A stretch of DNA of 64,000 nucleotides from positions 124,001 through 188,000 of the forward strand of contig NZ_PGCK01000002.1 in assembly GCF_021023085.1 (NCBI RefSeq), read 5' to 3'. Made by a program: the position numbers and the translations under genes. The notes beneath the pieces are model-generated. The model did no database searches. It was not told where the DNA came from and worked only from the letters and a program-made list of their open reading frames with translations. Of this stretch, positions 1 through 64,000 are shown one piece after another. The DNA is from Methanooceanicella nereidis (GTDB lineage Archaea > Halobacteriota > Methanocellia > Methanocellales > Methanocellaceae). The number at the start of each line of letters is the position of its first letter. The stretch's first letter is position 1.

Positions 1-113
1 ATCTGGCCGCCCTGGTCAAGGACCGCATCTCTTGCCGTCGATAGGTCGGCGATGCCAAAAAAGTTCGCGCCGTGTCCCTCTGCGATCTCCCGGATCCTTT
101 TCTCGAAGTCCAT
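1..113 (-). CDS. N-terminus of an Fe-S oxidoreductase-like protein (partial)
   Basis: Only the first 37 codons lie in the window; the gene runs off the left edge. The visible protein begins MDFEKRIREIAEGHGANFFG, then reads IADLSTARDAVLDQGGQ. A short charged helix followed by GANFFGIADLS and DQGG resembles the start of the QueG-like 4Fe-4S proteins common in methanogens, but no cysteine motif is visible to prove it. It is transcribed away from trkA. The 253-base gap between them is AT-rich and carries TTGAAAT half-sites near 166-180 like those in the ars operators further on. Confidence 0.5.
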   Translation of the reverse strand, partial: MDFEKRIREIAEGHGANFFGIADLSTARDAVLDQGGQ

Positions 114-271
114 TCGATTACTATTTACATTTTTTTAATTTAAAACTTTACATTGATAGCATATCTTGAAATATTGAAATGGAGGAGAAGAGAATGATTT
201 TTTGTATTTTCGCGATCATTATGCTTTTCCAAAATAGTCGGCACTTTTTTTATCGGGTGAAAAACTAATGT

Positions 272-281
272 CCTTATATAT
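272..281 (+). promoter_or_regulatory. TATA box for the trk operon
   Basis: A TTATATATGA element lies about 86 bases before the trkA start codon, predicting transcription from around 300. A GAGGATT ribosome binding site at 357-363 is close to the ATG at 367. Confidence 0.4.
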
Positions 282-366
282 GATAAAAGGCAATATCTAT
301 CCAGACTTTAAGCATATTTATTATAGATAAAAGCTTAACCTGCTTTAGACTTGTTGAGGATTTACT

Positions 367-1035
367 ATGTATATGATCATAGTGGGGCTGGGAGCCATTG
401 GCAGAAATCTGGCAATGATCGCTGTCGCCGAGAAGCATAATGTTGTCGTTATCGATACGAATATCGATAGATGTAAGGACGTCGCGACAAAGATCGACCT
501 TGTGAGTATCCATGGCGATGCCACTTCTATGGTTGTGCTGGAAGAAGCCGGCATTAACGAAGCGGACGCGGTAATCGCTACGACCGGCAGTGATGCAAAT
601 AATTTAATGATAATGCTGCTGGCTAAAGATAAAGGCGTTAAGAAGCTCACGACGATCGTCAACGAAAGGGAGCACACAGACATATTCAAACGTGCGGGAG
701 TTAACATCCACAAAAATCCTGCCGCCATTGTCGCTGAGGACATATATAACACGATGCTGAGGCCGAGCATCAATAAGTTCGTCAGCATGGCAGGCGGAAA
801 AGCCGAGATCCTGGAGATAATCATCAAGGAAGGATCGTATGCCGCGGATAAGACCGTGAAAGAGATGGGGCTGCCGGGTAATGTGCTTATCATCGCCATT
901 GAAAGAGGGGACGATGTCATAATACCGGAAGGCAATACGGTTATCCAGGCCGGGGATTCGGTGTATATTTTCGTAAGAAGGAACCTCGTCGAAAGAGTGT
1001 TCAACCTGTTCTCTATAGGAAACCTGGAGAAATAA
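367..1035 (+). CDS. trkA: TrkA-type potassium uptake regulatory subunit
   Basis: Cytoplasmic NAD-binding regulator of a Trk/Ktr potassium channel, 222 residues, a usual length for a single RCK_N plus RCK_C protein. The N-terminal Rossmann domain shows GLGAIGRNLA at about residues 7-16 and an acidic residue ending strand 2 (VVVIDTN, about residue 31). The C-terminal TrkA-C domain covers roughly residues 140-215 and contains the typical LPGNVLIIAIERGDD and GDSVYIFVRR stretches. Its stop is followed after one base by the start of trkH, so the two are co-transcribed and presumably form one transporter. The first ATG is preceded by a GAGGATT site; a second ATG two codons later is possible. Confidence 0.93.
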   Translation: MYMIIVGLGAIGRNLAMIAVAEKHNVVVIDTNIDRCKDVATKIDLVSIHGDATSMVVLEEAGINEADAVIATTGSDANNLMIMLLAKDKGVKKLTTIVNEREHTDIFKRAGVNIHKNPAAIVAEDIYNTMLRPSINKFVSMAGGKAEILEIIIKEGSYAADKTVKEMGLPGNVLIIAIERGDDVIIPEGNTVIQAGDSVYIFVRRNLVERVFNLFSIGNLEK

Positions 1036-1036
1036 G

Positions 1037-2494
1037 ATGACATCGGGCAGGGACATTGAGGTCATCCTGAGTAACACCAAGGAATTATTCCTTGTCATGT
1101 CCATCATCATGTTAGTGATGGCCGGGGTGTGTTTCCTGCTCGGCGAGCCACAAAACTCCATAGCTTTTATCGACGCGTTTATCGTAAGCCTGGGAATTGG
1201 CGTTTTACTCTGGATGGTATTCCCGGATATCCCGGAGCCTGAGCTTCGGCATGCCATAATCATTGCAGCCCTTGCATACCCCATAGTGGCCGCTATAACC
1301 ATGATACCGTATTATGTGATACAGGGTATCCCGCCCCTTGACGCGTTTTTCGAGGGAATGTCCGGGTGGACGGGGACCGGAATGACCATGATAGCGGACC
1401 CTCAAAATTCGGATCGTGTGATCCAGCTATGGCGCAGCACGACAGAATGGCTCGGCGGTTTCGGGGTCATAGTGCTGATGATCACCATCCTGATACGACC
1501 GGGTACGAGTACTTACGTTCTTTACCAGTCCGAGTCACATAAAGAGAAGATCCACCCCAGCGTCAGGTCCACTGTGAGGACGATGTGGGGACTGTATGTG
1601 ATATTGACGATACTGGGCATATTTCTTTTATACATTGCAGGAATGCCCCTGTGGGATTCCCTTAACCATTCTTTAGCCTCTTTCGCGACCGGCGGTTTTT
1701 CGATATACCCTGAGAGTATCGCCGCATACGACAGTATCTGGATAGAGATGGCCATATCGTTGCTTGTGATCATAGGCGCTCTGCCGTTCGTTGTCATCTA
1801 CAGGACGATAAGGGATGGCAAGATGGCCCTTTTTAAGGATATTCAGGCGAGGGCAATGTTCATAATCATTATTTTTGGCGCTATGATCCTTACTGCCGAG
1901 AACTACTTTACATATGGCAATATCATTGATTCCGCCAGGTATTCCTTATTTCAGTTCATTTCTGCAGTGACGACGACAGGTTTCCAGACAGCGGACATCG
2001 CAAGCTGGACGCCGACGGCGATGCTGATAATGTCGGTAGCCATGATAATAGGCGGATGCGCGGGTTCCACGGCCAGCGGTATCAAAGTGGCCAGGGCTAT
2101 TTTCCTCACTAACCAGTTTAAGCTATGGTCAAAGAAGACGCTGATGTCAAAGAGCGCCATAGTGACTATAAAACTGGGCAACAAAAGAGTCACGGAAGAT
2201 GCCCTGAACCAGGAGCTGTCTGAAGCCACGCTTATCTCTTTCCTGTGGGTCGTTTCAGTTCTGGCGAGCGTGATGATAATGTCTCACATCCTCGGCCCGC
2301 AGTACGATATCGCGAAGATCATATTTGAAGTGTGCTCCGTGCATGGCAATGTGGGCCTGAGCTGCGGAATAGTCGGCCCCGGATTGCATTATCTCGGCAA
2401 GATACTGTTCATCTTCGATATGTGGATCGGCAGGCTTGAGATCATACCGGTGTTATTGCTGATAAGATACCTTATCAAGGGCTTTAACCTGTAG
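1037..2494 (+). CDS. trkH: TrkH/KtrB-type potassium transporter
   Basis: Membrane potassium uptake channel, 485 residues. Four pore-loop repeats are visible: TGTGMT near residue 112, ATGGFS near 216, TTTGFQ near 310 and GNVGLSCG near 436. The Gly in each forms the selectivity filter in this superfamily. Many hydrophobic segments surround them, consistent with four M1-P-M2 units plus extra N-terminal helices. The final loop, GNVGLSCG, is the usual divergent fourth repeat. It is the second gene of the operon with trkA. The dimeric TrkH fold with a TrkA ring is inferred from family knowledge. Confidence 0.95.
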   Translation: MTSGRDIEVILSNTKELFLVMSIIMLVMAGVCFLLGEPQNSIAFIDAFIVSLGIGVLLWMVFPDIPEPELRHAIIIAALAYPIVAAITMIPYYVIQGIPPLDAFFEGMSGWTGTGMTMIADPQNSDRVIQLWRSTTEWLGGFGVIVLMITILIRPGTSTYVLYQSESHKEKIHPSVRSTVRTMWGLYVILTILGIFLLYIAGMPLWDSLNHSLASFATGGFSIYPESIAAYDSIWIEMAISLLVIIGALPFVVIYRTIRDGKMALFKDIQARAMFIIIIFGAMILTAENYFTYGNIIDSARYSLFQFISAVTTTGFQTADIASWTPTAMLIMSVAMIIGGCAGSTASGIKVARAIFLTNQFKLWSKKTLMSKSAIVTIKLGNKRVTEDALNQELSEATLISFLWVVSVLASVMIMSHILGPQYDIAKIIFEVCSVHGNVGLSCGIVGPGLHYLGKILFIFDMWIGRLEIIPVLLLIRYLIKGFNL

Positions 2495-2657
2495 GACTTC
2501 AAGATCAATACACCGGCCCCCGGGATATTAGTGCACTTTAACCATAATTTAATAATTAATTTTTTATATAAATTTGATTTATATTATAATGAAAAGATCA
2601 TAAAACCCATACTTGAGATGGGCGATCGATCGTCGGGATATCGGGGGATTGATCAGG

Positions 2658-3158
2658 ATGGGAGATAAACACGCGGCAGGATCAAAAAACGATCATAAGA
2701 ACTTTTCATGGCTAAAAGCCAAAAAACAGGCAATTCCATTAATGATCATTTCGATTGTTTTTCTTTTTACCGTAACGATCACTGCTGCCGAACCGGATAA
2801 TACCATAGATAATGATGTTTTTAATTTACAGATAGAAAGCATGGCACCTCCGGCTGATCGGACATGTCCGACCTGCCCGATAGGCGTAGGAGCGGGTGTT
2901 CCGGGTTATCCGTCCCCGGAGGGCTTTGGACCATATGCGCCGTCAGGAAGATACGGAAGCAGCCGAATACCCGAACTTACCTATACGAGAGAGATCTTAA
3001 AGATGAATACCCCCATAATCTCATCTTTTTTCAGCTATATGTTCCCGCCAGGGTTCGGAGTCCCCGATCTGGAAGTGTTTTCGCCGCCGCCTGCCAGGAC
3101 TCTGCCTCCGGGTCCGCCACCAATAACCAATGCCAGCAAAGCGAAAAATATACAATAG
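2658..3158 (+). CDS. Secreted or membrane-anchored Pro/Gly-rich protein of unknown function
   Basis: Not recognised. The chosen ATG at 2658 gives 166 residues; an upstream start at 2613 would add 15 residues that look unlike a leader. A basic N-terminus (KHAAGSKNDHKN) precedes one hydrophobic segment (IPLMIISIVFLFTVTITAA), typical of a signal peptide or anchor. The rest is low complexity: a TCPTCP cysteine pair, GVPGYPSPEGFGPYAPSGRY, and a Pro-rich tail with PPPARTLPPGPPP. It is the first of three similarly built secreted proteins here (with 3297-3893 and 5546-6352), all beside the arsF-arsG pair. A structural or surface role is a guess. Confidence 0.6.
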   Translation: MGDKHAAGSKNDHKNFSWLKAKKQAIPLMIISIVFLFTVTITAAEPDNTIDNDVFNLQIESMAPPADRTCPTCPIGVGAGVPGYPSPEGFGPYAPSGRYGSSRIPELTYTREILKMNTPIISSFFSYMFPPGFGVPDLEVFSPPPARTLPPGPPPITNASKAKNIQ

Positions 3159-3296
3159 ACTTATGAAAAGCCATATTTTCTCTGTTTATGGACACATTTA
3201 GTTAAATTCCATATTATTGCTATATAGACTGTTTAATTTTGTACGATGCTTTATTTAGATAATATATAAAAATAAAATTATTAGGAGGGTAATTAG

Positions 3297-3893
3297 GTGA
3301 GGTCTGAACGCTATTTTAAGATATCAAATGATAACAGGGAGCAGCAAGCCCTAAAAAAACGCTCGATACTGCGGAGCTCATTTTTTAAATGGCCTATTGT
3401 GTTATTAATGTCAGTGCCTTTGATCGCCATTCTGTCGATGAACGGTATGGCCGGGCCCATGGACGGAATACAGTTAGATGTATATGTCCCGTTTGGCCTG
3501 CAAAGCAGTACGGCTGGTAATAGCACATCTGTCCCCCAGGGTGTTTCGGGCATGAATGTATCGGATGCCATGTCATTCGCCCCGGCAAGTGCCGGTGGAT
3601 GGCTTTCGCAGAGCCCGGCAATAGGGACCGGCCAGTATACAAATCAGGCATATGACGTGTTAACAGAAGATCAAGGCATGTCAGGTAATGATACGGCAGC
3701 ATTAGACGATAACGATACTGCGATAAATGCAATGAGTGAAGATATCGGCAACGTGTCCGATGAGTATGGGACGGAAAATTGGTATTCTAATTCAGGGCAA
3801 ACCGGGTTTTCACCGGGCACTTCAGGAATATCAGCGAACTTAGGTGCCTTTAAGGACCGCTTAATATTAAAGTTCAAGTCAATGATACCATAA
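3297..3893 (+). CDS. Secreted Ser/Gly/Asn-rich protein of unknown function
   Basis: Not recognised. The GTG start at 3297 has a near-perfect AGGAGG site at 3283-3288. The 198-residue product has a long basic N-terminus (NREQQALKKRSILRSSFFKW), a hydrophobic core (PIVLLMSVPLIAILSM) and then an acidic, glycosylation-prone region rich in Ser, Gly, Asn and Thr, with several NDT and NST sites. There are no cysteines in the mature part and no catalytic motif. The layout matches the proteins on either side at 2658 and 5546, so the three may be a family by architecture rather than by clear sequence identity. Confidence 0.65.
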   Translation: MRSERYFKISNDNREQQALKKRSILRSSFFKWPIVLLMSVPLIAILSMNGMAGPMDGIQLDVYVPFGLQSSTAGNSTSVPQGVSGMNVSDAMSFAPASAGGWLSQSPAIGTGQYTNQAYDVLTEDQGMSGNDTAALDDNDTAINAMSEDIGNVSDEYGTENWYSNSGQTGFSPGTSGISANLGAFKDRLILKFKSMIP

Positions 3894-3952
3894 CCCATAA
3901 AGGTACGGATAGGCCCTAAAGATAGGTCAATTGGATAAATGGGAATATCTCA

Positions 3953-4666
3953 TCATATGATCTGCATGAGATAATTCCCGAGCAGGTAAATGCCATATAT
4001 GATAAATATCGCCCCGATGGGCTTTCTTATATATGGCTCCGCTTTGACTATCTTTTTAACATAGGATCTTGCGAAAGCGGCGCTCACTCCCAGCAACAGA
4101 GCAAAGATCAGGACGGGAAGGCCGGTCCCGATACCGAACAGTAACGGGTAGCTCATCCCTACCAGGTCCGAATTAAGAGCCAGAGGCACCAGAAGCCCGA
4201 AGAACATCACCGCCGTGTACGGACAAAAAGCCAGCGCGAATACCACACCCAGCAAGAACGCACCCATTGTCCCCCGGTCGGATAGCTGAATGCCGTATTT
4301 TGACTTTAGCCCGTCGCCGAACATTATGTTCGGCTTATAGACCTCAAGCATGATCACCCCTACAAGTATCAGTACAGGACCGAGCAGTAGTTTTTCATAA
4401 TCCTGAAGCGCGGGTGCGTTATCCATGACTGCAGACCCGAAAAGATAGATCATGATACCCAGGAGAGTATATGTTAAAGCGCGCCCGAGGGTATACATGA
4501 TCCCTGCGATCATGGCGCTGCGAGAATCCGCCAGTTTTGACGATACGTACGCGATCGCAGTGATATTTGCCGAAAGAGGACACGGGCCTATTGCCGTGAT
4601 AATACCGATAGCAAAGGCATATATTAAAGGAAAATCTTTGAGGAAGACAAGAGCGGAGAGATCCAT
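3953..4666 (-). CDS. arsG: ArsG-like / CcdA-family membrane protein, copy 1
   Basis: Integral membrane protein of 237 residues with about six helices. It belongs to the DsbD/CcdA (LysE-like) fold, in the branch annotated as ArsG organoarsenical efflux permease. Two single cysteines sit at equivalent places in the two halves: GPCPLS near residue 29 and FCPYT near residue 148, as in CcdA, where the pair shuttles thiol electrons across the membrane. It lies six bases downstream of an arsF gene on the same strand. The known Shewanella arsEFG operon gives resistance to nitroaromatic arsenicals. Whether this copy pumps arsenicals or moves electrons to ArsF is open; the Cys pair favours the latter. 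Confidence 0.8.
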   Translation of the reverse strand: MDLSALVFLKDFPLIYAFAIGIITAIGPCPLSANITAIAYVSSKLADSRSAMIAGIMYTLGRALTYTLLGIMIYLFGSAVMDNAPALQDYEKLLLGPVLILVGVIMLEVYKPNIMFGDGLKSKYGIQLSDRGTMGAFLLGVVFALAFCPYTAVMFFGLLVPLALNSDLVGMSYPLLFGIGTGLPVLIFALLLGVSAAFARSYVKKIVKAEPYIRKPIGAIFIIYGIYLLGNYLMQII

Positions 4667-4672
4667 GCCTGC

Positions 4673-5122
4673 CTACCTGCCCAGTTCCTTATCCAGCACA
4701 GATCTTAGATAGTTCATATAGGCATCTTTATCCTTCACATAAGCCCATATTTCCGGGACGTCCTTGACTGTTTCCTGCCCGTTCTTTACGATCCTGAGCT
4801 TTAATCCCTGTACTTTAACGTTATATTTTTCGGCCATTTCCTTATCTTTCTGGTAATCTATACTTTGCATGGTGATCTTACCAGATTTGACCTCATCGCT
4901 AAAATACTTGTTCAGGGTATCCCGTGCATATTGTTCCGCATCGTTACAGGATATGCATCGTTCGGACCTGTGGAAATACAGTAGTTCGATCATATCAGGC
5001 TCGCCGGTGACATCGACCGACTTATTCACGACCTGCTGGTCCGAAGACTGTAAAATAACCACCCCTGCCAGTATAGCGATTATTACTAAAGTGACTGATA
5101 TCCCTGCTTTTATAATGTTCAT
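4673..5122 (-). CDS. arsF: ArsF-like membrane-anchored thioredoxin-fold protein, copy 1
   Basis: The product from the ATG at 5122 has 149 residues. A hydrophobic N-terminal segment (ITLVIIAILAGVVIL-like, residues 8-24) anchors the rest outside the cell. A CISC pair follows in YFHRSERCISCNDAEQY, the place of a thioredoxin CxxC. This is the layout of proteins named ArsF (nitrophenyl compound nitroreductase subunit family). No flavin or other cofactor motif is seen, so the nitroreductase name rests on the family only. The longer open frame to 5233 begins with unlikely sequence; a GTGGTAG site precedes the ATG and a TATA-like AATATATAAATGC lies at about 5150-5162. It is followed directly by arsG. 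Confidence 0.8.
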   Translation of the reverse strand: MNIIKAGISVTLVIIAILAGVVILQSSDQQVVNKSVDVTGEPDMIELLYFHRSERCISCNDAEQYARDTLNKYFSDEVKSGKITMQSIDYQKDKEMAEKYNVKVQGLKLRIVKNGQETVKDVPEIWAYVKDKDAYMNYLRSVLDKELGR

Positions 5123-5545
5123 ACTACCACAAAAATCAATTATTATTAAGCATTTATATATTAATTCCAAATAAATATCGAATAGTGTGTGAAAAATTTT
5201 CAATTTCAACAAAATTTTAAATAATGAATACACCCTAAATCTTTACAAAATAGTATATTCTGTATTCGATCGAATAAGGTAAAAGTACTTAGTTATTAAC
5301 CATAAATATTTACAAATAAAATTTGAAATAGTTTTTAAAACTCCAGAATAGCGGGTTGACGTCGCCTTGTTTTTTTATTGCTACGATCGTGATGATCCCA
5401 AACTCAATAAATAAAATTAAATATAATAAAATTATTATATTAATTGTTAGAATAATAATACTAATTTCTATACATATGATCGATAGGGTCCTTGTGACAA
5501 AAGCGATCGGTCCAATAATATGTATGAGTAGTGGAGGAGGGTAAA
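5123..5545. other. Divergent intergenic region, AT-rich
   Basis: About 420 bases with no convincing gene, separating the leftward arsF-arsG pair from the rightward secreted protein gene. The left part holds the arsF promoter (TATA-like element near 5150-5162 on the minus strand). The right part, 5400-5470, is nearly pure A/T. A GGAGGAGG ribosome binding site at 5533-5540 serves the gene at 5546. Confidence 0.5.
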
Positions 5546-6352
5546 ATGAGTAAAATTATTAAAATGCCAGGGGAGGTCAATCCGGGCGTACATCGCAGGT
5601 CTCGCTCGACCGAAAGCATGTTTTTAAAGAAAGGATCGGGAGCTGTAAAGCTTATCATCTTTATGATGATCATCAGCCTTGTTTTTATTCCGGCACAATG
5701 TTATTGCGCGATCATAAATAATGAGGCGCAGAGCGTGGATGCTCCTGCACCCGCATGCCCTTGCAGCGGCTCATGCCCGCCATCAGGCTCGTCTTCATCA
5801 GTTTCGTACGATAATCCGGGAGATGGGATGCTGGTAGATGAGCAGGGAGTGTGGGCGAACGCTCAAAATTTCGTTAATGAATATAATACGCCGGCCCCAG
5901 AGACACGGGAAAGCGACATTATCGAGGAAGCAGAGCCGGCAGTGCAGAGCACTGGCGGGTGCGGGTGTAGCTCACAGGCACAGCAGCCAGTATCGAATTA
6001 TTCGCCCATAAGCGTCGCGACGGCTCCTGCAGGTGGAAATGCCCCGGTCAGCGATACTCCCGCTCAATCCGGCACCATAAGTAATCCTGAGGGCACAATA
6101 GGAATCTCAAACACGGCAGGAATAGGCCAAAATATGCCATCATCCTCAGCATTTAGCTTAAAAGGGTTAGTACCGGGACTGTTAAGCAAACAAAGCGGTT
6201 TATATAACAATAATGGCTTTGACCTGTTGAAAAACACTGCGGACAAGACCGAGAACAGTTTCAGCATGCCGGCGATCTCGAAAAGTCTCAATCCATTCAA
6301 TGGAGCTGAAAGCCTTTTTAATTTCAAGCCGCTGACCAAGGCAACGTTTTAA
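5546..6352 (+). CDS. Secreted Cys/Ser/Pro-rich protein of unknown function
   Basis: Not recognised. The ATG at 5546 follows a strong GGAGGAGG site; 268 residues. A basic N-terminus (VHRRSRSTESMFLKKGSG) leads to a hydrophobic signal or anchor (LIIFMMIISLVFIPAQCYC). The mature part opens with a cysteine cluster, APACPCSGSCPPSGSS, has a second cluster GGCGCSS about 70 residues on, and ends in a Ser/Asn/Gly-rich region. The CxC-type clusters could bind soft metals such as As(III), which would fit the arsenic genes on both sides, but this is only a suggestion. A rho-independent-like hairpin follows at once. Confidence 0.65.
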   Translation: MSKIIKMPGEVNPGVHRRSRSTESMFLKKGSGAVKLIIFMMIISLVFIPAQCYCAIINNEAQSVDAPAPACPCSGSCPPSGSSSSVSYDNPGDGMLVDEQGVWANAQNFVNEYNTPAPETRESDIIEEAEPAVQSTGGCGCSSQAQQPVSNYSPISVATAPAGGNAPVSDTPAQSGTISNPEGTIGISNTAGIGQNMPSSSAFSLKGLVPGLLSKQSGLYNNNGFDLLKNTADKTENSFSMPAISKSLNPFNGAESLFNFKPLTKATF

Positions 6353-6363
6353 TAAAAATTATC

Positions 6364-6389
6364 AGGGCAGTATTTGATCTGCCCTTTTT
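6364..6389 (+). terminator. Hairpin terminator after the Cys-rich secreted protein
   Basis: AGGGCAG (6364-6370) pairs with CTGCCCT (6379-6385) around an eight-base loop and runs into five T, just after the stop codon at 6352. The T-tract orientation fits the plus strand. Confidence 0.6.
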
Positions 6390-6438
6390 ATTTTCAATAT
6401 TATGGATTGGTGTCCAATATTTTTAATGACATCCCGGG

Positions 6439-6783
6439 TCATTTTAATTTTTTTGAGAGGCTTATAAATTGGTTAGCGGCTTTACCCTTCTCTGTCAACT
6501 TATAAATAAGAAAATTCCCTTCCTTTTCACAGGATATGAGGCCTGACTCCTTCAAGTTTTTTAGATGATAGGACAAAGCCGAATACTGTAGCCCGATCAC
6601 TTCTACAAGCACGCAAACGCATAATTCTTGCATACCCAGTGCTTCGATAATTTTGATCCTGGCAGGGTCCGCGAGAGATTTAAAGATATCTGAGGTGAGC
6701 TTACCGTCACTTTTCTTGATCTTAGATAGTTCCCTTCGCACTTCCCCGCTTATCCTATAAGGAGTCTCGCATATATCTTCCAT
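6439..6783 (-). CDS. arsR: ArsR/SmtB-family metalloregulator
   Basis: Winged-helix repressor of 114 residues. The start of the HTH domain reads IFKSLADPARIKIIEAL, followed by ELCVCVL, the CxC metal-site motif of arsenic-type ArsR proteins (ELCVCDL in the classic form), and the recognition helix region QYSALSYHLKNLKESGLI. As(III) binding to such cysteines releases the protein from DNA. It is the last gene of a leftward operon with the permease (7239), thioredoxin (6966) and zinc-ribbon gene (6793). It is the likely reader of the 7-6-7 inverted repeats at 8306 and 10267. Confidence 0.9.
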   Translation of the reverse strand: MEDICETPYRISGEVRRELSKIKKSDGKLTSDIFKSLADPARIKIIEALGMQELCVCVLVEVIGLQYSALSYHLKNLKESGLISCEKEGNFLIYKLTEKGKAANQFISLSKKLK

Positions 6784-6792
6784 ATACCCTCG

Positions 6793-6954
6793 CTAACACT
6801 TCTCGCAATCAAAGCAGTGCATTTTATCCTTTATATCGGTATAGAACTCTTTTCCGCACTTCACGCACCGGACCTTACGAAAGCCCAGGTCCTTTGCAGG
6901 CGTTCCCCTTGCCAGGTCAGCGAAGTTAATCCCGCAGGAACATCCTTCTTTCAT
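6793..6954 (-). CDS. Small zinc-ribbon protein in the arsP operon
   Basis: A 53-codon gene. The product starts MKEGCSCGINFADLARG and has three further cysteine pairs: RCVKCGKEF, CFDC and the terminal EKC. That is enough for a zinc ribbon plus a CxC near the N-terminus. The ATG (6952-6954) is preceded by a GGTGG site; the stop lies nine bases before arsR and the gene begins eleven bases after the thioredoxin gene, so it is clearly part of the operon. Possible roles include a metallochaperone or a scaffold that hands As(III) to the permease. No characterised relative is recognised. Confidence 0.75.
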   Translation of the reverse strand: MKEGCSCGINFADLARGTPAKDLGFRKVRCVKCGKEFYTDIKDKMHCFDCEKC

Positions 6955-6965
6955 TTTTTCCACCG

Positions 6966-7205
6966 TTATTTTTTAGCCTGTATCCATTTCTTGATCTCGT
7001 CAATAGACGGTACTCTTCCCATGGACTTGACCTCGTCGTCTACGGCAAATCCGGGAGTTGCCAGTATGCCCGCATCGACGATCTCGTCAATGTCGTTGAT
7101 CTTGACGACCTCCGCTTCCACGCCAAGCTCTTTAATAGCCTGCTTTGCTACATTCTCTAGCATATTGCATTTTGCGCAGCCGGTGCCATATACCTGTACT
7201 TTCAT
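6966..7205 (-). CDS. Small thioredoxin-like redox protein
   Basis: A 79-residue single-domain thioredoxin-fold protein of the methanogen redox-active disulfide type. CAKC at residues 10-13 is the active site, just after the first strand (KVQVYGTG), and the cis-Pro region is ILATPGFAVDD. It lies 33 bases after the permease gene in the same operon. Such proteins are reduced by thioredoxin reductase (a candidate is encoded at 17471) and could supply electrons to arsenate reduction or to the ArsG membrane protein. No dedicated ArsC arsenate reductase was found in the window. Confidence 0.88.
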   Translation of the reverse strand: MKVQVYGTGCAKCNMLENVAKQAIKELGVEAEVVKINDIDEIVDAGILATPGFAVDDEVKSMGRVPSIDEIKKWIQAKK

Positions 7206-7238
7206 GTTATCACCATATTATATATTTTAACGATTATT

Positions 7239-8297
7239 TTAGATTATTGCCCCGAATATTAAGCCGCTGGCAATTGCCACCACTATCACAAGTCCTATAT
7301 ATGTAAATCCTTTTTTCTTGCCCATAATATTTGTGATTACGAGCATGTTAGGCAGGCTAAGCGCCGGGCCGGCAAGAAGCATCGTGAGAGCGGGACCCTT
7401 TCCCATGCCCTGAGCCATGAGCAGGCCGACGATAGGGACTTCCGTAAGTGTCGAGAAGTACATTAATGCGCCGGACACGGAGGCGACCGTGACCGGGAAC
7501 AGCCCGTTGCCGCCAAGGAACGTCTCGATATATTCGATAGGTATCAGCTCTATGATAATGGCTCCGAAAAACACTCCGATAAGTAACAGCGGGAATATTT
7601 TCTTGGTCAGGAACCACGTCTCGTTCATCCACATCGTCAGTTCGTCTCTGGTATACCATCGATATGATGTGAAGGCAGTTGCAAGGATCAGTAATACGAG
7701 GACGGGACCTTTTAGCAGCCAGTCGATAGTCCATCCGCCCAGGACAAGTATAGAAACAAGTAGTATGAATGTGATGGGTGTCCTGTACTTATATCCCGTA
7801 TCTCCGCCGTCGCTTGTGGTCACGATAAATGGTTTTACCTTTTCCTTTTTCTTCTCCTCGTTGATAGATCTTTGATAAATGAACGCCATTATGATGCCTA
7901 TTATCACAGACATGCCTACGGCAGCTACGGCTCTTGCGAATCCGATATCCAGCCCGAGCTTTTGGGCTGAGTACACAATAGCCAGGACATTTATGGCGGG
8001 CGCCGAGAACAGGAATGCTGTAGCAGGACCGATCCCTGCACCCCTCTTATATATGCCTGTGAATAATGGAAGCACCGTACAGCTACAAACAGCAAGTAAT
8101 ATGCCGCTGGTAGCCGCTACGCCATATGACATGAATTTATTAGCTTCAGGCCCCAGGAATTTCAATACGGACTCCTTAGAGAATAAAGCGGCTATAGCCC
8201 CGGCCAGGAAGAATGCGGGGATAAGACAGAAAAGGACGTGCAGCGCCATATACTCTTTAAGCGCTTCAACGCCTACCAAGAATAAATGTTCTATCAT
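7239..8297 (-). CDS. arsP: ArsP/DUF318-type permease
   Basis: Membrane permease of about 352 residues with 8-10 helices and a central charged loop (EEKKKEKVKPF). The motif AVCSCTVLPLFTGIYKRGAG near residue 73, with its CSC cysteines, and the second-half GPALSLPNMLVI are typical of ArsP (permease family PF03773). Characterised ArsP exports trivalent organoarsenicals such as methylarsenite. The ATG at 8297 is preferred to the TTG at 8312 because GTGGTAG precedes it, exactly as in the arsF copy at 5122. It is the first gene of an operon with thioredoxin, zinc ribbon and arsR, with an inverted-repeat operator just upstream. Pairing with arsM (18580) makes methylarsenite export plausible. Confidence 0.85.
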   Translation of the reverse strand: MIEHLFLVGVEALKEYMALHVLFCLIPAFFLAGAIAALFSKESVLKFLGPEANKFMSYGVAATSGILLAVCSCTVLPLFTGIYKRGAGIGPATAFLFSAPAINVLAIVYSAQKLGLDIGFARAVAAVGMSVIIGIIMAFIYQRSINEEKKKEKVKPFIVTTSDGGDTGYKYRTPITFILLVSILVLGGWTIDWLLKGPVLVLLILATAFTSYRWYTRDELTMWMNETWFLTKKIFPLLLIGVFFGAIIIELIPIEYIETFLGGNGLFPVTVASVSGALMYFSTLTEVPIVGLLMAQGMGKGPALTMLLAGPALSLPNMLVITNIMGKKKGFTYIGLVIVVAIASGLIFGAII

Positions 8298-8305
8298 ACT
8301 ACCAC

Positions 8306-8325
8306 ATTTCAAATCATATTGAAAT
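8306..8325. promoter_or_regulatory. Probable ArsR operator, 7-6-7 inverted repeat
   Basis: ATTTCAA (8306-8312), six bases, TTGAAAT (8319-8325). The same halves and spacing occur at 10267-10286 before arsE. It lies between the arsP start and the divergent metallophosphoesterase gene, with further TTGAAAT half-sites near 8359 and 8395, where it could control both directions. Confidence 0.6.
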
Positions 8326-8433
8326 ATCTCATATAAATAGCTTTTTCAAGAAATGTTGAAATAGAAACATATAAATACTGCTCATTTGTACTATTATTGA
8401 AATGGCTCGGATCGCATGATCCAGTAGAGGAAT

Positions 8434-9129
8434 ATGACGCGATTATTGTTAATATCGGACATACATGCCAATCTTGAGGCCCTGAGAGCCATAGTCGATA
8501 ATGTATGCTACGATGAGATTTTCTGTATGGGAGACCTTGTGGATTATGGCCCGGACCCTTCAGAATGCATCGAGTGGGTGCGGATCAATAAGGTGCCAAC
8601 TATAAAAGGGAACCATGATAATGCGGTTGCCATGCATGTGGATTGCGGATGCGGGTATAAATATAAACACCTTTCAGAAGCGACGCGCGAATATACATGG
8701 GATAACATCGAACAGAAGGACGAAGATTTTTTAGCTTCGCTTCCGCTTATCATAAACAAAGAGATAGACGGCGTTAAGTTCACTTTTACTCACGGAAGTC
8801 CGTCTTCTTTCTTCGAATATATTTACCCGGATACTACCCGAGAAATACTTGAGCGAATAACTTCTGAACTGGATAGCGATTACCTGGTAGTCGGACATAC
8901 CCATAAGCCCGCTATATTAAATACCTCAAGGATGACCATATTGAACCCCGGGAGCGCGGGCCAGCCCCGTGACGGCGACATAAGAGCTTCTTGCATGGTA
9001 TTTGATACGTTATCAAGGAAAGCGGAGATCATCAGGCTTGACTACGACATTGAGAAGACATGCGGAAAGATCCGGGCATCTATGCCGCATGCGTCGGAGC
9101 TTGAGGCGATATTGAGAAGAGGATATTAA
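8434..9129 (+). CDS. Calcineurin-like metallophosphoesterase of the ars operon
   Basis: A 231-residue YfcE/ApaH-like phosphoesterase. All metal motifs are present: SDIHANLEAL (residues 8-17), GDLVDYGPDP, GNHDNA near residue 59, a His in FTHGSPSS near 119, and GHTHKP near 154. An unusual inserted CGCGYKYKH sequence follows the GNHD motif. It has a GAGG site and shares an operon with acr3 (12-base gap). Phosphoesterases of this type recur beside arsenic genes, but their substrate is not established. It might remove arsenylated or phosphorylated by-products; that is inference. Confidence 0.85.
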   Translation: MTRLLLISDIHANLEALRAIVDNVCYDEIFCMGDLVDYGPDPSECIEWVRINKVPTIKGNHDNAVAMHVDCGCGYKYKHLSEATREYTWDNIEQKDEDFLASLPLIINKEIDGVKFTFTHGSPSSFFEYIYPDTTREILERITSELDSDYLVVGHTHKPAILNTSRMTILNPGSAGQPRDGDIRASCMVFDTLSRKAEIIRLDYDIEKTCGKIRASMPHASELEAILRRGY

Positions 9130-9141
9130 ATAGGTGACAGT

Positions 9142-10200
9142 ATGGTTGAGAGAAAAGAGCTTGGCCTTATAGATAAATTACTGCCGGTATGGATAATCGT
9201 TTGTATGGCGATCGGATTGCTGCTCGGGAAATACATGCCTTCTTTCGGGGAAGCGGCAAGCATAGGCATACCGATAGGGTTGTTCCTGATGATCTACCCG
9301 GCAATGACAAAGATAAGGATGGAAGATCTTAAAAAAGCACTGACAGGAGGGAAACAAGCTGGCATCGTAGTTTTCTTTAATTATGCCGTGAACCCGTTCC
9401 TTCTATGGGCTTTCGGCTACCTGTTCTTCATATTGATCTTCCAGAACACGGGCATGATAAGCCAGGAGATGGCGCAGAGCCTCTGGATAGGATTGATACT
9501 CCTTGGGGTTGCACCATGCATAGCGATGGTGCTCGTATGGACGGATCTTTCATATGGCAACAATGCCCTGGCCATTACGCTGATGGCCTGGAACTCGCTC
9601 ATACAGATGCTGACCACGCCCCTTTATATTGCCCTTATCATAGGCGCCCAGATAGCGCTGGACATGTGGATGATAGGGCAAAGCGTTGTGCTATATCTTG
9701 GCCTCCCCTTGCTGTTAGGATATCTCACAAGGAAGTACTTGATCCGGTGGAAGGGACAGCAATGGTATGATAACAGGATATTGCCGCCGCTTGGCAAGAT
9801 ACAGCTTCTGGCGCTTCTCTTCACGCTCATAGTGATGTTCTCGCTAGAAGGCGACGTGATCATTCAGACACCGGAACTTATCCTTTACATGGCAGTGCCG
9901 CTGACTCTTTTCTTCGGCGTGCTTTTCATGGTGACGTTCGTTACGGCAAAGCTGTTCAAATGCGACTACGAGGACTCCGTAGCCATAGCGTTTAACAGTA
10001 CTGGAAGGAACTTCGAGCTTTCCATAGCCATCGCTTTAACAGCATTTGCTGCGATGCCCATGGTAGCCGTATCCACAGTAATAGGGCCGTTGATCGAAGT
10101 CCCGGTCATGCTGTCACTAGTGTATTTTGCGAGATATGCTAAATACGCGTGGTTTGAGAAAAAGGAAATAATGGTAACTCAAGAGGGCGTAACCTCTTGA
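9142..10200 (+). CDS. acr3: ACR3-type arsenite efflux permease, copy 1
   Basis: Ten-helix arsenite/H+ antiporter of the BASS/ACR3 family, 352 residues. The essential cysteine sits in [12 protein letters not shown] (Cys126), and the second signature FNSTGRNFELSIAIA is near residue 283, with the conserved Asn-Phe-Glu. The pair exports As(OH)3 from the cytoplasm. An AGGTGACA site precedes the ATG, and the gene follows the metallophosphoesterase. The second copy at 12851 keeps the commoner GLARC form, so the two belong to different subgroups and are not a recent tandem duplication. Confidence 0.95.
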   Translation: MVERKELGLIDKLLPVWIIVCMAIGLLLGKYMPSFGEAASIGIPIGLFLMIYPAMTKIRMEDLKKALTGGKQAGIVVFFNYAVNPFLLWAFGYLFFILIFQNTGMISQEMAQSLWIGLILLGVAPCIAMVLVWTDLSYGNNALAITLMAWNSLIQMLTTPLYIALIIGAQIALDMWMIGQSVVLYLGLPLLLGYLTRKYLIRWKGQQWYDNRILPPLGKIQLLALLFTLIVMFSLEGDVIIQTPELILYMAVPLTLFFGVLFMVTFVTAKLFKCDYEDSVAIAFNSTGRNFELSIAIALTAFAAMPMVAVSTVIGPLIEVPVMLSLVYFARYAKYAWFEKKEIMVTQEGVTS

Positions 10201-10266
10201 GATATTTTTTTTATCTTAATAATGCCGTATCGAAAAATATAAGTTCGAAATGTTTTAATACCTGTT

Positions 10267-10286
10267 ATTTCAATAAATATTGAAAT
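10267..10286. promoter_or_regulatory. Probable ArsR operator before arsE
   Basis: ATTTCAA (10267-10273), six bases, TTGAAAT (10280-10286): the same inverted repeat as at 8306. It lies 65 bases before the arsE start, implying that arsE-arsF-arsG has its own arsenic-controlled promoter separate from acr3. Confidence 0.6.
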
Positions 10287-10350
10287 AGATAGGCCATATA
10301 GGTCATGATGCCTACCGGCCGTCCCATATATAATAAAAGGAGATCATACA

Positions 10351-10749
10351 ATGGACAATAAAAAAGTTGAGAATAAGGAGGGCTGCAGCTGTGGCTGTGG
10401 GACAGCGCCGAAAATCATTTACCCATGTTCGGGATCGGCAGATGTGGGAGAGATAGCTGATAGAGCAGCAAGAAAGCTCACCAAAGACGGGGTCGGAAAG
10501 ATGTCGTGCCTTGCCGGAATAGGAGGCGGTATCAGTGGGCTTCTGGCAGTGGCAGATTGTGCTTCAGCCATACTTGTCATTGATGGCTGTCCCCAGAATT
10601 GTGCGAAAAAGACCCTTGAAAAAGCAGGCTATATGGAATTTAAGCATATAATGTTATCCGATATGGGCATGGCAAAGGGTAAGACACCTGTCAATGAAGA
10701 GAACATCGCCAGTGTGACTGAAAAAGGCGAAGAGCTATTAATATCCTAG
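10351..10749 (+). CDS. arsE: ArsE-like putative zinc-binding protein, copy 1
   Basis: A 132-residue cytoplasmic protein of the DGC-domain / putative zinc-binding family to which ArsE belongs. Cysteines dominate: an N-terminal GCSCGCG, YPCSGSADVGEIADRAA, MSCLAGIGG and DGCPQNCAKK. The family is named after its DG-C-x3-C core, seen here as DGCPQNC. It heads the arsE-arsF-arsG operon, the same gene order as the Shewanella operon for nitroaromatic arsenical resistance. A role in binding or reducing the arsenical in the cytoplasm is inferred. A close homologue lacking part of the leader lies at 16833. Confidence 0.85.
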   Translation: MDNKKVENKEGCSCGCGTAPKIIYPCSGSADVGEIADRAARKLTKDGVGKMSCLAGIGGGISGLLAVADCASAILVIDGCPQNCAKKTLEKAGYMEFKHIMLSDMGMAKGKTPVNEENIASVTEKGEELLIS

Positions 10750-10764
10750 ACTTTTTAGCGAATA

Positions 10765-11259
10765 ATGACACAAAAAGATAAAGCTAAAAACTTGCTGGCT
10801 ATCATGCTTATCTGTTTCGTGCTGATAAGCATTGTTTTTTTAGTCTTTAAACATCTACCGGACGACTCCGGAGCACAGGCGGTAAAAGGCAGCGGGGACA
10901 TTGTCGGCATTCAGGGTCCGGCAAATAAAGTCGTAGTGTACTATTTTTACACTAACGCCAGGTGTACATCGTGCCTGAACATGGAGTCATATACGGAACA
11001 GGCACTTATGGAAGGGTTTCCGAAAGAGATAAGCGACGGGACCCTTGAATGGCATGCGGTCAATATAGATAAACTGGAAAACAGGCATTATATAAAAGAT
11101 TATGATCTTTATATTAAATCGGTCATAGTTTCCGGGATAAGGGACGGAAAAGAGGTAAACTGGAAGAACCTGGACAGAGTCTGGGAATTACTGGGAGATA
11201 AAAGCTCATTTATAAGATATGTTCAGGAAAATACCAAAGAATACCTGGAGGACATATAA
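10765..11259 (+). CDS. arsF: ArsF-like membrane-anchored thioredoxin-fold protein, copy 2
   Basis: 164 residues. One N-terminal hydrophobic anchor (LAIMLICFVLISIVFLVF) is followed by an extracytoplasmic thioredoxin-like domain whose CxxC is CTSC in YTNARCTSCLNMESYTEQAL. It is the middle gene of arsEFG; its stop overlaps the arsG start by one base, suggesting coupled translation. It is clearly related to the 4673-5122 copy (similar YF..R/A.C.SC..AE/ESY region) but quite diverged. The role follows the family: partner of ArsG in handling nitroarsenicals, with no flavin site visible. Confidence 0.82.
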   Translation: MTQKDKAKNLLAIMLICFVLISIVFLVFKHLPDDSGAQAVKGSGDIVGIQGPANKVVVYYFYTNARCTSCLNMESYTEQALMEGFPKEISDGTLEWHAVNIDKLENRHYIKDYDLYIKSVIVSGIRDGKEVNWKNLDRVWELLGDKSSFIRYVQENTKEYLEDI

Positions 11260-11948
11260 TGGATAGCCTTATAGTAGGTTCAATGGCCGCGTTATGGCTC
11301 GGCATACTCACTTCGATCAGCCCATGCCCGCTTGCGACCAATATTGCGGCCATATCATTCATAGGAAAGCGTATCGAAAATGTACGACACGTCATATATT
11401 CAGGAATCCTGTATACCTTAGGAAGATCAGTCGTATATGTAATCCTTGGAGCACTTTTAGTGGCCAGCGTTCTATCGATACAGGAAGTTGCCGTATTCCT
11501 TCAGAAATATATGAATGAGCTTCTGGGTCCGATATTGATCATCACGGGGATGATGCTGCTGGAAATGATCAAATTTGAATTTAGGGGCACCGGCATAAGC
11601 CAGAAGGCTTTGCAGAAAGTGAAGAGCGATAACGTATGGAGCTCTGGATTATTAGGCATAATATTCGCCATGGCTTTTTGCCCGGTATCGGCGGCATTAT
11701 TCTTCGGCGGTTTGATACCGCTATCTGTCAGGGACGGGTCAAACACACTGTATCCGGCACTATATGGAATAGGCACAGCGTTGCCAGTAGTCTTTTTCGC
11801 TTTACTGATCGCTTTTAGCGCCAGGTCAGTCAGCAAAGCCTTCAATAAGATCACAAAGATAGAGACGAAAGCAAGAAGGATCACGGGCATATTATTCATA
11901 GCCGTGGGCTTATACTACTCTTTAAGGTATATATTTGGTATTTTTTAG
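11259..11948 (+). CDS. arsG: ArsG-like / CcdA-family membrane protein, copy 2
   Basis: 229 residues, about six helices, DsbD/CcdA-like. The two cysteines are ISPCPLATNIAAISF near residue 23 and AFCPVSAALFFGG near residue 143, in the same positions as in the copy at 3953. The paired transmembrane Cys plus an adjacent membrane-anchored CxxC protein is the plan of a CcdA-ResA style electron relay. Family annotation calls it an aromatic arsenical efflux permease. It ends the operon and converges with the universal stress gene at 11986. Confidence 0.82.
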   Translation: MDSLIVGSMAALWLGILTSISPCPLATNIAAISFIGKRIENVRHVIYSGILYTLGRSVVYVILGALLVASVLSIQEVAVFLQKYMNELLGPILIITGMMLLEMIKFEFRGTGISQKALQKVKSDNVWSSGLLGIIFAMAFCPVSAALFFGGLIPLSVRDGSNTLYPALYGIGTALPVVFFALLIAFSARSVSKAFNKITKIETKARRITGILFIAVGLYYSLRYIFGIF

Positions 11949-11985
11949 TAAGATCTGAATAGAAATCCATTTTCTTTTTTTAAAG

Positions 11986-12840
11986 TCATAAAAATTTGAT
12001 CATCATTACAGGCCTTTTTGCATATCTGACAATATTATCTACTACCGTGCCGGTACGACCTTCGCCGTTATCGTAAGGCCTGGAATCGATGAGTATTAAA
12101 GAAACATCTTCTTCTTCCGCAACCCTGCTTATCTCTTTTGCGGGTTCGCCGATATGCACATGACAATCAATTACAGGTATTATATTATCCAGCATTTCCT
12201 TGATAGCGTCGAGCTTATTTTTTCCTGAAGTGACCAGGCTTTCAATTTCAGCCCCCGTTTCGCCCCTATCGACAATATATGCCAGTATGGCCTCATCGGC
12301 TTTCGGCATCATTTTTACCAGATCAGCCATCGCTTCAGCCCTTGTCCGTTCATCTATCGAGTACAGGACGCGTGAAAATGTCCTTTCACAAAACTTTTCA
12401 TATAGTTCCCCGTCGATATTTTCTATAACACGGTACCTCATGATTAACAGGTTAGTCTTACAATACCTCATCACTTCCGAGGATACGCTTCCAAGTAAAA
12501 GCCCTTTTATAAGGCTCATGCCTTTAGCCCCCATGACGATCAGGGATACGCATTCTTCGTCGGCCATACGGAGTATTTCCTTTGATGGTATGCCGATAGC
12601 AACTTTTACATCGACCTTTAATCCCAGGGATTCCAGGTCTTTTTTCTTTTCATTGATCAAAAGTTCGGCTTCCCGGACCTTTATATTATCAATTTCCTTA
12701 TATTCCCAGTACCCAAGTGTCTTTGAGTCGATAACGTGCAATAGGATAACCTCTTTTGCCCCGGGGATCTCGCATAAGCACTCAAGCATTTTTTGTGAAT
12801 GCTCTGAGAAATCAATAGCATATAATATCTTTTCGAACAT
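11986..12840 (-). CDS. Tandem universal stress protein
   Basis: 284 residues forming two UspA domains. The first (1-145) has the start KILYAIDFSEHSQKML and an ATP-site-like tail MGAKGMSLIKGLLLGSVSSEVMRYC near residue 115. The second (about 150-284) begins FSRVLYSIDERTRAEAM and has lost the glycine motif (IDSRPYDNGEGRTGTVVDNI), so only the first is likely to bind nucleotide. It lies upstream of nothing in its own direction and follows the acr3 gene at 12851 by ten bases, so the two share a transcript. A role in arsenic stress is inferred from the position. Confidence 0.88.
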   Translation of the reverse strand: MFEKILYAIDFSEHSQKMLECLCEIPGAKEVILLHVIDSKTLGYWEYKEIDNIKVREAELLINEKKKDLESLGLKVDVKVAIGIPSKEILRMADEECVSLIVMGAKGMSLIKGLLLGSVSSEVMRYCKTNLLIMRYRVIENIDGELYEKFCERTFSRVLYSIDERTRAEAMADLVKMMPKADEAILAYIVDRGETGAEIESLVTSGKNKLDAIKEMLDNIIPVIDCHVHIGEPAKEISRVAEEEDVSLILIDSRPYDNGEGRTGTVVDNIVRYAKRPVMMIKFL

Positions 12841-12850
12841 TCCAATCCCC

Positions 12851-13951
12851 CTAGTTTCCTCCGCGATCGCATGGCTCTACGTGCATATAATTTGGACGTC
12901 CGTCGGGATGATACCATGCAAGGCTCAGTCGTCTGGCCACATGCACAAGCGCCAGCATGACCGGTACTTCGATAAGAGGTCCGACCACGGCCGCAAAAGC
13001 CTCTCCGGACCCGATCCCGAAGACTGCGACAGCTACGGCAATAGCCAGCTCGAAATTATTACTGGCAGCCGTGAAAGCCAGCGTTGTGGAATCCGCATAT
13101 TTGAACCCCAGCCTATATGACATGATGAAAGAAATAAAGAACATCAGTGCGAAATATATCAATAGTGGTATTGCGATCCTTACGACGTCAAATGGAAGCG
13201 TGACGATATATTCGCCTTTCATTGAGAACATCACGATTATAGTGAATAGAAGGCCGATCAATGCCGTTGGCCCGAGTTTCTTCATAAAAACATTGTCATA
13301 CCAGCCTTTACCTTTACGGCTGATAAGCATATATCGCGTTAAAATACCGCCGATGAAAGGTATTCCCAGGTAGATGAACACAGCTTTCGCTACCTGCCAG
13401 ATAGATATATCAACGACCGCCCCTGCTCCTGCCCCGCCGATCCATGAGGATAACACCGTGACGAAGATATATGCCAGTATTGAATAGAGGAAGACCTGAA
13501 AGACAGAGTTGAGTGCCACAAGCACTGCGCAAAGCTCATTATCGCCGCTTGCCAGCTGGTTCCATACGAGCACCATCGCTATGCACCTGGCAAGCCCTAT
13601 TATAATGATCCCGATACGGTATTCCGGAAGGTCGGGAAGGAAGATCCATGCCAGAGCGAACATCAGTACAGGGCCGATAAACCAGTTTTGTATAAGGGAC
13701 AGACTTAAAGCTTTGCCCTGTTGTCTGATCCGGTATAGCTCCTCATATTTTACGGCAGCCAGAGGAGGATACATCATCCAGATAAGGCCTATGGCAATAG
13801 GCAGGGATACTTCTTCTATGCGTACTGAGTCCAGCACATCCACGACTTCCGGGTATACATAACCTATAGCTACTCCCGCCACCATTGCCAGAAATATCCA
13901 TAGGGTCAAAAATTTACTTATGAAACCCAGTCCAGCACCGTTCATCCCCAT
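12851..13951 (-). CDS. acr3: ACR3-type arsenite efflux permease, copy 2
   Basis: Ten-helix arsenite exporter of 366 residues. It has the canonical [15 protein letters not shown] cysteine motif near residue 120 and [14 protein letters not shown] near 305, marks of the main ACR3 subgroup. The ATG at 13951 follows AGGAGGATCA; the TTG six codons earlier lies over this site and is rejected. It is co-transcribed with the tandem Usp gene. Upstream, 13990-14035 is A/T-rich with TATA-like ATATATTTATATA elements. Confidence 0.95.
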
Positions 13952-14039
13952 ATTGATCCTCCTGATCAATCGTTCTTTTCATATCCAGAAAAACATAGAT
14001 ATATAATAGTTATAATTTTATATATTTATATAGAGGATG

Positions 14040-14286
14040 CGGCTTAATGAGGTAAAAGTGTTTTAGGCTTCTGAAATGGGCGTTTTATGTCGATTAAAAA
14101 CGTTGTTATGAGTTTATAGAAGCCCCATTTATCTTTGGATTATCATTGTAAAAGACTATCTGATGTTAATATCGCTGTAACGGAAGCGGTTGATAAGGGT
14201 TCTTACAAGTTTTTTGAAAATGTAACTCTTTTATAAGGCCTGTTCATAGCAAGGTGGCTATTTTCATGTCTTTAATAAACATATAA
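14040..14286. other. Gene-free flank of the transposase relic
   Basis: About 250 bases without a gene. GGCTTCT (near 14066) can pair with AGAAGCC (near 14119). This may be a remnant of the element's end, but no clean terminal inverted repeat was matched at the other side. Confidence 0.3.
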
Positions 14287-15070
14287 TTGAGAAGTATCAG
14301 AAGTGTCAGGCAACTGGTAAATGTTCTAAGAAGTGATAAATATATTAAGAAAATTCTTGGCTTTGACCGTTTGCCTGACCATAACACTTCTAGCAAATTT
14401 ACAAAGTTGTTATCCGGGCACCTTGACCGCATTATGACACTTTTAAACAGTATGACAGGGGCTTGTCAATCAAGATCATATTAGTCTTATCTGTATAGTC
14501 AGCACGATATTACAGGAATACAGCATGAAAGACTGTGACACTGATTGTTGTTACGATGATATAAGCAAAGAAAATTACAAATGATACCGTGTGCACATAC
14601 TCTACGATCTTTCCTCGCTATCCTGCTATGTTTCACACTGATAAGAGCGAGCGTTCAGGACAACATACAGATAAGACCACTCATAAAAAATATTCGATAC
14701 AAATACGCTTAACATAAAAGGATTTTTCTCTGACAGGGGATACGGCTCCAAAGAGAATATAAAAAGATCTGAGCCCGGGAATACCCATGATATGCAGAAG
14801 AAATAAATGCAACACCCATAAAAGAGAGAAAATACAGGTTACAAGACCATCACCCCTGTACACGGAAACAGACTGAACAAATTATATAAAAACAGTATGG
14901 ACTGCGAATACACAAATAACCTATTAAAAGAACACCTGGACATGACAGAAGTAAATACCCGGGGAATGGTTAGAACAAGAAAAAAATCGGAGTAACAATG
15001 ATAACAAGACAAATACAAGTACTCTACCTCGCAAAACAAGAAACAAACCCAAGAACAGTAATAATAATAT
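14287..15070 (+). pseudogene. Decayed insertion-sequence transposase
   Basis: The first frame (14287-14484) reads SVRQLVNVLRSDKYIKKILG then FDRLPDHNTSSKFTKLLSGH, the N-terminal pattern of IS4/IS5/IS1182-like transposases (a short DNA-binding helix followed by P-x-NT-x-SKF). Downstream, broken pieces remain readable: RAFRTTYR, GFFSDRGYGSKENIK, GNRLNKLYKNSMDCEYTNN and LLKEHLDMTEVNTRGMVR, which match the usual order of the DDE core's second half and the C-terminal helix. Stops and frame changes separate them. The relic lies between acr3 and an acyltransferase and marks a past insertion into the arsenic island. Confidence 0.65.
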
Positions 15071-15230
15071 GAATTACATCATCACTTGATAAAGTGACAT
15101 ATAGAATTACTAAGCTTGGTATTTTTTTGTTTAATTACCGGTAAATCGCGCATTCAATTGCTTATATTTTAATATGAGTATTTCAAATTATTTTTAAATA
15201 GTTAAAATATGATATACTGGGGGATTGAAC

Positions 15231-16340
15231 GTGAATGATAAGATCAACAGACACGATAACAATTTTGACTTTTTGAGACTTGCTGGCGCATTACTGGTAA
15301 TCTTCTTCACCACTTACGGTGTCCTGGGTGCCTACAAGTTTGACCCGTTGTTTCGACTGACGAACGGCGCACTAACCACTGGTAGCATAGGCGTGGCAAT
15401 ATTTTTTATAATAAGCGGTTACCTGATAACGATGAGCTGGTATAAAAGGCGCAACATCCCAAGGTTCCTATGGGCACGATTCCTGAGGCTGGTACCGGCT
15501 CTCGCAGGGGTAGCACTAGTAACGATTTTTATAATTGGTCCCCTAACCACACATCAAAACCTGTGGGACTATTTTACCAGCCGTGCCACATGGGGTTACT
15601 TAAGCATTATAACGGTGTTCTTCCCGTCTTACTACCTTCCCGATGTTTTCATACACAACCCCAGTAACATGGTAAATGCCGCTTTATGGTCATTACCTGT
15701 AGAATCTACCATGTATCTGATAATATTGGCATTAGGAGTTCTTGGCATATTATATAGAAAATACTTTGTGACACTCTTTACTTTATTGATACTTGGAGCC
15801 CATCTTTATATTAACGTTCATACATTACATACTATTTTGCCGGTCATATCTCATGACATACTAGACCAGCTTAAGCTATATTCACAGATGTTAGGTTATC
15901 CCTTGTATTTCATGGTCGGGTCGATTTATTACCTCAACCAGGATAAAATAAAGTACGACAAGCGCCTTGTACTCATGGCTTCAATTGTCTGGGTGCTATC
16001 ATTCTCGAACTATGAACTATTGCTCCTGACATCATTCATCTGCATACCATACATCGTATTGGGCATCGCATTTACAAGCATACCTTACATTAATGGGATA
16101 GGCAGTAAAGCTGATATAAGCTATGGCCTATACATTTTCCACTACCCGATCCAGCAGACACTATTAAACTTCTTCAGTCTCGATACATTAACTCTGCTCA
16201 TCGCTACGCTTCTTATCACAGTGCCCTTGGCATGGATGTCCTGGCACCTGATCGAAAACAAAGCATTAAGCTTAAAAAATATCCAAATAAAAAATCTCAG
16301 CGTGATGCAGAAACTCAATCTTAGAAAGGTCGAGTATTGA
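15231..16340 (+). CDS. Acyltransferase-3 (OafA-like) protein lacking the catalytic His
   Basis: Integral membrane acyltransferase-3 protein of about 369 residues with ten helices, the family that O-acetylates surface sugars. The family motif is R-x10-H at the end of the first helix. Here FLRLAGALLVIFFTTYGVLG has Arg16, but the His position (27) is Thr. The rest is intact: GSIGVAIFFIISGYLIT, RFLWARFLRLVPAL, and the C-terminal ISYGLYIFHYPIQQ. GTG at 15231 follows a GGGGGA site; TTG at 15225 is the alternative. It shares no operon with the arsenic genes. Either it is inactive or it moves acyl groups differently. Confidence 0.85.
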   Translation: MNDKINRHDNNFDFLRLAGALLVIFFTTYGVLGAYKFDPLFRLTNGALTTGSIGVAIFFIISGYLITMSWYKRRNIPRFLWARFLRLVPALAGVALVTIFIIGPLTTHQNLWDYFTSRATWGYLSIITVFFPSYYLPDVFIHNPSNMVNAALWSLPVESTMYLIILALGVLGILYRKYFVTLFTLLILGAHLYINVHTLHTILPVISHDILDQLKLYSQMLGYPLYFMVGSIYYLNQDKIKYDKRLVLMASIVWVLSFSNYELLLLTSFICIPYIVLGIAFTSIPYINGIGSKADISYGLYIFHYPIQQTLLNFFSLDTLTLLIATLLITVPLAWMSWHLIENKALSLKNIQIKNLSVMQKLNLRKVEY

Positions 16341-16832
16341 TTTTTTTATTTTTCCGGGTTTTTGTGCTTTTGTAGAATGAAAGTCATGTTGTATCTAGTA
16401 GTTGTGATGATTTCTATGCGATTGTTTGAGTAGTGGTTAGGTATTTTCTGTTTTTTGGTTTTAAACAGGCATTTTGGATAATGGGTTCTTTTTTTGGTTA
16501 ATGGTTTAAGAAGTAGTGTTTTTTAGAGTTTGTCGATAGGGTACTTAAAAAATCGAGTCTCTGTAAGAGTATTAGCCGGGTTTTTGCGATTGCAGGGTTC
16601 TTGTGGTCAAGGTACAGTGATTGTTGGAGTATGCTTTCCGGTTGTTTTTAATCTTTTCACCGGTAAGTGTTCTTTTGTTATGACGAGGAGTTCCCAGAGG
16701 CACGCTAAATAAAATTTTATAATCGATGAATATAAACATTTTAATTTTAATAGTTGTTAAAATTAGTGCGGTATTGATCGCATCTCTTTATAACGATCAC
16801 ATTGATACTATGACTATGGCAGGTGCTGTCAA
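16341..16832. other. Gene-free stretch before arsE copy 2
   Basis: About 490 bases. The plus strand is unusually G/T-rich to about 16690, with TTTTTTGG and GGTTTTTG runs; short open frames here have no credible product. The last 110 bases are A/T-rich and hold the arsE promoter region, ending in the GCAGGTGCT ribosome binding site. No 7-6-7 operator was seen. Confidence 0.4.
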
Positions 16833-17261
16833 ATGGATAACAGTAAGGTCTCCGAGAAGAATGATGAACAGGGGTGTATGTGCAGTAAAGCGCCGAATAT
16901 CATATATGCATGTTCCGGTTCCGCAGATGTCGGGGAAATAGCAGACAGGGCAGCAAGGTTGCTTTCAGCTGACGGCGCAGGTAAGATGTCATGCCTTGCA
17001 GGTATCGGCGGCCATATCAGCGGATTACTGGCAGTGGCAGAGGTCGCTTCAAAGATACTCGTCATCGACGGATGCCCGATGGATTGTGGAAAAAATACCC
17101 TGATATTGGCAGGCTACAGAGACATTGAGCATATTCGATTATCGGACATGGGAATGAAAAAAGGTAAGACGCCGGCCATAGACGAAAATGTAGCTATCGT
17201 CGTAGAAAAAGGAAAAGAACTTCTGGCTACAAGGACAGATGGATCAACAAGACCTGAATGA
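16833..17261 (+). CDS. arsE: ArsE-like putative zinc-binding protein, copy 2
   Basis: 142 residues, DGC-domain family. It matches the 10351 gene closely from IIYACSGSADVGEIADRAAR through MSCLAGIGG to DGCPMDCGKN, with LSDMGMKKGKTPA near the C-terminus. The N-terminal cysteine cluster is smaller (GCMCSK), and the tail is longer and basic (LATRTDGSTRPE). Unlike copy 1 it has no arsF-arsG after it; the next gene is thioredoxin reductase. This points to a cytoplasmic function of ArsE that does not require the membrane partners in cis, or to supply in trans. Confidence 0.85.
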   Translation: MDNSKVSEKNDEQGCMCSKAPNIIYACSGSADVGEIADRAARLLSADGAGKMSCLAGIGGHISGLLAVAEVASKILVIDGCPMDCGKNTLILAGYRDIEHIRLSDMGMKKGKTPAIDENVAIVVEKGKELLATRTDGSTRPE

Positions 17262-17470
17262 TGAGAGGTATTTGTAATAGCATGAACATTACAGGATATT
17301 CTCTTATTGATAATACCTGGTCATACTCTTTTTTAAGTTCAAACGTTCCCTGTTGGCCGAGGTCGGTCAAAAAATTTCATCGAAAAGTACAAACAAAGAG
17401 CGTCACCGATGAAAATATATCATGGTTTATCAAATATTAGTATATTAGTTTAAAAGCCGGAGATAAGTGT

Positions 17471-18391
17471 ATGAGCGAAAAAGTATACGACGTCGCCATC
17501 ATAGGCGCGGGTCCGGCCGGGCTCACAAGCGCATTATATTGCGGCAGAGCGGATCTATCGACCATCGTATTTGGCAACATATTTGAGTCACAGATAGCCA
17601 AGGCCGGACAGGTGGAAAACTATCCCGGCATAGAATCGATCCCGGGCATAGACCTTATCGAAAAATTCGATGAGCAGGTAAAAAAGTATGATGTCAATTT
17701 AATACCATCTAATATAACCCGCATAAAAAGGGGAGAGCTATTCACCCTTTATACCGATGAAGGAGAGTACAGGAGTAAGAGCGTGATCATAGCGACAGGG
17801 GCGAAATACCGGGAGCTTCACATTCCGGGAGAAAAAGAATTCGTGTACAAAGGCGTATCTTACTGTTCTATTTGCGACGGCACGCTATACAAAGGGAAAA
17901 AGGTCGCGCTTGTCGGGCATGGCGACCAGGCGGCAAAATCCGCCCTCTACCTTGCAGGACTTTGCAGCGAGGTCATAGCGCTTACTGAAAAGAAAGACCT
18001 CGAAGCGCCGATGTATGAAGAACAGATGAGGGCTTCTAAAAGGATCAAGGTCACAGGAAACGCAAAAGTCGTGGCGATCGAAGGGAAAGAATTTGTCGAG
18101 CGGATCAGGTATGTACTCGATAAGCAAGAAGAGAGAACTGAGGAAGTCGAGGGTGTGTTCATAGAGGGAGGCATACCGAACACGCTGCTTGCCGGCGAAC
18201 TAGGTATTGACCTTGACGCCAAAGGTAATATCAAAGTGAACAGGCCTGAACAAACAACGAACATCGAGGGAGTATTTGCAGCAGGAGACGTGACGAGCGG
18301 TATACACCAGATATCAAAAGCCGTCGGCGAAGGGGCAAGTGCGGCGATAAATGCGATGGTATACATAAAGAAAAAGGGAATCCCAAAATAG
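17471..18391 (+). CDS. trxB: Thioredoxin reductase
   Basis: FAD-dependent disulfide reductase, 306 residues. GAGPAGLTSALY (residues 11-22) binds FAD, YCSICDG (about 134-140) is the redox CxxC, and GVFAAGDVTSGIHQISKAVGEG near 270 is the FAD-binding C-terminal signature. The pyridine-nucleotide motif reads ALVGHGDQAAKSAL instead of the usual GGGNSA and lacks the typical downstream HRR Arg pair for NADPH. Electron donor choice may therefore differ (F420H2 or ferredoxin systems are known in methanogens). It could recycle the small thioredoxin at 6966 and feed the ArsG/ArsF relay. Confidence 0.92.
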   Translation: MSEKVYDVAIIGAGPAGLTSALYCGRADLSTIVFGNIFESQIAKAGQVENYPGIESIPGIDLIEKFDEQVKKYDVNLIPSNITRIKRGELFTLYTDEGEYRSKSVIIATGAKYRELHIPGEKEFVYKGVSYCSICDGTLYKGKKVALVGHGDQAAKSALYLAGLCSEVIALTEKKDLEAPMYEEQMRASKRIKVTGNAKVVAIEGKEFVERIRYVLDKQEERTEEVEGVFIEGGIPNTLLAGELGIDLDAKGNIKVNRPEQTTNIEGVFAAGDVTSGIHQISKAVGEGASAAINAMVYIKKKGIPK

Positions 18392-18534
18392 TAATAATAA
18401 TTGTCAGTCGTAGGAACTAAGCCCTTAACTCCGTGATTTCTTAAATATAAAATAACAGGGAATTAATGTGACATACTATTAAGATATAATTTTTAAGATT
18501 TTTTCTATCGGTTTTTTGTACAAATAACATATCA

Positions 18535-18550
18535 ACATATTTAAATATGT
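18535..18550. promoter_or_regulatory. Palindrome upstream of arsM
   Basis: ACATATTTAAATATGT is a perfect 16-base palindrome, extended imperfectly by AACATAT on the left and ATGTGTT on the right. The dyad is typical in size and A/T content for ArsR-family operators. It is different in sequence from the 8306/10267 motif, so it may be read by the second ArsR at 20070. Confidence 0.45.
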
Positions 18551-18579
18551 AAATGTGTTAATATCTAGTCGGTGATAAC

Positions 18580-19401
18580 ATTAGCGATAAAATCGATGAA
18601 ATCTCTGTAAGAAAGGTGGTCAAGGAAAAATATTCGAAGCTCGCGTCTACGGAAAGGCAGGACTGCGAATGCGGAAAGGAATACGTATCTAAGATAGGGT
18701 ATTCTTCTGAGACTATGTCCGGACTGCCCGCCGAAGTCCTTTCGGTAAGTGCCGGATGCGGAAACCCCACAGCCATCGCAGATCTGAAGAAAGGGCAGAC
18801 CGTACTGGACCTCGGCAGCGGCGGAGGAATTGATGTTTTTATCGCGGCCAGGGAAGTCGGGCCTGCCGGAAAAGCCATCGGTGTCGATGCAACTCCCGAG
18901 ATGATCTGGAGGGCCAGGAAGTCGGCTAAAACAATAGGTGTCGAGAACGCGGAATTCCGGCTCGGGGAAATAGAATGCATGCCGGTAGAGTCCGGCTCGA
19001 TTGATGTTGCCATAAGCAATTGTGTGATAAACCTGAGCCCGGACAAAGACAGAGTCTTCAAGGAAGTATTCAGGGTCCTGAAGCCGGGAGGGAAGCTTGC
19101 CGTATCGGACATGGTCCTTACCAGGGATGTAAGCCAGGACGAAAGAGAAAAGCTCAAGACCTGGGCGAGCTGCATAGGCGGAGCGATAAAGCTGGAAGAC
19201 TATTTAGAAAAAATGAAAGCGGCCGGTTTTGTGGGCGTAAAAGTCGAAAGCGAACATGTATATGGCTTTGACGAGCTTTATTACTTGCTCTGCAGCGACT
19301 CGTGCGGATGCGGGTGCGGCTCTGATGATGTGGGACAGCTTGCCGGAATGACGGGGAAAAGTAATGTTGCGACCGTGAAGATCGTGGCTTTCAAGCCGTG
19401 A
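18580..19401 (+). CDS. arsM: Arsenite S-adenosylmethionine methyltransferase
   Basis: Class I methyltransferase of about 273 residues that converts As(III) to methylated arsenicals. The SAM site is VLDLGSGGGIDVFIAA. The three functional cysteines are all present: DCECG (29/31), SNCVINL (148) and ASCIGGA (198). A Cys-rich LCSDSCGCGCGSD tail is also seen. Start: the first normal start codon is GTG at 18616. However, the frame is open to 18562, and a GGTGAT site (18571-18576) stands three bases before an in-frame ATT at 18580. Translation from there adds SDKIDEISVRKV, matching the usual ArsM N-terminal helix. Nitroreductase follows, overlapping or abutting. Confidence 0.92.
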   Translation: MSDKIDEISVRKVVKEKYSKLASTERQDCECGKEYVSKIGYSSETMSGLPAEVLSVSAGCGNPTAIADLKKGQTVLDLGSGGGIDVFIAAREVGPAGKAIGVDATPEMIWRARKSAKTIGVENAEFRLGEIECMPVESGSIDVAISNCVINLSPDKDRVFKEVFRVLKPGGKLAVSDMVLTRDVSQDEREKLKTWASCIGGAIKLEDYLEKMKAAGFVGVKVESEHVYGFDELYYLLCSDSCGCGCGSDDVGQLAGMTGKSNVATVKIVAFKP

Positions 19402-19421
19402 AAATCAAAAGAGGCATGATC

Positions 19422-20000
19422 ATGGGCGACATTTTAGATACAATATATTCAAGGCGGTCTGTTAGAGAGTACAGGCAGGAAGATATTCCCGACGAGATCA
19501 TGAAAGACATAATTAAGGCAGGTACGTACGCGCCAAGCTCGATGAACAGGCAGCCGTGGCGATTTGTTATAATAAAAAACAGGGAACTGATAAAAAGATT
19601 ATCAGACATAGCTAAAAAAGCATGGCTGGAAAAGGTAGCGAATAATAATAACGATCCGGGGATAGCATCCCTTGCCAGAATGGCATCCAGCCCGACGTTT
19701 AACATATTCTATGACGCCCCGGTGCTCGTGCTTATCTTTTCGTCGCCGGACGCATACAGGCCGGAGGTTGACTGTGCGCTGGCAGCAGAGAATATGATGC
19801 TTGCGGCAAGGTCGTACGGGATAGGGAGCTGCTGGATCGGCCTGGGAATGCCGATAGGCTCAGATAGCCAGGTCATGAAAGAATTAGGAATCCCTGAAGG
19901 GCATACGCTTATGGCCCCCGTCATATTCGGATATCCCGGGAATGACGAACAGTATACGCCTCCGCGTAAAGAGGACGTAATATTAAAGATAATAAAATGA
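19422..20000 (+). CDS. Nitroreductase-family FMN oxidoreductase
   Basis: About 192 residues. The FMN-binding start IYSRRSVREYRQEDIP and the APSSMNRQPWRFVIIK loop are typical, as is GIGSCWIGLGMP near residue 135. These enzymes reduce nitro groups or quinones with NAD(P)H or F420H2. The GAGG site at 19411 favours the ATG at 19422. It lies directly after arsM in the same direction. In an island that also encodes ArsEFG for nitroaromatic arsenicals, it is a candidate for reducing the nitro group of such compounds, though a general detoxifying role is equally possible. Confidence 0.88.
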   Translation: MGDILDTIYSRRSVREYRQEDIPDEIMKDIIKAGTYAPSSMNRQPWRFVIIKNRELIKRLSDIAKKAWLEKVANNNNDPGIASLARMASSPTFNIFYDAPVLVLIFSSPDAYRPEVDCALAAENMMLAARSYGIGSCWIGLGMPIGSDSQVMKELGIPEGHTLMAPVIFGYPGNDEQYTPPRKEDVILKIIK

Positions 20001-20069
20001 GACCCCAAAAACATTTTATTTTTTCACAGGAATGTATGCTTTGTTGCAAAGAATTCGATCGGAGTACGC

Positions 20070-20414
20070 ATGGAAAAAGACTCTAAATGCTGCGAGGATA
20101 TGATCGGTGATGCGATCATTTGCTGTAAGCAGGATCTTCCCGATGAGGAACATATAAAAAAGCAGGCAGAATATTTCAAGGCCCTATCCGACCCTGCAAG
20201 AGTAAAGATAGTATATGCGCTGGCGGGCGGAGAAAGATGCGTTTGCGAGCTTATGGCAATAATGGACATGCAGCAGACCGTTGTCTCACACCATCTCAAA
20301 GTGCTGAAGTATGCCGGCATAATATCGGATAAAAAGTCGGGCAAGTGGGTATATTACTCGTTAGTGGATAAGAAGACAGTTGAATTGTTAAGTATCTTAA
20401 AAGCAGAAAAGTGA
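20070..20414 (+). CDS. arsR: ArsR/SmtB-family metalloregulator, copy 2
   Basis: 114 residues. The winged-helix domain has YFKALSDPARVKIVYAL, the arsenic-site motif ERCVCEL (near 50) and MQQTVVSHHLKVLKYAGIIS. An additional Cys-rich N-terminal extension (SKCCEDMIGDAIICCKQD) gives up to four more thiols, unlike the copy at 6439. It follows the nitroreductase and probably controls the arsM-nitroreductase unit through the palindrome at 18535. Confidence 0.9.
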   Translation: MEKDSKCCEDMIGDAIICCKQDLPDEEHIKKQAEYFKALSDPARVKIVYALAGGERCVCELMAIMDMQQTVVSHHLKVLKYAGIISDKKSGKWVYYSLVDKKTVELLSILKAEK

Positions 20415-20504
20415 ATGTTTTTAACGTTCATGCCGTTAAATCAGCACTGTTTTTGGATACATATCTCGATACTATTTTGATAGATTAAAATAATCTTTAC
20501 ATCT

Positions 20505-20966
20505 ATGAGTGGTATCATGACATCCAGGATTTTGATCGCCACGGACGGCTCAAAGTATAGTGAAAAAGCCGTCGACTATTGTATTGGCATGGCACAGAGG
20601 CTCGGCTCCGAAGTTATCGCACTATATGTGATCAGCATGAAAACCCTTGAGATCTATGCCATGGGACATCATGACGACATCAGGGGATATGAAGAGGCGA
20701 ACAGTAAATTAAGAAACGAGGGAGAAGAAGCGCTTCGGTATGCCGTCAGGAAAGGGAACGAATCCGGAGTGATAGTGAACACGTTCATTGCCAGAGGATA
20801 TCCGGGAGAGGAGATCTTAAAACTTGCAGACCAGGAACGTGTCGACATGATAGTTGTCGGAAGCCTGGGAAAATCCGGACTGGAGCATTTACTCATAGGA
20901 AGCGTATCGGAAGAAGTCGTCAAAAAAGCGCCCTGTCCGGTGCTTGTGGTAAGAGGGAACATATAG
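20505..20966 (+). CDS. Universal stress protein
   Basis: Single UspA domain, 153 residues. It begins SRILIATDGSKYSEKAVDYC and keeps the full ATP-binding tail VVGSLGKSGLEHLLIGSVSEEVVKKAPCPVLVV (the G-x2-G-x9-G-S type). An internal ATG at 20517 is an alternative start. It closes the arsenic island and is distinct from the tandem Usp at 11986. Confidence 0.9.
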   Translation: MSGIMTSRILIATDGSKYSEKAVDYCIGMAQRLGSEVIALYVISMKTLEIYAMGHHDDIRGYEEANSKLRNEGEEALRYAVRKGNESGVIVNTFIARGYPGEEILKLADQERVDMIVVGSLGKSGLEHLLIGSVSEEVVKKAPCPVLVVRGNI

Positions 20967-21384
20967 GCCTTATTTTTTTCATAGACAATGGTGGCCGGCG
21001 ACTCAAAACGTTCGACCCCGAAAAATTGTCCCATATTTTTAAAAGAGATTGTGGTGAACGACCATCGTCCGACCTGCTATACCGGGACATGACTCATGTC
21101 GGTCATGACCATATTAAAGTATTCCTATCCTCAGTGACCCTGGCATATCATATGGTAAGATAAATGCTTTCTAAAAACCGCCCAGGATACATGGATAGTA
21201 CACCTTTCGGTTAATTATCCAGGGATGATCCGGCTGAGAATTATTGACTTTTATCGCAATAATCAAGGATTTAAAATGATATTTATGGCCTTTTTTTCGA
21301 GAATATATAAAAATTACTAATATAAAATCTATCATGTATCCTCAAAGCCCTGCACACATACTATAGTCCATCCTGAGAGGGGAT
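20967..21384. other. Intergenic region with two adjacent palindromes
   Basis: About 420 bases with no gene. GACATGA-C-TCATGTC (21086-21100) abuts GGTCATGACC (21101-21110), two dyads sharing the TCATG core and suggestive of a regulator-binding site. A TATA-like GAATATATAAAAA near 21300 probably serves the TPR gene at 21385. Confidence 0.4.
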
Positions 21385-23073
21385 ATGAGATTTATGACGG
21401 AGTGGGAAGCAGTCGAGAAGATCGGCAGATGCATAGGGCTTGAGATCGATGAGACGGCTATCGAGATGATAAAAGGCCGGCATGATCGCGAAGAATTTAT
21501 GAATATCGTACGGGATACTGCCGCGAACGTCTTCAGGGATAAGCTGACGGGGCCGGAAGTCGACACACTGGTAGAGACGGTGTTCGATACCGGGTTCGAT
21601 GACCTGGAAGGTGACGGGCAGCGACTTAGAAGGTCATTGTCGTATGATGTGTTCAGAAGGACCTGTTCACGTATTAAATATACAGGGGAGATTTCGTTCG
21701 AGGGGTTTGATGTGCTCTTTCAAGAGTTTTTAGAAAGATTTAAGGCAGCCATGAATGGCATCATGTTCATACTGGGCTTAAATAAGGAGATCGTCAGCCT
21801 GGAAAATTCCGGCATAAAGGATTACGTGGAAGAATTAAGATCGCTGCCTTGCAGGAGATTTGGCGAGCTGAACTTTGGGGAGATATGTAAGATGCGGCCC
21901 CCGACATCGATCTCGCTTTATGTGGAATCTTTATTGAAAAAGTATGAGAACGACCCTATCCCTCATGAAGATTGCATAAAGATCCTCGACATGATGGACA
22001 AGCTGTCCAATTATCCGAATTATTTTAGAGTGATGGACCATTCCAGAAAGATGGAGGAGATCAAGCCAGTGTTGACATCGATAGCCTGGCTTCAGAAAGA
22101 GGCGGCGGATGGGCAGGAAAAAAACGACCTGCTGACAGCACTGGGAATATTGCTTTTTAATATATATCCTTCGCCGATGATAGTCAAATACCTGTCAAAG
22201 CTTGAGCCCGGCCTAAAAAACCAGTTCCTGTGCTACGAATACAATTCTATAATGGCATTGAACTATTTATTGATGGGTAAGCTCGACATAGCCGAGAAAT
22301 ACACGACAAGCGCTTTTGAGGTAGCTATCGACGAGGAAAAAAGAGCATACACCTGCGTTTTAAAAAGTTGCGTATATATTAACCGTCATGAGCACAAAAA
22401 AGCCATTGAAAATCTTGAGAAATGTTCAGCCATAGTAAGGAACAAGCGAATGAGATCCATGACCAGGTTCTACCTGGGAATAGTCCACTATGAGTGCGGT
22501 GATCTCTCGAATGCGCTCGAATGCTTCAAGGACGCCCGGGTGGGCATAGAGGATGAGATAGACCTCATGAACATCTGCAACAATATTGGTACATGCTCAA
22601 TGCTGCTCGGCGACCTCAAGGGTGCGTTGAACGCCTTTGACGAGGTGGAGGAATTAAGCAGGTATATGGGCAGCAACATAGCCAAGTTCCTTAAATCGGT
22701 TGCATATGGAAACATGGGTATCGTATACCTGAATATGAAAGAGCCGGATAAAGCGCTCGAATATTACAGAAAGGCGCTAAAGGTCAATAAGGAGATACGG
22801 AATAAAAAAGGCATAGCCAACCAGATCGGCAATATTGGCCTTGTATATAAGTCAAAACAGGACCATAAGTCATCTATAGACTATTTTAAGTCCATGCTTA
22901 ACTATTCTTTTAGCATCGACTATTTTGAAGGGGTGTTATTCGCATACGGCCAGATAGACCAGGCGATGACATTGCTCGGAAAACAGGAAGAGGCCGAAGC
23001 ATTTAAAAAAGATATCGTAAAACGGTATCCGGGAATAACAGGCATGCTCAAGAAGAGGCCGCAACATGGTTAA
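21385..23073 (+). CDS. Tetratricopeptide-repeat protein of unknown role
   Basis: 562 residues, no signal peptide. Residues 1-250 are helical and unrecognised. From about 260 to the end run TPR-like units, clearest at AIENLEKCSAIVRNK, RFYLGIVHYECGDLSNALECF, NNIGTCSMLLGDLKGALNAF, GNMGIVYLNMKEPDKALEYY and GNIGLVYKSKQDHKSSIDYF. Such repeats mediate protein contacts. No enzymatic motif is seen, and it stands alone between two long intergenic stretches. Confidence 0.75.
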   Translation: MRFMTEWEAVEKIGRCIGLEIDETAIEMIKGRHDREEFMNIVRDTAANVFRDKLTGPEVDTLVETVFDTGFDDLEGDGQRLRRSLSYDVFRRTCSRIKYTGEISFEGFDVLFQEFLERFKAAMNGIMFILGLNKEIVSLENSGIKDYVEELRSLPCRRFGELNFGEICKMRPPTSISLYVESLLKKYENDPIPHEDCIKILDMMDKLSNYPNYFRVMDHSRKMEEIKPVLTSIAWLQKEAADGQEKNDLLTALGILLFNIYPSPMIVKYLSKLEPGLKNQFLCYEYNSIMALNYLLMGKLDIAEKYTTSAFEVAIDEEKRAYTCVLKSCVYINRHEHKKAIENLEKCSAIVRNKRMRSMTRFYLGIVHYECGDLSNALECFKDARVGIEDEIDLMNICNNIGTCSMLLGDLKGALNAFDEVEELSRYMGSNIAKFLKSVAYGNMGIVYLNMKEPDKALEYYRKALKVNKEIRNKKGIANQIGNIGLVYKSKQDHKSSIDYFKSMLNYSFSIDYFEGVLFAYGQIDQAMTLLGKQEEAEAFKKDIVKRYPGITGMLKKRPQHG

Positions 23074-23543
23074 ATGTCATTTTAACATTATGTGAGACGG
23101 ATAGATAAGGGTCGTATGATAGTAATGATAGAACGAGAGAATTTATTCTTTTAACTAACAGGCTAATATAATGTTCTTGATGCACGGACGATATTAGAAA
23201 ATACGAGTGCTGTAAGCCGTTAATTAAAAAGGTCGCATTTTTCCCGTTATCGGCAGGCCTATTAAATCGCCGTACACGAGTGACGTGCGCACATTAAGCA
23301 AGCACTTTCAAAAATTTTTACACAAATTTTCAAGATTTTGTTGTTTCCTAAAAAAACCATATTTATTTTCAAATATGTTAAAATTATGTCGATGCTATCA
23401 ATTATTTAGAAAAATATTTTTAAAATTAAACCAGAAAAAAGTAAAAAATTTTCGACAATAAAATATAAAAAAACAAAATTTTTAGCATTTTAAGAAAGTT
23501 TTATATACACCATTATTGCTAAAATTTTGACGAGGATTAAACA
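23074..23543. other. AT-rich intergenic region with the GH26 promoter
   Basis: About 470 bases with no gene; the part from 23310 is very A/T-rich with repeated AAAATTTT words. TTTTATATACAC at about 23499-23510 is a good TATA box, predicting a start near 23530, just before the GAGGA ribosome binding site and the ATG at 23544. Confidence 0.5.
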
Positions 23544-25466
23544 ATGAAGAAGGTGAGGCAAAATAAGAAAGTCGTAGCATTGGTAGTGCTGTTTACGGTA
23601 CTACTCGCCGCACTTCCGGTAGCAATGGGTAGTGATTCCCAGGCTACGCTTGCCAAATTTGAGCCTCAGGATGGGGTCTATATTGGCGGCGGGACTTACG
23701 ACGGACAATGGTACGAATTTGTCAACGATGCAGGAAAACAGCCCGCCCTAAGGCTGACGTTCGTTTATTTCCCATCAGATGTATTTGACAACCGACCGAC
23801 ACACCAGGAGCAATCGCTCAGCAGAATGGCAGCGGACGGCGTAACGCCTGTAGTTACATGGCAGCCGCAGACCTATGTCCGCGACATTGCCGCAGGAAAA
23901 TATGATGCGTACATCAGGGAAAGGGCGCGAGAGTGTAAGGCATTCGGCAAGCCGATGTTCATACGCTATGCCCATGAAGCCAACGGCGCATGGTATGACT
24001 GGCAAAAATATCCCGCCGATGTCATAAAGAGCTCGCAAAGGATATACCAGATATTCCAGGAAGAGGGAGCCACCAACGTAGCTTTCGTATGGTGCCCGGC
24101 CTTTGATACAAGCGGCAAAAAGAACTGGCTGAACTATTATCCTGGCGACGCGTATGTCGACTGGGTAGGCATAGACGTTTATAACTGGGCGAGATGGCCG
24201 AGGACTTTCGATACTATGGTCAAGGACTTTTATGCAGAATATGCAGGAAGGAAGCCGATCATGATCGGAGAGGTATCATCCGCCGAAGTATTTAACCCGG
24301 ATCCCGGTTTCGAGAACCCGGAAGCCCAGAACAAGGCAAAGTGGATAACTGACATGTTCAACTTGATGAACACCAAGTATCCCAAGATAAAGGCTTTCGT
24401 CTGGTTCAACGTGATAAAGGAAGATAACTGGAAGATCCGCTCAAGTCCGGAATCATTAAAAGCATTCCAGGACGGGGTCGCAAATCCAAGATACCTTAGC
24501 AAGGTCGTATCGGGAGGCACGCCGGTACCTACGGTGACGCCTACGATCACTCCGACTGTGACCCCGACCTCTACTCCAAAGCCCACAGTGACGGCAACTC
24601 CGACTGCAACCCCTGCGCCGGACCCGAACGGGTATGGCGTTGACACGACCAGCAGATGGGCAAAATACAACGGGTATTTCGGACCGATAGAAAAGACCAC
24701 GGTTAAGCCCAACACAGGGATCGAGCAGGGCATATACTATAAGAACACCGGCTCGCAGACCGATTCCTATAAGGTCATGATCGAAGGAATACCGGCGAAC
24801 TGGTGCAAGGTGACAATGTATGGGTCCACACAGTTATCCCCCGGAATGGGAGTGTACGGTAACGTGATCATCACGCCGACCAGCGGAGGCACTTATCAGT
24901 TCACTGTCAAGGTGGTCTCTAACGCAAATAATGCGGTATATGACACAGTCTCATATACGATGTATGTAGATGGACCGGCATCGCCAACGGTGACGCCGAC
25001 ACCGGCACCGACAGTGACACCGACACCTACGCCGACCATAAACCCGACACCGGCACCGACGGTGACACCGACACCTACGCCGACCATAAACCCGACACCG
25101 GCACCAGCGCCGGACCCGAACGGGTATGGCGTTGACACGACCAGCAGATGGGCAAAATACAGCAGGTATTTCGGACCGATAGAGAAGGTCACGATCAAGC
25201 CCAACACAGCGGTTGAGCAGGGCATATATTACAAGAACACTGGCTCGAAGAAAGACTCGTATACAGTGGTCATAGAAGGAATACCGGCGAACTGGTGCAA
25301 GATAGCGATGTATGGAGACGAGGCCTTATCACCGGGATACGGACGTTACGGGAACGTGGTCATCACGCCGACAGCAGTCGGAACGTACACGTTTACCGTT
25401 AAAGTGATATCGAAGTCCAACCCGGCAGTATATGATATACAAACATATACCATGTATGTAAGGTAA
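23544..25466 (+). CDS. Secreted GH26-like glycoside hydrolase with two C-terminal beta domains
   Basis: 640 residues. Signal peptide (VVALVVLFTVLLAALPVAMG), then a catalytic TIM-barrel (about 35-320) with the GH26 acid/base Glu146 in RYAHEANGAWYDW, the nucleophile Glu242 in IMIGEVSS, and VGIDVYNW before it. Pro-Thr linkers (TVTPTPTPT units) separate two near-identical modules of about 115 residues, each starting DPNGYGVDTTSRWAKY and containing a KNTGS..DSY...IEGIPANWCK stretch, a NEW3-like Ig fold perhaps for binding polysaccharide. GH26 enzymes cut mannans and related glucans; the substrate here is unknown. The gene stands alone, with its own promoter and terminator. Confidence 0.88.
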   Translation: MKKVRQNKKVVALVVLFTVLLAALPVAMGSDSQATLAKFEPQDGVYIGGGTYDGQWYEFVNDAGKQPALRLTFVYFPSDVFDNRPTHQEQSLSRMAADGVTPVVTWQPQTYVRDIAAGKYDAYIRERARECKAFGKPMFIRYAHEANGAWYDWQKYPADVIKSSQRIYQIFQEEGATNVAFVWCPAFDTSGKKNWLNYYPGDAYVDWVGIDVYNWARWPRTFDTMVKDFYAEYAGRKPIMIGEVSSAEVFNPDPGFENPEAQNKAKWITDMFNLMNTKYPKIKAFVWFNVIKEDNWKIRSSPESLKAFQDGVANPRYLSKVVSGGTPVPTVTPTITPTVTPTSTPKPTVTATPTATPAPDPNGYGVDTTSRWAKYNGYFGPIEKTTVKPNTGIEQGIYYKNTGSQTDSYKVMIEGIPANWCKVTMYGSTQLSPGMGVYGNVIITPTSGGTYQFTVKVVSNANNAVYDTVSYTMYVDGPASPTVTPTPAPTVTPTPTPTINPTPAPTVTPTPTPTINPTPAPAPDPNGYGVDTTSRWAKYSRYFGPIEKVTIKPNTAVEQGIYYKNTGSKKDSYTVVIEGIPANWCKIAMYGDEALSPGYGRYGNVVITPTAVGTYTFTVKVISKSNPAVYDIQTYTMYVR

Positions 25467-25472
25467 GGTCAA

Positions 25473-25493
25473 TGTGAAGGCTCTGCCTTCACA
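25473..25493 (+). terminator. Hairpin terminator of the GH26 gene
   Basis: TGTGAAGGC (25473-25481) and GCCTTCACA (25485-25493) form a perfect nine-base stem with a TCT loop, followed by AAATTTTTTT. It lies seven bases after the stop codon. Confidence 0.8.
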
Positions 25494-25574
25494 AATTTTT
25501 TTATTGATTTTATTAATTGATTTATCAGATTTCCATAGCAATTTATGAATATCTAAATATAAAGACCATAAAAA

Positions 25575-27128
25575 ATGTTTTATGCTATGGATAACATCAG
25601 GCTCAACGATATGATAAATAAAGAAGTGGTGTCCGCGATAAAATACGTCTCGCGGATGAAACCGGAATTCTTACTTTCGGAGATCAGGGATTATATTAAG
25701 GGCGACTTATCTACACGCGAGATATTCAATATCATCCATCCTATGCTATTTGATATGGGGCTTAAAGCGGTGCATGAGAAAAATGATTACAGGATAATCC
25801 GCACGGAGCCGAAAAAGCCTCTCGAGCTAAATAATGAAGAAATTCAAAGAAACGAAGTATTCTTTAAATCTCCCAGAGTCCCCAGAAGACTGGAAAGGGT
25901 CATTGAGCAGTATATCGAGAAAAAAACCTTCAAAAAATGGGAAGACAATGCGGTCCTTGAAAAGATCAGAAAGGCCATAGTCTCGCAGAAAGAGGATTAC
26001 TGGAAGGAAGGGAAAAAAAGAAAGGTGACATATGAGACGGGATACAGCGTGCTAGGGTATCTCGCATACCAGTTCCCGGTATATTTCGTACAGTTCCAGC
26101 ATATTTTATACGGTATGGCGAAAGACGGTCTCTTAAAGACAAGGATGAAAATATTAGATATCGGCACAGGTCCCGGTGTAGTACCTCTATCTATCATCGA
26201 CCTCATGAACAGGCTTGACGATTGCGAGGCCATGATATATTCCCTTGAACTATATGACGAGAACATTGAAGCGTACAATGCGATAGTGACGCAGTATGCC
26301 GGCATAAAGTCAAAGGCAGAGATAGAGCCCCCGATAAAGGCCGATATCAAGAACATAAAGGATGTGAATATTCCGGAAAACCTGGATCTTATCGTATTTT
26401 CCAACGTCCTTAATGAGATCAGGGGCTTCGGAATAGAGCAAAAAGCGGACATCGTACGCCACTTATCCGGACACCTGAATGATGACGGCAATATTGTGAT
26501 AATCGAGCCTGCCGATAAGCTCAACTCGATAGAGTTCAGAAAGCTCAGCATCGCGCTTAAGAACATGGGAATGGGTATATACAGCCCGTGCTCGTTCATC
26601 TGGTGCACGGGATGCGATCCGAAAGAATGCTGGAGCTTTGAACAGAAAGAGGACATTAAGCCTACACGCCTGATGAGTAAGCTGGCTGAATGCGACGAGC
26701 CGTATCGTTACATGAACACTGACATAAAATATTCCTACGCGATAATAAGAAAAGACCAGCTTACGCGTGTAAAGTACAGGGTACCTCCGAAAGCGAAGTT
26801 CGCAAGGCTGTCAAAGCTGGAACAGCATACTGGCAAGCGTATAAACATAGTCGCTTCTCTGATGTCAGGTGACCTTGGCGATAAAAAGTATCACCTCTAC
26901 AAGATATGTGACGGTACCGCGAAAAAGCCGGTATATGCGATACTTCCACCGCATAATACCACGCCTGAGAATGAGTATATTAAAACCGCCGCTTATGGCG
27001 AGGTGCTTGAGCTCTATAACGTGCTTGTTCGCTATAATAAAGAGAACGACTCGTATAACATCATGATAAGCAAGCCGAGCAGGGTAGAGCCAGTGGTCCG
27101 CCCGGATGAGGATGAAATGGAAGATTGA
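25575..27128 (+). CDS. Rsm22/METTL17-like SAM-dependent methyltransferase
   Basis: 517 residues. A helical N-terminus leads to GYSVLGYLAYQFPVYFVQF, the family's Y-x-AYRFP-like motif, then the SAM site ILDIGTGPGVVPLSI near residue 196 and FSNVLNEI. Four cysteines follow in CSFIWCTGCDPKECW (339, 344, 347, 352). In the mitochondrial homologue METTL17 such residues bind an Fe4S4 cluster. The C-terminal 120 residues look like a small OB-type domain with an acidic tail (RPDEDEMED). Eukaryotic and bacterial members associate with the small ribosomal subunit; a ribosome-assembly role here is inferred. ATG at 25587 is an alternative start. Confidence 0.7.
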   Translation: MFYAMDNIRLNDMINKEVVSAIKYVSRMKPEFLLSEIRDYIKGDLSTREIFNIIHPMLFDMGLKAVHEKNDYRIIRTEPKKPLELNNEEIQRNEVFFKSPRVPRRLERVIEQYIEKKTFKKWEDNAVLEKIRKAIVSQKEDYWKEGKKRKVTYETGYSVLGYLAYQFPVYFVQFQHILYGMAKDGLLKTRMKILDIGTGPGVVPLSIIDLMNRLDDCEAMIYSLELYDENIEAYNAIVTQYAGIKSKAEIEPPIKADIKNIKDVNIPENLDLIVFSNVLNEIRGFGIEQKADIVRHLSGHLNDDGNIVIIEPADKLNSIEFRKLSIALKNMGMGIYSPCSFIWCTGCDPKECWSFEQKEDIKPTRLMSKLAECDEPYRYMNTDIKYSYAIIRKDQLTRVKYRVPPKAKFARLSKLEQHTGKRINIVASLMSGDLGDKKYHLYKICDGTAKKPVYAILPPHNTTPENEYIKTAAYGEVLELYNVLVRYNKENDSYNIMISKPSRVEPVVRPDEDEMED

Positions 27129-27159
27129 TATTTTTATCTATATTCGAGAATATTTGGGA

Positions 27160-27625
27160 GAGCACGAAGGCAACCAAGGAACACAAGCCTAACCACAAAG
27201 TACACAATGGCAACCAAGGAACACAAGCCTAACCACAAAGTACACAATGGCAACCAAGGAACACAAGCCTAACCACAAAGTACACAAGGGTTACTAAGGT
27301 ACACTAAGGTTCTTTTAATATGATAAGTTAGGTTCAGTCCTGATCGGGCCCGTTTTTCACATTCTTTAAGGCAGCTAGATCTATGTTACAGGAAAATATG
27401 TGTTCTATAAGTTCTACTTAAAAAATTCTTTGTGTTCCCTGGTTGCCCTTGTGTCCTTTGTGGTTAAGCTAGTGTACCTTAGTAACCTTACTGTCCTTTG
27501 TGGTTAGGCTTGTGTTACTTGGTTGCCATTGTGTACTTTGTGGTGAAAAATAGTGAACCTTAGTAGCCTTCGTGTCCTTTGTGGTTAAGCTAGTGAACCA
27601 TAATTGCCTTTGTGGTGAGAAATCT
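27160..27625. repeat. Tandem repeat array with inverted arms, locus 1
   Basis: The left arm has three 40-base units (27171-27210, 27211-27250, 27251-27290) containing AACCACAAAG and ACACAAGCCT. The right arm has about five units starting near 27432, 27472, 27512, 27553 and 27593 that are the reverse complement (CTTTGTGGTT, AGGCTTGTGT). An A/T-rich spacer of about 130 bases lies between. A transcript would fold into a long imperfect hairpin. Two more loci of the same design lie at 53568 and 55701. It separates converging genes, so it may act as a transcription barrier or be a decayed mobile element. Confidence 0.8.
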
Positions 27626-27715
27626 GCAGGCGACTAGAAAAACTCAGAGTAGGTATAATTAAAAAGAAATTGAGTTTCTAATTTTTATGATAATTAAAAA
27701 GGAAAAAACAAAGGA

Positions 27716-28867
27716 TCAGGGCTTGAACGCGTCCCCGATCTTTTCGAAGATATTCTTGCCCTTCGACTGGGCTTTTATCCCTATACCATCTCTCTCGGCT
27801 AGCTCCAGGAACAGCTTTCTCTGTTCTTCGCTCATCTTCGTAGGTGTTTTTACTATCACCCTGACAAGCAGGTCGCCTTTAGTGCCGGAGGCCCTTAAGC
27901 TCGGCATACCTTCTCCCCGGATACGGAATATCTTATGTGTCTGGGTGCCTTCGGGTATCTTGAGCTTTACTTTTCCGTCGAGAGTCTCTACCTCTATCTC
28001 GTCGCCAAGCGCTGCCTGGCTAAAGCTTATAGGAAGATCGTATGTCAGGTCGACACCGTTCCTCTTGAACAGCGGGTCCTCTTTCACGTAGAGATACACA
28101 TAGAGGTCTCCGGGTGGCCCACCAGCGGTGCCTGACTCTCCCTCGCCCGGCATCCTTAGCTGAAGGCCGGTATCGACGCCTGGAGGCACTTTTATCGTCA
28201 GTTTTCTGACCCTGCGGGTCTTTGTCCTGCCGTTACATTCGGGACATGGCGTATCGAACGTCTTACCTTTACCGCCGCACTTGTTACAGGGCATGACCCG
28301 GACCATTTGTCCGAACAGGCTCTGGGATACCTGTCTCACCTGCCCGGTGCCGTTGCATGCGGAGCATGTGTTTATGGGTGTGCCCGGCTTTGCCCCGGTG
28401 CCGTTACATGTGTTGCAGGTCTCCATCCTTGGCACGACTATCTCTTTTTCGCAGCCGGCAGCGGCTTCTTTGAGATCGATCTGTAGATCGTAGCGGAGGT
28501 CTGATCCCCTGTTACTCTGGCCTCCTCTGCCCCTTCCTCCGAAAAACATATCGAAAAGATTGTCATAATTTCCAAAGCCCATATCTCTGAAAATATCGAA
28601 GTTATTGAATATATCGGACTGAGAATAGCCTTCCATGCCTGCGTGGCCGAACCTGTCGTACTGCGCCCTTTTCTGTTCGTCGGAGAGTATGGCGTAGGCT
28701 TCGGAGATCTCCTTGAATTTTTCCTCGGCCTCTGCTTCCTTGTTAACGTCAGGGTGGTATTTCATCGCGAGCTTTCTGTACGACTTTTTTATATCGTCCA
28801 CAGATGCCGATTTTTCTACACCCAAAACTTCATAGTAATCTCTTTTATTGGCCACAGTACTCACCAT
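27716..28867 (-). CDS. dnaJ: Hsp40 co-chaperone DnaJ
   Basis: 383 residues, type I DnaJ. J domain with [13 protein letters not shown] and the HPD motif ([11 protein letters not shown]), a Gly-Phe region with [11 protein letters not shown], four CxxCxGxG zinc repeats ([32 protein letters not shown]; the last is imperfect) and the C-terminal peptide-binding domain. It stimulates DnaK ATP hydrolysis and delivers clients. It is the third gene of grpE-dnaK-dnaJ, 40 bases after dnaK. Start: ATG at 28867, or GTG at 28855 with a GGTGAG site. Confidence 0.97.
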
Positions 28868-28907
28868 TATGGTTTTTGTTTAAAAATATAGGGGGATGAA
28901 AAGAGTG

Positions 28908-30791
28908 TTACCTCTTATCATCGTTAACTACTTCGTATTCCGCATCGACAACGTTGGGATCTTTGCCTGCGGAGCCGGCACCTGATGACTGTCCCTGCTG
29001 TCCCTGCTGTCCCTGCTGTCCCTGCTGCTCGGCCTGCTGTTGGGCCTGGTATGCCTGGGCTGCCTGCTGGTACATGACAGTGGCAACATCGTTCATGATC
29101 TTGGTCAGGTTCTCGGTCTCAGATTTTATCCTCGGGATGTCGTCGGTCTTCTGAGCTTCTTTAAGGCTCTCTATACCCTTAGTTATGCGGTCCTTCTGGT
29201 CTGCGGTCAGCTTGTCGCCGGCTTCCGACAGAGTCTTTTCCGAGGAATATAGTAAGGTCTCTGCCTGGTTAAGCACTTCAGCCTTTTCCTTCTTAGTCTT
29301 GTCATCATCGGCATATTTCTCCGCGTCCCTGACCATGCGCTCTATGTCGTCCTTGGACAGCTTGGTCGATGCCGTGATGGTTATGGTCTGTTCCTTACCT
29401 GTGCCAAGGTCTTTCGCCTTGACGTTCAGGATACCGTTGGCGTCTATGTCGAACGTGACCTCTATCTGAGGTATTCCGCGCGGTGCCGGAGGTATTCCCA
29501 TAAGATGGAACTTACCGAGGCTGGTGTTGTCGTACGCCATGGGCCTTTCTCCCTGAAGGACGTGGATCTCTACAGAGGTCTGGTTGTCCGCGGCGGTTGA
29601 GAATACCTGGCTCTTCCTGGTCGGTATGGTGGTGTTCCTTTCGATGAGCTTGGTGAATACGTTACCGAGAGTCTCGATACCCAGGGATAACGGGGTCACA
29701 TCAAGCAATAACAGGTCCTTGACCTCTCCTGCGAGCACGCCGCCCTGGATGGACGCACCTGTAGCAACACATTCCATCGGGTCTATTCCCCTTTCCGGTT
29801 CCTTGCCGAAGAACTTCTTGACGGTCTCCTGGATCACGGGCATCCGGGTCGGCCCGCCTACCAGTATGATGTGGTCCACCTGGTTCGCGGCAAGCTTTGC
29901 GTCGGATAATGCCTGCCTCATCGGCGCATAGCACCTGTCGACGACATCGCGGACAAGCTCCTCGAGCTTTGCCCTTGTGAGAGTCATGTCAAGGTGTTTC
30001 GGGCCGTTCGCGTCAGCGGTAATGAACGGGAGGTTAATGTTTGTCTGTATAGTGCTTGAAAGCTCTATCTTGGCCTTTTCTGCAGCATCCCTGAGCCTCT
30101 GCATCGCCATCTTATCATTGCGAAGGTCGATGCCGTGCTCCTTCTTGAACTCGCCGGCGATGTAGTCAATGATGCGGTTATCCATGTCCGTGCCGCCGAG
30201 CTGTGTGTCGCCCGACGTCGAAAGGACCTCGAATACGCCTTCGCCCATCTCCATTATGGTGACATCCAGCGTTCCTCCGCCAAGGTCGAACACTAAGATC
30301 TTGCGGGTTCCCTGCTTGTCAAGCCCGTATGCCAGCGAAGCTGCGGTGGGCTCGTTAATGACCCTGACGACTTCCAGTCCGGCTATTGTCCCTGCGTCCT
30401 TTGTCGCCTGTCTCTGGTTGTCGTTAAAGTAAGCCGGGACGGTAATGACAGCTTTTGTGATTTTCTCCCCGACATAAGCTTCTGCGTCCTGCTTTATCTT
30501 GGACAGTATCATGGCAGAGATCTCCTGGGGAGTGTATTTCTTTCCGTCGATCTCGACCTTGTAATCTGTTCCCATCTTTCTCTTTATCGCCTGTATGGTC
30601 CTTTCCGGGTTCGTGACGGCCTGACGCCTTGCCGCCTCTCCTACCAGGCGTTCGCCAGACTTTGTAAATGCTACCACCGAAGGGAACATCCTGGCCCCCT
30701 CAGAGCTGGGAATTATGACCGGCTTTCCGCCTTCTAGTATACATGCTTCTGAATTGCTGGTACCTAAGTCTATACCGATTATCTTTGCCAT
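28908..30791 (-). CDS. dnaK: Hsp70 chaperone DnaK
   Basis: 627 residues. ATP-binding motifs [11 protein letters not shown] near the N-terminus, [21 protein letters not shown] and the linker [15 protein letters not shown], then the substrate-binding domain and a Gln/Gly-rich tail (repeated QQG, residues about 590-615) ending in ordinary bacterial style without EEVD. The ATG at 30791 has a GAGGTGTT site overlapping the end of grpE. Archaeal Hsp70 operons came from bacteria by transfer; this one has the same order, grpE-dnaK-dnaJ. Confidence 0.98.
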
Positions 30792-30793
30792 AT

Positions 30794-31321
30794 TTAACAC
30801 CTCTTGGATACTTTTACTTTAGAGTGACGAATGACTTTTGAATTCAGCATATAGCCTCTCTGGAACTCTTCCAGAATGGTCTCGTCCTCGTGGTCCCCGG
30901 AATCCGCCTGCATCATCGCTTCGTGCAGGTAAGGATCGAATTTTTCTCCCACGGCTTTTATGGGTTTCAGCCCATGTTTTTCCAGGACCGATCTCATTTC
31001 CGAGTATATCATCTCCAGTCCGCGAGAGAACTTATCATCCCCGGACTTTCGAGAAGTATCGAGAGCCCTTTCGAGGTTCTCATACACATCGATAAGCTCC
31101 AGGATCAAGGATTCGTTAGCCTGCCTGACGTAGTCCTCCTTCTCCCTGGCAACGCGTTTTTTATAATTTTCAAAGTCTGCCTGGAGATACTTCAGCCCAT
31201 TAAGATATTCGTCTGCAAGTTTTGTCTTTTTTATAAGTTCGGCCTCAAGGTCCTTTTTATTTACCTTTTCATCGGCTTCGGCCTCATCGATGTTTTCATC
31301 GGTTTTTTTAGTTGAGCCCAT
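30794..31321 (-). CDS. grpE: DnaK nucleotide-exchange factor GrpE
   Basis: 175 residues. A long charged coiled coil (about 25-90, with [18 protein letters not shown]), then the beta domain with the signature [13 protein letters not shown] and [27 protein letters not shown]. It releases ADP from DnaK. It heads the operon with a GGAGG site; the stop overlaps the dnaK ribosome binding site. It lacks the heat-sensor operators of bacteria, and no CIRCE repeat was seen upstream. Confidence 0.96.
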
Positions 31322-31804
31322 AAAAGTCCTCCATTTCTGGCAATATTACAATGGTCGGTTTTTAGATAATGTTTGCACTTCTATATATAGTTATCTATTG
31401 CTCACCATGTATCCGGCCAGCATACGATAATATAAAATGGAGTGCTGCAATCTATTTATCAGGTCATTACCGTATTGATAAACATAGCTTAAATAGTTTC
31501 TAGAGAATAAACTAAACTTACCTTGACCTCGAAAGTATATCGGGATTTTTATTTGTTTGATAAAAATTTTGGAGAAAGTTTTTATCATAAATTTGTAATA
31601 TTACACAAAATCAAACGAAAGTATAAAATCCATTAAAATACAAATTCATTATTAGTTAACGGCTGTATCGTTTAAGGATAAATAAAGGGATGATTGGTGG
31701 ACACGGTAAAAATGGGCTTAAGCGTATGCCTGATGACCCATAATAAAAAAATTTATACCATAACATGCAATTTAACCGTCACAACTGAATAGAAAGGCCT
31801 GGCC
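31322..31804. other. Divergent promoter region of grpE and the KaiC-like gene
   Basis: About 480 bases with no gene. A/T-rich; the right part carries a TATA-like TTTATACCATA near 31750 for the gene at 31805, and the left a TATATATAG-type element near 31384 for grpE. No heat-shock operator of known type was identified. Confidence 0.4.
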
Positions 31805-32536
31805 ATGGAAAGAGTATCAACTGGAATACCGGAGCTTGATAAACTCACGGATGGTGGTTATCCTAAAGGAAAAGGTGTGTTGATCACCGGTTCTGCGGGT
31901 TCCGGCAAGACTATAATAGCCCTTCATTTCATATACAGGGGATGCAAGGACGGCAAGAAATGCGTATATATTGCCACAGAGGAAGAGCTCGAGGACTTAT
32001 TATACCAGGCCGAGAGCGTCGGGCTTGACGTGCGCGAACATTATGGATCCGGCCAGCTCAAGATCATAAAACTGTACGAGGAACGGGCTTACACCACCAT
32101 ACAGACCATGTCCTTAGGTTTTGAAAAGATCGACAGCCTGCAGTCCGACATCATAAGCCTCGTCGAAAAAGTCCCGAAGGACACAGAGCTTATCGTAATA
32201 GACAACCTTGGCGTGTTCACGCTGAACATGTCGATGGACGAGTTCAGGAAACAGCTTGACACTTTGAACTTACTGCTGGCTAAGAAGGGATATACGACAC
32301 TTTATATAATGGACGATACTTCCAACAGCCGTACTGAAGGAGTGGCTACATACTCCGTACATGGAGTCATAAAACTTAGCATAAAGGATAATCCTTACAC
32401 CAATATGAGGGAAAGGCATATCGAGATCTCGAAGATGCGTTCCACTATGATATCCCTGGAAAGCCACGTATTCGAGATAACTTCCGGCGGCATAAAGATA
32501 AATATTAAAAAAGGCTCCGGTTCATTATTGCCCTGA
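31805..32536 (+). CDS. KaiC/RAD55-family RecA-like ATPase
   Basis: 243 residues, single RecA-like domain. It begins VSTGIPELDKLTDGGYPKGK and has Walker A GSAGSGKT at 29-36, a KaiC-style catalytic EE pair in ATEEELEDLLYQ and Walker B LIVIDNLG. In archaea such short KaiC-like proteins act as signalling or motility-type ATPases; the partner is unknown. It lies near the PAS kinase at 33400. It differs from the related-looking protein at 62077, which has no Walker A. Confidence 0.88.
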   Translation: MERVSTGIPELDKLTDGGYPKGKGVLITGSAGSGKTIIALHFIYRGCKDGKKCVYIATEEELEDLLYQAESVGLDVREHYGSGQLKIIKLYEERAYTTIQTMSLGFEKIDSLQSDIISLVEKVPKDTELIVIDNLGVFTLNMSMDEFRKQLDTLNLLLAKKGYTTLYIMDDTSNSRTEGVATYSVHGVIKLSIKDNPYTNMRERHIEISKMRSTMISLESHVFEITSGGIKINIKKGSGSLLP

Positions 32537-32655
32537 TACCGGTTTTTGCGATCGGCATATTCAGTCACCCTTTTATGTTCCTTAAAAAGGGATGGGTGTA
32601 GCTATTTAACAGGGATTTGAATATGACGACTGATTTTAAGGATATTTTATTCCCT

Positions 32656-33249
32656 TTACAGCGGAAAAGAAAATATGCCGAATATGCTTTTTTCCATGAA
32701 TGATGGCATACTGAACGTTTCCCGGTAAACGGAAGGCACAGAAAATGCGGGGATCGAGAATATCGACCCAATGTCATGATAGCTATCAATGATATTTCCC
32801 GGCTTAGTACCCTTGACATCATTTTCCACCGCCAGGCTGATGACTATCGTCTTTAAGACCCTGTTATCCTTCTTATCGACCTTATCGAAGTATATCTGCG
32901 TGCTCCTCAGGACTTCCATGCTGATCTTATGCTGTACCGGATAGGACTCCATGAAAATATTGTCAATTATCCTGACATCCTGGTTTGGCCTCATATTCCA
33001 TACATATTCATACTCAAGGAAATTTGCGACTAACGTTTCCCCAATATTGACCGTTATGGTCTTACCGTCGTCTTCTTCCCCGACGTTTATTGATGAAAGG
33101 CTGCTGGCAAGAGCATCCTTGTTTACGGGGACATGTTCGCTAAAATCCATGGACGGCCCTATGTTCATGGCTAAAACGTTCTGGCATGATAAAGCCATTA
33201 CCATGAACGAGATAAGTGACAATATGAAAAGTTCAGACCACTCCCTCAT
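32656..33249 (-). CDS. Secreted protein, possibly chagasin-like, otherwise unknown
   Basis: 197 residues with a signal peptide (LFILSLISFMVMALSCQNVLA). A beta-rich middle reads TITVNIGETLVANFLEYEYVWN then a later HKISMEVLRSTQIYFDKVDK and TIVISLAV. The order of a G-E-x-L strand, an aromatic loop before Trp, and a closing V-x-V strand recalls chagasin (I42 protease inhibitor) domains, but the NPTTGY loop is missing, so this is weak. No motif for catalysis. The gene is alone between the KaiC-like ATPase and the PAS kinase. Confidence 0.6.
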   Translation of the reverse strand: MREWSELFILSLISFMVMALSCQNVLAMNIGPSMDFSEHVPVNKDALASSLSSINVGEEDDGKTITVNIGETLVANFLEYEYVWNMRPNQDVRIIDNIFMESYPVQHKISMEVLRSTQIYFDKVDKKDNRVLKTIVISLAVENDVKGTKPGNIIDSYHDIGSIFSIPAFSVPSVYRETFSMPSFMEKSIFGIFSFPL

Positions 33250-33399
33250 AACTACCCCAATGGATTGTTAACGTATAGATATTAATTAATTTGGAGTGGA
33301 AATATCGTACAATTCTAAATACAGGATATTGGCTAAAATAAGATCGTTTTTTCATTTTTTACTGCCATGTTACCAGGAATAAAACATAACAGGACATCA

Positions 33400-35739
33400 T
33401 CAGAGCATTTCTTTCGCCGCGGGCAGCATGATCACGAACCTGGCTCCCCTGGAATAGTCTCCGCGCACACGATCCTCCACCCAGAACTTGCCATTATAGT
33501 CATCTATGAGCATTTTACACAGGCAAAGCCCGAACCCTTTACCCCTGGCCCTGACGTCGACCAGGCATAATCCGTCAAACAGTCTCTTTTTGAGCTCATC
33601 TGATATGCCCGGGCCGTCATCCTCGACCGTGACCCTGTAATATTCCCGCCCTTCATAATTCTCTCTTGTCGCCACGATATTTATGATAAGAGGGCCTGTG
33701 GAATGCTTTATCGCGTTCCCCACGATATTTGAGAACACGTCCCTTAAAAGCTCGTTCGCTTTTACATAAAATGACCTGACAGGAACGTAATTTATCGTGA
33801 TGTCCCTGCCGGGTACCTCCGAGTAATGTGCCTTTATATCATCCAGAAGCTCTCCAATGTCCATGACCTCGGGCTTAAATTCGCCAGCTGTCTCCCTCTG
33901 GACCTTTCTTACATTATCTATGAGCCTCGAGCTGTTTTTAAGCACTTCAATCGGCTTTTCAATTAAAAACATATCATCGGCTTCCAGAATTCCCGTTAAT
34001 TCGATCTTTTCCTGCGCAAGTTCCAGGAACCCGATGGCCGCCTGGTTCATGTTGTTAATATCATGGCCCATAAGGTCCATGTATAGCTCTGCCTGGGTCT
34101 TTGCCACCTTTATCTCGTCCTCCGACCGTTTTAATTCTCTTATGTCTGTGACCATTGCCAGAGCACCGGTATATTCCCCGTTTTGATCGAAGAGCGGGCT
34201 GGCAGCGACAATTGCCAGTAGGTCGCTTCCGTCTTTACGGCGATAGCGGAAATTAGGGATCCTCTCGATCACCCCTTTACGGCGTCTCTGAATGCTGAAC
34301 CGGGCTTCTGCCGCAGTTTCTTCGTCCATGAAAAAATAAGGGGTCTTCCCTATCATATCGCCTGTATCATATCCTAGCATCTCTGCCATCATTTTATTGA
34401 CAAAGACTGTTTTGTCATTCTTATCGATGACCCAGATGCCTTCCTGCGCGGTCTCGACGATATTACGATACTTATTCTCGCTTTCCCGCAAAGCTTCTTC
34501 CGCCTGCTTGCGCTTCGTGATGTCCAGGGCGGTAAAAGTGACGCCTTTGGATATGTCACCGGGATTTATGGGTGTTGAGCTTAAGAGGACGTTAAATATG
34601 GTGCCATCCTTGCGCTTCCAGCGTGTTTCCATAGTACCTGTGCCCTGTTCGGCAATTTGCCTGTACTTTTCTTTTCCGACCAGCGCATATTCTTCAAATG
34701 TAGGGTATATCATTAAAGAGTCCCTGTCTATGAGCTCTTCACGCGAATACCCAAGCATCTCGCACAGCCGGACGTTAACCTCCTTGATCACCCTGTCCGA
34801 TACAAGGCCGATGCCCACAGGCGCCGCCCGGAATATGCTGTCGATCATAGCCTCCCTTGCCCGCAGCACCTCTTCAGCCCGTTTACGATCGCTGATATCT
34901 CTAGCGAACGCACAATTATACTCCTCGCCTTTAAAATTAAGAAAATTCACAGTGATCTCTACAGGGATCATTTCACCATCTTTTCTTATATGAGCCGACT
35001 CAAATTTGAAGGAGCCGCGTTCTTTAACCTCTTTCCAGTGTTCGGGCCAGATATCCTTCGGGAAATTCGGGTCGATGTCCCAGATATGCATCGACTTTAA
35101 TTCGCCCCTGGTATAACCCAGTTTCCTTGTAGCGGTATCATTAACATTAAATAAAGACCCGTCCTTTTTTATCCATAAAATGGTATCAGCGGCCCTGTCG
35201 ATCGAGAACTGGGTGAGACGCATATATTCTTCAAATTTTTTGCGAGTGATGATATCGAATCCAAGGCTTACTACACCCTCGATGTTTCCTTTGTCATCTA
35301 TCAGGGGAGCTTTACGTAGGTCTATTGTGATACGATTCCCCTGATCTAAAAATTCATCTTCCGTGAATAACGGCTTACCGGTCCTTAGTACCACCTCATC
35401 TTCCAGGCGGTATTTATCGGCCAGATAGTCTGGAAGAATATCGGATAATTTTTTCCCTAAAACAAATTTTTTGGAGAGACCCAGCGCGTCACAAAATTTT
35501 TGGTTTGCCATTAATATGACACCATTCGGATCCTTTATCAGCGCATACGCAGGCAACATATCAAGGATCGTATAGACTTCTTTTTCACGATCCCCCCACA
35601 TGTCCATATATTTTAATTGACCTGAACCTCGCTCTTTTCGGCCAGACATCTGCAAGCGAAGCTCTTTTAATTCATTGAGAAGCTCTTCTCTGGTTTTTTC
35701 CTCATCACTGAGGCCTTTTAAGGAAGGTCGCGGGCTCAT
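33400..35739 (-). CDS. Soluble multi-PAS sensor histidine kinase
   Basis: 779 residues, no membrane segment. After a coiled start come four PAS domains (about 50-165, 175-295, 300-415, 425-545), each closed by a DI.RK/DITKRK element. The H box is MDLMGHDINNMNQAAIGF (phosphorylated His near 556), the archaeal type. The ATPase domain has FSNIVGNAIKHS (N box), VEDDGPGIS (G1) and GKGFGLCLCK (G2). No receiver domain or partner response regulator lies next to it. The signal is cytoplasmic, perhaps redox or a ligand, since no haem site is evident. Confidence 0.93.
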   Translation of the reverse strand: MSPRPSLKGLSDEEKTREELLNELKELRLQMSGRKERGSGQLKYMDMWGDREKEVYTILDMLPAYALIKDPNGVILMANQKFCDALGLSKKFVLGKKLSDILPDYLADKYRLEDEVVLRTGKPLFTEDEFLDQGNRITIDLRKAPLIDDKGNIEGVVSLGFDIITRKKFEEYMRLTQFSIDRAADTILWIKKDGSLFNVNDTATRKLGYTRGELKSMHIWDIDPNFPKDIWPEHWKEVKERGSFKFESAHIRKDGEMIPVEITVNFLNFKGEEYNCAFARDISDRKRAEEVLRAREAMIDSIFRAAPVGIGLVSDRVIKEVNVRLCEMLGYSREELIDRDSLMIYPTFEEYALVGKEKYRQIAEQGTGTMETRWKRKDGTIFNVLLSSTPINPGDISKGVTFTALDITKRKQAEEALRESENKYRNIVETAQEGIWVIDKNDKTVFVNKMMAEMLGYDTGDMIGKTPYFFMDEETAAEARFSIQRRRKGVIERIPNFRYRRKDGSDLLAIVAASPLFDQNGEYTGALAMVTDIRELKRSEDEIKVAKTQAELYMDLMGHDINNMNQAAIGFLELAQEKIELTGILEADDMFLIEKPIEVLKNSSRLIDNVRKVQRETAGEFKPEVMDIGELLDDIKAHYSEVPGRDITINYVPVRSFYVKANELLRDVFSNIVGNAIKHSTGPLIINIVATRENYEGREYYRVTVEDDGPGISDELKKRLFDGLCLVDVRARGKGFGLCLCKMLIDDYNGKFWVEDRVRGDYSRGARFVIMLPAAKEML

Positions 35740-35885
35740 ATCAAGTATTGAACAATTTATACATGAATAAAATATATTATAAATTTTATATGCAATATAA
35801 TTTTTTAAAACCTTAACATGAACGATTTATGAAAATTTAGAAAAAAGCTGGAATTTATAAGCTCCTTAAACCTGTCGGAGTTTGA

Positions 35886-35982
35886 TGGGCCCGCTGCGAT
35901 TTGAACGCAGGACCTCTCGGTTATCAGCCGAGCGCTTGTCGCTGCTTTTTGAGCAGTTCCGACCTGGCTAAGCTACGGGCCC
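35886..35982 (-). tRNA. tRNA-Ile(GAT) with a 22-base intron in the D arm
   Basis: Acceptor GGGCCCG pairs with CGGGCCC, anticodon stem CTCGG/CCGAG holds loop CTGATAA (anticodon GAT), and the T arm reads CTGCG-TTCAAAT-CGCAG, so this is tRNA-Ile. A 22-base insert (35936-35957) interrupts the 3' half of the D stem. Removing it restores GGTCGGAGCGCTCGG exactly. The insert can form a bulge-helix-bulge: central helix GTCG/CGAC, three-base bulges GAA and AAG, inner hairpin CTGC/GCAG. Cutting two bases into each bulge, as archaeal splicing endonuclease does, removes just these 22 bases. CCA is not encoded. Transcription is leftward. Confidence 0.92.
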
Positions 35983-36106
35983 GACATCTCACTACAAAGG
36001 AATTACTAGTACTTATAACTTATGTTTAATTTTTAATATGTTCAAAATTTTATAGAAATGCACAATGGATATATATTAGAAATTCACAAGAGAGTGCGGA
36101 AATCAA

Positions 36107-37018
36107 ATGAAATGCGATAAGTGCAACAAGGAAGCTGTCATATTTCAAAAATATTCCGGGATGCACCTGTGCTCGACCCACCAGATGGCTGACGTTGAGC
36201 GTAAGATAAAGCGCAGGATGAGACAGGACAGGATGGTCCTGCCCGGCGACCACATAGCCGTAGGTATGAGCGGCGGAAAGGACAGCGCGGTGACGCTATC
36301 GATACTGGTCGAAACATTCAGCAAGCGGCCGGACATCAAATTCACCGCCATAACGATAGACGAAGGTATCGACGGGTACAGGAACTTTTCTATCCCAAAG
36401 GTCAAAGAGCTTTGCGATGAGCTCGGAGTAGACCATATCGTTGTATCGTTCAAGGAAGAGATCGGTCACACTCTTGACGATATATTGAAACGTGAGCGCA
36501 AAGAGGCTTCATGCACGTACTGCGGCGTTTTCAGAAGGACTCTCCTGAACAGGACAGCCCGCAGCATCGGCGCTAACAAGGTAGCGACCGGCCACAATCT
36601 TGACGACGACGCACAGGTCGTAATCATGAACATCATGAACGGCGACATCGAAAGGCTGGCGAGGATGCGCCCTGACAGGATACAGGACGGGCTGGTCCCG
36701 AGAATAAAGCCCCTGATGGATGTGCCCGAGAAAGAGATAGCATTGTATGCATTCTTAAAAGGCCTTCCGTTCTATATGGGAGAATGCCCTTACGCCAGGG
36801 AATCCCTGAGAGGCGAAATAAAGGACATGCTCAACGATTTTGAGAACAGGCACCCCGGAACGAAGTATTCCATAATGCGAGGCTTCGACGATATGATCGA
36901 CTGTATCAAAACGAAGTATCAGCAGGTACCTCTAAATAAATGCGAGATATGCGGAGAGCCGGGAATAAAAGGCGTATGTCAGACCTGTAAACTAAAGGAA
37001 AGAGTAAAAATTAACTAA
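36107..37018 (+). CDS. TtuA/Ncs6-family tRNA 2-thiolation enzyme
   Basis: 303 residues. N-terminal zinc finger (CDKCNK and LCSTH), PP-loop ATP site SGGKDS (55-60), the CTYC pair with GVFRR near residue 140, ATGHNLDDDAQ, a third Cys in GECPYARES near 225, and a C-terminal zinc ribbon (CEICGEPGIKGVCQTC). This is the TIGR00269 / CTU1-like family that thiolates tRNA uridines, with the catalytic cysteines binding an Fe-S cluster. It probably acts with an archaeal SAMP/ThiS-like sulfur carrier not seen here. It neighbours tRNA-Ile and the RtcB-archease pair, but nothing shows co-transcription. Confidence 0.92.
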   Translation: MKCDKCNKEAVIFQKYSGMHLCSTHQMADVERKIKRRMRQDRMVLPGDHIAVGMSGGKDSAVTLSILVETFSKRPDIKFTAITIDEGIDGYRNFSIPKVKELCDELGVDHIVVSFKEEIGHTLDDILKRERKEASCTYCGVFRRTLLNRTARSIGANKVATGHNLDDDAQVVIMNIMNGDIERLARMRPDRIQDGLVPRIKPLMDVPEKEIALYAFLKGLPFYMGECPYARESLRGEIKDMLNDFENRHPGTKYSIMRGFDDMIDCIKTKYQQVPLNKCEICGEPGIKGVCQTCKLKERVKIN

Positions 37019-37224
37019 AGATGCATTTGCATTGGTCACATGCCTTTACAGCATCACATCGCCTATATTTTTCGGATAGCACGATTGCCTCACCATTGGT
37101 TTATTTGTGGATTTTAGAGTTCATGACCTGTCCGGAAAATAATATTTACCCAAATAGACTGATTTTCAATGATGCAAATTGATACGAACATATAGAATAT
37201 AAAGTGCAGGATCATATTTGCCCG

Positions 37225-37260
37225 GGTTGAAGACACTCTGAAGGTAACCCTCCTTCAACC
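37225..37260. terminator. Hairpin between converging ttuA-like and rtcB genes
   Basis: GGTTGAAG (37225-37232) pairs exactly with CTTCAACC (37253-37260). The 20-base loop holds a weaker GAAGG/CCCTCC pairing. It is placed to end transcription from either side, though the flanking T-tracts are short. It may instead be part of a small RNA. Confidence 0.4.
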
Positions 37261-37313
37261 TGTAAAAAATAACCAGACGAAAAAAGACCTTACTAAAATA
37301 GTACAGCGAAGGG

Positions 37314-38744
37314 TCATCCCTTCGCTACCGCTATCGGCACAAGCCTTGCGACTTTTTTGGAGATGCCAAGCCTGTGAACGACCTCTATGACGTCGTCTAT
37401 ATCTTTGTAAACCTCGGGGGCCTCTTCCGCAATGGCGGAGTCTTTCGGAGCCTTGACAATGATACCCATTTCCAGAAGCTCCTTTTTGATCTCGCTTCCC
37501 CTGACCTCTTTTTTAGCGGCATGCCTGCTCATGACCCTGCCGGCCCCATGGCATGTGCTGCCGAATGTGGTCTCCATGGCTTTTTGAGTGCCTACAAGGA
37601 CATATGATGCGCTTCCCATGCTTCCCGGGATTATGACCGGCTGGCCCACATTTCTAAAAGCGACAGGGACTTCCTCTCTGCCCGGCGCGAACGCTCTTGT
37701 AGCCCCTTTTCTGTGAACGCAGACCTTTACCCGCTTACCGTTGATGTCGTGCTCCTCGAACTTGGCCACATTGTGAGCGACATCATATAGCAGGTCCATT
37801 TTTATTTCCGACTTGTAATAATCGTTAAACGTCTCCCTGACCCAGTGAGAGATCACCTGGCGGTTTGCCCATGCATAGTTAGCAGCTGCTGCCATCGCCG
37901 AAATATAGTCTTTTGCCTCTTCAGAAGATAACGGCGCACATGCAAGCTGCCTGTCGTAGAGCTTTATGCCGTATTTTCTTGAAGCCTTTTCCAGTACCTT
38001 AATATAGTCAGTGCATATCTGATGCCCGGCGCCTCTTGAGCCGCAGTGGATCATGACAGTGACCTTCCCTTCCTCGAGACCGAAAGCTTTGGCTACCTGC
38101 TCATCATAGATCTTTTCAACGTACTGTATCTCCAGGAAGTGGTTACCGCTTCCCAGTGTGCCCAGTTGTGACCTGCCCCGCTCATGCGCCTTTTTGCTGA
38201 CCTTCGCAAAATTGGCGCCTTTCATCTCCCCGTTCTCTTCGCAGTGCTCAAGGTCAGCTTTGACCCCATAGCCATTTTCTACTGCCCATCTCGCGCCTTT
38301 CTCGAATACTTCGTTAAGCACCGTGTCGGAAACGCGCAGCTTTGACTCCGAGCCAAGCCCGGAAGGCACATTATGATAAAGCCGTTCTATAAGGTTATCG
38401 GCATCCTTTCTAATATCCTCGACCTTAAGGTCTGACTTTAACAGCCTTACTCCGCAGTTAATGTCAAAGCCTACGCCGCCGGGGCTTATCACGCCGGTAT
38501 CCAGGTCAAAAGCAGCTACGCCGCCGATGGGAAACCCATAGCCTATATGGGCGTCAGGCATCGCCATGGCATACTTTTGGATGCCGGGCAGAGTGGCGAC
38601 GTTCGCGACCTGCTCTATGCTGCCATCCTCGAGGTCCTTGATCAGCTTATCCGATAAAAATATCCTTCCGGGGACTTTCATATCCGGTTTGTAGCTCTGC
38701 GGGACTTCCCAGATATCTTCGTCCACCTTTACAAGTTCAACCAT
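37314..38744 (-). CDS. rtcB: tRNA-splicing ligase RtcB
   Basis: 476 residues, full length, no intein. It joins 2',3'-cyclic phosphate and 5'-OH RNA ends using GTP and Mn2+. Metal ligands and active-site motifs are all seen: GGVGFDINCGVRLL near residue 90, LGSGNHFLEIQ near 203, HCGSRGAGHQ, YDVAHN and the guanylylated His in STCHGAGRVMSRH near 395. The ATG at 38744 has a GAGGGAA site; five extra codons to 38759 are rejected. Archease lies directly upstream, with a 12-base gap, and is required for multiple turnover. It ligates intron-containing tRNAs such as the tRNA-Ile at 35886. Confidence 0.97.
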   Translation of the reverse strand: MVELVKVDEDIWEVPQSYKPDMKVPGRIFLSDKLIKDLEDGSIEQVANVATLPGIQKYAMAMPDAHIGYGFPIGGVAAFDLDTGVISPGGVGFDINCGVRLLKSDLKVEDIRKDADNLIERLYHNVPSGLGSESKLRVSDTVLNEVFEKGARWAVENGYGVKADLEHCEENGEMKGANFAKVSKKAHERGRSQLGTLGSGNHFLEIQYVEKIYDEQVAKAFGLEEGKVTVMIHCGSRGAGHQICTDYIKVLEKASRKYGIKLYDRQLACAPLSSEEAKDYISAMAAAANYAWANRQVISHWVRETFNDYYKSEIKMDLLYDVAHNVAKFEEHDINGKRVKVCVHRKGATRAFAPGREEVPVAFRNVGQPVIIPGSMGSASYVLVGTQKAMETTFGSTCHGAGRVMSRHAAKKEVRGSEIKKELLEMGIIVKAPKDSAIAEEAPEVYKDIDDVIEVVHRLGISKKVARLVPIAVAKG

Positions 38745-38755
38745 GACTGTTTCCC

Positions 38756-39184
38756 TCAAATGTCCAATAATATTTGTGCTTCATATAGGTTATCTTTCTT
38801 TTCAACGCGAAGATCGTGAAAAGTGACGGCTTTGATGTGCATCGATATCTGATGTTTTTCATCGTCGATTTTTTCTCCGTAAGCCTTTCCGGTCAAAGTA
38901 TACTGCCCATCGGATCTTTTCACGCTGGCCTCGAATTTTCCGAAGACGAGCTTTTCAACCTCTAACAGGTATAAGAGCTCGGATATCCAGCCATGAAGTA
39001 AAAAGTCCAGGTCATCGTCAGTGACCTCCACGTCGCGGACTACATCCGTATTTACGTTCCCGGCATCGATTATCAGGTTAAATGTCGCCCTGGCGGCATT
39101 GACGAACGCCTCGTCGACAGTCCTGCCATAAGCGATAAATTCGGCGTCTGCCGTATGCTCCAAATACTCAAAATCTGCTTTCAT
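38756..39184 (-). CDS. Archease, RtcB activator
   Basis: 142 residues. It starts FEYLEHTADAEFIAYG with the H-T-ADAxxxAYG signature, followed by the DDLDFLLHGWISELLYLLE helix, and ends in HDLRVEKKDNLYEAQILLDI. The family binds a metal through Asp/His residues and helps RtcB become guanylylated. It is the first gene of the archease-rtcB operon. Confidence 0.95.
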   Translation of the reverse strand: MKADFEYLEHTADAEFIAYGRTVDEAFVNAARATFNLIIDAGNVNTDVVRDVEVTDDDLDFLLHGWISELLYLLEVEKLVFGKFEASVKRSDGQYTLTGKAYGEKIDDEKHQISMHIKAVTFHDLRVEKKDNLYEAQILLDI

Positions 39185-39214
39185 ACGAATACGCCACTAA
39201 AAAATATTTGACAG

Positions 39215-39448
39215 CTAATATAAATAGCTCACTAACATGCTGTCATCAATAATATCAATATATTTAGCCTGCATAGCGGAGACATAAAGATAATTGTCCC
39301 CTACCGGGATCTTAATATCAGAGGGCTTTGGCCTCTTAATCGCGGTCGGCAGAAGTATCGCGCCTCCGCAGGAGGTGCACACACGGTAATCCCTCTTCTG
39401 CTCCTTTATGTAATTTAGGACCGAATCACTAATGCGAAATTGTTTCAC
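39215..39448 (-). CDS. Small conserved archaeal protein with a CxxC motif
   Basis: 77 residues. N-terminal helix (ISDSVLNYIKEQ), then YRVCTSCGGAILLPTAIKRPKPSD, a single zinc-ribbon half (CTSCGG) followed by a lysine-rich strand, and a YLYVSAMQAKYIDIID end. A similar short family with CxxCGG-x-LLPT occurs in methanogens; its function is not known. It lies 30 bases upstream of archease in the same direction, so co-expression with rtcB is likely. Confidence 0.7.
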   Translation of the reverse strand: MKQFRISDSVLNYIKEQKRDYRVCTSCGGAILLPTAIKRPKPSDIKIPVGDNYLYVSAMQAKYIDIIDDSMLVSYLY

Positions 39449-39919
39449 GTAATCACCGTTTTGATAGGATAGGTTAAAATAATGTTTAGTTTAAATAAAC
39501 TTGTCGGAAGGTATGACAGGAATTCCAAATAATACTTGCTTTGGTCATGATTTTATCAAGAGGTATGCAAAAGTAATAATTAATATGAAATTATGACTGA
39601 TAGATATTGATAAAATGTTGCTATTCGGCAACCCGGGCGTTTAATATTTTCATGTAGCAAAAAGGCCTCATGAAAACAATGCTGGAAAACGGTATTCCTG
39701 CAAAGCAAAGGCATTATGATGTAAAGGACTTTGTATTCGTTTTTTAAAAGCCCTCCAAATAAAAAAGGGCAAGCGTATCCCCCATGTAAAAAAATAAAAT
39801 ACCGGCGATAGAGGTAAATATTAATACTTAGGGGTGTAATTATTACGAGTAGTTTAAATACCTTATTAATCGATCGGGGTTAAGGTGGGGAAAGCTCGAG
39901 CAGATATAATTTTGATTGT
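39449..39919. other. Intergenic region before the HEAT-repeat gene
   Basis: About 470 bases without a gene. GCCCT (39750) can pair with AGGGC (near 39766). A TATA-like GTTTAAATACC at about 39851 probably drives the gene at 39920. No tRNA, repeat array or small frame is supported. Confidence 0.4.
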
Positions 39920-41974
39920 GTGGTGATTGAAGTGGTAGAATATCCGACTGCAGGCTGGGACCAGGAAAAGTTAAAGGAAGCGCTCAAAGGCAGTGACGTC
40001 ATGATGAAGCTGGGCGCTATTAGAGTATTGCAGGAAAACCCAAAGGAGGAGCATGTCAGACCTCTGATAGAGGCGCTCAACGACCAGGAAAGGCTCGTCA
40101 GGATCAACGCTGCAATAGCGCTTGGCAAAATAAAGAACCCGCTTGCCGTGATCGCACTGTTATATCACATCGTCTCGGATGAGGACAAAGACGTACAGTT
40201 ATATTCATTATGGGCATACAGGCAGATCGATTTTGCGAAGGCATCCCCAAGGCTCGTTAAAGTGCTGATGGAGAGCACCAACGAGGACATGATAAGGTTC
40301 GCCGCGAACGAGATAAGGCAAAAGTCCGATTATAAGGCGGTAGAGTCGCTTATTCAGAACTTTGAGAGCAAGCAATTTTATACCTGGTACGACCTCGACA
40401 TCAAGACCGTCAACGCCCTTTACACGATAGGCTACATGACTGTGGAGCAGCTTGTAAAATGCCTTGACAGCGATGACCTGAGAGTCAGTATAAATGCGAT
40501 CTATACACTTGGCAAGATAGGAGATGAAAGGTCCGTACAGCCACTCATCAGCCACATACAATCGGGAAACATCGAAGTCCGTTCCAGGATAAGCGACGCC
40601 CTGATAAAGATCGGAAGAGCATCCGTCCCCGGCCTTATTAAACTGCTGGAGGATAAGGACCGCGAAATAAAATGGATAGCGGCCTACACTCTGGGTAAGC
40701 TTGGCCCGGAGGCTGAATCCGCCCTTATTAACGCATTGAACGAGAAAGGCCCGCAAGCAAGTGAAGATGTGATTTATGCGCTGGGCATAGCCGGAGGCGT
40801 GACATCGTTTGACGTGCTTTACAATATCTATAACGTCTCGATGGACGAGAGCGTGAAGGCATGGTCATTGATCAGCCTCGCGAACATCGTGGCCCGGGAC
40901 TATCAGCACTTGAAGGGACATAAGGGTATCAACAGTTTCCTCGACACCCTCGGAGAGCAGCTAAAGCCCCATATGCTCCTGAACTATAATACTCTCTACT
41001 CCCTGGGTAAGATCTACGTATCAAGGGCTTTAAGCCCGTCTAACATTGAGGACTTCATGACCAACGTCGAGACGTCTGTCAAGTGTTTTGATCTGTCCCT
41101 CATAGAGAAGGATAACATCATCGCTAAAACCTACAGGCTGTTATACGGCTCATACCTGAAACTGATGACCTCGAAGTCGCCGGAGATAATGGACTACATC
41201 GATAAGGACATCAATGACTTTAAGAAAGAGGCAGAGAAAGCTGCGAACAAGAAAGAGATAATTTTCCTTCTGGGAAGAGTGCTCGCGCAATTGCGCACCG
41301 CCTATGAGGATAAGAACTACAAGTTCGTCAACAAGTTCGCGGAATATGTCGACCTTTGCCTTACGATGGAAGAGTTCCTGGCCGAGGAAGCCGAGATAAT
41401 GGAAACGGCTAAAAGAACGTCCCAGAAAGAGCTTACGACGCTGCATAAGGATATTGAGATCATCCAGAGAAAGCTCAATACCCTGTTAGCGAGCTTCGGT
41501 GCCGGGGAAGATGGCGATTCTTCCGCACAGATATACAGGCTTTCGACAGAACTGGCGAAAATGGACACCGGCATGTATGAGGATTACAGAATAGTGGAGT
41601 CCTGCCTGAAGAATATCGTCAGCCGCACGAAACTGCCGGAAGACATCAAGTCGGACCTGTACTATAAGATACTCATGATCGGCAAGAATGGCATAACCCA
41701 GGTCGAGCTAGTGGTAGACCAGATATTAAAGGAGCTGGGAGTCCAAAAGCCCGAAGCGGCGGAGGCAGTAGTTATGCCGGGTGAAGGAGCCGAAGCCACC
41801 GGGGAAAAGAAGTCAAAGGCCTTAGAATACATCGCGATCGTGGTATTATTGATCCTGATAGCGATAGTGGTAATATTGGCGCTGAACAAGTTCGGGTACA
41901 TTAAGCTCCCGTACACATTCCCGATAGAATGGCTTAACCCTGCGTTAATGCATGAGATGCTGTTGAACCAGTGA
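39920..41974 (+). CDS. Membrane-anchored HEAT-repeat protein
   Basis: 684 residues. Residues 15-330 contain eight or more HEAT/PBS-lyase repeats, clearest in VRPLIEALNDQERLVRINAAIALGKI, VQPLISHIQSGNIEVRSRISDALIKI and VPGLIKLLEDKDREIKWIAAYTLGKL. From 330 to 610 it is helical and charged with coiled-coil character (KDIEIIQRKLNTLL). A single membrane helix (YIAIVVLLILIAIVVILAL, about 636-655) is followed by a 30-residue C-terminus. It is probably a scaffold held at the membrane with the repeats in the cytoplasm. GTG at 39920 is the start that fits best; the next codon is also GTG. Confidence 0.8.
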   Translation: MVIEVVEYPTAGWDQEKLKEALKGSDVMMKLGAIRVLQENPKEEHVRPLIEALNDQERLVRINAAIALGKIKNPLAVIALLYHIVSDEDKDVQLYSLWAYRQIDFAKASPRLVKVLMESTNEDMIRFAANEIRQKSDYKAVESLIQNFESKQFYTWYDLDIKTVNALYTIGYMTVEQLVKCLDSDDLRVSINAIYTLGKIGDERSVQPLISHIQSGNIEVRSRISDALIKIGRASVPGLIKLLEDKDREIKWIAAYTLGKLGPEAESALINALNEKGPQASEDVIYALGIAGGVTSFDVLYNIYNVSMDESVKAWSLISLANIVARDYQHLKGHKGINSFLDTLGEQLKPHMLLNYNTLYSLGKIYVSRALSPSNIEDFMTNVETSVKCFDLSLIEKDNIIAKTYRLLYGSYLKLMTSKSPEIMDYIDKDINDFKKEAEKAANKKEIIFLLGRVLAQLRTAYEDKNYKFVNKFAEYVDLCLTMEEFLAEEAEIMETAKRTSQKELTTLHKDIEIIQRKLNTLLASFGAGEDGDSSAQIYRLSTELAKMDTGMYEDYRIVESCLKNIVSRTKLPEDIKSDLYYKILMIGKNGITQVELVVDQILKELGVQKPEAAEAVVMPGEGAEATGEKKSKALEYIAIVVLLILIAIVVILALNKFGYIKLPYTFPIEWLNPALMHEMLLNQ

Positions 41975-42003
41975 TATTAACGGCATCGATTTTTTAACTT
42001 TTT

Positions 42004-42441
42004 TTGCGTCATACCCTGCATTTCGATATTATTTTTGATAATATTTTAAAACGTTCTGAGCATATCCTTGCTACAGGAAAAACGATGGCGAATTATTCTA
42101 CTCATGGGATATCTTTTTTTGATATGATCAGCTTTAGCCGGGATTTTCCGGAAATAGAGGATGCTGAGGGATATATCGAGGTCAGAGATTACTTTGATCC
42201 TAAAAATATTAAAAAGAAATATTTTTACCGTGTCGGCGACGGGCTTAATATCAATTTCGTGAATTGCGAATACGTTGATTGCGACGGCGTCTATTCCATA
42301 AAGCATCTCATATCCGCTGCCTATCGTGGAAAGGCCGTACATATTGAAGGTTATATGCCATGCCCGGTTTGCCAGGGGCAGGGAAGACAGGGATATAGTT
42401 GTGAGGCGAAATTTTCACTGGATATTGTGTACAAAGGATAG
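42004..42441 (+). CDS. Hypothetical protein with a terminal CxxC cluster
   Basis: Not recognised. The open frame runs from a TTG at 42004 (145 residues); the first ATG is 42085 (118 residues), and neither has a clear ribosome binding site. The C-terminal part, GYMPCPVCQGQGRQGYSC, has CPVC and a later Cys like half of a DnaJ-type zinc repeat (CPxCxGxG), with the middle rich in Tyr and Asp. It follows the HEAT gene by 29 bases and may be coupled to it. Confidence 0.5.
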   Translation: MRHTLHFDIIFDNILKRSEHILATGKTMANYSTHGISFFDMISFSRDFPEIEDAEGYIEVRDYFDPKNIKKKYFYRVGDGLNINFVNCEYVDCDGVYSIKHLISAAYRGKAVHIEGYMPCPVCQGQGRQGYSCEAKFSLDIVYKG

Positions 42442-42732
42442 ACTTATCGATCCCGTAATTACTGAAAGGATATAGGAATATTCTAAATGAATGATGAAAA
42501 TATCCAGAAAACGGATCATAAATGACCGGTATAAAATAAGAAAACGTCGCCATTCATTAAAATAAATTGTCCGTTAAGCATCATTTTAGTTATAAAATTT
42601 ATTTTTCAGATATACAATAAAGACAGGGCTGCAATAGTAAAAAAGCTCCCATTAACCTTAAATTTCATTATTCGGTCCGAAAAAATACGTTTTTTTAAAA
42701 ATATGGATATTATTGTACATAATTAATCAATA

Positions 42733-42851
42733 ATATTTATATAGACTGTATTATTATCATATTACTTCAGGAATAAAAGATAGCAAAGCTATTGTTCTCG
42801 GATCTGGCGCATATACCTGTAAGAACAGGGCCCGTCCGAGGAGGTGATAGC
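42733..42851 (+). promoter_or_regulatory. TATA box and structured leader of the 32-residue protein
   Basis: A TATA element (TATTTATATAGAC, 42733-42745) predicts a start near 42765 and an 87-base leader. It folds compactly: CTCGGA (42797-42802) with TCCGAG (42835-42840), GGC (42806-42808) with GCC (42830-42832), and a hairpin CCTGT-AAGA-ACAGG (42816-42829). The GAGGTGAT ribosome binding site (42841-42848) follows the stem with no gap, so folding could alter access to it. It matches no riboswitch class I know. The 290 bases before the TATA box (from 42442) are AT-rich and gene-free. Confidence 0.45.
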
Positions 42852-42950
42852 ATGGTTAATTCAAACATTGGCATAAATATAATGAGAGTAACCACGATCC
42901 TGTTGATCGGAACTGCGATCGCCATAGGTGCTCTGAAGACATTATTCTGA
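42852..42950 (+). CDS. Small single-helix membrane protein, 32 residues
   Basis: The product is MVNSNIGINIMRVTTILLIG followed by TAIAIGALKTLF. One uncharged helix (TTILLIGTAIAIGAL) spans the membrane with an Arg before and a Lys after. The start has a textbook GAGGTGAT site three bases before ATG, a TATA box and a structured leader; the strength of these signals for such a short frame argues it is real. No relative is recognised. A weak hairpin at 43024-43043 follows. Confidence 0.65.
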   Translation: MVNSNIGINIMRVTTILLIGTAIAIGALKTLF

Positions 42951-43023
42951 AAAACCGGAATAACGTAAGACGAGATATATCGTCGGGAAAAGCCATTCAA
43001 AAATTAAATTACGAGACAGGATA

Positions 43024-43043
43024 AGGGCTATAAAAATAGCCTT
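43024..43043 (+). terminator. Weak hairpin after the 32-residue gene
   Basis: AAGGGCTA pairs with TAGCCTT (one G-T pair) around a six-base loop, and a five-T run begins at 43052. It is a plausible terminator for the small gene. Confidence 0.35.
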
Positions 43044-43113
43044 AATTAGTCGTTTTTGTCTTTTTTAAGCTGATGCCGGCCATTATTTGAGCATATCAAA
43101 TAATGTTATCCTA

Positions 43114-43713
43114 TTACTTTCTTTTCAGCGCTATGATACATAAAGACATCATGATCGCCATAAATGCCATAGCTCCGGTCATTCCGGGTGTTGATGCCTT
43201 TGTCGCCGATGCGGGCATCTGCGATGGTGTCGGTGAAATTATTGATGTCGGCGAAGGAATGGTCTCCGGAACGCTATCGGTATCGTCAGAAGTACCGCTT
43301 ATCCTTTGCCAGTTCGGTATCGCAATGTTCGCAGTGCCTGTCCCCTGGCCTTCTTTCAGCTCCATTATGGCAAAGTACACATTACCGTCATTTACCGCTT
43401 CAATGTAATATTTCCCGACAGGGACCCTTGTGAAAGTGTATGTTCCGGGGGCTGCTTTGGCCGGGTCCGCGGTAACCACCTGTGGATTATCAGGCAAAGG
43501 CACGATATTTCCCTTACCACCTGTTTCCTCATCATAATAGTAAAGAGTGACTACTGTGCCCGTTATGTCCCCTAACCTGACCTGCTCAGGCAATACCGGC
43601 GATGCCGAAACATCCTGTGCCAGTGATATACTGGAGGCAAATACCGTTACTGCTATCATTAAAGCAGTGATCGATAAGGGAATGATACCGTTTTGCATGT
43701 TCTTCAATGACAT
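43114..43713 (-). CDS. Surface protein with a PGF-CTERM-like sorting tail
   Basis: 199 residues. A signal peptide (SITALMIAVTVFASSISLA) and a beta-rich carboxypeptidase-regulatory-like domain (GDITGTVVTLYYYDEETGG, then GTYTFTRVPVGKYYIEAVND) lead to a Ser/Thr/Pro stalk (PETIPSPTSIISPTPSQMP) and a C-terminal PGMTGAMAFMAIMMSLCIIA with final LKRK. That end has the layout of archaeosortase substrates: Pro-Gly, membrane helix, basic tail. It is probably cleaved and lipid-anchored at the S-layer. A TAGGAGACGG site precedes the ATG. Function beyond surface display is unknown. Confidence 0.8.
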   Translation of the reverse strand: MSLKNMQNGIIPLSITALMIAVTVFASSISLAQDVSASPVLPEQVRLGDITGTVVTLYYYDEETGGKGNIVPLPDNPQVVTADPAKAAPGTYTFTRVPVGKYYIEAVNDGNVYFAIMELKEGQGTGTANIAIPNWQRISGTSDDTDSVPETIPSPTSIISPTPSQMPASATKASTPGMTGAMAFMAIMMSLCIIALKRK

Positions 43714-43817
43714 TGCCGTCTCCTAAATAAAAATCGGGGCGTAAAGCAAAAAAATTTTCTACTACTTCGCCCCTCGTTTTGACATAATTGGTATTTACTA
43801 CCGCTAATAAAAGATAC

Positions 43818-43973
43818 TTACATCGGATAGACTGAGCTCGTTACGTCTTTATCGATGATGCATTCTTTTACGTCTCTCCTGCAGCCGGGACACTCCTTGT
43901 CCTCTTTGTGGATCTCTGCTCCACAGTGCTGGCATTCGGCGCATACAGCTCCTCTCATCTCTTCCTTGGCCAT
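43818..43973 (-). CDS. 51-residue zinc-ribbon protein
   Basis: The product opens MAKEEMRGAVCAECQHCGAE and continues IHKEDKECPGCRRDVKECII. Cysteines at CAEC, HC, CPGC and ECII fit a small zinc ribbon of two CxxC knuckles. A GGTGAT site lies upstream on the minus strand. Such one-domain ribbons are frequent in methanogens and may bind nucleic acid or act as adaptors; the actual partner is unknown. Confidence 0.75.
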   Translation of the reverse strand: MAKEEMRGAVCAECQHCGAEIHKEDKECPGCRRDVKECIIDKDVTSSVYPM

Positions 43974-44161
43974 ATTATTATCACCAAATAAAACATATTA
44001 TCCAGAATATATAATAATAAGGTTGATTTTAAGCGAAAATATACTAGCATTGCACACTAATTTTTATGGATAATGAATAATTGATTATTATATAAAGTAA
44101 GCTATAATAAAAAATAGGAAAGTAGACACAAGTATACATGATCTTAAAAAATTAATATCCA

Positions 44162-45226
44162 TCATTTACATGATCCATAAAATCTTTTAAATACCCTGCA
44201 GATCGCAAGACTTATCCAGTATTGGGTATCTTCAGCCTTATCCTTAGACGATCCTTTTTTCTCCGGGACATAAGTTGTTTTCCATAAGCCGTTCATTTCC
44301 TGGTGCCCTATAAACCAGTTTAATCCCTTTCTTATATCCGCATCTTTCCCGGAAAAGCCCATCAGTGAAAGCGAGTCGAATGCTGTAAGCAGGTTCGGCC
44401 ACCAGAAAGGATACTGGAACCTTATCCAGTTACTTGCCGACATATAAGAAGAATATGAATCCTTTTTGAAAAACCTGGATTTCAACAGTTCCCCTGCAAG
44501 CCTTGCTTCCTCGCATTTCCTGTATTCCGGATGCGCCGCGAAAGCCCTGAGCACCATCCCGGTCCAGTTATGAGAGAACGGCCTGGACCGGTCCGGCTCC
44601 ACCGGCTCGCAATATTCGCTTGTAAGCCGGTATATCGTCTTCCTGTCAAATTTAACAGTCAATAAAGGTATCGTCCACCCGCCATCTTTCTGCCGCATCG
44701 GTAATAGCCATTTAAACCCTTTTTTGATCCGGGGGTCATCTGCATATCCGGCCCTGATCAAAAGCGCCATAATAGCCCCTGTATAATACGTAGCGTATTG
44801 ATTACCTATCATACCCCTGATATCCCCCTCATCAGTCTGGCATGAAAAAAGAAACTCGGCAGCCTTTTCAGCGGCAGGATGTTCTTTTGTGATCTCATAC
44901 TTTTCCACGAGATACCTGAACTGCTTCCATGTCTCGACAAGCCGGTAATGATGCCCGGGATAAACAACTATTTGCTTACCGGGATATTTCCATGTTCCGT
45001 CAGCCTGTTGTTTCCTGATGATCTTTTGTGCTTCCGGTAATTTCCATAATTGACTGACAGGCCCGGATTCTTCATCCAGCAGGTCTCGTTTAACATAATA
45101 TATGATAGCCTCATTGTTCGAGGATAAAAACGCAGGTATAGGATCATATTTTAAGTGCTCAGACCATATAGCCATAATATACTCCGGGTAACTATTAAGG
45201 ATCATGTGATGCATTTTTATGATCAT
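44162..45226 (-). CDS. Prenyltransferase/squalene-oxidase-repeat protein
   Basis: 354 residues. Alpha-alpha toroid repeats typical of the squalene cyclase / prenyltransferase superfamily recur: IIRKQQADGTWKYP, AAEFLFSCQTDEGDIRG, FKWLLPMRQKDGGWTIPL and LNWFIGHQEMNGLWKTTY (QW-like). The DxDD catalytic acid of cyclases is not seen, so cyclisation is doubtful. It resembles the orphan members of the family used in other metabolism. It is alone between a zinc-ribbon gene and fdhB. The exact start among ATGs near the 5' end is uncertain. Confidence 0.75.
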   Translation of the reverse strand: MIIKMHHMILNSYPEYIMAIWSEHLKYDPIPAFLSSNNEAIIYYVKRDLLDEESGPVSQLWKLPEAQKIIRKQQADGTWKYPGKQIVVYPGHHYRLVETWKQFRYLVEKYEITKEHPAAEKAAEFLFSCQTDEGDIRGMIGNQYATYYTGAIMALLIRAGYADDPRIKKGFKWLLPMRQKDGGWTIPLLTVKFDRKTIYRLTSEYCEPVEPDRSRPFSHNWTGMVLRAFAAHPEYRKCEEARLAGELLKSRFFKKDSYSSYMSASNWIRFQYPFWWPNLLTAFDSLSLMGFSGKDADIRKGLNWFIGHQEMNGLWKTTYVPEKKGSSKDKAEDTQYWISLAICRVFKRFYGSCK

Positions 45227-45396
45227 ATTTATTTTATATGTAAGATAACGACGGTGTTTTAGACCTGAAAATTATCAAGCCCTATTATAATTTACATTGA
45301 CCGTATAGAATAGAAACTATAACTTTGTTCTTATAGGTACGTTTTATAATTACGGAACAGGTGTGAAAAAATTATCTACGGTTTAATAAAAAAAAT

Positions 45397-45421
45397 AATA
45401 ATGGGTATCACACCCATTATT
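45397..45421. terminator. Bidirectional terminator after fdhB
   Basis: AATAATGGGT (45397-45406) pairs perfectly with ACCCATTATT (45412-45421) around a five-base loop, with A/T runs on both sides. On the minus strand it lies ten bases after fdhB and is followed by eight T. Confidence 0.75.
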
Positions 45422-45430
45422 TTATTTATT

Positions 45431-46579
45431 TTACAAGGATGTAAGTTCATCGAACTTCTTGAATATCCTTTCGTAGTCCTTGCCGGACTGCTGGAAGAAG
45501 GTCGAGAGCGGTATCTCTACAGGACAAACATCCTCGCACTGCCCGCAGTTCACACAGTCGCTGGCAAGGTGGGCGGCCCTGGTGAACTGAAGTTTGGGTG
45601 ACACGGGGTATTTGTTAGTCTCGAACCAGTACGGCTCGGTACTCTCTATCTTACAGTCAGCGCAAAGGCATACGGGGCATACCTTGATGCATCCGAGGCA
45701 CTTTATGCACTTTGAGAACTGCTGGAGCCAGTACTCCTCTTTCTTCGCATCATCGACGAAGTCATGCTTCTGCCACTTTTCGGCAAGCTTCAGCATGGAC
45801 TTTTCAATGCTGTCGCGGATCTCGATACCCTTGGGTATTGGTTCCGTAGCGATGACAGCGTTGGCCTTGATGGCGCCGTCGATAAGTTCGGCACCGAGGT
45901 CGGAGCAGACCTCTACGAATGTCGCCCTGCCGGCGTCAGACCCGATTACTCCCCAGTTGCCGCATGCGATATCCATTACTCTGGGTATCTTGACTTCGCA
46001 GCGACGACAGTTAGCCCTTCTGCCGTAGCCCAGCTCTTCGAGCTCGTCGATCTTGATCTCCTTGTGCTGGTGATCTTTGGTCTCGATAATGAAGTTGCCC
46101 TTCGCTATCTCCTCTTTGACCACGTCCTGCGGGTTCACCTCATAGAACTTTTGTATCATTTCCTGTGCCTTTACTGGGGGCAGAGTGCCGCCGCAGTTAA
46201 GGCCGATCAGGACAAGGTTATCGAGGTTTATAACACCCTTTTCGGCCATTTTCTTTATAGCCATAGCGTCGCAACCGACACCGACGACCGCGATCTTAAG
46301 GCCCTTTGCGTCATCGAGATACTTGTGCAGGAACTTGGACTGAAGCAGGGGTGCGCAGTGCAGTGACCCGGATATCTCGGATATCTTTGCCGGGTCGGTG
46401 ACGAGCGTTGGCACGCCGTCATATATGTCCTTGCCTCTGCCCATTGCCAGGACAGCATCCACCATCTTGTTCTCTAACAGGTACTTTAATATTGCCGTTA
46501 CAGCTCCGCCGCACTCGCCTTTTGCCTGTATGCCGGCGTCCGCTGCCTTAACATAGAACTTGTCTCCAATGTTTACCAT
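45431..46579 (-). CDS. fdhB: F420-reducing formate dehydrogenase, beta subunit
   Basis: 382 residues of the FrhB/FdhB family; it passes electrons from FdhA to coenzyme F420 through FAD and Fe-S clusters. Seen: the N-terminal AAxDAGIQAKGECGGAVTA region, RRCEVKIPRVMDIACGNWGV with its metal/FAD-site cysteines, and two ferredoxin clusters, CIKCLGCIKVCPVC and CVNCGQCEDVCP, near the C-terminus. ATG at 46579 is preferred to GTG at 46588, because AGGTGAT is spaced four bases before it. Its site overlaps the fdhA stop. The protein is cytoplasmic, and fdhA is upstream in the operon. Confidence 0.97.
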   Translation of the reverse strand: MVNIGDKFYVKAADAGIQAKGECGGAVTAILKYLLENKMVDAVLAMGRGKDIYDGVPTLVTDPAKISEISGSLHCAPLLQSKFLHKYLDDAKGLKIAVVGVGCDAMAIKKMAEKGVINLDNLVLIGLNCGGTLPPVKAQEMIQKFYEVNPQDVVKEEIAKGNFIIETKDHQHKEIKIDELEELGYGRRANCRRCEVKIPRVMDIACGNWGVIGSDAGRATFVEVCSDLGAELIDGAIKANAVIATEPIPKGIEIRDSIEKSMLKLAEKWQKHDFVDDAKKEEYWLQQFSKCIKCLGCIKVCPVCLCADCKIESTEPYWFETNKYPVSPKLQFTRAAHLASDCVNCGQCEDVCPVEIPLSTFFQQSGKDYERIFKKFDELTSL

Positions 46580-46584
46580 CTCGA

Positions 46585-48651
46585 TCACCTCGCCTTTACC
46601 TTTTCAACTGAAACGGCACAGTATTTCAGCTCCGGCATCTTCGAGAGCGGGTCTCTCGCTGTATTGGTCAGCAGGTTAGCAGGGCATTCCCTGAAGTGGA
46701 ACGTCATGTTCAAGACGCCCTTCGGTATGTCCTTCGTTACCAGTGCATTGGTCTCGACCTCTCCACGGCGGCTCTTAAGCAAGACACGGTCGCCTTTCTT
46801 GATGCCCAGTTCGGCGGCGTCAGCCTCGCTTATCTCGACAAAGCCTGTTGGTACCTCGTTGTGGAGCTGCTTGGACCTTCTGGTCTGGGTACCTGAGTGG
46901 TAGTGGAACAGCAGCCTGCCTGTCATCAGCGCGAACGGATATTCCTCGTCGGGGACTTCCGCAGGAGGCTTGTAGTCTATTCCAAAGAAGTTGCCCAGGC
47001 CGTCGGCTGTCGCGAACTTCTGTGTGTGAAGTATCGGGGTACCGGGGTGGTCTGCGGTGGGGCACGGCCATACAAGCGCTTCAGGCTTTTCGAGCCTGGC
47101 ATAGGTCATACCGCCATACTGGGGGGTCACCCTAGCCATATCGTTGAAGACTTCCTCGGCGCTCTTGAAATCGAATCCTTTCAGCCCAAGCTTCTGACCG
47201 AGCAGGCTTAAGATCTCCCAGTCGGGCTTCGCCTCTCCCGGTGCATCTACAGCCTTCCTTACACGCTGCACACGCCTTTCGCCACTCGTGAACGTTCCGT
47301 CTTTCTCTGCCCAGCATGCCGCAGGTAATACTACATCGGCCAGCTGTGCGGTCTCGGTCAGGAAAATATCCTCGACCACAGAGAATTCGAGCTTACTAAG
47401 GCATTCCCTCACATGGTTGATATCCGGGAACGATATCATCGGGTTCTCACCAAGCATGAACATCGCTTTGACCCTGTCACCGCAGGCGTCTATCTGTTCC
47501 ATGAGAGTGAGGCCGTAGTTACCCGGCAGCCCTTCTACGCCCCATGCCTGTTCCATCTTCTTGCGGTTCTCTTCCAGCTCGACTTTCTGATATCCGGAGT
47601 AAACGTTCGGGTAAGCTCCCATATCGCATGCGCCCTGCACGTTGTTCTGGCCCCTGAGAGGGTTAATTCCGGTTCCCGGCCTTCCAATATTGCCGGTCAG
47701 CATAGCGAGGTTCGCCAGTGACCTGACATTGTCCGTGCCGCTAGTGGTCTCGGTTATGCCAAGGCAGTATACGATAGCAGCGTTCTTTGCGCTGGCATAC
47801 TTTAACGCTATTTCCTTGACAAGTTCCGTGGGCGTTCCTGTCAGCGCTTCTACGTCAGCGTATTTCTCGACGGTCTTCTTCAGTTCTTCAAAGTCCTTCG
47901 TCTTGTTCTTTATGAACTCCATGTCCGCTTTGCCCTCTTTGATGATCCAGTACATCATAGAGTTGATAAGAGGTATGACGGTGGACGGGTTGAACCTCAT
48001 ATAAATGTGGGCTTTCCTTGCCGTAAGGGTATAACGCGGGTCAGCGACTATTAATGTCGTGCCTTTCTCCTTGGCCTGTATAAGACGCCTGCCCACTAGC
48101 GGATGTGCTTCCATCGCATTGGAGCCTATGACGAATATACAGTCCGCGTTAAGAAGGTCCGCGAACGGGTTTGTAGCCGCTCCTGAACCCAGGGAAAGCG
48201 ACAGGCCTGCCACTGACGGGCCATGGCATATACGGGCACAGTTGTCCACGTTGTTCGTCTTGAACCCGACCCTTGCCAGCTTGTTCATTAGGTAGCATTC
48301 CTCGTTCGGCACCCTGCAGGATACCTGGAATGCAAGGGCGTCAGGCCCGTATTTTCCATATACCTCTTTCAGTTTGCTTGCGACCAGGTCAAGCGCTTCA
48401 TCCCACGACGCCTCGACAAATTTGCCATCTTTCTTGATCAATGGCTTTGTAAGCCTGTCGGGGCTGTGAATGAATTCATAGCACCCATATCCCTTCGGAC
48501 ATAATTTTCCTTCGTTAACCGGACTTCTTTTCCATGGTTCGACTCCCACGACTTTCCCATCTTTCACAACGAGGTTAAGGCCGCAGCCTACCCCGCAAAA
48601 TGGACAAGTCGTCGGAACATACTTAATTTCGGGAACTTTTTGTTGGTTCAT
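46585..48651 (-). CDS. fdhA: F420-reducing formate dehydrogenase, alpha (molybdopterin) subunit
   Basis: 688 residues, DMSO-reductase family. The Fe4S4 cysteines CPFCGVGC (16, 19, 23) and the fourth at KLCPKGYG (51) are intact. The catalytic residue is Cys142 (ICHGPS), with Arg-Ile before it where E. coli FdhF has selenocysteine; the molybdopterin-guanine dinucleotide loops LGENPMISFPD and GERRVQRV follow. The complex oxidises formate and reduces F420, giving electrons for methanogenesis. ATG at 48651 with GAGGTAT upstream is chosen over 48669. No formate transporter fdhC lies beside it. Confidence 0.97.
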   Translation of the reverse strand: MNQQKVPEIKYVPTTCPFCGVGCGLNLVVKDGKVVGVEPWKRSPVNEGKLCPKGYGCYEFIHSPDRLTKPLIKKDGKFVEASWDEALDLVASKLKEVYGKYGPDALAFQVSCRVPNEECYLMNKLARVGFKTNNVDNCARICHGPSVAGLSLSLGSGAATNPFADLLNADCIFVIGSNAMEAHPLVGRRLIQAKEKGTTLIVADPRYTLTARKAHIYMRFNPSTVIPLINSMMYWIIKEGKADMEFIKNKTKDFEELKKTVEKYADVEALTGTPTELVKEIALKYASAKNAAIVYCLGITETTSGTDNVRSLANLAMLTGNIGRPGTGINPLRGQNNVQGACDMGAYPNVYSGYQKVELEENRKKMEQAWGVEGLPGNYGLTLMEQIDACGDRVKAMFMLGENPMISFPDINHVRECLSKLEFSVVEDIFLTETAQLADVVLPAACWAEKDGTFTSGERRVQRVRKAVDAPGEAKPDWEILSLLGQKLGLKGFDFKSAEEVFNDMARVTPQYGGMTYARLEKPEALVWPCPTADHPGTPILHTQKFATADGLGNFFGIDYKPPAEVPDEEYPFALMTGRLLFHYHSGTQTRRSKQLHNEVPTGFVEISEADAAELGIKKGDRVLLKSRRGEVETNALVTKDIPKGVLNMTFHFRECPANLLTNTARDPLSKMPELKYCAVSVEKVKAR

Positions 48652-49269
48652 AATATACCTCAATGCCATATTTTGGTACTCTTCCGAGATTTGTCAAAAA
48701 CACACTTTAAAAGTGCATTTATAAAGAGCGAGTTTAATTGAACGCATTAAATAGTTATCGTAAAAAGTTACTTAATCTGAAAATAGTAATTTGTTATGAT
48801 AACATCACTATTTTTATCAAAAATGAAAATCGTAGTATATCACAATTTATTTGGTATATTGAGTGTATAATTTTTAAAAAATTGTGTTTAATGTATAATA
48901 TTATATCAATTATGATGTAAAATAAATCTACTAAACGCTACCTTTTTTCGAAAATCTTAATAATATATTTAAAAAAGGGATTACATAGTTCAAAATATAA
49001 TGTAATCATTTTTGATTACTTATATGAATAATGTTAATCAATATAGACATCTAAAAAACATACTATATTTACAAATTTTAACTTTATCAGAAAAGATATT
49101 TATTAATGAAATCATTGACTATGCCATAAATATACATCTAAATACGAGTGCACTTAAGACTATACCTGCTACAGGGATTTTAATTATATGCGATCTTAAA
49201 TATTATTGATACCCTTAGTAGAAAGCCATTAAAGTCAACTATACAAAACCGATCATTAACATAATCATT
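48652..49269. other. AT-rich gene-free stretch upstream of fdhA
   Basis: About 620 bases, over 75 percent A/T by eye, with stop-rich frames; two short frames (48738-48920 and 49012-49209) have Ile/Asn-rich products and no ribosome binding site and are not credited. It contains the fdhA promoter near its left end. Confidence 0.4.
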
Positions 49270-49490
49270 CTCGTTCGGCGAGGCTTTTAGGGTTTGCCCG
49301 AGCATAGCGAGGGATACGTAGATGGCATGGTAATGGACGCGGCCTCAGTCCGCGTCGCTTAGGGCTTGCGAGCACAGCCTGGCGAAGCCATGACTGTGCC
49401 GGGTGCAAGACCGGCCATGACATTGGAGCACCCTAAACACCGAGTAGCGAGCGACCAAAGGGAGTGAGCGTCGAACCGCTTGAAAGAAAA
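49270..49490. ncRNA. GC-rich structured block, possible RNA or repeat element
   Basis: A sharp GC-rich island in AT-rich DNA, 72 bases from tRNA-Ser. Hairpins follow one another on the plus strand: CTCG/CGAG (49270-49282), GACGCGG-CCTCAGT-CCGCGTC (49336-49356), GCACAG/CTGTGC (49372-49399) enclosing TGGC-GAA-GCCA, and GGGTGC/GCACCC (49401-49433). The 3' part, GTAGCGAGCGACC then GGGAGTGAGCGTCG, resembles the GAGCGAGC mosaics found between genes in prokaryotes. No gene frame is seen. The strand is undecided. Confidence 0.35.
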
Positions 49491-49560
49491 AAAACAAAAG
49501 ACAAACGAGAAAATCCTAATAGATAAACTTTATAGAAAAACAATCATCATCAGAAAGAAG

Positions 49561-49646
49561 CGCTGAGGAAGGGATTTGAACCCCTGCGAGACCGAAGCCT
49601 CACCAGCTCTCAAGGCTGGCGCCGTAGTCCACTTGGCTACCTCAGC
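49561..49646 (-). tRNA. tRNA-Ser(TGA)
   Basis: Acceptor GCTGAGG pairs with CCTCAGC with discriminator G; anticodon stem CCAGC/GCTGG encloses CTTGAGA (anticodon TGA). A long variable arm (TGAGGCTTCGGTCTCGC) marks it as class II serine, and the T arm reads AGGGG-TTCAAAT-CCCTT. It has no intron and CCA is not encoded. Confidence 0.95.
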
Positions 49647-49773
49647 ATTTTTTACGGCCATATAAGGCGAGATATGAAATGTACTTAACACATATAAAGT
49701 TTATCTTATTACACCACGGGAACCCATGTAACTGAAAGTTTTAATATACACTAGGCATATTATAAAGGTTATC

Positions 49774-50193
49774 ATGGCGACCCGTTACATTGTCGGCTGC
49801 GGAGCGGTGGTCCGTAATAAGGACGGCAAATACCTCATGGTCAAACAGATGAACGGCTACTGGCGGAGTAAGTGGATCTTCCCGGGCGGAAAGCTCGAGT
49901 TAGGGGAGACTCTCGAAGATTGCGCGAGAAGAGAATTGATCGAGGAGACAGGATGCGATTTTGAGATCAGCAGGCAGATCGGCGCCTATGTATCCTATGA
50001 TCCCGCCACTGAGCATGAGAAACAGGTGGTCCTGGTTTATTACCTCGGGAATTATACATGCGGTGAGCTCAGGATAGGGGATGGCGTGACAGAGGTCGGA
50101 TGGTTCTATTTCGACGAGATAGAGAACATGACGGCTGAAGGCAAAGTGCCGAAGATCATTTTCCAGGTGGCGCTCGACTCAATACACAAATAG
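49774..50193 (+). CDS. Nudix hydrolase
   Basis: 139 residues. A complete Nudix box GGKLELGETLEDCARRELIEETG near residues 38-60 binds the divalent metal. It opens with TRYIVGCGAVVRNKDGKYLMVKQ, typical of MutT-like enzymes that hydrolyse nucleoside diphosphate derivatives. The substrate cannot be told. An AAGGTTAT site precedes ATG; the gene stands alone next to tRNA-Ser. Confidence 0.93.
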   Translation: MATRYIVGCGAVVRNKDGKYLMVKQMNGYWRSKWIFPGGKLELGETLEDCARRELIEETGCDFEISRQIGAYVSYDPATEHEKQVVLVYYLGNYTCGELRIGDGVTEVGWFYFDEIENMTAEGKVPKIIFQVALDSIHK

Positions 50194-50385
50194 AATTATA
50201 CGTGGCGTCATAAAAATTTACGTAAACAGGTTTTAATTTTAAATGATCTGTCCTGTTTACTCATAATTGTTTCATGGGACATATAACAGCCCTGTGGCTT
50301 AAATTTCGCATATTACTTTACAAACATATTAATTTGGGTTAAAAATACCTATTTTTATAGTAATTATTATGGGGGCGCCTGTATC

Positions 50386-50592
50386 ATGGATGGTATTTTA
50401 TGGTTTGCTGCCGGTGTGCTGCTGATCCTGCTTTTGGCCACGTTCTTAGCCATATCATTATTGTATAAATGGATAAGCGACCTTACTAACGAGGCACTGG
50501 TGCTGCAGGAACGTATGAACTCGGCGTATAGCCGCATGAACAACCTGGAAATTTTTATAAACTCTTTTAAGACCTATAAAGAAAGCTTATGA
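50386..50592 (+). CDS. Small membrane protein with a coiled-coil tail
   Basis: 68 residues. One membrane helix near the N-terminus (LWFAAGVLLILLLATFLAISLLY), then an amphipathic coiled coil (LTNEALVLQERMNSAYSRMNNLEIFINSF). No motif; a GGGGG-type site precedes the start. It could be a small subunit or anchor. It converges on the MC1 gene. Confidence 0.6.
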   Translation: MDGILWFAAGVLLILLLATFLAISLLYKWISDLTNEALVLQERMNSAYSRMNNLEIFINSFKTYKESL

Positions 50593-50603
50593 TAAAATAA
50601 GAA

Positions 50604-50624
50604 CGGAAGGAGATTTTCCTTCCG
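50604..50624. terminator. Hairpin between converging genes
   Basis: CGGAAGGA (50604-50611) pairs with TCCTTCCG (50617-50624), eight pairs with a five-base loop, between the small membrane protein and MC1 stop codons. Confidence 0.55.
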
Positions 50625-50649
50625 GCATCATGAAATTGATCTAATTTGT

Positions 50650-51042
50650 CTATTTCTTCTTTGCTGCGGGCTTGGCCTTCTCTGCAGCTGCCTTCTTGGG
50701 GACCTTGAAGAGTTCCTTCGGGTTCCTCTCAAGCTTGACATACTGGAGCTGGGCGGTACCAACCTTCTCGACGTTTGCCTTGTAGATCTTGCCCTTGTTC
50801 TTCTTTGCAGCTTCCTGGATCCATGACGGAGCGTTCTTCGGTACGGCTACGAGTTCCCTCTTTCCGACGAAGTAGTGTAGCTTCTTTGTGCCCTTCTCCC
50901 TCAGTACGATGTTGCTGAAACCGCGGTTTGCGACCTTCAATGCTGCATCTCTGGGCTGTGCGCCGCTGAATGTTCCGACTTCTTCTCCCTTCTCGCTGAT
51001 TAGGCCGAAGTTTCTCTTTTCCCTACCTTCAGTTGTTGCTAT
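50650..51042 (-). CDS. MC1 chromatin protein
   Basis: About 130 residues, basic. The MC1 fold is seen in KRNFGLISEKGEEVGTFSGAQPRDAALKVANRG (strand-strand-helix), IVLREKGTKKLHYFVGKRE and APSWIQEA, followed by an extended C-terminus and a lysine/alanine tail (AAAEKAKPAAKKK). MC1 bends and coats DNA in Methanosarcinales and Methanocellales. Start: a GTG at 51051 lies inside the AGGGAGTGAT ribosome binding site (51047-51056), so it is unlikely; the codon four bases after that site is ATA at 51042. Without it the first usable start would lose the conserved start of the domain. Confidence 0.92.
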   Translation of the reverse strand: MATTEGREKRNFGLISEKGEEVGTFSGAQPRDAALKVANRGFSNIVLREKGTKKLHYFVGKRELVAVPKNAPSWIQEAAKKNKGKIYKANVEKVGTAQLQYVKLERNPKELFKVPKKAAAEKAKPAAKKK

Positions 51043-51051
51043 GTTAATCAC

Positions 51052-51454
51052 TCCCTGTTTAACGCAATTGTAAATTGTATAAGAGATTGATACTCGTGAA
51101 TATAAATCTTTCGGTAAGTAGGGGTAAAACTTACAAAATAGATAGATTATCTAATAAATTTTATATTTGCAAGTTCCAGTTATAATCGGCTAGCGCATAA
51201 TAAAATACCCCGGTTAAATAAAAATTGAGTCTAAATTTTACTTTTGTGAAAAAGCGATGCCATAATATGGTAAGGAGAATGGTGGCCTAAAGTACATATT
51301 ATTGATGTCAAAAAACGAAAAGTTTATATATCAAATACTTAATTTATTTCATTTTTTTGTATAAAAAAATTGATGAATTATTTCAAAAAATATAAAAATA
51401 GACAGGAGCCTGAGCAGGCTCAAGGATAATAAAAACCGCTAACGTAAGTAAGAT
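51052..51454. other. Intergenic region with the MC1 promoter
   Basis: About 400 bases, AT-rich, no gene. On the minus strand GATTTATATTC at 51099-51109 is a good TATA box for MC1, and a similar AT-rich element near 51320-51340 is not tied to any gene. Confidence 0.4.
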
Positions 51455-52441
51455 CTATATTTTACCTGTTCCCGGCCTTGCAAAAAATACCCAGCAGTCA
51501 TAGATGCTCTTTTCGTCCTGGTTATCTATTACCTCGCCTTCCACACCCATGGCTTTAAAGGACTCTGCAAGGAAATCCATCTCATCATTCTGGTTCACGG
51601 TCAACAGAATGAACCCCCCGTCCTTTAAAAGCTTCAGGGACTCATGGAATATGTTCCTCCAGATCTCTTTGTTGAACTCGTATATCGCACCGAGCATGAA
51701 TCCTATGACAGCATCATATTTTTTATCCATGTGTTTTGAAAGTTCAGTAGCGTCGACGACCATCGTGTCCCGGGGCTTTAATGTGCCGTGATATAGCCCA
51801 TTGCACACCGCACATCGGTCGTTGTCTATGGAAATGATGCTCTTGAACAGCGGCCTCGCCGGCACGGTGGACATGCCGTTGCCGCAGCATATCTCCAGCG
51901 CGTTCATCCCCTTCAGGTCATACTCGTATTTTGCCGACAGTGCTTTTATAAGCGACCTTATACGTTCATTCCTTTTTTTGTTAAACACGAAGGATTTTGG
52001 GTCCTTTACGACATCGCAGTCACATAGCGACCCTTCCGCAAGGCTTACGCTTAAGTATTCCCTGACTGCCTCGCCGAATTTGGCCTGATCGACCTTTTTT
52101 GTTTTTATAGAGCGAGCTACACCGGAGGATAGTATCTCATTTACCATCTTCTCGGTCTGTTTTTTCATGGCGGTAGCTTCTGGATAGGGAATGACGAACC
52201 AAAAGTCCCCTTCAGGATGTTTATTCTTGAAAGATACTCCAAGTGTAGAGCCATTTTTATCTGCTATCAGGAGAGCACTCTCGATCGCGCCTTCGTTCAG
52301 TATCCTCAATTTATCAAGATAATCAAGTGTTCTCAGGTTCATGTTAAGCGACTCAAAACTACACTCTATTAGAAATACGTCCTCATTACCCGGATCCACT
52401 ATCTTTTGAAGGAGCATACAGACTAATCTGCGCTTACCCAT
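51455..52441 (-). CDS. SAM-dependent methyltransferase
   Basis: 328 residues from ATG 52441 (a TTG 13 codons earlier is open). Residues 1-150 are unrecognised; the C-terminal half is a class I methyltransferase with ALEICCGNGMST (SAM site near residue 202), VVDATELSKHMDKKYDAVIG and a late LLKDGGFILLTVNQNDE strand. The Cys-Cys in the G-loop (EICCGNG) is unusual. The substrate is unknown. It diverges from the gene at 52550. Confidence 0.75.
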   Translation of the reverse strand: MGKRRLVCMLLQKIVDPGNEDVFLIECSFESLNMNLRTLDYLDKLRILNEGAIESALLIADKNGSTLGVSFKNKHPEGDFWFVIPYPEATAMKKQTEKMVNEILSSGVARSIKTKKVDQAKFGEAVREYLSVSLAEGSLCDCDVVKDPKSFVFNKKRNERIRSLIKALSAKYEYDLKGMNALEICCGNGMSTVPARPLFKSIISIDNDRCAVCNGLYHGTLKPRDTMVVDATELSKHMDKKYDAVIGFMLGAIYEFNKEIWRNIFHESLKLLKDGGFILLTVNQNDEMDFLAESFKAMGVEGEVIDNQDEKSIYDCWVFFARPGTGKI

Positions 52442-52549
52442 TTTATATGTTCTGCTTTTGTATGAAAGAACTTCAACCAATGAATAAATTTAACTTTATA
52501 ACTATACAAATAATAATATAATAAAAAATCATAAAAAATTACATGAGGG

Positions 52550-53137
52550 ATGTGCATTCCGGGCAGGAACAGAACTTTAAAGAATGTGCATAAGATCAGT
52601 ATCTCGCTGTCTGCAGAGGTGCTCGACTGGGTATATAAAAATAAGGGTGATATGAAAGTATCCACCTTTATCAATAAAGCCCTTAAAGACAGGATGACCG
52701 GCGGATCCGGCCTATCCTGCAACGTATGCGAAGAGCTCCGCATCATAGAGAACAGGCTAAAAAGGCTCGAGGAGGACATACACGACCTGAGGATGATAAA
52801 GACGAAGAAAGCCGGGACATTGAGCGCTAAAGAACATATCTCGATACTCTCCGCCCGGCCTAAGGAAGTTTTTGGGGAACTTGTCAACATTAAAAATGTT
52901 TCTGCAAATAACGCCATGGCGGTCTATCAGGAGCTTTTACCATTCATTCAGAAAAAGAAGGTCATCGATAGGGAAGTAGTCCTTAAAGAGCTTTTTCCAA
53001 ACACCGGTTCTTCTATCACCAATAACATTAATTACTGGTACAATGCCTGTCGGGGGGTCCTTGACCACCTTATCGAGCGCGGCGATGTGATAAAGGTTGA
53101 CAAGAATAAATATAAGTGGATAGGAAAAAGGCCATAA
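52550..53137 (+). CDS. Helix-rich possible DNA-binding protein, unknown
   Basis: 195 residues. The N-terminus KISISLSAEVLDWVYKNKGDMKVSTFINKALKDRM reads like a ribbon-helix-helix strand and two helices, next comes a CNVCEELRIIENRLKRLEEDIHDLRM coiled coil with a CxxC, and the C-terminal VIDREVVLKELFPNTGSSITNNINYWYNACRGVLDHLIERGDVIKV resembles a winged helix. No homologue is recognised. GTG at 52586 is the alternative start at the first strand. It lies 112 bases before the structured RNA candidate. Confidence 0.65.
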   Translation: MCIPGRNRTLKNVHKISISLSAEVLDWVYKNKGDMKVSTFINKALKDRMTGGSGLSCNVCEELRIIENRLKRLEEDIHDLRMIKTKKAGTLSAKEHISILSARPKEVFGELVNIKNVSANNAMAVYQELLPFIQKKKVIDREVVLKELFPNTGSSITNNINYWYNACRGVLDHLIERGDVIKVDKNKYKWIGKRP

Positions 53138-53218
53138 AAACATATGATACATTAATTTTCGCCAAAAATATTAACCCTTGGATAGTTTAGAACGCAGATG
53201 CGATTTCTATTAATAAAA

Positions 53219-53230
53219 TATATATAAATA
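53219..53230 (+). promoter_or_regulatory. TATA box of the structured RNA
   Basis: TATATATAAATA runs into the RNA start about 20-25 bases downstream, the normal archaeal distance. No ribosome binding site or start codon follows. Confidence 0.6.
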
Positions 53231-53248
53231 TGTAATCATTATACTTTT

Positions 53249-53359
53249 TGGGAGCGTAATAACACGCTGCGAAGGTAGCGCGAACAGGACATGGCGTCGA
53301 AAGATGTCGTGCCGAGTTAATAATAGGTCCGAAAGGATCTAAGAAATGTTACGCTCCCA
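53249..53359 (+). ncRNA. Structured RNA of unknown family, four-way junction
   Basis: About 111 bases of GC-rich DNA in an AT-rich gap, with its own TATA box. Its ends close in an 11-pair stem (TGGGAGCGTAA 53249-53259 with TTACGCTCCCA 53349-53359). Three hairpins lie inside: CGCTGC-GAAG-GTAGCG (53265-53280), a nine-pair stem CATGGCGTC-GAAA-GATGTCGTG (53290-53311) and TAGGTCC-GAAA-GGATCTA (53324-53341). The two GAAA tetraloops and GT pairs indicate RNA-level selection. It does not look like tRNA, RNase P, SRP or H/ACA RNA. Open frames across it contain stops. Confidence 0.75.
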
Positions 53360-53567
53360 TTTAACGTTTCGGCTTTTGAATCCCGGAGATTTTTAAAAAT
53401 TTCTTCTTGTTCAATGTGGTGTCTTAGTTCGCTGATTTAGAGTATCTTATCGGATAGGATTGTATATGCTGATGGCCTTTAGTGCTGTACGCGGATATGA
53501 TGAATTTTCATCTCAAAGACTCAATGTTTCACTTTATTCATGGCGACAAACAAGATCATATGAGTTA

Positions 53568-53985
53568 ACCACAAAGCGCACAAAGGCGAACAAGGACCAC
53601 TATCTTTCACCACAAAGCGCACAAAGGCGAACAAGGACCACTATCTTTCACCACAAAGCGCACAAAGGCGAACAAGGACCACTATCTTTCACCACAAAGC
53701 GCACAAAGGCGAACAAGGTACACCAGTTTCCACCACGAAGGGCTCGAAGGGCTCGAAGGTTCACAAAGGACTTTTTTAGAAAATTAGCATATTTTTTAAA
53801 AAAATTTTTGTGTACCTTACTCGCCTTCGTGCGCTTAGTGGTTAGCAGTTTGGTGTACCTTACTCGCCTTCGTGCGCTTAGTGGTTAGCAGTTTGGTGTA
53901 CCTTACTCGCCTTCGTGCGCTTAGTGGTTAGCAGTTTGGTGTACCTTACTCGCCTTCGTGCGCTTAGTGGTTGACAAATTAGTGG
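53568..53985. repeat. Tandem repeat array with inverted arms, locus 2
   Basis: Left arm: four 41-base units starting 53568, 53609, 53650 and 53691, with ACCACAAAGCGCACAAAGG. Right arm: four 43-base units starting 53810, 53853, 53896 and 53939, the reverse complement theme (CGCTTAGTGG, GTGTACCTT). An A-rich spacer of about 60-80 bases lies between. The units differ from locus 1 only in detail. A 142-codon frame across the left arm is an artefact of the periodicity. Confidence 0.8.
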
Positions 53986-54147
53986 CCTTAGAGCCCTTTG
54001 TGGTTAGCCTGACCAATGATAAACCAATAAATGGTATTAAAGAAATTACCGGATACTGCACTTAGAGATGCACGTTTATAGATAATGCCCGATACATTCA
54101 GGGTCATCGATAAGTACTTTTGAAAATATATTATCATACTGATAGCT

Positions 54148-55578
54148 ATGAGGATGCTTATAGACGGTGAATTTATCGAATCCAGTAGCAAAGAGACCAT
54201 CGGTATTAAAAATCCGGCGACGGGGGAATTCATAGATAGTGTCCCCCTTGGAAATTCGGATGACGTGGGCAGGGCAGTGGACGCGGCAGAGAAGGCTTTC
54301 GACGACTGGTCGGCAATGGTACCCAGGGAACGCGGAAAGATACTATTCAAGGCCGCCCAGATCGTAAGAGAACGCGCCAGAGGACTGGCGGAGATATTGA
54401 CCTCCGAACAGGGTAAGCCTTACAAAGAGGCCCGCGACGAGGTGCTCGGGTTCGCGAACGTGCTCGAATACTATAACGGGATATCGGCTTCGCTACAGGG
54501 CGGTTTCGTACCGCTGGCATCCGACAGGTATTGTATGGTCCTAAAGCAGCCAGTAGGCGTTTGCGGCGCGATAATACCATGGAACGTTCCGGCAATATTG
54601 ATGGGCTGGAAAGTGGGGCCGGCACTGGTGACCGGTAATACCATGGTATTAAAACCGTCTAGCACTTCGCCGCTTACGGATCTTTCCCTTGCGTCCATAC
54701 TTACAGAGGCTGGGCTGCCCAAAGGTGTCCTCAACGTCGTCACAGGCCACGGACAGGCAGTAGGCGAGCCTCTTGTAACCAATAGTAAAGTCAGGAAAAT
54801 ATCGTTCACGGGTTCAACGGAGACCGGCATGAGGATCAAGGAATTAACTTCAGGCTCTCTAAAAAGGATAACGCTGGAGCTTGGAGGCAGTGACCCCATG
54901 ATAGTATGCGACGACGTCGATATTGATACGGCGGTAGAGGGTGCGGTCAGGGGACGTTTCTATAATTGCGGGCAGACATGCACGGCAGTAAAGCGCCTTT
55001 TCGTATTCGAGTCGATAGCGGAAGAATACATTCGAAAGCTATCTTCGCGCATATCCGGATTGAAGGTCGGCAACGGAATGAACAAGGATGTCGACATCGG
55101 CCCCCTTAATAATTATGATCAGCGCGAAAAGATGATCTCGCAGATGAAACGCGTCAGAGAGAACAACGAAGGCATCGTTGTCACAGGCGGTAAGATCCCC
55201 GAAGGTCCCCAATATGATAATGGATTTTTCTACACTCCCACACTTGTAAGGGACGTAATTAAAGACTCTGTGCTGTTAAAAGAGGAGGTCTTCGGCCCGA
55301 TATTGCCCGTTGTAGTTGTAAAGGACCTGGACGAGGCGATCGAGCTTGCGAACGATACGCGCTACGGCCTGGGAGCATCGGTATGGACCAGGGACATCAA
55401 AAAGGCGACATATGCCACAGCGAGGTTACAATCTGGCATAGTATGGATCAACCAGCATACAAAGGCGCCTGCGGACGTACCTTTCGGCGGTATTAAAGAC
55501 AGCGGCCTTGGAAGGGAGAACGGCCTGGACTCGCTCTACGAGTACCAGGAAATAAAGACAGTAATGGTCAATGTTTAA
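54148..55578 (+). CDS. NAD(P)-dependent aldehyde dehydrogenase
   Basis: 476 residues, ALDH superfamily near lactaldehyde/succinate-semialdehyde dehydrogenases. Motifs: IIPWNVP near residue 142, FTGSTETG near 219, catalytic base Glu244 in LELGGSDP, nucleophile Cys278 in GQTCTA, and EEVFGPILPV near 387. It oxidises an aldehyde to a carboxylate; in methanogens close relatives serve F420 biosynthesis (lactaldehyde), but the substrate is not readable. The first of two nearby ATGs is used. It stands between two repeat arrays. Confidence 0.93.
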   Translation: MRMLIDGEFIESSSKETIGIKNPATGEFIDSVPLGNSDDVGRAVDAAEKAFDDWSAMVPRERGKILFKAAQIVRERARGLAEILTSEQGKPYKEARDEVLGFANVLEYYNGISASLQGGFVPLASDRYCMVLKQPVGVCGAIIPWNVPAILMGWKVGPALVTGNTMVLKPSSTSPLTDLSLASILTEAGLPKGVLNVVTGHGQAVGEPLVTNSKVRKISFTGSTETGMRIKELTSGSLKRITLELGGSDPMIVCDDVDIDTAVEGAVRGRFYNCGQTCTAVKRLFVFESIAEEYIRKLSSRISGLKVGNGMNKDVDIGPLNNYDQREKMISQMKRVRENNEGIVVTGGKIPEGPQYDNGFFYTPTLVRDVIKDSVLLKEEVFGPILPVVVVKDLDEAIELANDTRYGLGASVWTRDIKKATYATARLQSGIVWINQHTKAPADVPFGGIKDSGLGRENGLDSLYEYQEIKTVMVNV

Positions 55579-55659
55579 GCATCGTCGTAGTTTACGATGA
55601 TGATAAAGTGCTTTTTTGCACTTTATCCTTACAATTGGCATAAATGCTCAACACTCTAA

Positions 55660-56155
55660 CTACGAGTCGCACAAAGGTAACAAAGGAACACTATTTCTCA
55701 CCACAAAGGACACAAAGGCAAACAAGGAACACAAGCCCAACCACAAAGGACACAAAGGCAAACAAGGAACACAAGCCTAACCACTAAGTACACAAGGGCA
55801 ACAAAGGAACACAAGCCCAACCACAAAGTACACAAGGGCAACAAAGGAACACAAATGATTTCTTAAGATGACATATATATTCTGTCCAAATTTGTCTGTA
55901 TTTTACAATCCATACATGTGCTTTATTGTCATCATGTTTGATATACGGAAAAAATTGTGACAGTGCCTTATGTTAACATATTCTAAAAAAATTTGTGTAC
56001 CTTTATTGCCCTTGTGTACTTTGTGGTTAAGCTAGTGTACCTTAGTAACCCTCGTGTACTTAGTGGTTAAGCTAGTGTACCTTAGTAACCCTCGTGTACT
56101 TAGTGGTTAAGCTAGTGTACCTTAGTTGCCTTAGTGAGTTTTATGGTTTGAAAAC
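55660..56155. repeat. Tandem repeat array with inverted arms, locus 3
   Basis: Left arm: 40-base units starting 55701, 55741, 55781 and 55821 (CCACAAAGGACACAAAGG, AACAAGGAAC). Right arm: 40-base units starting 55995, 56035, 56075 and 56115 (GTGTACCTTAGTAACC, TTAGTGGTTAAGC). The spacer (55861-55994) ends in a TTCTAAAAAAATTTGTG run as in loci 1 and 2. It sits between converging genes, like locus 1. Confidence 0.8.
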
Positions 56156-56287
56156 AATGTTCCTTCAAGCTATTCCTACCCTTATTAGTGGAATAGTCTT
56201 CTAGTATACGCATTACAGATAATGCCAAACATCTGTGGCGAAAAGCATGTATGTTAAAAAGACAGGACATTTTACCAGTCTTATTTT

Positions 56288-58054
56288 CTATGCGTTTTCT
56301 TTTGTTCTGCCGGACTTTAGAGATTCGAAGAACTGTAACAGCTCGTTTCCGAGCCTTCTGCTTTCGACGTCGACCGGGTAAAGCAGGAACTCACAGTACT
56401 CGTCACCCTTATCAACGCATTTTATCTCTACACAATCCATTTTTACGCCATCGTAGATGTACTGTGCAAAAGAGCGGAGAGCGTCCCTTCCGGACTCACA
56501 GATATTTTCGATCTTTTTATTCTTCGCACGTATCCGATCATCCCTGGGATCCCTGCAAACGACGACGATCTTTTTGGTCATCGGGTCTATGCTTTTAATA
56601 GAAAAGTCACCCAGCTCTAGCTCCCTTAGCCTTTCGAAATACTTTCTCAGTCCTTCTTCGCCATCCCTTAGAACTTCTTTATTTATGAAGCGGTTTATCT
56701 CTTCAAGCCTCGACCTGGCGTCCATCGAGCTGTCCCAAAGCTTATTAAAATAATCCTGGATGTGATTGATCGTTTCCTGATGGTTTGTGTATACGCCCAT
56801 AGTGTAGCCGGGTGAAGTCGTCACGCTCTCGCCCAGGATGTTGAACACGACCTCTTCATCCCCGAGGACCATCCTTAGGATCGTATCCTCCGACGGATGG
56901 CGCACCTCGGCGCCGGCGGATACGAGCGCGTTGATGGCATCGGAAATGTCGTTCTTGTTATGCATAAGCAGGCGAGCCCTCGACGCGTCGGAGATGTCGT
57001 TTTTTACCGGGACCAGAAGCTGGAATATGATACCGCGGTTCTTCAGTGCCCTTGTCTCTGCGATGAACATGTTGAGGCTGTATATGAGCTGGTCCTGCGA
57101 CAGGACGCTGCACACCCTGTTTCGCGCTCTTGACATTATGTCGCGTGATACTTTCTCTACCTCGATGTCTCCATAGATCGGTGTAAGTCGCTCAGGTTTT
57201 CTTCCTGTCTCTATCTCGATGGACTTCGTATCTATATCCGGGGCGCTGCGCCACATATGATCAAGCATGAGCCGGATCATCCGGGCAAGCTCTTTCTGGC
57301 TTGTCCATATGGCTGATTCTTCACTGTCATTGTCGGACGACCTTACGAACAGGACTTCCGAGTTGTCTATGACAACGACTCTCAGGAACGAACTGTCGGA
57401 GCCATCGAAACCATTCAGGATATTGGCGCTATCAAGGGTATCGAGGCTGTCAAGATGCCTGATCGCCGCGATGCGGGATAGCTTTGTGATCGATGGAAGT
57501 GTCTCCTTTTCAATTGGTAATAAAAGCCTTAGTTCGGCGTTGCGCTTCTTCAGCGTGGCCATTTCGTGCTCATAAACGCTCATCGACTGGACGAAGCCCG
57601 TCTCATTGGTTATGAAATCGCATGTGGAATTCACCCTGCCCAGCATTTCCCTTATCAGGTGAATGATACCCCATCGGCCGTTGTATAAACGCACTTTATC
57701 GCCGTTATCGGCTTCTTGCTCATTGTTTTTTTCTCCCAGCCTTTGGGCGAGTTCCTTTCCGATATTCTCCAGCGACCTTATGGATTCCATACGGTCCTCG
57801 AGAAGCTTGCTAATAACGGATTCAAGGGGCAATGCCTGATATTTATTAACTTTTTCCGGGATGATAGTTATAAGGCCTTTTTCATGAAGAAGCTTGATGA
57901 CGGAATATACGTGAGGCCTGGGAATATTACTTAGGTCGGCAAGAACGCTTGCTTTTTGCGTACCTTTAGTGACCAGCGTAAGGTAGACTTTTGCCTCATA
58001 TTCGGTAAGGCCAAAAGAAGTGAGTGCCTCCACTGCCTTATTGTCAAGCTCCAT
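56288..58054 (-). CDS. TrmB-family regulator with a C-terminal V4R-like domain
   Basis: 588 residues. Winged helix at the N-terminus (LTSFGLTEYEAKVYLTLVTKGTQKASVLADLSNIPRPHVYSVIKLL), a coiled coil, then two TrmB-C / PLD-like sensor modules (about 110-250 and 290-450) and a C-terminal V4R-type domain (about 475-585) with DYCEF-like DEYCEFLLYPVD, which in other proteins binds small hydrocarbon-like ligands through Cys. ATG at 58054 has GGGGAAG upstream; the TTG at 58066 is less good. TrmB regulators sense sugars; three sensor units in one chain are unusual. No target operon is evident; the divergent gene is a broken HTH gene. Confidence 0.8.
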   Translation of the reverse strand: MELDNKAVEALTSFGLTEYEAKVYLTLVTKGTQKASVLADLSNIPRPHVYSVIKLLHEKGLITIIPEKVNKYQALPLESVISKLLEDRMESIRSLENIGKELAQRLGEKNNEQEADNGDKVRLYNGRWGIIHLIREMLGRVNSTCDFITNETGFVQSMSVYEHEMATLKKRNAELRLLLPIEKETLPSITKLSRIAAIRHLDSLDTLDSANILNGFDGSDSSFLRVVVIDNSEVLFVRSSDNDSEESAIWTSQKELARMIRLMLDHMWRSAPDIDTKSIEIETGRKPERLTPIYGDIEVEKVSRDIMSRARNRVCSVLSQDQLIYSLNMFIAETRALKNRGIIFQLLVPVKNDISDASRARLLMHNKNDISDAINALVSAGAEVRHPSEDTILRMVLGDEEVVFNILGESVTTSPGYTMGVYTNHQETINHIQDYFNKLWDSSMDARSRLEEINRFINKEVLRDGEEGLRKYFERLRELELGDFSIKSIDPMTKKIVVVCRDPRDDRIRAKNKKIENICESGRDALRSFAQYIYDGVKMDCVEIKCVDKGDEYCEFLLYPVDVESRRLGNELLQFFESLKSGRTKENA

Positions 58055-58184
58055 ATACTTCCCCAATGATTGTTAGTACATCGATGTTGTACTAATTAAT
58101 TAACCTTTCAATGATATAATATTATTCGTTAGTTATCCTTTAAACAGTTCATTCAGTGCTTATAAGACTATAGCTTTTTAAGCT

Positions 58185-58463
58185 TTAATAGAACCTGGAA
58201 TACATGCCCTTATTCTCCCCGGTTATGACGCCCATCTCAAGCACAGATACCATAATTTGTACACCAGTATCCCTCAGCCCGTACTTTTCTTCATCACTGG
58301 TGACGATATTGGCGCTGATAAGTTTTTTCAGGTTTCTGTTTAAAACTCAGGGGTTGATACTGGTCTCGAACATGATGTCTGAAAACATTAAAGGACCGTC
58401 GCTTAAAGAAAAAAGGATCTGGTTAACACCGCTATAAGAAGTTGTTTTTATGATATCCATCAT
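58185..58463 (-). pseudogene. HTH-type regulator with an in-frame TGA
   Basis: An ATG at 58463 (AAGGATGAT site) opens a 93-codon frame: MDIIKTTSYSGVNQILFSLS, then DGPLMFSDIMFETSINP, TGA at codon 39 (58347-58349), then VLNRNLKKLISANIVTSDEEKYGLRDTG. The parts on both sides of the stop join into a normal winged-helix (recognition helix INPxVLNRNLKKL). Changing TGA to GGA or another codon would restore a small marR/hxlR-like regulator. No SECIS context, so selenocysteine is not proposed. It lies between the TrmB regulator and the ABC operon; the rest of the 58067-58747 gap is AT-rich and gene-free. Confidence 0.7.
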
Positions 58464-58747
58464 ATCATCCTTGATCGTCTAATTAGAATTTGTTAATTTA
58501 TCAAGATATATAAACATAATCCATAATTGAGAAAATATTTTGAAAATTGGAGATAAAAACTAAAAAATAAAAAAAATATTGACAAAAATCAAAAAAATTT
58601 TAATAGACAATTGATAGATCAGAAAATTGATTGTATACTGACAGGATACTATACCATATTTTTTGAAGCCTGTTACGAATCAAATATATAGATAAGATAG
58701 CTCATAGGTATGTTCAGTATAAGCTCTAAAGATCAGAAGAGGATACA

Positions 58748-59680
58748 ATGAAAGCCATTGAAACTCATGGATTGACAAAGGACTATGGGAAACTAAAGGC
58801 AGTGAACGGTTTAGACCTTAAGGTAAATGAAGGGTCGATATACGGGTTTTTGGGACCTAACGGCGCCGGAAAGTCCACGACTATAAATATGCTCATGGGA
58901 TTCATAAGGCCGACAGAAGGTACGGCCACCATAATGGGATACGATATAAGTTCCCGGCATAATGAAATTAGTAATATCACCGGATATTTACCGGAGAGGC
59001 CCGCGTTTTATGAAAACATGACGGGCTTTAAAAACATGTCGTACTTTGGAAAGCTGTTAAAGGTGCCTGACCTTCAGCCGAGGATCGCTGAGCTTATCAA
59101 GACTGTTGGCCTCGAAGGCCGCGAAAATGACCGTGTAAGGACATACTCGCACGGCATGAGACAGAGGCTTGGCATAGCCATCTCGCTTCTGGGCAACCCA
59201 AAACTTCTCATCCTGGATGAACCCACCACAGGTCTTGACCCTCAGGGATCGCATGACATCAGGAAGATCATCAAAGAATTAAAAAACGACAAAGTCACCA
59301 TATTTTTATCATCACATATACTTCACGAAGTGCAAGAAATTTGTGACGAAGTCGGCATTATCAAGAACGGCAGGCTGATCGTAGAAAAACCCATGGATAA
59401 TTTCCTGAGGAGCACGGGAGGGAACCTGCACATGATAGAGATCATCGCCCCGAACATGGACGCATCATATTCGGGGATCGCCGGGAATATTAGCGGCGTG
59501 CAGAAAGTGACAGTGGATGACGGCAGGATGTCAGTGATGATGGAAAGGCCTGAGATCGCGGAAGAAATTAACATTGCACTGATAGGGGCCGGATGCAGGG
59601 TAAGGAGCATCACGGAGGTCAAGCCGACGCTTGAGGACGCGTTCCTTAAAGTGGTGAGCGAGGAACACGCGGAGGTATAA
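58748..59680 (+). CDS. ABC exporter ATP-binding protein
   Basis: 310 residues. Walker A GPNGAGKS near 38, Q-loop-like DISSRHNE..GYLPE, signature YSHGMRQRLG near 136 (in place of LSGGQ), Walker B LLILDEPTTGLDPQG and the switch His in LSSHILHE. A C-terminal extension of about 85 residues is typical of CcmA/NatA-type ABC-2 systems. It pairs with the permease that follows one base after. Substrate unknown; such systems export drugs, lipids or Na+. Confidence 0.95.
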   Translation: MKAIETHGLTKDYGKLKAVNGLDLKVNEGSIYGFLGPNGAGKSTTINMLMGFIRPTEGTATIMGYDISSRHNEISNITGYLPERPAFYENMTGFKNMSYFGKLLKVPDLQPRIAELIKTVGLEGRENDRVRTYSHGMRQRLGIAISLLGNPKLLILDEPTTGLDPQGSHDIRKIIKELKNDKVTIFLSSHILHEVQEICDEVGIIKNGRLIVEKPMDNFLRSTGGNLHMIEIIAPNMDASYSGIAGNISGVQKVTVDDGRMSVMMERPEIAEEINIALIGAGCRVRSITEVKPTLEDAFLKVVSEEHAEV

Positions 59681-59681
59681 T

Positions 59682-60551
59682 ATGTACGATGCCGGAAGAG
59701 AGATCTCAAATATTATTGCCATAGCATCGAAAGAGTTTTCGGACAATCTAATGTCAAAACGCTTCCTGCTCATAGGTATATTCTATATAGGTATGGCGAT
59801 CCTGTTCACAGGAGTGGTGACACTGGCCTTTTACGTATTTAGCGACGAGCCTGCGTTAAGGGCCGCGTTCAAGCCGGACATCGTCCTTGTCTATATGAAC
59901 ATGCTTAATTTCGTGCTTGCCCTGCTAGCCATAATAGTATCGTGTGATTCCATATCCATGGAGAGGAAGGACAGGACGATATACCAGCTATTATCAAAGC
60001 CGGTCGAACGGAGTTCAGTAGTCATCGGGAAATATCTGGGCTGCCTGAGCATCATAGCGGTACTCTTCGTATCCAGCGCCCTTCTTGCATATATTTTGAC
60101 ATCCGTATTAACAGGGATATACCCTTCGGCGGACAGGTTACCGAACGTGTTCTTCGCCATAATTTCCATGGTCATACTATTCTCGGTCTATATAGCTGCA
60201 GGCATCCTCATATCAACGGTGACGAGGAACCCGCTAATATCCATCATAGCCTCATTGCTGGCCTGGATAGGGTTCGTGTTCAGCAGTATGATAGGGAACC
60301 TGATAGGATACACAGCGGTAATGAACACGATATCACTGTTCGATGACCCGTTCGAGTATTATCCGATCTATGCGAAGATAATGGTATGGCTGGATCCGTT
60401 AAGCCACGGGATAGTCGAACAGCTCCTCGACAGCGATCTGGTACAGGTAGCTTCAGGATTGCCTTTGTGGGCGAACATCGTAATACTTATAGGGTATACC
60501 TGTGCTTTGCTGCTGGTTTCTATAGCCGTCATTAAGTATCAGGACCTATGA
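59682..60551 (+). CDS. ABC-2 type permease
   Basis: 289 residues with six membrane helices and a large first external loop (FSDEPALRAAFKPD). The SMERKDRTIYQLLSKPVERS stretch and GKYLG match NosY/ABC-2 permeases. The start follows the ATPase stop by one base, so they form one exporter. The MFS gene 100 bases downstream may be on the same transcript. Confidence 0.92.
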   Translation: MYDAGREISNIIAIASKEFSDNLMSKRFLLIGIFYIGMAILFTGVVTLAFYVFSDEPALRAAFKPDIVLVYMNMLNFVLALLAIIVSCDSISMERKDRTIYQLLSKPVERSSVVIGKYLGCLSIIAVLFVSSALLAYILTSVLTGIYPSADRLPNVFFAIISMVILFSVYIAAGILISTVTRNPLISIIASLLAWIGFVFSSMIGNLIGYTAVMNTISLFDDPFEYYPIYAKIMVWLDPLSHGIVEQLLDSDLVQVASGLPLWANIVILIGYTCALLLVSIAVIKYQDL

Positions 60552-60650
60552 ATAATAGGCCCTGACATTTATAACCGAAAGCTATGTGTAGATTTATCGC
60601 CATAACGCAAAAATCGCTCTCGAACGAGAGAGAAATAGAGATGCATATTC

Positions 60651-61907
60651 GTGACCTTTAACACGGCCTTCAGCGGCTATATCGCGAGGATCAAACACTT
60701 CAATCCCAACGCGCACAAATTTTTATTATACACATTTTTCCTGTCTTTGAATACGGGAATATACGGAGTCATATTTAATCTGTATATACTGAAGCTTGGA
60801 TATCGTGAAGATCTGTTAGGATTGATGCTGTCCATCATTTCCATATCCACAGGGCTTTTCGCGATACCAGCGGCAATGATATGCGATAACATAGGTAAGA
60901 AGAACACGCTGCTGGTATCGAGCTTGATACTGGCTTTTTCTATGGTCTTCCTGTATACTATGGCCACGCAGGAAGTATTGCTTATCATGAGCGTGTTCTA
61001 CGGAGTCGCCATGTCGTTCTCCGTAGTCGCAGGAGCGCCGTTCATGGCCGAGAATTCTACGCGTGAAAACCGAATGTACCTGTTCTCGATAAACTCGGTG
61101 ATATTGATGATAGCCATGATAGCCGGAAATCTTATAGGCGGCATCATGCCGGGCCTTATCTCCGCAGCCATAGGTACGGACATTATGGACATCATGCCGT
61201 ACAGGTTCACATTATATCTTTCCCTTGCAGCGGTAATGATGACCCTTATCCCGGTTTTATATATCAACGAAACGGAGCGGATGAAGACAGTAAAGGCAGA
61301 GCGCTTTAAAGTCCTCAGCTCCGTGCTTAAATCCAGGAACGTACAGAGGCTAGTGCTAATAAACAGCCTTATCGGTATAGGGGCAGGCATGATAGTCCCG
61401 TTCTTCAACGTATATTTCCATAAAGTCCTGTCTGCAGAGGCAGATCAGATAGGGATAATATTCTCCGCAGCCCAGCTGACGATGATAGCAGCATTGATCA
61501 TATTGCCATATCTCACCGAAAAGTTCGGGAAGGTAAAGACGATAGCATTGACTGAATTGTTCTCAATACCGTTTTTGATCATAATCGCCTTGACCGCGAA
61601 TATTTACATGGCAGCTTTTGCGTACATAATGCGAATGACCTTGATGAATATGGCGAACCCGGCCATAAACAGCTTTAACATGGAGATAGTAAGCGATAAA
61701 CAGAGGGCGACAGTGAACAGCCTGACGTCCATGGGCTGGAACATATTTTTGGCTATAAGCACATATCTCAGCGGTGTTATGATGGCAAATTCAAATTATA
61801 CGTTACCATATATCATCACGTGCGTGGTATATTTCATAGCGGCGCTATTGTATTACAGGTTTTTTGTGAACATAGAAAAAGTAGCCATGAACGGCGTAAT
61901 ATGCTGA
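60651..61907 (+). CDS. Major facilitator superfamily transporter
   Basis: 418 residues, 12 hydrophobic helices. The loop 2-3 motif reads AAMICDNIGKKN (D-x-x-GKK in place of D-R-x-GRR), with the second-half copy EKFGKVKT. GTG at 60651 with a GAGAGA site. Substrate unknown. It may serve with the ABC exporter. Confidence 0.9.
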   Translation: MTFNTAFSGYIARIKHFNPNAHKFLLYTFFLSLNTGIYGVIFNLYILKLGYREDLLGLMLSIISISTGLFAIPAAMICDNIGKKNTLLVSSLILAFSMVFLYTMATQEVLLIMSVFYGVAMSFSVVAGAPFMAENSTRENRMYLFSINSVILMIAMIAGNLIGGIMPGLISAAIGTDIMDIMPYRFTLYLSLAAVMMTLIPVLYINETERMKTVKAERFKVLSSVLKSRNVQRLVLINSLIGIGAGMIVPFFNVYFHKVLSAEADQIGIIFSAAQLTMIAALIILPYLTEKFGKVKTIALTELFSIPFLIIIALTANIYMAAFAYIMRMTLMNMANPAINSFNMEIVSDKQRATVNSLTSMGWNIFLAISTYLSGVMMANSNYTLPYIITCVVYFIAALLYYRFFVNIEKVAMNGVIC

Positions 61908-62076
61908 AGAACTATCTTAAATTAAGACATAAACATAAAATTTTTAAAAAAATGGATCTCGTTTAATCATAAGCTTTATTTTAATATAATGAAATATAAC
62001 TAAAAATACTATAAAAAATATTATGACATGAATTAAAAACAACAAAAAAGAAAAATTAAACATATAAGAGATTAAT

Positions 62077-62676
62077 ATGGCATGTAAAGCAGATAAAATG
62101 GCTAAAGATTTCATCTATGATAAGGATATTTCAAATATTTATCAAATACAGGATAATGGCATTTATCTTACAATGTCCGATGCTGCGATAATGAATAATG
62201 ATTGCATTAAAATGCTTGATCATCTTGTAAACGACAATAAAATGAAGGGCATATATGTAGGAATTAACAGGCCATCGGACAGGATCATAGAAGAGCTGGA
62301 AACTGCTGGCATTGATACTGGAAACATAATATTCATCGATGCGCTTACAAAGACAGTATCAGGCAATACCGCAAACAGCGATAACCGCTATTTCATGAAC
62401 CACATAAATGACCTGACAGAATTGGGGATATTATTAAGCGTGACCATGAAGAAGATGAAAGATGACCAAAGATTTTTCGTGCTGATCGACTCGATAACGA
62501 CTCTTCTCATCTATAACGATAATAATACTGTATTGAAATTTTTACATTACCTGTCGGCAAGGTTCAGGATAATGAAGGTCAATGGCATTTTCGTCGCATT
62601 CAAATCGGCAAAACTTGAAGACTTCTTTTCCCAGGTAGCTGTTTTCTGCGATGATGTCGTAGAACTCGATAATTAG
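62077..62676 (+). CDS. RecA/KaiC-like protein without a nucleotide-binding P-loop
   Basis: 199 residues, cytoplasmic. Its strands and helices follow the KaiC/RecA-like order: an N-terminal YLTMSD..I..NDCIKMLDHLVNDNKMKGIYVGINRPS, a Walker-B-like FFVLIDSITTLLIYND and a final RIMKVNGIFVAFKS. The glycine-rich Walker A loop is missing, so ATP hydrolysis is not expected. Similar P-loop-less proteins of haloarchaea and methanogens (DUF835/DUF7504-like) act in signalling. The promoter region (61908-62076) is AT-rich. Assignment is by architecture only. Confidence 0.6.
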   Translation: MACKADKMAKDFIYDKDISNIYQIQDNGIYLTMSDAAIMNNDCIKMLDHLVNDNKMKGIYVGINRPSDRIIEELETAGIDTGNIIFIDALTKTVSGNTANSDNRYFMNHINDLTELGILLSVTMKKMKDDQRFFVLIDSITTLLIYNDNNTVLKFLHYLSARFRIMKVNGIFVAFKSAKLEDFFSQVAVFCDDVVELDN

Positions 62677-62713
62677 GTTATCAGCATTTAAAAATTTATA
62701 AAAACAGGTTAGT

Positions 62714-62788
62714 GTAGGGCAAAATATCCCTACCCGATTCCAACAAGGGGTTGAGAAGGTTTCCTAATTAATAGGAATACCTTTTTTT
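62714..62788 (+). terminator. Double hairpin terminator
   Basis: GTAGGG/CCCTAC (62714-62733) is followed by a stem AAGGT-TTCCTA (62756-62766) paired with TAGGAA-ACCTT (62772-62783, one bulged T) and seven T. The T-run is on the plus strand, so it ends the gene at 62077. Confidence 0.6.
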
Positions 62789-62797
62789 GTTTTGTTT

Positions 62798-63112
62798 TTA
62801 GCCTTTAAGGACGATCTCTATGTTTATGTCCTTGGGTACCTGTATGCGCATTAGCTGCCTTAACGCACGCTCATCTGCATCAATGTCAATAAGTCTCTTG
62901 TGTACACGCATTTCCCAGTGTTCCCATGTTGCAGTACCTTCGCCGCTCGGGCTCTTCCTTGTTGGGACCACTAACCTCTTAGTCGGGAGTGGTACCGGAC
63001 CGGATATGCTGACGCCGGTCTTTTCGGCGATCTTCTTGACCTGGCCGCAGACGTCATCCAGCTTTGTCGGGCTGGTGCCGGATAACCTTATTCTTGCCTT
63101 CTGATTTGCCAT
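62798..63112 (-). CDS. rps10: Small ribosomal subunit protein S10
   Basis: 104 residues, a normal archaeal S10. It reads [38 protein letters not shown] with the long loop that enters the ribosome head, and [20 protein letters not shown]. It follows the EF-1A gene by about 65 bases, the order of the archaeal str-type operon. Confidence 0.98.
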
Positions 63113-63177
63113 TGTATGTCACCTGATGATAATAATTAAATAAAGATGGCAATTATGCCATCTTTTCTTCTATACGC

Positions 63178-64000
63178 TTATCTTGCCTTAATGTCCATTA
63201 CGACACCGGCAGCGATGGTCTGACCCATATCACGTATGGCGAACCTACCGAGCTGCGGGATCTCCTTGACCTTCTCAATGACCATCGGTCTGGTCGGTCT
63301 GACCATTACGATAGCAGCGTCACCAGTCTTGATGAATGCCGGGTTCTGCTCCTTTACACCGCCGGTCTTCGGATCAAGCTTGGCCATGATCTCGGTCAGG
63401 GTGCAAGCTACCTGTGCGGTGTGGCAGTGGAATACAGGAGTGTATCCTGCGGTGATCGCGGACGGGTGCTGGAGCACAACTATCTGTGCCTTGAACTCCT
63501 CTGCGACGGTCGGCTGCTTGTCTACGTGGCCGCATACGTCTCCACGCCTTATTGCGTTCTTGTCGACGCCTCTGACGTTGAAGCCGATGTTGTCACCCGG
63601 AAGAGCCTGAGATATCTCTTCGTGGTGCATCTCGATAGACTTGATCTCACCGGTTGCTCCGACACCGTCGTTGCCCGGCCTGAAGATGACCTTGTCGCCC
63701 TTCTTCATGACACCGGTCTCGACACGGCCTACGGGCACTACACCGATACCAGAGATGGTGTATACATCCTGGATGGGTACACGCAGGGGTAACTGGGTGG
63801 GCTTTTCTGGATCCTTAAGGTTGTTGAGCGCCTCGAGGATGGTAACGCCGTTGTACCACTTGGTGTTCTCGGAGTGCTTTGAAATGTTGTCGCCCATGAA
63901 CGCGGAGGTCGGTATGAACGGTATTGCGTCCGGCTTGAATCCTACCATCTTAAGGATGTTGCCAACCTCGGTCTTGACCTCTTCGTACCTCTTCTGGTCG
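63178..64000 (-). CDS. tuf: Elongation factor 1-alpha (partial)
   Basis: The C-terminal two-thirds of archaeal EF-1A; the gene continues past the right edge. Visible: [33 protein letters not shown] (domain 2), [25 protein letters not shown] and the C-terminal [16 protein letters not shown]. It carries aminoacyl-tRNA to the ribosome. The GTP-binding domain with its G motifs lies mostly outside the window. Confidence 0.97.

Follow-up and report, generated by a model that had tools for sequence, protein, structure and literature searches.

A candidate structured RNA gene of the Methanocellales kept in shape and place, not in sequence

The window, meaning the whole 64-kb stretch of DNA that was analysed, very probably carries an RNA gene at positions 53249-53359 on the + strand. 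It belongs to a known kind of gene, the stand-alone structured non-coding RNAs, but as a class whose shape and location are conserved and whose sequence is not. The comparison covered four genomes of the class (the Methanocella group), which are that of the window (G000), M. arvoryzae MRE50 (G001), M. paludicola SANAE (G002) and a Methanocella MAG (G003), and each of the four has, next to the same methyltransferase gene, a TATA box and after it an element of 111-137 nt in which a closing stem carries three arms. The case rests on the coincidence of place, TATA spacing, a shared GGGAG start and compensating changes. The reading we moderately favour, from sequence comparison, is a lineage-specific, free-standing structured non-coding RNA that would work in trans via its shape, as a protein scaffold or decoy.

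Fold and promoter of the window copy

The features of the locus in the window are as follows:

53249..53359, + strand: structured RNA body, four-way junction, 111 nt (minimum free energy, z-score and syntenic structured RNAs in three other genomes)
53249..53261, + strand: closing stem P1, 5′ strand (fold and covariation)
53347..53359, + strand: closing stem P1, 3′ strand (fold and covariation)
53263..53282, + strand: arm P2, 6-bp hairpin with a GAAG loop (fold)
53283..53318, + strand: arm P3, long hairpin with a GAAA loop at 53299-53302 on a C-G pair (fold)
53324..53341, + strand: arm P4, 7-bp hairpin with a GAAA loop at 53331-53334 on a C-G pair (fold)
53218..53230, + strand: TATA-box promoter element AATATATATAAAT, spanning about -31 to -19 relative to the first stem base (sequence)
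53366..53394, + strand: putative termination region, CGTTTCGGCTTTT and then TTTTT at 53390-53394 (predicted from sequence)
52550..53137, + strand: upstream gene, 195 aa, with a ribbon-helix-helix-like N terminus and a winged-helix-like C terminus; not part of the RNA gene
51455..52480, - strand: methyltransferase-domain gene, the conserved synteny anchor in all four genomes

The + strand of 53249-53359 folds with a minimum free energy (MFE) of -54.9 kcal/mol (z -9.0), and 0 of 200 dinucleotide shuffles were as low; the longer segment of the original prediction (53219-53359) gave -56 (z -8.2). When P1 was held fixed and only the interior of the window copy was shuffled, z was still -6.0. Among 111-nt segments tiled along both strands of the whole 64 kb, the RNA has the lowest GC-corrected energy, -6.05 against -4.3 for the next-best one. 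This runner-up structured segment (GC-corrected z -4.3) is found at 55518-55628 (+), at the 3′ end of the aldehyde dehydrogenase gene. The unpaired letters of the window copy are almost solely short A-rich junction strands and tight tetraloops. The original prediction had proposed a closing stem of 11 pairs and three hairpins, two of them with GAAA on C-G pairs, and no coding frame; the stem is present with a length of 13 pairs, not 11, the hairpins are seen in the fold of the window copy, the third loop being GAAG and not a GNRA loop, and no ORF of at least 20 aa overlaps the window copy on the + strand.

A TATA box at the right distance had likewise been predicted, and AT-rich TATA heptamers are found at -24 to -30 of the window copy, with a similar spacing in the four genomes: in each of the four orthologues the AT-only heptamers begin at -34 to -29, in three they continue to -24 or beyond, and in M. 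paludicola the promoter letters themselves resemble those of the window copy. On the other side, CGTTTCGG(G)CTTTT is found again just 3′ of the RNA in the MAG. The transcript would begin with the first base of the closing stem or a base next to it and would end in the T-runs 3′ of the RNA, and the product would be a nuclease-resistant RNA with both ends paired.

The view that the RNA belongs to no known archaeal family agrees with a cmscan search against Rfam 15, which returned no family at the gathering threshold for the window, M. arvoryzae and M. paludicola loci, and nothing meaningful for the window RNA up to E=10 (best 14 bits versus a cut-off of 88). RNase P and SRP RNAs (RF00373 and RF01857) are present elsewhere in each genome and the RNA locus has no match to them; no tRNA was called there by cmscan or ARAGORN; and no Rfam snoRNA/sRNA model, H/ACA or C/D guide, matched at cut-off at the window, M. 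arvoryzae and M. paludicola loci. The arms are plain hairpins without a pseudouridylation pocket, and inspection by eye did not reveal guide-RNA boxes. A literature search found no report of the RNA, and in the M. paludicola genome paper RNA annotation was by Rfam and tRNA finders only (PMC3146512). Elsewhere in the window, 35886-35982 (-) is a tRNA by Rfam that was missed by ARAGORN; the match covers 97 nt versus a 71-position model, and therefore probably contains an intron.

Orthologues recovered by gene order and covariation of the closing stem

A BLAST comparison with 40 relatives returned only the RNA itself, and one with phages nothing; the RNA is single-copy in each of the four genomes. 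The covariance model R1, built from this one sequence, had no match among 60 relatives or, at E<=10, in the class, and when run unfiltered on the syntenic loci it gave only a weak partial match, the closing stem in the MAG (E 0.09). The BLAST and covariance-model searches that the original prediction had proposed for finding relatives were therefore fruitless, and homologues were recovered via gene order only. In M. arvoryzae and M. paludicola, the intergenic region directly 3′ of the orthologue of the upstream gene holds a TATA box and a multi-arm fold closed by a stem; in the MAG, CGGGAGCACA...UGUGCUCCCG with three arms is found between the methyltransferase and aldehyde dehydrogenase genes. 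The loci of methyltransferase relatives in other families (L031-L046, L052) held no convincing syntenic junction RNA, and a methyltransferase scan of contigs returned only the MAG contig and an ANME-2 locus. As far as searched, the RNA seems confined to the Methanocellales.

The folding z-scores of the four copies are -9.0 (window), -3.4, -3.4 and -4.8 (MAG), with closing stems of 8-13 bp, and the MFE folds have exactly three arms in all four, a number that shuffled interiors yield 25-28% of the time. The inner arms of the three GC-rich orthologues reach a z of only -1.5 to -2.0 against shuffled interiors, and the centroid fold of the M. arvoryzae copy is unlike its MFE fold. Taken alone, the stems of M. 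arvoryzae and M. paludicola are not exceptional against intergenic shuffles (reached by 90/200 and 14/200, respectively), and that of M. paludicola has an A.C mismatch. With a descriptor made of a TATA box, a stem of 8 or more bp and 3 or more arms, the RNA was the best + strand match in the window, the sole match in the M. arvoryzae locus and, in the MAG locus, the top match of its strand; the M. paludicola copy was missed.

Across the four copies, five of the eight aligned closing-stem pairs changed on both sides and none on one side only; 30 of 32 cells are paired (93.8%, versus 82.0 +/- 3.2 in shuffles), and the covariation score was reached by 0 of 500 shuffles. When the partner columns were slid by 1-3, pairing fell to about 39-61%. 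The evidence is limited to the closing stem, because the inner-arm pairs cannot be aligned across species, and it is strong but not final, with four rows and a structure partly chosen from them. Covariation across homologues had been named beforehand as a test, and the closing stem passed it with homologues taken by gene order, so that the RNA has, in this stem, the covarying structure of a stand-alone non-coding RNA gene.

Mode of action and alternative readings

Given that the RNA exists, a protein-bound mechanism is rather probable. It would be the shape of the RNA that acts in trans: a protein would recognise the junction or the stems, and the RNA would be its scaffold or its decoy, while mRNA pairing or small-molecule binding would be less likely. 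Since the window copy is almost fully paired and the shape is kept while the letters are not, trans action through shape appears the most likely mode, and a shape kept without sequence fits an RNA recognised by its backbone geometry.

Most studied archaeal sRNAs are thought to act by mRNA base-pairing, and the size, the promoter of its own and the lineage restriction of the RNA are typical of them. It could accordingly be imagined as a trans-acting regulatory sRNA that pairs with mRNAs, its fold serving mainly for stability, and larger unpaired loops are indeed seen in the MAG (about 10 nt) and M. arvoryzae (7-13 nt) copies. We consider this unlikely, as the tight tetraloops and A-rich junction strands of the window copy offer no free pairing seed, and the four copies have no conserved unpaired segment in common.

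The position between two genes raises the question of a cis element, which could belong to the upstream regulator gene as its 3′ untranslated end or to the aldehyde dehydrogenase gene as its 5′ leader; both neighbours are on the strand of the RNA in the window and M. arvoryzae, and the dehydrogenase comes next in three of the four genomes (window, M. arvoryzae and MAG). This reading is improbable in view of the variation of these neighbours. Orthologues of the upstream gene are present in M. arvoryzae and M. paludicola (54 and 65% identity), which makes it conserved in three of the four Methanocella genomes, but it is absent from the MAG, where the RNA is kept; the RNA is therefore a separate unit and not one half of an obligate pair. 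On the 3′ side, a phosphoesterase-like ORF takes the place of the dehydrogenase in M. paludicola, the dehydrogenase, where it follows, lies between about 135 and 790 nt away, with repeats filling this gap in the window, and AT-rich candidate promoters were seen by eye directly 5′ of the dehydrogenase gene, while the RNA has its own TATA box. The methyltransferase is constant while the + strand neighbours vary, which argues that the RNA is independent of both flanking coding genes. With a constant TATA spacing and neighbours that are lost or replaced, it has the promoter of its own and the separation from neighbouring mRNAs of a stand-alone non-coding RNA gene. The independent structured RNA gene of the original prediction is upheld by the TATA box, the lack of an Rfam family, the closing-stem covariation and an upstream gene that is missing from the MAG.

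The original prediction had also pointed to a helix-rich protein just upstream, which is the product of the 52550..53137 gene. Its N terminus resembles the BrnA antitoxin ribbon-helix-helix (E 0.016 to 0.22, below the curated cut-off), no Pfam family scores above cut-off, and comparison with the genome contigs and viral contigs gave no match. The predicted structure has a pLDDT of 62 and only weak winged-helix matches by Foldseek, and because of this low confidence and these weak matches the model was left out of the functional argument. On such weak evidence, the protein looks like a transcription regulator with ribbon-helix-helix and winged-helix parts.

Tandem arrays of 40-43 nt repeats (ACCACAAAGCGCACAAAGGCGAACAAGG...) at 53565-54010 and 55656-56150 flank the aldehyde dehydrogenase gene of the window on each side, and each contains repeats in both orientations, forming a large inverted repeat. 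A comparable CGCAGAG repeat pair follows the dehydrogenase gene in the MAG (L030, about 4050-4240). Between the RNA and the dehydrogenase gene of M. arvoryzae (L016, about 2315-2356) there are palindromic GTACAGAGTTTGTACA...TGTACAAACTCTGTAC repeats looking like a putative regulator binding site.

Two of the four copies have almost perfect inverted repeats of 10-13 bp at their termini, which could suggest an element that works as DNA, such as a cruciform, a protein-binding site or the remnant of a mobile element, and we hold this to be very unlikely. The + strand folds better than the - strand in all four copies (MFE -54.9/-34.2 in the window, -61.4/-60.1, -55.2/-50.3 and -56.2/-44.3 in the others), and the 18 G-U pairs that the copies have in total on the + strand would be A.C on the - strand, indicating one transcribed strand in each of the four; this speaks for a transcribed RNA and against a DNA palindrome. 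The element is single-copy in each genome and has no relatives elsewhere, so that the dispersed copies of a MITE or transposon end are not found, no target-site duplication was seen by eye, and such an element would explain neither the three arms inside it nor the spacing of the TATA box.

The two GAAA loops on C-G pairs and the four-way junction of the window copy had inspired the idea of a catalytic RNA with tertiary docking, but a ribozyme or ligand-binding RNA using GNRA loops in this way is hardly credible, since the GAAA loops are missing from the other three orthologues, and neither a sequence core nor a conserved unpaired segment is common to the four, while known ribozyme and riboswitch classes retain a conserved unpaired core.

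Comparison with known RNAs and significance

Like a tRNA, the shape-based trans-acting RNA that we favour has a closing stem and three arms in a four-way junction; unlike a tRNA, its closing stem has 8-13 bp, and there is no CCA end and no T-loop or D-loop signature. The sRNA154 of Methanosarcina is sequence-conserved and acts on nitrogen-fixation mRNAs. It is likewise a stand-alone intergenic methanogen RNA of about 100-140 nt with its own promoter, whereas the RNA described here, with homology compared through Rfam only, has no conserved sequence or exposed pairing region. Methanosarcina sRNAs of this kind are mentioned in PMC5867862 and PMC3177094. The candidate trans-acting structured RNAs of Weinberg et al. 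(2010; PMC2864571) are likewise lineage-specific, covarying and stand-alone, but they are recognisable from conserved blocks of sequence and most of them are in Rfam, neither of which is true here.

Even inside its own family the RNA escaped both BLAST and a covariance model, and gene order alone recovered it. It also illustrates that structured RNAs of archaea can diverge past recognition between genera. A function is known for only a few of the small RNAs of archaea, and the pipelines that discover such RNAs depend on sequence conservation; with only shape and place conserved, comparative-genomics pipelines would probably miss this RNA. If it is expressed, M. arvoryzae and M. paludicola, both in culture and with sequenced genomes, would be two methanogens that make an RNA of defined fold. 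A further-reaching and more tentative interpretation of the comparison is that it may be a new RNP-forming structural RNA of the Methanocellales in which only the architecture, a closed three-arm junction at a single fixed site of the chromosome, is selected and nearly every base turns over; if this architecture-only selection were true, there would be a class of archaeal housekeeping or regulatory RNAs invisible to sequence-based RNA discovery.
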